Positions 1 to 21,385 of a DNA stretch of 21,385 nucleotides are shown piece by piece. Below the pieces are notes generated by a model, which was not told the DNA's origin, did not search any database, and saw nothing but the letters and a program-made list of their open reading frames with translations. The position numbers and the translations under genes were made by a program. This DNA comes from Isohypsibius dastychi (taxonomy: Eukaryota > Tardigrada > Eutardigrada > Parachela > Isohypsibiidae): positions 1-21,385 of the forward strand of contig JAQIWT010000394.1 in NCBI GenBank assembly GCA_034696485.1. The letters run 5' to 3'. Each line of letters begins with the position of its first letter. Position 1 is the first letter of the stretch.

Positions 1-594
1 TCTTCGATGTTAAGATTTTTTTGACATTGTGGATAATTAAAATTTAATATTTATAAAAATATTTTTCAAAATGACATGTTACGTATTTTGTGCAAATTGC
101 AAACCCGTTTTTATAATGTTTGTGAAGGTTTCGAAGTATGGTTTTGGTGATTGTTTTCAGAGTGCAAATTATTCATTAGAATGAACTAATTACTAATTAG
201 TATACGGACTTGTGGATATAAGGCGACTCTTTCAAAAAATGACATTTCATGCTTGCTGATATCTTTGTCTATTTTCAGCCCTCCTGGAGGGCTCATCATT
301 CACTTTATACCAAGAACGGCATACTGCGCTCATTAAAGACCCTGCAGTCTCTTCTGACTGACCAGGAAGATCTCTGCACGTTGTTTATTTTGCATAACCA
401 ATTTCTCCTTTAAATGTTTTTGTGTTTGTTTACTTTATTATTGAAAATTGCTCTGATTTGTAACTATTCTTATTATTCACAGCTTTGTTCTTTTTCAATT
501 TATTATAAATACATAAATCATGAAAAATCAGGAAATCAAAAAGCTCTTCAGCACGGCCAAGTTAGCATTAGCTCGGTACTTCTTAGTATGCTGA
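1..594. other. Left flank outside the element, with a possible terminal exon
   Basis: AT-rich sequence outside the terminal inverted repeat. On the plus strand a good 3' splice site (ATTTTCAG, ending at 278) is followed by a frame open to TAA at 411-413, about 44 codons, which could be the last exon of a flanking host gene. No homology is recognised. A 17-bp palindrome (277-293, arms AGCCCTCC) lies at the start of that putative exon. The rest (1-270 and 414-594) shows no convincing gene. Confidence 0.35.
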
Positions 595-662
595 AGGAGG
601 AAACAAGGGGTATCCAGACAGATTCTGCAGTTTGGAGAACTGCAGAATTTGACTGGAGTTTG
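595..662 (+). repeat. Left terminal inverted repeat
   Basis: 68 bp match perfectly, in inverted orientation, to 21174-21241. Similarity continues imperfectly inward to about 690. The repeat contains a long palindrome at 622-648 (11-bp arms ATTCTGCAGTT, 5-nt loop). Polinton TIRs are usually several hundred bp, so this one is short or has diverged on its inner side. Confidence 0.9.
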
Positions 663-1130
663 TGGTTGGATTTTTGTAGCAGAACGTCGAGTGTGCGTGA
701 ACGGTTCGCTGGTTTTGTGTACAAGTGAAGCCGGTGATGCGATCACTGAAAATCGGAAACCGAAAGCAGGTGAATAAAATGCAGCATAGATCGCGATCCT
801 CGCAAAGCATTTCACGATTGTGCGTGAACGGTCCACTGATTTTTGTGCGAGAAAGTTTGTGTCGAGATGATAAATATGAACTTGAACTTCATATCTTCGG
901 TCAACGAGCGCGCCGGGGAAATAAAAGTTTTATGGAAATCTGGTCACAAAAATCGCAAAACAATGGGAGATGAACAGAAAAATACACGGACTCGAACAAA
1001 AATATTTTGAGAGAGTAATTCGAAAAAAAGTAAAAAAATCCGAAATGGACAGAATTAACCGATGAAAAAAATCGAAACTACGAAACCGATGAAAATGAAA
1101 TGAGCGAGGAATGAAAATTTAAAAAACCTG
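663..1130. other. Left subterminal non-coding arm
   Basis: About 470 bp with no convincing gene. A 14-bp direct repeat (TGTGCGTGAACGGT) occurs at 692-705 and 819-832. The part from about 970 to 1120 is rich in GAAA/AAAA tracts. It may hold cis signals for replication or packaging, by position only. It ends at the stop codon of the first minus-strand gene. Confidence 0.5.
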
Positions 1131-1831
1131 TCAAGCCTTCTCGGCAAATAAGACCGCGTCCGTGCCGTCATCCATCGGCCAAAATCCGGCTATTTCCATT
1201 TCGAAGTCATCGTCTTCAATCAATGGAATTTCTTCGCGAATGATGGTCTCGAGACGGGCCTTTTGCTTGTTGTCATACTCTTGGAACATAATGTTCCATT
1301 GCTGGTGCTCGCGAATTGCGGAAACCGTGGTCTTAACCGAATGGCCATTTGACCTACAAAGAGAGCAAAATGTTCACAAAAATGAGAAAAAAATCGTAAA
1401 AATAAATACGTTGAAAACAAATTGGATAAACAAACTTACATAAAAATGACGACCTCCCGGTTTTCCGGCAAGGTGAATTCACCTTTATGGATGACACCAA
1501 TAACGCGCACACATTTCATAGCAGCGGTCCATTCTTTTAGCTGCTGGTTGAGAGCTTACATTCCGCCGGTGGCAAAAGCAGCATGCATTTGTGGGCACCA
1601 ATTATCGACGCGGAAAACCTGAGGTGTAGTGGCGTACCCGAGGAACTTAGGTCGATAGTGTGTTGGAATCCCGTGTGCGTTGGTCCAGACAGAAGTCACG
1701 GCCTCCAAATTGGTCGACACATAGCATAGCTGACGTAGGTCGATAAGTACGAAATGTTCGGCATACCGGCGACGAATTTCTGCCAACACTTCGCCGTCGG
1801 GATCGAACACGGGAGTCAAATGGACTGACAT
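1131..1831 (-). pseudogene. Unknown protein A, paralogue of the neighbouring gene B; interrupted by a TAA
   Basis: Reading from ATG at 1831, exon 1 is 1831-1440, an 86-bp intron occupies 1439-1354 (GTAAG...TTTGTAG), and exon 2 is 1353-1131, ending in TGA. This gives 205 codons with one in-frame TAA at 1558-1556 (codon 92). The frame stays open on both sides and aligns with gene B through the C-terminal half: both have a VIGVI/VLGVI segment, then an intron at the same phase-2 position inside a Met codon, then a helical stretch with H-x-QWN and an acidic end. No known family is recognised. A TATA box lies 45-51 bp upstream. The stop fits one C-to-T change (CAA to TAA). A splice using the GTAAG at the stop would need an implausibly short intron. 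Confidence 0.6.
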
Positions 1832-1875
1832 TTTATTGAAACTTGGAATGATGAACTGAATCCAACCCAAGTGAA

Positions 1876-1882
1876 CCTTATA
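1876..1882 (-). promoter_or_regulatory. TATA box of gene A
   Basis: TATAAGG on the minus strand, about 45 bp upstream of the ATG at 1831. A CAGTT initiator-like motif follows 24-26 bp downstream, as at several other promoters in this element. Confidence 0.5.
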
Positions 1883-1986
1883 CTCAGAATGTTGGCGCAC
1901 ATAGAAAATTGAATATTCAGTAGCAATTGTAGGAAGATTTTACGTGACTTTTGCTGGGTTTGGGAAAAAGGTAATTGTTGAGTCCG

Positions 1987-2696
1987 TTACAGGTGCTTTA
2001 GTACCAACATGACGGGGCCATGCTCAGCCTCGTCAAATGGGTAGAAGTCACAGACTGCATTGTCTGTGACTTCTTCTGGCTGACTGGGGAACTTCTCCCG
2101 CACAACGGTCTCGATAATCGCGCGTAATCTGTTCTCGTGTTCCCTGAAGCGGGTGTTCCATTGCGAATGAAGGCGAATTTCAGCAATCGGTACTAGTATG
2201 TTACCGCCAGTGCTCCTGAATAGTGCACAGTATTAGATGAATATGATAAGACACGAAAATTTACATTGTCAACACAGCACGTCTGTTCTGATACAACTCA
2301 TTTTTCCCGGCGTAAATTACACCAAGCACGCTGATTACTTCTAATGTTGAATTCAACGTATCGAGTTGAGCGTTCATTGTTGACACAGGATTTTCCCCCA
2401 TCACCGCATGGATTTTGAGTGGCGTAGTCAGCGATTCAATGGGCCACCATGTTTCACTAAAAGGAAGAAGAGTAATAAGATGATGACGAATTCAAAGTGA
2501 AAACGACTTACTCCAAAGCAAACCCAATGTATTTTGCCCGAAAACCTGCGGCGATGCCACCAACAAATTTCAGTTCAGTAACGCGTTCCAATGCATACAG
2601 AGAATCCTGAAAACTTGCGACAGGGATAAAACGGAACCGAAGCTGGAATTCGGCTTGCGCCAAGCGCATGAGGGCCAAGGTGTCGTCAATGTCCAT
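1987..2696 (-). CDS. Unknown protein B, intact paralogue of gene A
   Basis: Three exons: 2696-2512, 2456-2265 and 2215-1987. The introns are 55 bp (2511-2457) and 49 bp (2264-2216), both GT...AG. The product is 201 aa with no visible signal peptide or membrane segment. The last intron interrupts a Met codon in phase 2, exactly as in gene A, and the two C-terminal exons are clearly homologous. The first intron has no counterpart in gene A. Start: the ATG at 2696 is the first downstream of the TATA box at 2743-2751; a longer frame upstream would need a TTG start. The family is not recognised. The arrangement indicates a tandem duplication in which B has stayed intact while A has decayed. It is divergent from the HP1-like gene. 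Confidence 0.75.
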
Positions 2697-2742
2697 GGCA
2701 ACTGGGCAACAGGCAACTGGTGCAGTTCTCAAGATGAACTGG

Positions 2743-2751
2743 ATTATATAT
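2743..2751 (-). promoter_or_regulatory. TATA box of gene B
   Basis: ATATATAAT on the minus strand, 47 bp upstream of the ATG at 2696, with a CAGTT motif about 30 bp downstream. It is divergent from the HP1-like gene promoter at 2858. Confidence 0.5.
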
Positions 2752-2777
2752 CAAATTCTAAAATCGTTTAAAACCGA

Positions 2778-3662
2778 TTAAGGTCGTATTAACATGCCGG
2801 GCGGAGGTAACTCTTCGGGTGAGGTATTCCATTTTTTTGCTGATCTCATTTTTGGAGTATATAAGATGGAAGACTTTAACTTGTAATTCAGTACAAACTT
2901 CAATCCGATTTTCATCTCTGGACTTCCGGAAACAGTAACTGGATCCCCTCCCCCCATCAAAATGCCACGATTCCCACAAGTCCAGCCGACTCCTTTGCCT
3001 CCGATCCTGCAGCTGGTGCAGGACCCTCACCCGAAATACGAAATGGAGGCCATCCTCGGAATCCGGGACCTCCCAGGCCAAGGGACCAAGGAAATCTTGG
3101 TCAAATGGCTGGGATTCGCTCGGTAAGTGAATGGTATCCCTTGGTATCCTGGGATTTCCGGGTTATCACGTGACATTTTCTTCAGGGGTCCTTATCCCAT
3201 AAGATTCTTTGAATCCTGGACTTCAAAAATGAATTAGTTCAAAAAATTAATTTGCATAACTAATTAGTGAAATCAAGCCAATTAGTCAAATCTTTTTTGA
3301 GATCGCGTTGTAACGCCCCGAACCCTATATCCAAAATGTTCCCCATTTTCTGTTGATTCCGAATCTATCGTCAAAATTCCCGTAGGTCTCTTAGTATTTT
3401 TGTTTTGGCACTTTGAAAAATAATAATTTTTGAATTTTTGTGGTACCCTCTGGTAACCAAGTCATGCATGCACTTTTTATTCAGGGGGTGTTGTTTCATG
3501 TTGTTTCTAAAATCCTGAGAAGAATATGTAATGAAAACTAAATTTTTTCTGAAATCAGTTCAGTGACGCACTTACCATAGCAGTTTCAAAGATGATTTCT
3601 CTTCGAAGTAACCCAAGTTTTTCCGGCTCGGTATTTTTTTCTGAATCTTAATACGACCTTAA
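2778..3662. repeat. 15-bp perfect inverted repeat bracketing HP1-like exon 1
   Basis: TTAAGGTCGTATTAA occurs at 2778-2792 and in inverted orientation at 3648-3662. The 885-bp interval includes the promoter and exon 1 of the HP1-like gene and most of its long intron. The same intron carries a 24-bp direct repeat with one mismatch, at 3441-3464 and 3716-3739. It could mark a nested insertion or an old rearrangement, or arise by chance. No transposase is visible. Confidence 0.4.
2858..2865 (+). promoter_or_regulatory. TATA box of the HP1-like gene
   Basis: TATATAAG, with a TTCAGT initiator-like motif about 29 bp downstream and the first ATG at 2962. This is the same TATA/CAGT arrangement as at other genes here. 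Confidence 0.55.
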
Positions 3663-4284
3663 CTAGAAAGAAAATACCGTATAAGTCTTGTTAACGTCAA
3701 AATACTTTTCTTTGGTGGTACCTTCTGGTAACCAAGTCACCTGATTTCGATAAAAAAGCAAGGTAATATAAAGCTTTTCTTGTTTTCAGAACCGAATGGA
3801 AGAATGTCGAACTCCTTGGTGACTTGGTTCACTTTTTGGAGCTGCCAAATGCAATCAATGCGATCAACGAGCGTATTAAAGCTCGGCTGGAAGCGAAGCG
3901 GGTCAAAAGCGTCCGAGGCCCGATCGAGTGTAATGAGACTCGTACCCGATACGAGAATCGGTCAGAATTTCTGATTGAGTGGTGAGTGAAAATTTTTGAG
4001 TTACTATATCAAATTTTGCTTTACCAATTAATATTTTTTAAAGGACCGATGGAAACGTCATCACTTCTTCTTCAATGGGAATGTTTATGAACCAGCAGTG
4101 GAAGACTAAGCATCTGGATTACTTGGTCGCAAAATCGCAAGCACTTGGATTCCATATCGGACCAACTCCAATTCCGCAAGCCGAAATGGCTTATCTGAAT
4201 CACGTGATGAATGTCGACCCGGACTCGGAATCCAATTCGGGATCTGATGAGGAGGAGGAAGAAGTTGGATCGGGCGGCGAATAA
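2962..4284 (+). CDS. HP1-like protein: chromodomain plus chromoshadow-like domain
   Basis: Three exons: 2962-3122, 3790-3981 and 4044-4284, giving 197 aa. The 667-bp first intron is far longer than any other here; the second is 62 bp. Residues about 25-70 form a chromodomain (KYEMEAIL, then LVKWLGF), with likely methyl-lysine cage residues Y26, W49 and F52. A basic linker (80-97) leads to a second domain at about 98-150 with FLIEW and a following helix like the chromoshadow domain of HP1, the dimerisation and partner-binding module. The tail (175-197) is acidic. In HP1 this order recruits proteins to H3K9-methylated chromatin. Here it could tether or disguise the element in host heterochromatin, or act at integration. 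It is separate from the integrase gene. The chromodomain call is firm; the shadow domain could instead be a second divergent chromodomain. Confidence 0.75.
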
Positions 4285-4792
4285 CAATCTTGTTCTTAGA
4301 AGTAAGAGCTCGCTGTCTATTTTTTAAAAGCATATTTCCTAATTGTGTGTTTTGTCCGGGCTCTTTCGCTCCATATTTTATCGAAAAATTGTTACTGAGA
4401 CATTTCATGTTCTTGTTTTTCGGAACCTTATAAATGTGAAACTCAGTGATGTCGAGTTTGGGGCCGGATAGGGTTGGGGGAGCTGCGGCTCTGGTTGACA
4501 TACCGCGATTCCCCATGCAAGCTCTTCATAGAGTGGATCATTTATCAAAGAACCACCGGATTGACAGAAATGATTTGTTGATGTAAAAATTTGTCGGTGA
4601 ATATGGTTTGAACTTCCCATTCCTAAAAACTGAAGTGTAAATTTGCTTTTAATTGCTCGGGTTGGCACGCGCTTATGAAAACAGCTAGATCCTGAACCAG
4701 AATTGTGAGTATTAAAGACGAGGGAAAAAACATTTAAGCACCGACCCACATAGCCGCTCAAAGAGGACGGAGTGGGCAGTTGCTAAACAAGT
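4285..4792. other. Unresolved stretch between the HP1-like gene and the small membrane protein
   Basis: No gene model is convincing. The plus strand has a TATA-like TTATAAAT (4428-4435) before a short frame starting at 4448 (45 codons). The minus strand has a frame starting with ATG at 4620, preceded by an acceptor-like TTTTTAG. The two overlap and at most one is real. A strong donor-like GTGAGT lies at 4706. This stretch probably holds at least one small spliced gene whose exons I cannot assign. Confidence 0.3.
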
Positions 4793-4951
4793 ATGGAGCC
4801 TGTAAATCGAAATGGTGCTAAATGTTTGGCTACAATTATGGTTTTTCTGTCGTATCTGGGATTGATTTTTCTACTTGAATTCCACGTATTCGCCAAAAAA
4901 TCCATGAAGTGCATTGAACTTTTTATTGATGACGAACACGGCACAGGGTAA
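4793..4951 (+). CDS. Possible small single-pass membrane protein
   Basis: A 52-aa frame from ATG at 4793 to TAA. After about nine hydrophilic residues comes a strongly hydrophobic stretch (about residues 11-34, with MVFLSYLGLIFLLEF) long enough for one membrane span, then a basic/acidic tail. Polintons and related viruses often encode small membrane proteins, but no homologue is recognised. The end (AGGGTAAG) also looks like a splice donor, so this could be one exon of a larger gene. It ends 27 bp short of the 3' end of the convergent polymerase gene. No clear promoter is seen. Confidence 0.35.
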   Translation: MEPVNRNGAKCLATIMVFLSYLGLIFLLEFHVFAKKSMKCIELFIDDEHGTG

Positions 4952-4978
4952 GAATAGAGACATACAATACAATAATTG

Positions 4979-7900
4979 TTAATTATCTTTAAAACCGTAG
5001 GGGAGAGTTTCAAAACCGTTCACTATCCGTCGTTTTGAGTAAGTGAGCTTAAACTTCTTGGACATGGATCTTGCTGAAATTTCCAATCTACGCTTATTAC
5101 GGACGATATTAAAAGCATAATCAACGGATATTGGTTCGGGTTCCTGCAGACCAAGTGTTGCAAAAAGAAGTTCCTTCAGCGACTCGTGATTAAGAGCCTC
5201 TTTGCTTTTCCTGGTGATTGAGAATCCCTTGACTTTTGTAACCTGTTCACCGGAACTCACCAAGTACGAATAACTTTTTGGACCGAGGCTGCAAAACGTC
5301 TTAATGAATTCACCGGGTTTTAGGGTGTCCTGCATGTCACCCAGTAAATTTCCAGTTGGTGGGTCCGGTTCGCCATCCTTGCTGATATAAAACAAGCTGT
5401 CGGTGTCGGTGTAGAGCAGTCGTTTTCCGAGGTTCTTCATATATCTGTATAGTAACAGTCGAGCTGAAGCTGTTGTCCATGCCGCAAGCACGACATTGGT
5501 CTTGGGGCTTGTCGGAATAAATGCATCAACCATTTCATAGGTCAGCTGAAGAATTTCATCAGTGACAATGTCGAATGACGAAAACTTGAACTTCCCAGTT
5601 GCCAGATAACAAAAGAACTCTTCGGGTGTTTTAATAAAAACTGAGTTTGTTTTCGATTCTTGTTCTCCCAGTTTGCCCCCTGAAGAGTCACAAATTGTAG
5701 TTTTATTCCGTGATTTTAATTCGAGGAACTTACAGGAACTATTCAACATCAGCTTTGCAAGGGCACGAAGTCCTTCGTTGAAAACAATCTTTTCTTTCAC
5801 GAGTTTGATTCCTTGATTTGTCTCGATATCTGAGACGTATGCGTCCTTCTGTTGCTCGGTTTGGCAGTCAGCCGGATATCCAGATGATTCAAATTTGATC
5901 TTGAGAAACAAATCAATATATTCTTTGAAAAGTGAATCTCTCCGCTCTTCATAATGCCACACAGAATAAATCGTGACCATCTGATATCCGTTGGCAAGGG
6001 CTTCTTGGACTTCGTTCGTGCACCATGTTCCGATGAGTGCACGCTCTTCAGGTGTATGGTTGCAGCTTTCGTTGATTTGGAGTTCTGCACATGTCCGGCA
6101 AAGAGGAAACAGGAGCTTTTCATTTCGAAGTGGAAGAATGGGTAGGAAAAGGTCGTTTGGTGGCAGAATTTTACATTTTATCAGCCCAAAGAGCTGATCT
6201 ACCGGAGGGAAATTGTTCTCAAGAATTTTAGGTGGTCCAACTGGATATTCAACTGTCCGGTTGATGAAGGGATACTGCGAAATGATATCAAGAGATCTTA
6301 TTTTCTCGCCAGGTTGGCAATCGTGATAGAGCTTGATCGCATTTGTTCTCCCTCCAAAAAACGCATCCCGGGGTACGAGGGGGTCAGTCAAACTTGTTCC
6401 TTTTGCATATGTGACAAAATCTGGATCCTTTGTGATTTCGTGCTCCCATACGAACCGAACATTCGGTACAATCAGCTTGATGTCGTTAATTCTATCAAGA
6501 GTAAACTGATGAATGTCGCTCATTTTCTTCATAAGCATGGGATGGGTCAAATCTTTATCAAAGCACTGGGGGCATCCATGCCAAAAACATCCCAACATTT
6601 CGTAGCAGCAGTTCGTTTCACGGCAATATCCATCAACGATCCACCGCCCAAGCCTATACTCGCGCAAAATACTGATGTGTTCTTCTTGCTCGATGAACGC
6701 AAGCCATTTGCTCCCGAGTACCGACTTCCCTCGGCTAGACTGGAAACCTTGTGGAGGAATTAAACAGATCTGATTCGGTTTTAGCATTTTAGACCGCCAG
6801 AAGTAATTGCAGACGGATGCTATTGTCAAGCCCGAACCGAACGGACATAAACCATCGGTTATATTCATGAATAATCCACGAAATTTTTCACTTGCTCCTT
6901 TCAGCACTAGAGTATCCAGTTTGCAGTACCTTAAGAATAACGCAGTTTTGGATATGAACGAATCATGACCATAAAAGAGACTTACTCGACAAATTCCTTA
7001 TTGAAATCAAAGTTGTTGGATTTCTCTTGAACTTCTTTGGCGTGCCAGTCATCAAAAATCACTTGTTCTTGATCGGACATGTTGTCGTAACCATACATTT
7101 CTTTACTTGGCCATGGTGTAATTTTATTCCAATATTCTTCGGTGTTCGTGGCAAATGGAAATTTCCCTTTCGAGATCTGGAGCCCGAATGTTTTTCCAAA
7201 TTTATCCAAAGACATTGGGACGTAGTTGAGGGTGTCTCTGAATCTGATTCCATATTCCGGGATATCCATTTGAATGATCTTGCTTCCATTAAAAATTAAT
7301 TTGGGAACAACTCCATTCTTGATCAGGTGGTTCAAAATAAAATATCCGTCGAAAGCTTTGAAATTGTGAGCGATCACAATGTAGTTCTGGAACCTCGGGC
7401 TGATGAGAAAATCGCAGAGCTGAGATGTAATGTCCTCACCAATCTGATCAATATGTTCGGGAAAGACAAAAACCTCGTCTTCTGCCGCTAGAACGGCAAG
7501 ATTCGGATAGAAAACTCCGTTTTCTTTCTTGGCAGTTTCAAAGTCAAAATAGGCGATTTTTTGTTCTTGGTACTTTGCGAGATCCTCTGGTTTCACGACG
7601 AGTGGCTCCATATAGCATCGATGCTCCTCTGGAGGAACGAAAAACTTTCGGCAAGATGAACAGTGAAGTTCGTGGCACCTGTGCGTTCTGTGGGCTTTTG
7701 CCATGGCCACAAATTCTCGGCATTCACTACAGATGAAGAATTTCTCACACAGCGATCGACCATTCTGAGCTGGTTTAAGCTTATGTTTGTCATAACAAAC
7801 TTGGCCAAAAAACTTGCGGTTGCACTCGTTGCAGTTGATTTGGTTATTAAGATCTCGTGGGCAGTTCCTTCTCAGGCAAGACTTGCATGTTATTGCACAT

Positions 7901-8889
7901 CGATGACCGTCAAGGTTGTTGTACCCCTTCATGCAGTGAAAACAATAGTAACTTCGCGAAAACCATGCGGGCAACGACGTGATGAGGTCGAAATGATTGT
8001 TGTGATTGAGTACGATTATTCGCTTTGGCTTGAATGGACCGGAATAGACCACACTGTTCAGATGCTCGGTGGAAACAACGATAATCTGGTATTCGGAAAG
8101 GAAGTCTTGGAATTTGGGAACGTCAACCAGATCGTGAGCTCGCACAAGTAGACCACAGTCGTTAATGAGTTTCTTGGCAGCTTGAGTTTGATCACGTTGA
8201 GTTCGGTAGAGCTTACGATAAAGCACCTTATCGTTGTCTGCGTGAGCCTTGCCAATACAGAGAGCCCTGGCTAAACAAATCTGGTCCTTGTTTCTTACCT
8301 GGGTGATACAGCCCATGTTGTTCAGTTTGCGTCTGAGCATGGCAGGCGTTGAATCATGACAAGAACCTCCAGGCATTGTTGTGTGTTGGACAAGAATATC
8401 GAACGCATTATCCAAGCTGAAGGTCTCGTTTGAATTAAGGACCTGTTCAACCTCCAACATCCATCGCTCAACTGTTGTCTGATCCCTCCTGACCGGAGGC
8501 GTCCAGATCGGATTTTCCAGAGCTCTGCCATGGATCCGGATTCTCACAAGGTCATGGTCGGGTATGCCTGCGAGGATGCTTTCCAAAATGTGTCCCAAAA
8601 TAGCAGCGACAGCGTCAATGACCAGATGGAAGGGTAGTTTATCTATGTGCGCAAATTTGCACTGATAACTCTTGAAATTGATTCCATATTTTGGTGAATA
8701 GATGAAACCGGTTGGCACAAGTGTATAAAAGTCCTAGATTTGCTTCGGCAAGCCTTCTCCTGATTGAAGAACCTCAAAGTCATCAAAAAACCCATTGAGC
8801 AGATTTTCTTCGGCAAGAACATTTTCGCCCCAGTTTCCTACAAATGAATCCCAAGCTGCACAAAAGAAATCATCAAAATCGCCGTCCAT
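4979..8889 (-). CDS. Protein-primed family B DNA polymerase (pPolB); in-frame TAG near the start
   Basis: Copies the element from its ends. Exons: 8889-6986, 6929-5734 and 5679-4979; introns of 56 bp (6985-6930) and 54 bp (5733-5680), about 1,266 codons. An N-terminal part (about codons 310-430) has many Cys/His pairs like zinc fingers. The exonuclease motifs follow: DFE (about 450), HNFKAFD (about 508) and YCKLD across the first splice junction. The polymerase motifs are LDIISQYP (A), motif B across the second splice junction, YTDTDS (C) and KSY. FFGGRTNA, usual in Polinton polymerases, precedes motif A. The 54-bp intron is a multiple of three without stops, so the unspliced frame stays open but has a damaged motif B; splicing restores N-S-x-x-G-K. 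The frame from ATG 8889 is interrupted by TAG at 8736-8734 (codon 52). This could be a nonsense mutation (CAG to TAG), readthrough, or a sign that translation starts further downstream. Confidence 0.93.
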
Positions 8890-8892
8890 GAT

Positions 8893-9614
8893 TTATTGGA
8901 AAAAGGTCAGCAGACTCAACAGGTCATGGTCTAGAATATTTTTGAGTTCACTAAACAGCGAGATGGGTACAGTTATATAGTGCGAACAAGATAGATCAAA
9001 AAGTCGCACTCCGACTCTGAGTTGGCCACTCTTCATAAACACAACCATTTTCGCAAACAAAGAAGCTTGGTGAATGCAATGCCACGTGTGGTCCAACACC
9101 ACGTCTTTCCATAAGTCCGACAGCTTGCATGGTGCAACACTTTCCGAGAGCTCTCTGCCGATATCATACCACGACGCTAGAGCGACAAACGCGGCCATTG
9201 AAATGACCATTCTGCCACCTTCTCGAGCTTCATTATGAATGCCGACGTTTATATCCGAAGCGGGATGGGTCTGATAGAACGTAATTTGTCCGGTTCGAAT
9301 TCACTCTTTGAAGCATGCCCGATGAACGTTCGGCTCAAGTCCAGCCAAGGCTTGCCCTTCAATGATGGTGTACGCTCAATGATGAAGGTGTGCTGTCGCG
9401 ATTGACACTATTCGTTCTTTAGTCAACCCAGCTGGTGTTAGCGGTAGAACCAGGCATTCTCCAGTCTCTATTGGAAACAGAATCAAGGTCACAACACTGG
9501 TTGAACCGAAAACAGAGTCTCACGTGAAGATGTTCCCTGCTCTATTCCAGGCACGGGTTGATCCGGGAAAATAATGAAGTTGAACAAATCATACATCGGG
9601 TCGTTTTCATCCAT
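8893..9614 (-). pseudogene. Unknown protein, interrupted by two TGA codons
   Basis: From ATG at 9614, exon 1 is 9614-9524, a 56-bp intron (9523-9468, GTGAGA...CCAATAG) is removed, and one frame continues from 9467 to TAA at 8895-8893: 222 codons. It contains TGA at 9378-9376 and 9303-9301. The same frame is coding-like before, between and after the stops, so they look like mutations (CGA to TGA fits both) or readthrough sites. The intact C-terminal 105 codons start at ATG 9210, which has its own TATA-like box (9248-9254), so a shorter protein may be made. The family is not recognised. A GGR segment before a hydrophobic helix very weakly recalls herpesvirus-tegument/OTU-like deubiquitinases, but their Q-C pair is absent. 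It ends 3 bp before the polymerase ATG. Confidence 0.55.
8973..8979 (-). promoter_or_regulatory. TATA box of the polymerase gene
   Basis: TATATAA on the minus strand, 84-90 bp upstream of the ATG at 8889. It lies inside the 3' part of the upstream gene, so the two transcripts would overlap. Confidence 0.45.
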
Positions 9615-9652
9615 TTTATTGCAACTGATTTTCTTCGCGAAAAACTACCAGC

Positions 9653-9660
9653 TTTTATAT
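9653..9660 (-). promoter_or_regulatory. TATA box of the interrupted gene, overlapping the IAP stop codon
   Basis: ATATAAAA on the minus strand, 39 bp upstream of the ATG at 9614, with TCAGTT about 30 bp downstream. The TAA that ends the IAP gene (9657-9655) lies inside this TATA box, so one short sequence does both jobs. Confidence 0.55.
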
Positions 9661-10706
9661 CAGAAATATTCGATCACGGCTGGTTATGCTAACACGACAA
9701 ACAGGGCATTTTGCTAGAGATTTCGAACAAGTCGCACAGGTCACGAGGTGTTTGCAAGGTAAAAAAAGCTCCGTTATCTTGTTAGTCATGCAGACTTTGC
9801 AGGATACGAGCCTGCTGAGCTCATCTGGATCTGCAGATACTGGATCTGGCGCGGGGGCTTCAGGTGCTATCTCGTTCTGAATCTCGACCCACTTTTTGAT
9901 GAATTCTTCGACGTAATAGATGTGGGGGTTTTTACGGAAAAGTTCCTCTCCATCTTCGCGATCGCAGATTCCACGCAGTTCAATCTCAGCAAGAATCTGT
10001 CTTTGTGCTGGAAATCAGCAGAATTAGATTATGTTATTAGGAAGCGTATCAAAGACTTACATTGAATTCCTCGGGATGTTACGGGTGAGAAATAAGTAGC
10101 AATGGCGTCGCAAATGAAGAGTTTACCGACGGTATTATGCAAGTAGGCGCAGCTGGGTGATAAGCGGGCATGGAAAACAATTGGCGCGTCAAGTGTGTCA
10201 AAACGCCAGGACTTGTGGGGGTCTAGAATGAGATTTTGCCATCCTTCCGCTGTCAGACCGCAGGAAAAACATCGCACTTCATTTGCTGTTGCAGCGAAGA
10301 ATCCAGCTTGTACAAGAGCTGATCCGTGTCGTGCAACTACTTCGGTGTTCCACAAGTGATAGAAAGAGGCAGATCGGAGACCTCTTTCGCTGAAAGTTGG
10401 AAACTTTGGTGGATCCGTTCGATAGACATCTCGGAAGATTTCGCCGCGTTCGCCAGGTTGACACAGCAGGGCCTTGTTCAGTATACCAGTTTTATCGTAG
10501 CATTTGTGCTGAACAGATAGCAGGTCCGGGTCGAAACAAAACCCGACGGCATTCCGACAATGTGCACAGCGAACCAGATGCGTCACCCCTGAACAATACC
10601 ACTGCTTCTTAGCTTGTTGGATGGCGTTCTTCACACTACAATTGGCGTAAGATGCTATCCGGCAGTAAACATCGACCGGATATCGTCGGTCTGGGATATA
10701 GTTCAT
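9655..10706 (-). CDS. IAP-family protein: degenerate BIR, canonical BIR and C-terminal RING
   Basis: Two exons, 10706-10061 and 10007-9655, around a 53-bp intron, giving 332 aa. Residues about 16-70 resemble a first BIR: C47-x2-C50-x16-H67 has the right spacing but the last cysteine is displaced (C69). Residues about 109-190 are a clear BIR (RSASF, LVQAGFF, CFSCG, HARLSPSC) with zinc ligands C146, C149, H179 and C186; the C-H spacing is longer than usual. A Pro/Ala linker leads to a C3HC4 RING at 285-319 (CKVC, FLPCKH, CATC, CPVC), typical of IAP ubiquitin ligases. The BIR-BIR-RING order matches baculovirus and insect IAPs, which block caspases and promote cell survival, the likely role here. 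A TATA box at 10736-10743 lies 30 bp upstream. It is divergent from the PC4-like gene. Confidence 0.9.
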
Positions 10707-10735
10707 TTTTGTTAAAAATTTTCAGTAAATTCCAA

Positions 10736-10743
10736 ATTATATT
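10736..10743 (-). promoter_or_regulatory. TATA box of the IAP gene
   Basis: AATATAAT on the minus strand, 30 bp before the ATG at 10706. It is divergent from the PC4-like gene TATA at 10811, with only 67 bp between the two boxes. Confidence 0.5.
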
Positions 10744-10810
10744 GTTTTCGACAAGTCTCCGTGATTCAGACCTGTGAGTCGCTCAGCGACCTCTTGCTCA
10801 GTGGGCCGAG

Positions 10811-10818
10811 TATATAAA
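10811..10818 (+). promoter_or_regulatory. TATA box of the PC4-like gene
   Basis: TATATAAA, 51 bp before the ATG at 10869: the cleanest TATA box in the window. Confidence 0.6.
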
Positions 10819-10868
10819 GATTTTGAAACCTCTCCGTATTCATAGTATTCTCTCAATTTTCGTCGGCC

Positions 10869-11928
10869 ATGGCTTCTCGTCCGAAAAGAGCTTCCGAAGA
10901 TGAAACCTGCGACTCGCGCAAACGTGCTCCATATCCCAAAAAGACCAGTCAGTATCAGGGCTGGGATGTTTACAAGTTTGGCTACGATCGGTAAGGAGGC
11001 CCTGATTGTTATGTTGATAAATATCTAATCTTGGTTCATTAGTTACATCTGCCCTCGGCTGAATAAGACAAACGAGCTTGAGTTCATGATTGGCGAATTT
11101 AAAATCAAGGAAGGGGCTACCGAGCTAGAGCCAATGGAGAAATGCATCATCCTTGACGTTCATCAGATGATGCGTCTGTGTGGCCTGATTTTTAACGATA
11201 TGACACGGTATCATAAGAATCCAAAACTTGTCAGCGGATCTCTTTCCCCAATGCATCATCTTGGGAGTGAGGTTTACTTTTGCTGGTCATCGCTGAACAG
11301 CGTGCCTCTGGCTCATGTTCGTGAATATCGCCGTTTGCCCAACAATGACTTTATTCCAACAAAAGTTGGGATCTGCATGAACACTAAAAGCTTTGATAGC
11401 TTTAAATCATCCGTGCAGGATCTTTCGTTCCTCAAGGAAATTGTGGAGGTGTTGAAACGTCGACCACAGGAGGCTCTCCTCGGTCTTCCGTCGCCGGACA
11501 CTTCAGGCCTCTCTACTGGTCTGCCTTTCGTCTTGTACGAGATGTTCTTGGACCGACTGCGAGAGGATTGTACACGCTGTCAGGACTTGGCGTTGGTATT
11601 TCGATATCCGCTGCGCCATGATTCTCGACACACTTGTCGATGGTCTACCAAAACCATCTCTTTGACTCCGGAGATTCGAGCAGACATTGTTAAAGATCTT
11701 GGCAACAGTAAGAAGATCCTGGGCATTCTGCTCATTCTGAAGCCATATGGCCAGTTCACCAATTTTGACAACATCCTCGAGTTCGACGCTGAAGGTTATC
11801 TGAAGGCTAACGAGAGCACCTTGTGGAAACGCGTCCGATCTATTGTTCAAGCGGAACTGAAACCTAAATTGGAGCAGCTGTGCAAAGACGATGAAGTTGG
11901 CGAGGAAAGCGACGACCCCAGCGAGTAG
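10869..11928 (+). CDS. Protein with two or three PC4-like domains
   Basis: Exons 10869-10990 and 11043-11928 around a 52-bp intron; 335 aa. The N-terminus is basic and likely a nuclear localisation signal (RPKR, SRKR, PKK). Residues about 36-90 fit the PC4/p15 fold: a KFGYDRY strand, then EFKIKEG, ELEP, and a CIILD strand leading into a helix. Residues about 113-170 repeat the pattern (VREYRRL, then KVGICMN and a helix). A third partial copy may lie at 215-260 (KTISLTPE). PC4-family proteins bind single-stranded DNA and act as transcription coactivators, so this could be the element's ssDNA-binding protein for strand-displacement replication, a transcription factor, or both. The tail is acidic. 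The call rests on motif spacing rather than high identity. It is convergent with the protease gene (8-bp gap). Confidence 0.55.
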
Positions 11929-11936
11929 ATTGCGTT

Positions 11937-12446
11937 TCATTCAAATAATCGTCGTACACATTGCTCGATTAACGATTTATCGAATGCTTTTGTGTTCACA
12001 TCAAAGACCTTGTTAACTTTATATATCACCATTCTATCGTTATTACTCTGGTTTTCGTCAAACTTTTCCAACAATCGTGAAAAACTAATTCCCATTGCTC
12101 GTTTCAAAACAAAATAGCAGGCGTACTGGCCACATGCAGTACTTGAAGGGTTTTGTATTTGTTGATTTTGTACGCTGACGGATAAACCTTTGCAAAAATT
12201 CCGGATATTCTCGTCAAATGAAGATAGGGGCTGTCCAAAACTGTCGAAGAAGTCCAGACTCGTTTCATTTTCTTGATAGATGGCAATCCAGTGCTGCCCT
12301 GGCTCAGTCGATTTGTCAGTATTAACAATGTAGCCAGCTGGGTAAATCGGACTCCTGGTCAATTTGTCAGCAGCATACACACCCGCAAAAACTTTAGCGG
12401 TTACTGGGTGTCCACGCATAATATTGTTGATCTCGGATGTGTTCAT
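11937..12446 (-). CDS. Adenain-like cysteine protease (maturation protease)
   Basis: 169 aa, a single exon. It matches the adenovirus-type (C5/Ulp1-like) protease of Polintons: FAGVYAADKL near the N-terminus, YIVNTD, PGQHWIAIY with catalytic His52, LDFFDSFG with the acidic residue (D65 or D68), and SSTACGQYAC with nucleophile Cys105. It cleaves capsid precursor proteins during virion maturation; candidate sites are seen in two small virion proteins here. It starts 2 bp after the major capsid stop codon and is last in the morphogenesis block. The TTTGTTTCAG that ends the capsid gene's last intron lies about 45 bp before its ATG and could also serve as a trans-splice acceptor. Confidence 0.93.
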   Translation of the reverse strand: MNTSEINNIMRGHPVTAKVFAGVYAADKLTRSPIYPAGYIVNTDKSTEPGQHWIAIYQENETSLDFFDSFGQPLSSFDENIRNFCKGLSVSVQNQQIQNPSSTACGQYACYFVLKRAMGISFSRLLEKFDENQSNNDRMVIYKVNKVFDVNTKAFDKSLIEQCVRRLFE

Positions 12447-12448
12447 GT

Positions 12449-13844
12449 TTATGCGGTGAAATCAGCGATGAGTTGCCGGTGATGGTTGATTTCTGAAACA
12501 AATACACTATGTCATTACAGTCACCCCTCAAATCGTCACATTTGACTTACCAATAATATTATCAAACACCATATACGTTATACACATGATGGTTGATTCC
12601 AGTGGAGCATCGAATTGCACTCTCAACGACAAATTTCCTTGTCGAACTAGAGTCATTGACCCTCGTCCGGTTGCTCCTGGTGTCAGGTCAGCACCGTAAA
12701 TGGCAAACCCTTTACCCCATTCAGCTGGGGTAAACACCAGACCACCCCAGTCCATGTTCTTGCGTTGAAGAACCTCCAACAGTCCGTTGTAGGCTTTCAA
12801 CCAACCTTCTTTCGCTGTGTTGATCTCGTAAGGCTTCGTCGGGAAAGATATTCCTTCAGCTTCAATACTCAACTGATTAAGTTTGAAGTGTTCAAGGTTG
12901 AACGGATTCTTTCCTTTCTGACCATAGAACGATTGTGAGTTAACAAACGCAACGAAAACAACTTTAGGGAGGGCTCCAATGTGGATGTTCGGAATAGTTT
13001 TTCCTTGTGTAGAGGCCGTGATGTCATGGGCACGAAGAATTACTCGTTCAATGTGATATTTACAAGTTTGCGTGGCGAGTTGGCGTGTAATTGCAGCGAG
13101 ATATGACGGATTCGGTACATATCTTCGAACGTAGATTCTGGGATTTCGGATGCAGACTTTAAATTCCGTAGTGACTGTAGATGCGCTGTAATTTCTGATG
13201 CAAAAGTCAAGCTTGTTCATAATGAATCGTATCTGTAGTGGGACTCCGGGCAGCAGGTTTTTGCTTTGCTGAAAAATATCGCAATGTGGTCGTCCAGAGA
13301 ACTGTACGTAACCGTTTTTGATAAACGGCGCTCTCCGTTTCTCTTCGTTTTTATTTTCTTTGCTATCAAAAAGACCCGGGTTGTCTTGATACATCCCACT
13401 GCACTGCCCCTGACTGATGAGAGATTCTACTGAATTCCCAAGAATTTTTTCAAGGTAGCTCCGGTATGCATAGGTTGGACCAGCATCCGAAATAAGCCGA
13501 TTTGCCAGCGTAACGTGAACTGAAGACCAGACTGAATGCGCAAAATTATTAACCGGTGCAACAGCATCGGTTTCTTCGATAAGTTTCCATTCTGTTGAGC
13601 CCACCGCTTTCTTCTTTATACATGCCTCAAATTCTAAAGACACGTCCGGTAGTGACAAAAACGTTGATGACGGTGGAATGAAAAAGTTCACATCGCCAGA
13701 CGTCATGTCCTCATTCGTGCCAGAAGTAGGCAGGATTCTTTCAGTCTCCGTTCGAATGAAATCCGTATATGTTGCCGGAACCATAAACAAGTGAGAATCT
13801 ACCTGCAAAGCCGGTTCCGAGCCTTCTTGCATCATCAAAGCCAT
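12449..13844 (-). CDS. Major capsid protein (double jelly-roll type)
   Basis: Exons 13844-12551 and 12492-12449, around a 58-bp intron (GTAAGTC...TTTGTTTCAG); 445 aa. The small last exon adds 14 codons; without splicing the frame would end six codons past the donor. Size, position between the penton-like gene and the protease, and sequence (VDSHLFMVPATYTDFIRTE at the N-terminus, WSSVHVTLANRLI, YAYRSYLEKIL) match Polinton major capsid proteins, which form the trimeric double jelly-roll hexons of an icosahedral shell. Start: ATG 13844 follows the TAA of the -1 frame of the upstream gene by 3 bp. The frame is intact. Confidence 0.9.
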
Positions 13845-14281
13845 GGTTTAGAAAATATCAGGTATAGATTTCGGCGATAAACGTGCAACTTTCTTGGCTG
13901 CTGGTTTGCGTCTGACTTTCCGCTTCCGTTTTTTCCCTCTCCAGATTGAGTTTCCGATTCGTTCGGAGTCAAGATTTGACCGAGTTTATTCCCGATTTTC
14001 TGAGCTGCTTCATTAACAGCTGTTTGCGCTGCTGTCCTTAAATGGGGCTTTGCCGCGTTCAAAGCCGTTTTTACATGCGGTGCAGCACTGCTAAGAATTG
14101 GGCGAGCGAAGCTACCTATTCGTGTTAATAAAGTTCTGAGAAAAGCTGGAAGCATAAACCCACAGCCATTCTGCAGTACGCTGCCTCGGTATCTTGCCAA
14201 AGTATCTCCATGGCCAACTTGGAATTCAGAAAATATGTGATCATAAAACCCATCTTGGGTATCGTAGATAACTAAAGGCAT
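13835..14281 (-). CDS. Minor virion protein with amphipathic segment; likely frameshifted basic tail
   Basis: The zero frame gives 148 aa from ATG 14281, sharing one base with the penton stop (TAATG). Residues 36-42 (LQNGCGF) fit an adenain site (Q-x-G-x|G). Next comes a hydrophobic/amphipathic stretch (MLPAFLRTLLTRIGSFARPIL) and an Ala-rich helix, like the small Polinton virion proteins compared with adenovirus pVI/pX, thought to disrupt membranes or bind DNA. After codon 118 the zero frame runs an uncharacteristic 30 codons into the capsid gene. The -1 frame instead gives a tail with 11 Lys/Arg in 26 residues and ends in TAA 3 bp before the capsid ATG. An A-AAA-AAC heptamer sits exactly in frame at the switch. 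The basic tail is probably the functional end, made by -1 frameshifting or lost through a one-base indel. Confidence 0.75.
   Translation of the reverse strand: MPLVIYDTQDGFYDHIFSEFQVGHGDTLARYRGSVLQNGCGFMLPAFLRTLLTRIGSFARPILSSAAPHVKTALNAAKPHLRTAAQTAVNEAAQKIGNKLGQILTPNESETQSGEGKNGSGKSDANQQPRKLHVYRRNLYLIFSKPWL
13928..13934 (-). promoter_or_regulatory. Candidate -1 ribosomal frameshift heptamer (A AAA AAC)
   Basis: The heptamer is in the correct phase (GGA AAA AAC in the zero frame) of the minor virion protein gene. It fits X-XXY-YYZ, as used by retroviruses and astroviruses. The -1 frame downstream encodes the basic tail and stops at 13848. I saw no obvious downstream stem-loop. A simple indel in the A6 run is the alternative. 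Confidence 0.5.
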
Positions 14282-15198
14282 TATCGAAGTGGTCTGAAAT
14301 GTAGTTTGATCAATGACTTTCCGGTCTGAAATTTTGCGTCGTCTCCCAGATCGGTCACGAGACTTAGTTGGATGTTGTCGAAAACGGAATGTATGACTGG
14401 AACGTAGTGGGCAAAATCGAATCTTTCAATGACTGTTTCAAAGCGAGGTCCTCCTGCTTTAATGGGGACAGCCCTCAATAACTGTAATGTTTCATCTCCA
14501 ACAATACTGAAATCGGCGACAGATGAGTAGATGTACAAATTTTGGACACCGATTTGCATATTGACAGGTTTTTCTGACTTGTAATCAAACTGGATATCGT
14601 AGCCATCTTTGCTGAGGAACGTGAAAAGTCGTTGATCGAATGGTACGAATCTCTCGAGGCCATGCTGCTTCATCATGGTAATTTCGAACTTTGGACAGTC
14701 GTTTACGGATAGTCGCGTTCGCGCGATCCCCAACATTTGGCGCAAATGCTGGCAGTTCTTAAAATCCAGGAACACTCTCGGACTGTAGAACGAAATGTGC
14801 GTTTTGGCATTATTTGCTATTGTTCTCATAGCAAACGCTGTACCAGTGGCCTCTTTTTTGTCAAATGGTTTCAGTTTTGGTGCTTTGCCGTGAATAAACG
14901 ACACCAGTTCCTCTTTGCTGTATATACCTGGTGGGATCTTCAGCACATCGGATTCCAGCTGAAAGACACCATTGCTGTCGACACTTACAATCTGATCAAT
15001 GATCAATGTTTGGTCGACTGGAATGTTAAACATTGAGTTTGGATAGAAAAGTTCCACAACAGCCACTTCCCATTTGCCCGGCAACTGAACGGCTTTTTTC
15101 AGTTTAGTTTTCCAGCTTGCCGGCGTATTAGTAGGATACAAGTCCATACTAGCGTCGCTAGGAAGAGTCATATAGAAGGCACTGAGTGACTGAGTCAT
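14281..15198 (-). CDS. Penton-like minor capsid protein (single jelly-roll)
   Basis: 305 aa, a single exon. The N-terminal pattern FYMTLPSDASMDLYPTN, then W-x-T-x-L, LPGKWEVAVVEL and YPNS, is the hallmark of the Polinton minor capsid protein predicted to form the pentameric vertices. It is full length and intact. Its start lies 3 bp after the integrase stop region (15202) and its stop shares a base with the next ATG, so it is part of the packed block. In Polintons this gene and the major capsid are usually neighbours; here a small virion gene separates them. Confidence 0.9.
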   Translation of the reverse strand: MTQSLSAFYMTLPSDASMDLYPTNTPASWKTKLKKAVQLPGKWEVAVVELFYPNSMFNIPVDQTLIIDQIVSVDSNGVFQLESDVLKIPPGIYSKEELVSFIHGKAPKLKPFDKKEATGTAFAMRTIANNAKTHISFYSPRVFLDFKNCQHLRQMLGIARTRLSVNDCPKFEITMMKQHGLERFVPFDQRLFTFLSKDGYDIQFDYKSEKPVNMQIGVQNLYIYSSVADFSIVGDETLQLLRAVPIKAGGPRFETVIERFDFAHYVPVIHSVFDNIQLSLVTDLGDDAKFQTGKSLIKLHFRPLR

Positions 15199-15201
15199 GT
15201 T

Positions 15202-16137
15202 TTATTTTCGAACGCGTGACAATTCAGATTCGTAAAACTGTCCAAGAACAGGAGTCGCTTCAGAGTCAGAAATTTCGTACACGGTACGAGGTTTATGATT
15301 AATTACCTTTGTCACCACGAATATTTCTTTCTTAAATCCACCTTCGTACTCTTTATGAAACACATTTTTGTCGACACTAACGCGAACAAAATTACCAACT
15401 GAAAACTTTGGCGTTCGGTATTTTGCCAGTAGCAGTTTAGCATACAAGTTGTTAAATACTTCAAGTGAATTTGTATCTCCAACTTCGTCCGGTCGCATTT
15501 TATGTGCACGATGTACAGTTGCGTTATAAGAATTGACCAGATCCTGCAGTCGATGATGATACTTTTTTGATCTTGTGTGACGCATCAGCCGGTAAATACG
15601 TCCTTTCAATGTTCGAATGGCATTCTCCGCAATAGCGCACTTGATGTCACTGTTCTCCGTTGAAAACAAAATGACATTTTTGGCTTTCAGATAATCTTTG
15701 ACTTGTTTGTTGATAAATTCCCTTCCCTTATCTACTTGAATCTTGGTTGGTTCACCCAGTTCTTTAATAACTTGCACGAATGCACGTTTTGCCTCCTCAC
15801 CAGTCTTTTTCTTCAGTAACTGGCAGCTCATTTTCTTTGAAAATACGTCGATCGTCAACATAATCCAATGATAACCCGCATTCCACCTAGCCAGTTTACT
15901 CATGTCGAGCAAGTCCGTTTGGAACTGCTGACAGAAGTTCGACACCACTATCGGGTTCCTTTGAAATCTGACCTGACGTGGTTTGTGAATCGTGTACGCG
16001 TCCAGTGCTTCCAGCGACTTCAGCACTTCTTTTGCTTTGAAGCTTTTGATCAGGTGTTTCTTGAACTTCACTAGCCCTCCCAGACTTCCTGGCTGACTTG
16101 GATCTACGTAGCTTTCTGCTATTTCGTTGTTCGTCAT
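15202..16137 (-). CDS. Retrovirus-like integrase (DDE type)
   Basis: 311 aa. Inserts the element into host DNA. The catalytic triad is D75 (QTDLLDM), D136 (QVDKGREF) and E171 (ENAIRTLKG), with 34 residues between the last two. The N-terminus (SYVDPSQPGSLGG, DAYTIH) and C-terminus (FSVGNFVRV, then a beta-rich SH3-like part) match Polinton integrases. No zinc-binding HHCC region precedes the ATG. An ATG at 16228 opens another frame directly after the previous gene. Joining it to the integrase would need a 37-bp intron with a weak acceptor, so ATG 16137 is preferred. There is no C-terminal chromodomain; a chromodomain is found in a separate gene at 2962-4284. Confidence 0.93.
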   Translation of the reverse strand: MTNNEIAESYVDPSQPGSLGGLVKFKKHLIKSFKAKEVLKSLEALDAYTIHKPRQVRFQRNPIVVSNFCQQFQTDLLDMSKLARWNAGYHWIMLTIDVFSKKMSCQLLKKKTGEEAKRAFVQVIKELGEPTKIQVDKGREFINKQVKDYLKAKNVILFSTENSDIKCAIAENAIRTLKGRIYRLMRHTRSKKYHHRLQDLVNSYNATVHRAHKMRPDEVGDTNSLEVFNNLYAKLLLAKYRTPKFSVGNFVRVSVDKNVFHKEYEGGFKKEIFVVTKVINHKPRTVYEISDSEATPVLGQFYESELSRVRK

Positions 16138-16229
16138 CGCTGCTATCGCTTTCGCAACACTTGGAAATACAGTTCAAGTGCATACCTTCTCCAATTCGAA
16201 ATGTGATCTCTGGCAGACACCCAGCCATC

Positions 16230-16886
16230 TTAAATTGTTATCCAGCGATAACCACCCTCTCCTTCCTGTTCAGATACTGGAGAATCCATTCGAACCCCCT
16301 TTAATGTTGCTCTGCGTCTTGTTTTCGAACGTCTTGGAGATTCAGCGGCCGGTTTTCGTGGCGAGACTGGTTCTTCTGATGAGGCCAGTTTCTCAGGCGA
16401 AGATGGCGGCGAAAAGAATTGATCTGATATTCTTCTTTTTGGAGGTTTGACAGTTTTTTTCGAGACGATAGGATTATAAGCTTCTTGTGTGATCGGTTTT
16501 TTTGATCTCAGATTGTGTTTCTTGGGTGATACTGCTTTTTGAGGAATCGATGAGGCCACTTTTTTCGGTCTACCACGTTTCTTTGGAACAGAAACAACTT
16601 CCATTGGTTTCTCGATATCTGGCTCAGGTCCGGGCGTTGGTTGTGTAGGCTTGAAAGCTAAAAAGCGATTCAGGTTACCTGACAAAAGATCGGCAACTTG
16701 CCAAACATTCAAATCTTTTCGTGCCAATATATTTCGCGTAGTCCGATCAATATCCAACAATGCCGCCTCCTCGGGTTCTTGCTTGTTTTTGTACAATTCC
16801 GCCGCCGCACGGATTGGGTCGTCTTTTTTCTCATTCGATTTCATCGTGCTGGCCGGAACAATATAATGAACTTCGACTGCTTTCAT
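16230..16886 (-). CDS. Basic AT-hook protein, probably DNA-associated
   Basis: 218 aa, very rich in Lys, Arg, Ser and Pro. The N-terminal third (to about 85) looks folded (ARKDLNVWQVADLLSG). The rest is disordered, with an AT-hook (KKRGRPKK, about 103-110) and several SPKK/SPRK-like repeats that bind the DNA minor groove. Likely roles are genome condensation in the virion or a nuclear DNA-binding function. It overlaps the upstream gene by 4 bp (ATGA). No enzyme motif is present. Confidence 0.8.
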   Translation of the reverse strand: MKAVEVHYIVPASTMKSNEKKDDPIRAAAELYKNKQEPEEAALLDIDRTTRNILARKDLNVWQVADLLSGNLNRFLAFKPTQPTPGPEPDIEKPMEVVSVPKKRGRPKKVASSIPQKAVSPKKHNLRSKKPITQEAYNPIVSKKTVKPPKRRISDQFFSPPSSPEKLASSEEPVSPRKPAAESPRRSKTRRRATLKGVRMDSPVSEQEGEGGYRWITI

Positions 16887-17215
16887 TGCTTACTGGAAAA
16901 CAGTGATCCAATTATTCCCGACGCTATTCCTAAGAGAGCAGGAAGAAATCCACCTTTTTGTATTAGAAGTTGTTTTTTTGCTTTCATCGGATATCGTTTC
17001 AGTGCCACGAGTTTGAGAGGTTTTTTCCACCGTTTACAGATTTTCAGCTGCTCTGGAGTGAGTGGCACCGAATTTTTGCATATGTTCAAACAAAGCTCCT
17101 CAAATCCTTTAATATGGTTTTTACCGCACATCTCCATAAGCTTGCGTCGGTTTTTTGGCTTGAGGGAATTCATAGTGACAATCAACGGAGCAATATCATC
17201 AACACGTCTACTCAT
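16883..17215 (-). CDS. Small conserved virion protein with an adenain-type site
   Basis: 110 aa from ATG 17215, which overlaps the ATPase stop (ATGAGTAG). An upstream in-frame ATG at 17266 would lie inside the ATPase gene. The pattern LTPEQL, a basic middle, then LLIQKGGFLPALLG and a hydrophobic end, is a recurring small Polinton protein. QKGG|F fits the adenain consensus, so the hydrophobic tail (about residues 90-105) is probably released at maturation and may act on membranes. A TATA-like TTTATATC (about 17244-17251) lies about 30 bp upstream, inside the ATPase gene. Confidence 0.75.
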   Translation of the reverse strand: MSRRVDDIAPLIVTMNSLKPKNRRKLMEMCGKNHIKGFEELCLNICKNSVPLTPEQLKICKRWKKPLKLVALKRYPMKAKKQLLIQKGGFLPALLGIASGIIGSLFSSKQ

Positions 17216-17888
17216 TTTTTGGCAGACTCGTTTCACTAGGATCGATATAAATCCGTAACCCTTCACTGGGCATTAAATGAGATCGAATGCGAAAATAATC
17301 CGGTGTATCTCCCTTCAGATCAATTATTATCGGCTGATACTGTTCCGACATGACCATGTTATAAGCTTGGCTTAAATGCTTGAGCCCCATTTGTCGACTC
17401 AAAACATTAACTTGTTCTTTATCTCGCACGTTTTTAAACAGAAAAATGTAAGAGGCATTTAAGTGAATGTCTCTCATCGCTTTTCCTTGTTTAAAAAAGT
17501 TATTCAAGAGGAACAGTATGGAAACGTTCTGATGATGAATTTTCTGCGTAAATAATTTTGAGGCCATTGCGTTTTCGGATAACGAATTTGCAACATCATC
17601 CAAAATCAACAACGTGTTCTTATCGCTCTTGAAAATATTATCACCTGACAGGATTTCGGCGATATTTTTTGTGAATCTAATTTCCGGAACTGATTCACTC
17701 ATTTCATCATATGCTTTCTGCCATTCGTCGTAAACGTATATTATTTCATCAAATTCCTCGTTGAAAACAAACTGACGATTTTTAATCAGCTTCTTCACAT
17801 ATTCAGTTTTTCCGGACATTGTACTCCCACAAATAATACCTCCAAAAGGTAGGCGTAATCTCGTGTCGAATTCTGTTTTCGGCCACAT
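17208..17888 (-). CDS. FtsK/HerA-type genome-packaging ATPase
   Basis: 226 aa. Walker A GSTMSGKT (21-28), Walker B LLILDD (93-98), and a conserved NNFFKQGK...SYIFLFKN region with a sensor-like Asn. Length and motifs match Polinton and NCLDV A32-like ATPases, which drive DNA into the procapsid. It is first in the minus-strand morphogenesis block, 13 bp from the divergent plus-strand gene at 17902. A TATA-like CTATATC (17926-17932) lies about 38 bp upstream of the ATG, inside that divergent gene. Confidence 0.93.
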   Translation of the reverse strand: MWPKTEFDTRLRLPFGGIICGSTMSGKTEYVKKLIKNRQFVFNEEFDEIIYVYDEWQKAYDEMSESVPEIRFTKNIAEILSGDNIFKSDKNTLLILDDVANSLSENAMASKLFTQKIHHQNVSILFLLNNFFKQGKAMRDIHLNASYIFLFKNVRDKEQVNVLSRQMGLKHLSQAYNMVMSEQYQPIIIDLKGDTPDYFRIRSHLMPSEGLRIYIDPSETSLPKNE

Positions 17889-17901
17889 TTTTTTTCTTCA
17901 G

Positions 17902-18399
17902 ATGACAAAACGCAACGTTGTTCTCGATATAGATTGGCAGCTTATCGGCAAACGACGAATTATCAAGCAACTCTCGTTCTGTGACGTTCTTTCTGGTTCG
18001 AGTCAAGAATTCAACTTTACATTTCCTGACACCTTTAATGACCTTGGACCTTATTTTAAACACCAATCTCGTTATTCACAAGGATTGATTTGGTGCACCC
18101 GCGGCGATCTTTCCTACACAGAAGTTGTCGTTGCGATTCAAACCATCTTGAACCTGATTCCTGTACGTGTTTGTGACATACAATTCTGGGCAAGAGGAGC
18201 TGACAACGTTCAAATTCTGCACGACTACTTGCCAGAAGTCAATGATCTCGGCTCTATTGGTTGTCGAACGTACAACCACCTCTCTCAAACGCTTCTCGTA
18301 GCTCGGGCGTATGCCTTGTGGATGTATGGCAACGATATCAAATGTTGTAGCGACGGCAAATCTAAACTGCCAGCTCGACTTGATGAGAATCCGAGATGA
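17902..18399 (+). CDS. Nuclease-like (RNase H-fold?) conserved TE-associated protein
   Basis: 165 aa from the ATG at 17902, which directly follows an excellent 3' splice site (TTTTTTCTTCAG), as expected for a trans-spliced leader in a nematode. The N-terminus (VVLDIDWQ, then KQLSFCDV and F-x-F-x-x-P) and a later W-x-x-G, D-L-G-S-x-G-C pattern recall a family of exonuclease-like proteins common in invertebrate transposable elements. The fold is an inference and no catalytic set is proven. The 3' end overlaps the TBP-like gene by 74-89 bp in another frame, and the last 40 residues look less conserved, so the overlap may have grown at their expense. Confidence 0.5.
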   Translation: MTKRNVVLDIDWQLIGKRRIIKQLSFCDVLSGSSQEFNFTFPDTFNDLGPYFKHQSRYSQGLIWCTRGDLSYTEVVVAIQTILNLIPVRVCDIQFWARGADNVQILHDYLPEVNDLGSIGCRTYNHLSQTLLVARAYALWMYGNDIKCCSDGKSKLPARLDENPR

Positions 18400-18835
18400 A
18401 GGAAGAATGGTCGAGTACTACCCTGGGAAATTTTCCGGTTTACTTATGCGACGGTTTAAGCCATTCAAGGGACACTGTCAGCTCTACGCATGCGGCAAGA
18501 TAACCGTTAATGGCGGATGTTCCCGACTACAATCAATCAAACTACTGCATCGATTTGTCAAGATTCTTTGCCGAATGGGCTTCCCTATTCAACGCATTTC
18601 TAATTATAAAATTGTAAACATTATTGCAACTGCGAATCTGGGCCGACGTTTGAATATTCCTTTATTGGCGAAGCAGCTGAACGCAAGATATGAACCAGAA
18701 ATGTTTCATGGTCTTTCAGTGAAACTAAGCGAATGTACAGCAGTCATTTTTTACAACGGCAAAGTGAATTTTCTCGGTGCAAAATCTGAGCTTGCCATAG
18801 CAGCCTCGCTTTTGGAATTAAACATTTTAATCTGA
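18311..18835 (+). CDS. TATA-binding protein (TBP) homologue
   Basis: 174 aa from ATG 18311, or 169 aa from ATG 18326, which I prefer because it starts right at the conserved core. Two direct repeats form the TBP saddle: repeat 1 (NVVATANLNCQLDL, YYPGKFSGLLMR, CGKITVNGG) and repeat 2 (NIIATANLGRRLNI, YEPEMFHGL, VIFYNGKVNFLGAKS). Of the four DNA-kinking phenylalanines of TBP, three are kept (F36, F127, F142) and the fourth is Tyr54. The protein is essentially only the core. TBP binds TATA boxes and nucleates transcription. Many genes of this element have TATA boxes, so it may direct their expression. It overlaps the preceding gene in another frame and the next (opposite) gene by 9 bp. No TATA box of its own is obvious. 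TBP-related factor and archaeal TBP are alternatives within the same superfamily. Confidence 0.88.
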   Translation: MPCGCMATISNVVATANLNCQLDLMRIRDEGRMVEYYPGKFSGLLMRRFKPFKGHCQLYACGKITVNGGCSRLQSIKLLHRFVKILCRMGFPIQRISNYKIVNIIATANLGRRLNIPLLAKQLNARYEPEMFHGLSVKLSECTAVIFYNGKVNFLGAKSELAIAASLLELNILI

Positions 18836-19374
18836 GTCATCAACAGCTCTGATCCAGTCATCCAGTCTGTCAGCAAATTCGATATTACGCACTCGAGTCA
18901 TTTGACCATGATGTTCGTTTTCACATAGACAAGATCCGTACATCGTTTCTCGACACTCCAGGCCGGTTTCAGAGACAACAGGCTCCGGGCTAGGGACTGG
19001 TGTTGGTGTAAATGGAGGTTCAACATTGAACTCTAGTTCAGATGAATCACTGTCGTACCCGGCCTCAGTCAATCTCTGGATAAGGTCAAACGGTCGTGTT
19101 GTTGAGAAACGGAATGCTTGAGCTTTCATTTTCTTTTCCGGTGCTTTTGGTGGATCATTTTTCGAAGTACCTAGCAAAAAAAGTCATGTCTTTGAAGGGA
19201 TTCGAACCGAGGATCTCTTCACTCACTTGGAAACATTCCACCTTCGATCCATCGTTTCTGCATTTCTAGTTGCCGTTCTGGAGTCGGGGTGGGAGGGGGT
19301 TCTTCTCCAGGTGCAATAGCAGTGCTTTCTGCAATGACAAGGTTGGGTGGTCTCTTCGGTTTATTGGTTTCCAT
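18827..19374 (-). CDS. Acidic proline-rich protein, unknown
   Basis: Two exons, 19374-19227 and 19170-18827, around a 56-bp intron (GTGAGTG...TTGCTAG); 163 aa. The N-terminal half is Pro/Glu-rich (PPPTPTPE), the middle is KAPEKKMKAQAF, and the C-terminal half is acidic (DSDSSELEFN, ending DDSD) with four Cys between about 120 and 140. It looks largely disordered, like a transactivator or adaptor, but no family is recognised. It converges on the TBP-like gene, overlapping it by 9 bp. The intron contains a tRNA B-box-like sequence, considered fortuitous. Confidence 0.6.
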
Positions 19375-19463
19375 TCCGCGGTGTTAAACCGAAAGTACTT
19401 CTCCGAGGAGATTTGAAGAGAGAACTGTTCACCTATGATTGCGCTGAAAGTGAAACGATCCAT
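19266..19463 (-). CDS. Possible overlapping 65-aa ORF
   Basis: ATG 19463 is the first ATG after a TATA-like CATAAAA and a CTCAGTG motif (about 19475-19500). Its frame (MDRFTFSAIIGEQF at the start) overlaps the first exon of the acidic protein in another frame. It may be a real small protein, or simply the leader of the transcript for the acidic protein, with reinitiation or splicing inside it. Confidence 0.25.
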   Translation of the reverse strand: MDRFTFSAIIGEQFSLQISSEKYFRFNTAEWKPINRRDHPTLSLQKALLLHLEKNPLPPRLQNGN

Positions 19464-19506
19464 AGTACAGTACACTGAGATTTTATTCTTCTTTTTATGG
19501 AACCTT

Positions 19507-19977
19507 TCAAGAGTTCGAAAGTCGCTCTTCGACTGAATATTTCAAAGCATCGCGAACTTCTACCAACAAATGACCCAAACGATTAAGACCATGACCATGC
19601 TCGTTGACACCCCAGTAATCATCACGCCCCGTTTCTTTCATTAGCATGTGGCCATCCGTTTCCAGTAACCCTTTCTTCATCTTCGGGTTATTCAAAAATT
19701 TTAGCATCAAAGCTCTTCGCATAATATCTTCTTTCTCTCTGTCCCAGTTCCATGACAAAACGGTTTCCACGCCGGGGACCGGCATCCGCGTGTAGTTACT
19801 GAACCGGCACCTCCTGACCTCCTGCGTGTACTCGACGCTATCAGAGAACCTTTGAACATCATAATACATCTGAGCCGATATGTATTGCACATCATCCACT
19901 TTGAAGGGCGAGTAGTAGTAGTTGGACAAGAATCCATATTTTCCGTCTCAAGGATCGCAGAATTTGATTACTCCCAT
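19507..19977 (-). pseudogene. NADAR-domain protein, in-frame TGA after codon 9
   Basis: From ATG 19977 the frame has nine codons, then TGA at 19950-19948, then an open frame to 19507 (157 codons in all). The domain is a clear NADAR (YbiA/DUF1768) fold: YGFLSNYYYSPF, then A-L-M-L-K-F-L-N-N-P, DDYWGV, GLNRLGHLLVEVR. NADAR proteins act on ADP-ribose-type substrates: bacterial members remove ADP-ribose from guanine in DNA, and they occur in phages and large DNA viruses. Here it could reverse host ADP-ribosylation defences or alter NAD metabolism (inference). The TGA sits just before the core motif; CGA to TGA is the simplest origin, with readthrough possible. It shares a palindromic TATA region with the divergent BIR-like gene. 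Confidence 0.8.
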
Positions 19978-20025
19978 GATGACGTAGCAGTTGACTTGAT
20001 GTGACGCACAGACTACAGATAAAAT

Positions 20026-20034
20026 GTATATAAT
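20026..20034. promoter_or_regulatory. Shared bidirectional TATA element
   Basis: GTATATAAT between the divergent NADAR gene (ATG 19977) and BIR-like gene (ATG 20086). TATATA reads the same on both strands. To the right a TTCAGT motif follows about 30 bp on, as at other genes here; to the left the NADAR ATG is about 50 bp away. Confidence 0.55.
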
Positions 20035-20085
20035 TCGAGCAAGCTAGTGTTCAAATTCAGTACGCAGCTCATAGCTCTGAAAATA

Positions 20086-20382
20086 ATGGCTCGACCAACT
20101 GAGATGCACTTTTACGAACTCACCCTTCAACAAGTTCTATCAACTGAGAGAGACACTGGTAAGTTCGATTCAGACAAGGAACGGTACCGTACTTTTGAGA
20201 ACGGACCTGCTGCTACCTATTCTCCGTCGGAATCACGCAAACTGGCATCCCAAGGCTTGTATCAGACCAAAGTACTGATGTGCGCATTCTGCTCCGCAGT
20301 TATATGCTTTCGCGAATCCAAGAGCTTGAACCAGACGGAAATCGCTCATCGAACCAACGGCTCCTGCCCCGGCGTTCTGTGA
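20086..20382 (+). CDS. Small BIR-like protein
   Basis: 98 aa, a single exon from ATG 20086. RYRTFENGP, then P-S-E-S-R-K-L-A-S-Q-G-L-Y, CAFC and AHRTNGSC, reproduce the order of a BIR domain, with ligands C66, C69, H88 and C94. Spacing (C-x18-H-x5-C) is slightly off the usual C-x16-H-x6-C, so it is a divergent copy. There is no RING. It could be a survivin/IAP-like antagonist of cell death or a decoy partner of the large IAP. The stop lies inside a GTGAGT donor; splicing to the AG at 20418-20419 would only add about eight residues. Confidence 0.6.
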   Translation: MARPTEMHFYELTLQQVLSTERDTGKFDSDKERYRTFENGPAATYSPSESRKLASQGLYQTKVLMCAFCSAVICFRESKSLNQTEIAHRTNGSCPGVL

Positions 20383-20389
20383 GTATCAG

Positions 20390-20396
20390 ATATAAA
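20390..20396 (+). promoter_or_regulatory. TATA box of the last plus-strand gene
   Basis: ATATAAA, 30 bp upstream of the ATG at 20426 and just after the stop of the BIR-like gene. Confidence 0.5.
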
Positions 20397-20425
20397 CTAC
20401 AAATTTTTCGTATTAAAGGTATACA

Positions 20426-20865
20426 ATGGCTCGCACTATTGACTTGTCAGAGGTTAAACCACTTCCTGACCTAATCAGAGATTTCACATTTCCCGGCTAC
20501 AAAGTATCACCAAGATTTTCGTCATCTCCATTATTCGAGATTTTTTTTTTCTTTAGGGGTCAACTCCCGCACTCGCGTACCTCCGCAAATGCGACCACTG
20601 CGGCGGAACGTCCAAGTGGGTCCAAATAAACCGTGAAGGAATAATATCTGATTGGAACGGCCCAGTGCATGGCGACACATTGGACGGGACTCGGATGGCA
20701 GTTCGCGAACATGGTTCCAATATCTATACAACTTATCTAGCTGTTGCTTCTTTACCATGGGCTGTTTCTGTTCTTTGTGCTTTACCTGAACCATATGAAA
20801 TCGTACTTGTCTGGATCGCTGAGCGTGAAGATACTGGCCAGTTCAATTTCATAATCCCTTGCTAA
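20426..20865 (+). CDS. Unknown protein with a CxxC pair
   Basis: Exons 20426-20503 and 20557-20865 around a 53-bp intron whose acceptor has a long T tract; 128 aa. It begins MAR like its neighbour. Residues 36-48 (RKCDHCGGTSKW) could be half of a zinc site. The rest is hydrophobic/mixed with no membrane signal clear enough to call. No family is recognised. The stop codon overlaps an AATAAA signal. Confidence 0.6.
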
Positions 20866-20869
20866 TAAA
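20864..20869 (+). terminator. Polyadenylation signal of the last gene
   Basis: AATAAA overlapping the TAA stop codon: a typical poly(A) signal in a compact genome. Confidence 0.5.
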
Positions 20870-21173
20870 AATATCTGCTTTATTCACTCTTTCAGTTTAT
20901 CATGTAGGGGACATTATCATTCACCGATATCGCGAGCAAATAAAACTTGTTTTATCTGGTTTGTTCGCACAAGCCACCAACACACACAGCACACTCATCG
21001 CACTGATTCACTCTTATTTTCTGTACTCACACATTCCTGCAGTCTTATTAATTCTGCAGTTCACCCAACTCCAATCCGCCAACAAAACTCTAGCTTGCAG
21101 CTCTAAACACATCCTGCAGTCTTTTCAATTCTGCAGTTATCAAACCTCAGTTCTACCAACAAAACTCCAACTC
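20866..21173. other. Right subterminal non-coding arm
   Basis: About 300 bp without a convincing gene. The inner part (20965-21010) is CA-rich. The outer part is built of PstI-like CTGCAG-containing repeats. Like the left arm, it probably holds replication or packaging signals (by position only). Confidence 0.5.
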
Positions 21174-21189
21174 CAAACTCCAGTCAAAT
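21036..21189 (+). repeat. Imperfect 77-bp direct repeats with AATTCTGCAGTT motifs
   Basis: Two tandem units start at 21036 and 21113 with CCTGCAGTCTT. Each then has AATTCTGCAGTT and, further on, CCAACAAAACTC. A third AATTCTGCAGTT lies in the TIR at 21186-21197. The repeated motif is also one arm of the TIR palindrome, so the palindrome sequence is reiterated inward like iterons. Confidence 0.7.
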
Positions 21190-21241
21190 TCTGCAGTTCT
21201 CCAAACTGCAGAATCTGTCTGGATACCCCTTGTTTCCTCCT
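21174..21241 (-). repeat. Right terminal inverted repeat
   Basis: Perfect inverted copy of 595-662, including the palindrome at 21188-21214. It is followed outside by unrelated AT-rich DNA. Confidence 0.9.
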
Positions 21242-21385
21242 TATTTTATATCGATAATATTTTTGCGGAAGTCAACTCTATCGAAACAACGCAGGAATCA
21301 ACGTAGTAAGTCTGCAGGTCAACTTTACAGAAATTATACGAATGTGGATTACTTGGGGTGGACGTGCTCAGTATTAAAGAGTCAC
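21242..21385. other. Right flank outside the element
   Basis: 144 bp of sequence unrelated to the left flank, with no gene and no matching target-site duplication. Confidence 0.5.

Follow-up and report, generated by a model that had tools for sequence, protein, structure and literature searches.

A TATA-binding protein homologue inherited in a tardigrade Maverick/Polinton lineage, with an altered predicted DNA-reading face

It is commonly assumed that Polintons rely on their host for transcription, and a gene for a TATA-binding protein (TBP) homologue inside such an element raises the question whether it truly belongs to the element and, if so, which promoters its product would read. The window, that is the whole stretch of DNA analyzed (21,385 nucleotides), corresponds to positions 1–21385 of contig C394 of the 30.4-Mb Isohypsibius dastychi assembly; other C numbers designate contigs of the same assembly. 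The element it contains is a Maverick/Polinton, with a family-B DNA polymerase in two ORFs (4979–6907 and 6982–8718, together 4979–8718, reverse strand; Pfam DNA_pol_B_2, 2.1e-17 and 3.8e-16), a retrovirus-type rve integrase (15202–16137, reverse strand; Pfam rve, 33.6 bits for a cut-off of 32.6), a Pox_A32-like packaging ATPase (17208–17888, reverse strand; Pfam Pox_A32, 26.8 bits, cut-off 22.8), an adenovirus-type cysteine protease (11937–12446, reverse strand; Pfam Peptidase_C5, 25.0 bits, cut-off 21.3) and inverted repeats. The two repeat arms, each 84 nt long (594–677, forward strand, and 21159–21242, reverse strand), are 96% complementary. They contain an internal palindrome (613–657), and a 67-nt relative is found in contig C695. 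Maverick/Polinton elements have a target-site duplication of 6 bp; none is visible beside the arms, which may not be the true ends. The probable major capsid protein (MCP; 12528–13844, reverse strand, 438 residues) is identified only by its size, place and conservation; Pfam, NCBIfam and PDB sequence searches gave no match for it, and its relatives adjoin other Polinton genes in several contigs. The probable minor capsid protein (14281–15198, reverse strand, 305 residues), assigned by place only and kept in copies of the element, matched no family in Pfam and NCBIfam. By conservation, size and place the two genes would suit the double jelly-roll major and single jelly-roll minor capsid proteins expected of a Polinton.

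Unlike known Mavericks/Polintons, the element adds genes for a TBP, a PC4-like coactivator, a BIR protein and a NADAR-domain protein. The PC4-like gene (10869–11928, forward strand) is composed of two exons (10869–10990 and 11043–11928) separated by a GT..AG intron (10991–11042) and is preceded by a TATA box, TATATAAAG, at 10811–10819, both intron and box being read from the sequence. The BIR gene, inhibitor-of-apoptosis-like, lies at 10029–10706 (Pfam E=4.1e-10), its C101 copy being 63% identical, and the NADAR gene lies towards the right end (19507–19929, E=2.2e-21), with more NADAR matches in C101, C432, C27 (three) and C801. The TBP-like gene has a probable coding extent of 18326–18835 on the forward strand (169 residues; listed ORF 18311–18835). 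It is adjoined upstream by ORF178 (17902–18399, forward strand; listed ORF 17863–18399), and the ATPase gene is oriented divergently to this pair.

The observation of a TBP gene in the element, made in an earlier note on this DNA, is confirmed. The protein scores 109.9 bits against Pfam PF00352 (cut-off 22.9), far from a lack of significant score, and does so in two stretches covering both repeats, which the note had rightly described as present and intact. The structure prediction that it had called for returned the two-repeat TBP saddle, with 25–32% identity to solved TBPs. Three of the four intercalating phenylalanines are kept and the fourth is a tyrosine, as the note had read; this tyrosine recurs in 16/16 proteins of class 1, the class of TBPs that includes the window protein (this and later class-1 counts leave out P0014, of 112 residues, P0015, whose C-terminal half is aberrant, and the copies of C101, C27, C1494 and C1246, which are incomplete or broken). 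Canonical TATA-reading TBPs have four intercalating phenylalanines according to the available part of PMC10005294, instead of three and one tyrosine, and the canonical DNA-face residues at positions 114, 122, 124, 213 and 215 (yeast-equivalent, numbered by offset from Phe99) are all changed in every class-1 protein counted. Judged from its residues, the window protein belongs to the TBP family and not to canonical TBPs.

A genome search revealed TBP-domain matches in at least 19 contigs, and in 16 of these the stretches read also hold Polinton genes (C394, C101, C432, C131, C157, C27, C439, C801, C198, C1494, C163, C491, C360, C784, C134 and C1246). The other three are C792, with the ordinary host TBP; C135, with a class-2 TBP and no clear Polinton neighbors in the piece examined; and C274, with a degenerate TBP-like stretch (L056, 3633–4274), possibly a host paralogue. 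Three main layouts recur. In the first, the TBP gene follows ORF178 and is oriented divergently to the ATPase (C394, C101 and C432, with C27 showing the ATPase–TBP part only). In the second, TBP and ORF178 lie beside the polymerase and ahead of the protease (C131 and C157, and in part C1246 and C1494). In the third, exemplified by C439, C801 and C198, a TBP of the more divergent class 2 immediately precedes the ATPase and shares its strand (class-2 genes at L031 5737–6096, L033 4242–4559, L040 4041–4328, L041 7135–7623 and L042 3785–4179); the first repeat of class 2 is altered in the two rows aligned. In C163, polymerase, ORF178, TBP and protease all run in one direction. The C101 TBP has a stop codon within its frame. 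Ten further Polinton-type ATPases with open frames are on contigs without a TBP match (C147, C265, C450, C276, C1522, C8, C220, C693, C154 and C87). Outside the assembly, thirteen database proteins (P0002–P0014), known from protein sequence alone, are 43–56% identical to the window TBP. Viral contigs were scanned with the window TBP alone, with the TBP family alignment, and with the MCP alone and as an alignment, all without a confirmed relative; a scan with cellular TBPs found 12 TBPs. Seven of the 12 were put in the tree, leaving out the near-duplicates L046 and L051 as well as L048, L052 and L053, and they group apart from the element TBPs. One of the seven, L050 (3001–3534 of an IMG/VR contig), has Asn at position 213 as in the Polinton TBPs, groups elsewhere and has a long branch.

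In the TBP tree, built without TRF sequences, a single clade (support 96/95) unites the element TBPs with 12 database relatives; class 1 has a support of 97/98 and class 2 one of 100/99. The host TBP pairs with the Hypsibius TBP (100/97), its core on C792 sharing 98% identity with the TBP core of Hypsibius exemplaris; the nematode host implied by the earlier note is thus replaced by a tardigrade, by this measure probably within or close to Hypsibiidae. With viral, class-2 and P0013 rows dropped from the tree set, the approximately unbiased (AU) test rejects a grouping of class 1 with host and Hypsibius TBP (p=0.0085) and, less strongly, one with metazoan TBP (p=0.023). This rejection, together with the joint presence of TBP and Polinton genes on 16 contigs, agrees with the note's view of the TBP gene as an element gene rather than a flanking host gene, and none of the three outcomes that the note had named as refuting came about. 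The deeper position of class 1 is weakly supported, the split that sets cellular eukaryotic TBPs against class 1 and archaea reaching no more than 89/63, and the element TBP may go back to an older capture or to a TRF donor.

The ATPase tree contains 19 rows, one per contig, taken from 43 matches after leaving out fragments, other broken copies and unfetched copies. It separates seven TBP-bearing elements plus C192 and C124 from the ten TBP-less elements named above (97/99); C801 and C124 fill less than half of its columns. C192 and C124 are interrupted copies in which no TBP was detected, and because they fall among the seven TBP-bearing ATPases, a clade of these seven by themselves is rejected (AU p=0.0012). 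Three splits among C394, C432, C131, C157, C439 and C801 are identical in the TBP and ATPase trees, which suggests that the TBP has long travelled with the packaging gene. Protein change was compared as pN/pS, dS being saturated in 13 of the 14 comparisons. Between the window and C101 (TBPs 79% identical), the ratio is 0.17 for TBP, 0.13 for each of ATPase, MCP and PC4-like genes, 0.26 for protease, 0.30 for BIR, 0.39 for ORF178 and 0.49 for NADAR. Between the window and C432 the TBP (0.41) is less constrained than ATPase (0.30) and MCP (0.29), with protease at 0.33, ORF178 at 0.36 and NADAR at 0.55; NADAR thus exceeds the core genes. Sequence, predicted fold, co-location and the agreement of TBP and ATPase trees support a TBP homologue carried by the Maverick/Polinton, and Polinton association, shared ATPase history and constrained protein change support a genuine gene that has long been inherited within a tardigrade Polinton lineage.

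We then compared class-1 TBPs with 16 chosen cellular TBPs, retaining as fixed differences those positions where the top letter occurs in at least 15/16 class-1 and at least 13/16 cellular proteins with no letter in common. This yielded eight positions (112, 114, 116, 122, 124, 135, 213 and 215), and all eight remain without a shared letter when the count is repeated with all 226 listed database TBPs (P0016–P0241). At 112, 114, 116, 122, 124, 213 and 215 the class-1 proteins have H, Q, Y, T, N, N and L in 16/16; the 226 TBPs have T, A, S or G at 112, L at 114, F at 116, V at 122 (one I), T at 124 (one I), V at 213 (one I) and T at 215 (one A, one S). These seven, all except 135, map to predicted strands 54–59, 63–69 and 151–157 of the window TBP model, where they alternate with the intercalating position 116 or occupy repeat-symmetric sites, and they are therefore placed on the DNA side; several are presumably minor-groove contacts in solved TBP–TATA complexes. 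The equivalents of Asn69, Val71, Phe99, Asn159, Phe190, Phe207 and Glu188 are kept in 16/16 class-1 proteins, bar the cut start of P0008. Such a consistent alteration of the predicted DNA-reading surface suggests a promoter code particular to the element.

Other components of the element bear on how such a TBP could act. PC4 family matches are above cut-off for the C101 (2.3e-7) and C131 (1.8e-10) copies, the window copy being below it (E=0.01); genome-wide, at least three matches exceed the cut-off (C131, C432 and C1246), all on TBP-Polinton contigs, in a search that missed the C101 copy. The readable GT..AG intron of the PC4-like gene points to nuclear Pol II transcription. Only two TFIIB matches were found in the genome; they lie on C503 and C870, neither of which is a contig matching the element ATPase, MCP or polymerase, and no element-borne TFIIB was found. 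The failure to find an element TFIIB, the nuclear-type intron and the presence of PC4 on TBP-Polinton contigs together suggest that the viral TBP would bring in host TFIIB and Pol II. ORF178 has a homologue directly upstream of TBP in C101, C432, C131, C157 and C1494; in C163 the distance is about 1.2 kb. It has no family match in Pfam and NCBIfam and no protein homologue at E<=0.001; weak matches are seen in PHROGs (E=0.041) and PDB (E=0.3 and 6.5), and its single-sequence fold model (pLDDT 40.3) is unusable. As for promoters, several gene starts being blurred by introns, the motif scans gave no DNA target: neither TATA-like motifs (7/46 upstream stretches, background 0.078; 6/44, background 0.088) nor TGTA-like motifs (5/44, background 0.071) rose clearly above background. 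A TATATAAA box occurs before the PC4-like gene of the window and before the ORF178–TBP pair of C157; the TATATAAAG box of the former and the TATATAAA box of the latter fit an early use of host TBP, with counts not clearly above background.

Our preferred reading, to which we give a probability of roughly 0.58, is that an inherited Polinton gene encodes a virus-specific TBP acting on element promoters that are unlike the host TATA box. In the nucleus, the viral TBP would bind and bend these promoters, then recruit host TFIIB through the kept contact glutamate and host RNA polymerase II, aided by the element's PC4-like protein. Plausibly, early genes driven by a TATA box, the PC4-like gene among them, would use host TBP first, after which the viral TBP would switch on capsid and packaging genes, leaving host promoters alone. 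The fuller form of this proposal, put forward tentatively and at a little under even odds, is a Polinton lineage with an orthogonal core-promoter system in animal cells. Its natural altered-specificity TBP, long kept and with a PC4-like coactivator at its side, would recognize a non-TATA element that host promoters lack, and would employ the TFIIB and Pol II of the host for late viral genes.

Alternatively, the viral TBP might still read ordinary TATA boxes and merely add TBP dosage for strong element transcription, as the aromatic residues at all intercalating positions, the Asn69, Val71, Phe99 and Asn159 equivalents kept wherever a row covers them, and the TATATAAA boxes would allow; we consider this unlikely, given that seven positions nearly invariant among 226 TBPs (112 varying between T, A, S and G) are changed in 16/16 class-1 proteins. 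It is somewhat less likely still that the protein acts as a competitor or decoy, depressing host transcription by capturing TFIIB or further partners of the host TBP. The Glu188 equivalent, presumably a TFIIB-facing contact, is kept in 18/18 class-1 and class-2 rows, and the first-repeat DNA face differs widely in the two class-2 rows, both of which would suit a decoy; the class-1 DNA face, however, is conserved in a fixed form particular to it, for which a pure decoy would have no use.

Ty3 integration is TFIIIB-directed, and by analogy, the element having an integrase, its TBP could guide integration or replication, for instance by tethering the integrase to promoters; as class-1 TBP genes sit with ORF178 or the polymerase and not with the integrase, such a role seems improbable. 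A recently captured or flanking host gene, for which the ordinary TBP gene of C792 would be a possible source, has next to no likelihood in view of the rejected grouping with host and Hypsibius TBP and of the Polinton genes on 16/19 TBP contigs. With a virus-specific TBP as the preferred reading, an inherited Polinton general transcription factor whose DNA face is changed alike in every class-1 relative examined makes a private viral Pol II promoter code directly testable, and makes tardigrades a further group in which Polinton diversity can be studied. The class-1 TBP may also be a natural counterpart to laboratory altered-specificity TBPs.

Mirusviruses have a herpesvirus-type capsid module, and the window element, compared with them by description only, is a far smaller Polinton of about 20 kb. 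In the available part of the 2023 description, where one mirusvirus genome measures 431.5 kb, TBP is present in 59% of mirusvirus genomes versus 0% in Nucleocytoviricota (PMC10132985); the two systems thus share the carriage of TBP by a DNA virus of eukaryotes, and the comparison with giant viruses drawn in the earlier note holds only in part. Cymbomonas elements of putative mirusvirus origin carry TBPs sporadically (PMC10675990, in its available part), and Mavericks are among the transposons reported for tardigrades (PMC11071193, likewise). A word search for TBP in the main texts of the Polinton-related PMC11071308, PMC10120064, PMC12220804 and PMC8547959 found none, and among the papers listed by our literature search, many journals lying outside its reach, none dealt with a Polinton-encoded TBP; the earlier note knew of none described as a standard Polinton gene. 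TRF1–3 are TBP paralogues with separate promoter sets, and TRF2 has lost an intercalating Phe (PMC10005294, available part); the viral TBP resembles them in being a TBP relative and, set apart by description, differs from TRF2 in keeping three Phe and a Tyr.

The laboratory altered-specificity TBPm3 (Ile152Phe, Val161Thr, Leu163Val) uses TGTA promoters (PMC4466886, available part), and plant TBP Phe148 and Phe165 served as anchors for mapping its sites (PMC10005294). Counted back without gaps from Phe147, class-1 TBPs show Thr or Ser at the second TBPm3 site, Val at the third, and never Phe at the first; the 226-TBP alignment sets a two-residue gap there and the correspondence is lost. The gapless mapping is favored because predicted strand 143–146 runs straight into Phe147. 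Ser at one of these sites also occurs in one fungal TBP. The resemblance at two of three substituted positions is a lead only, class-1 TBPs differing from TBPm3 in being natural, in lacking the Phe and in having further DNA-face changes. With cellular TBPs, the window protein shares the two repeats, the predicted saddle fold, three of four intercalating phenylalanines and the presumed TFIIB-facing glutamate, whereas it is without a long N-terminal domain and class 1 has eight fixed differences, seven of them on predicted DNA-reading strands.
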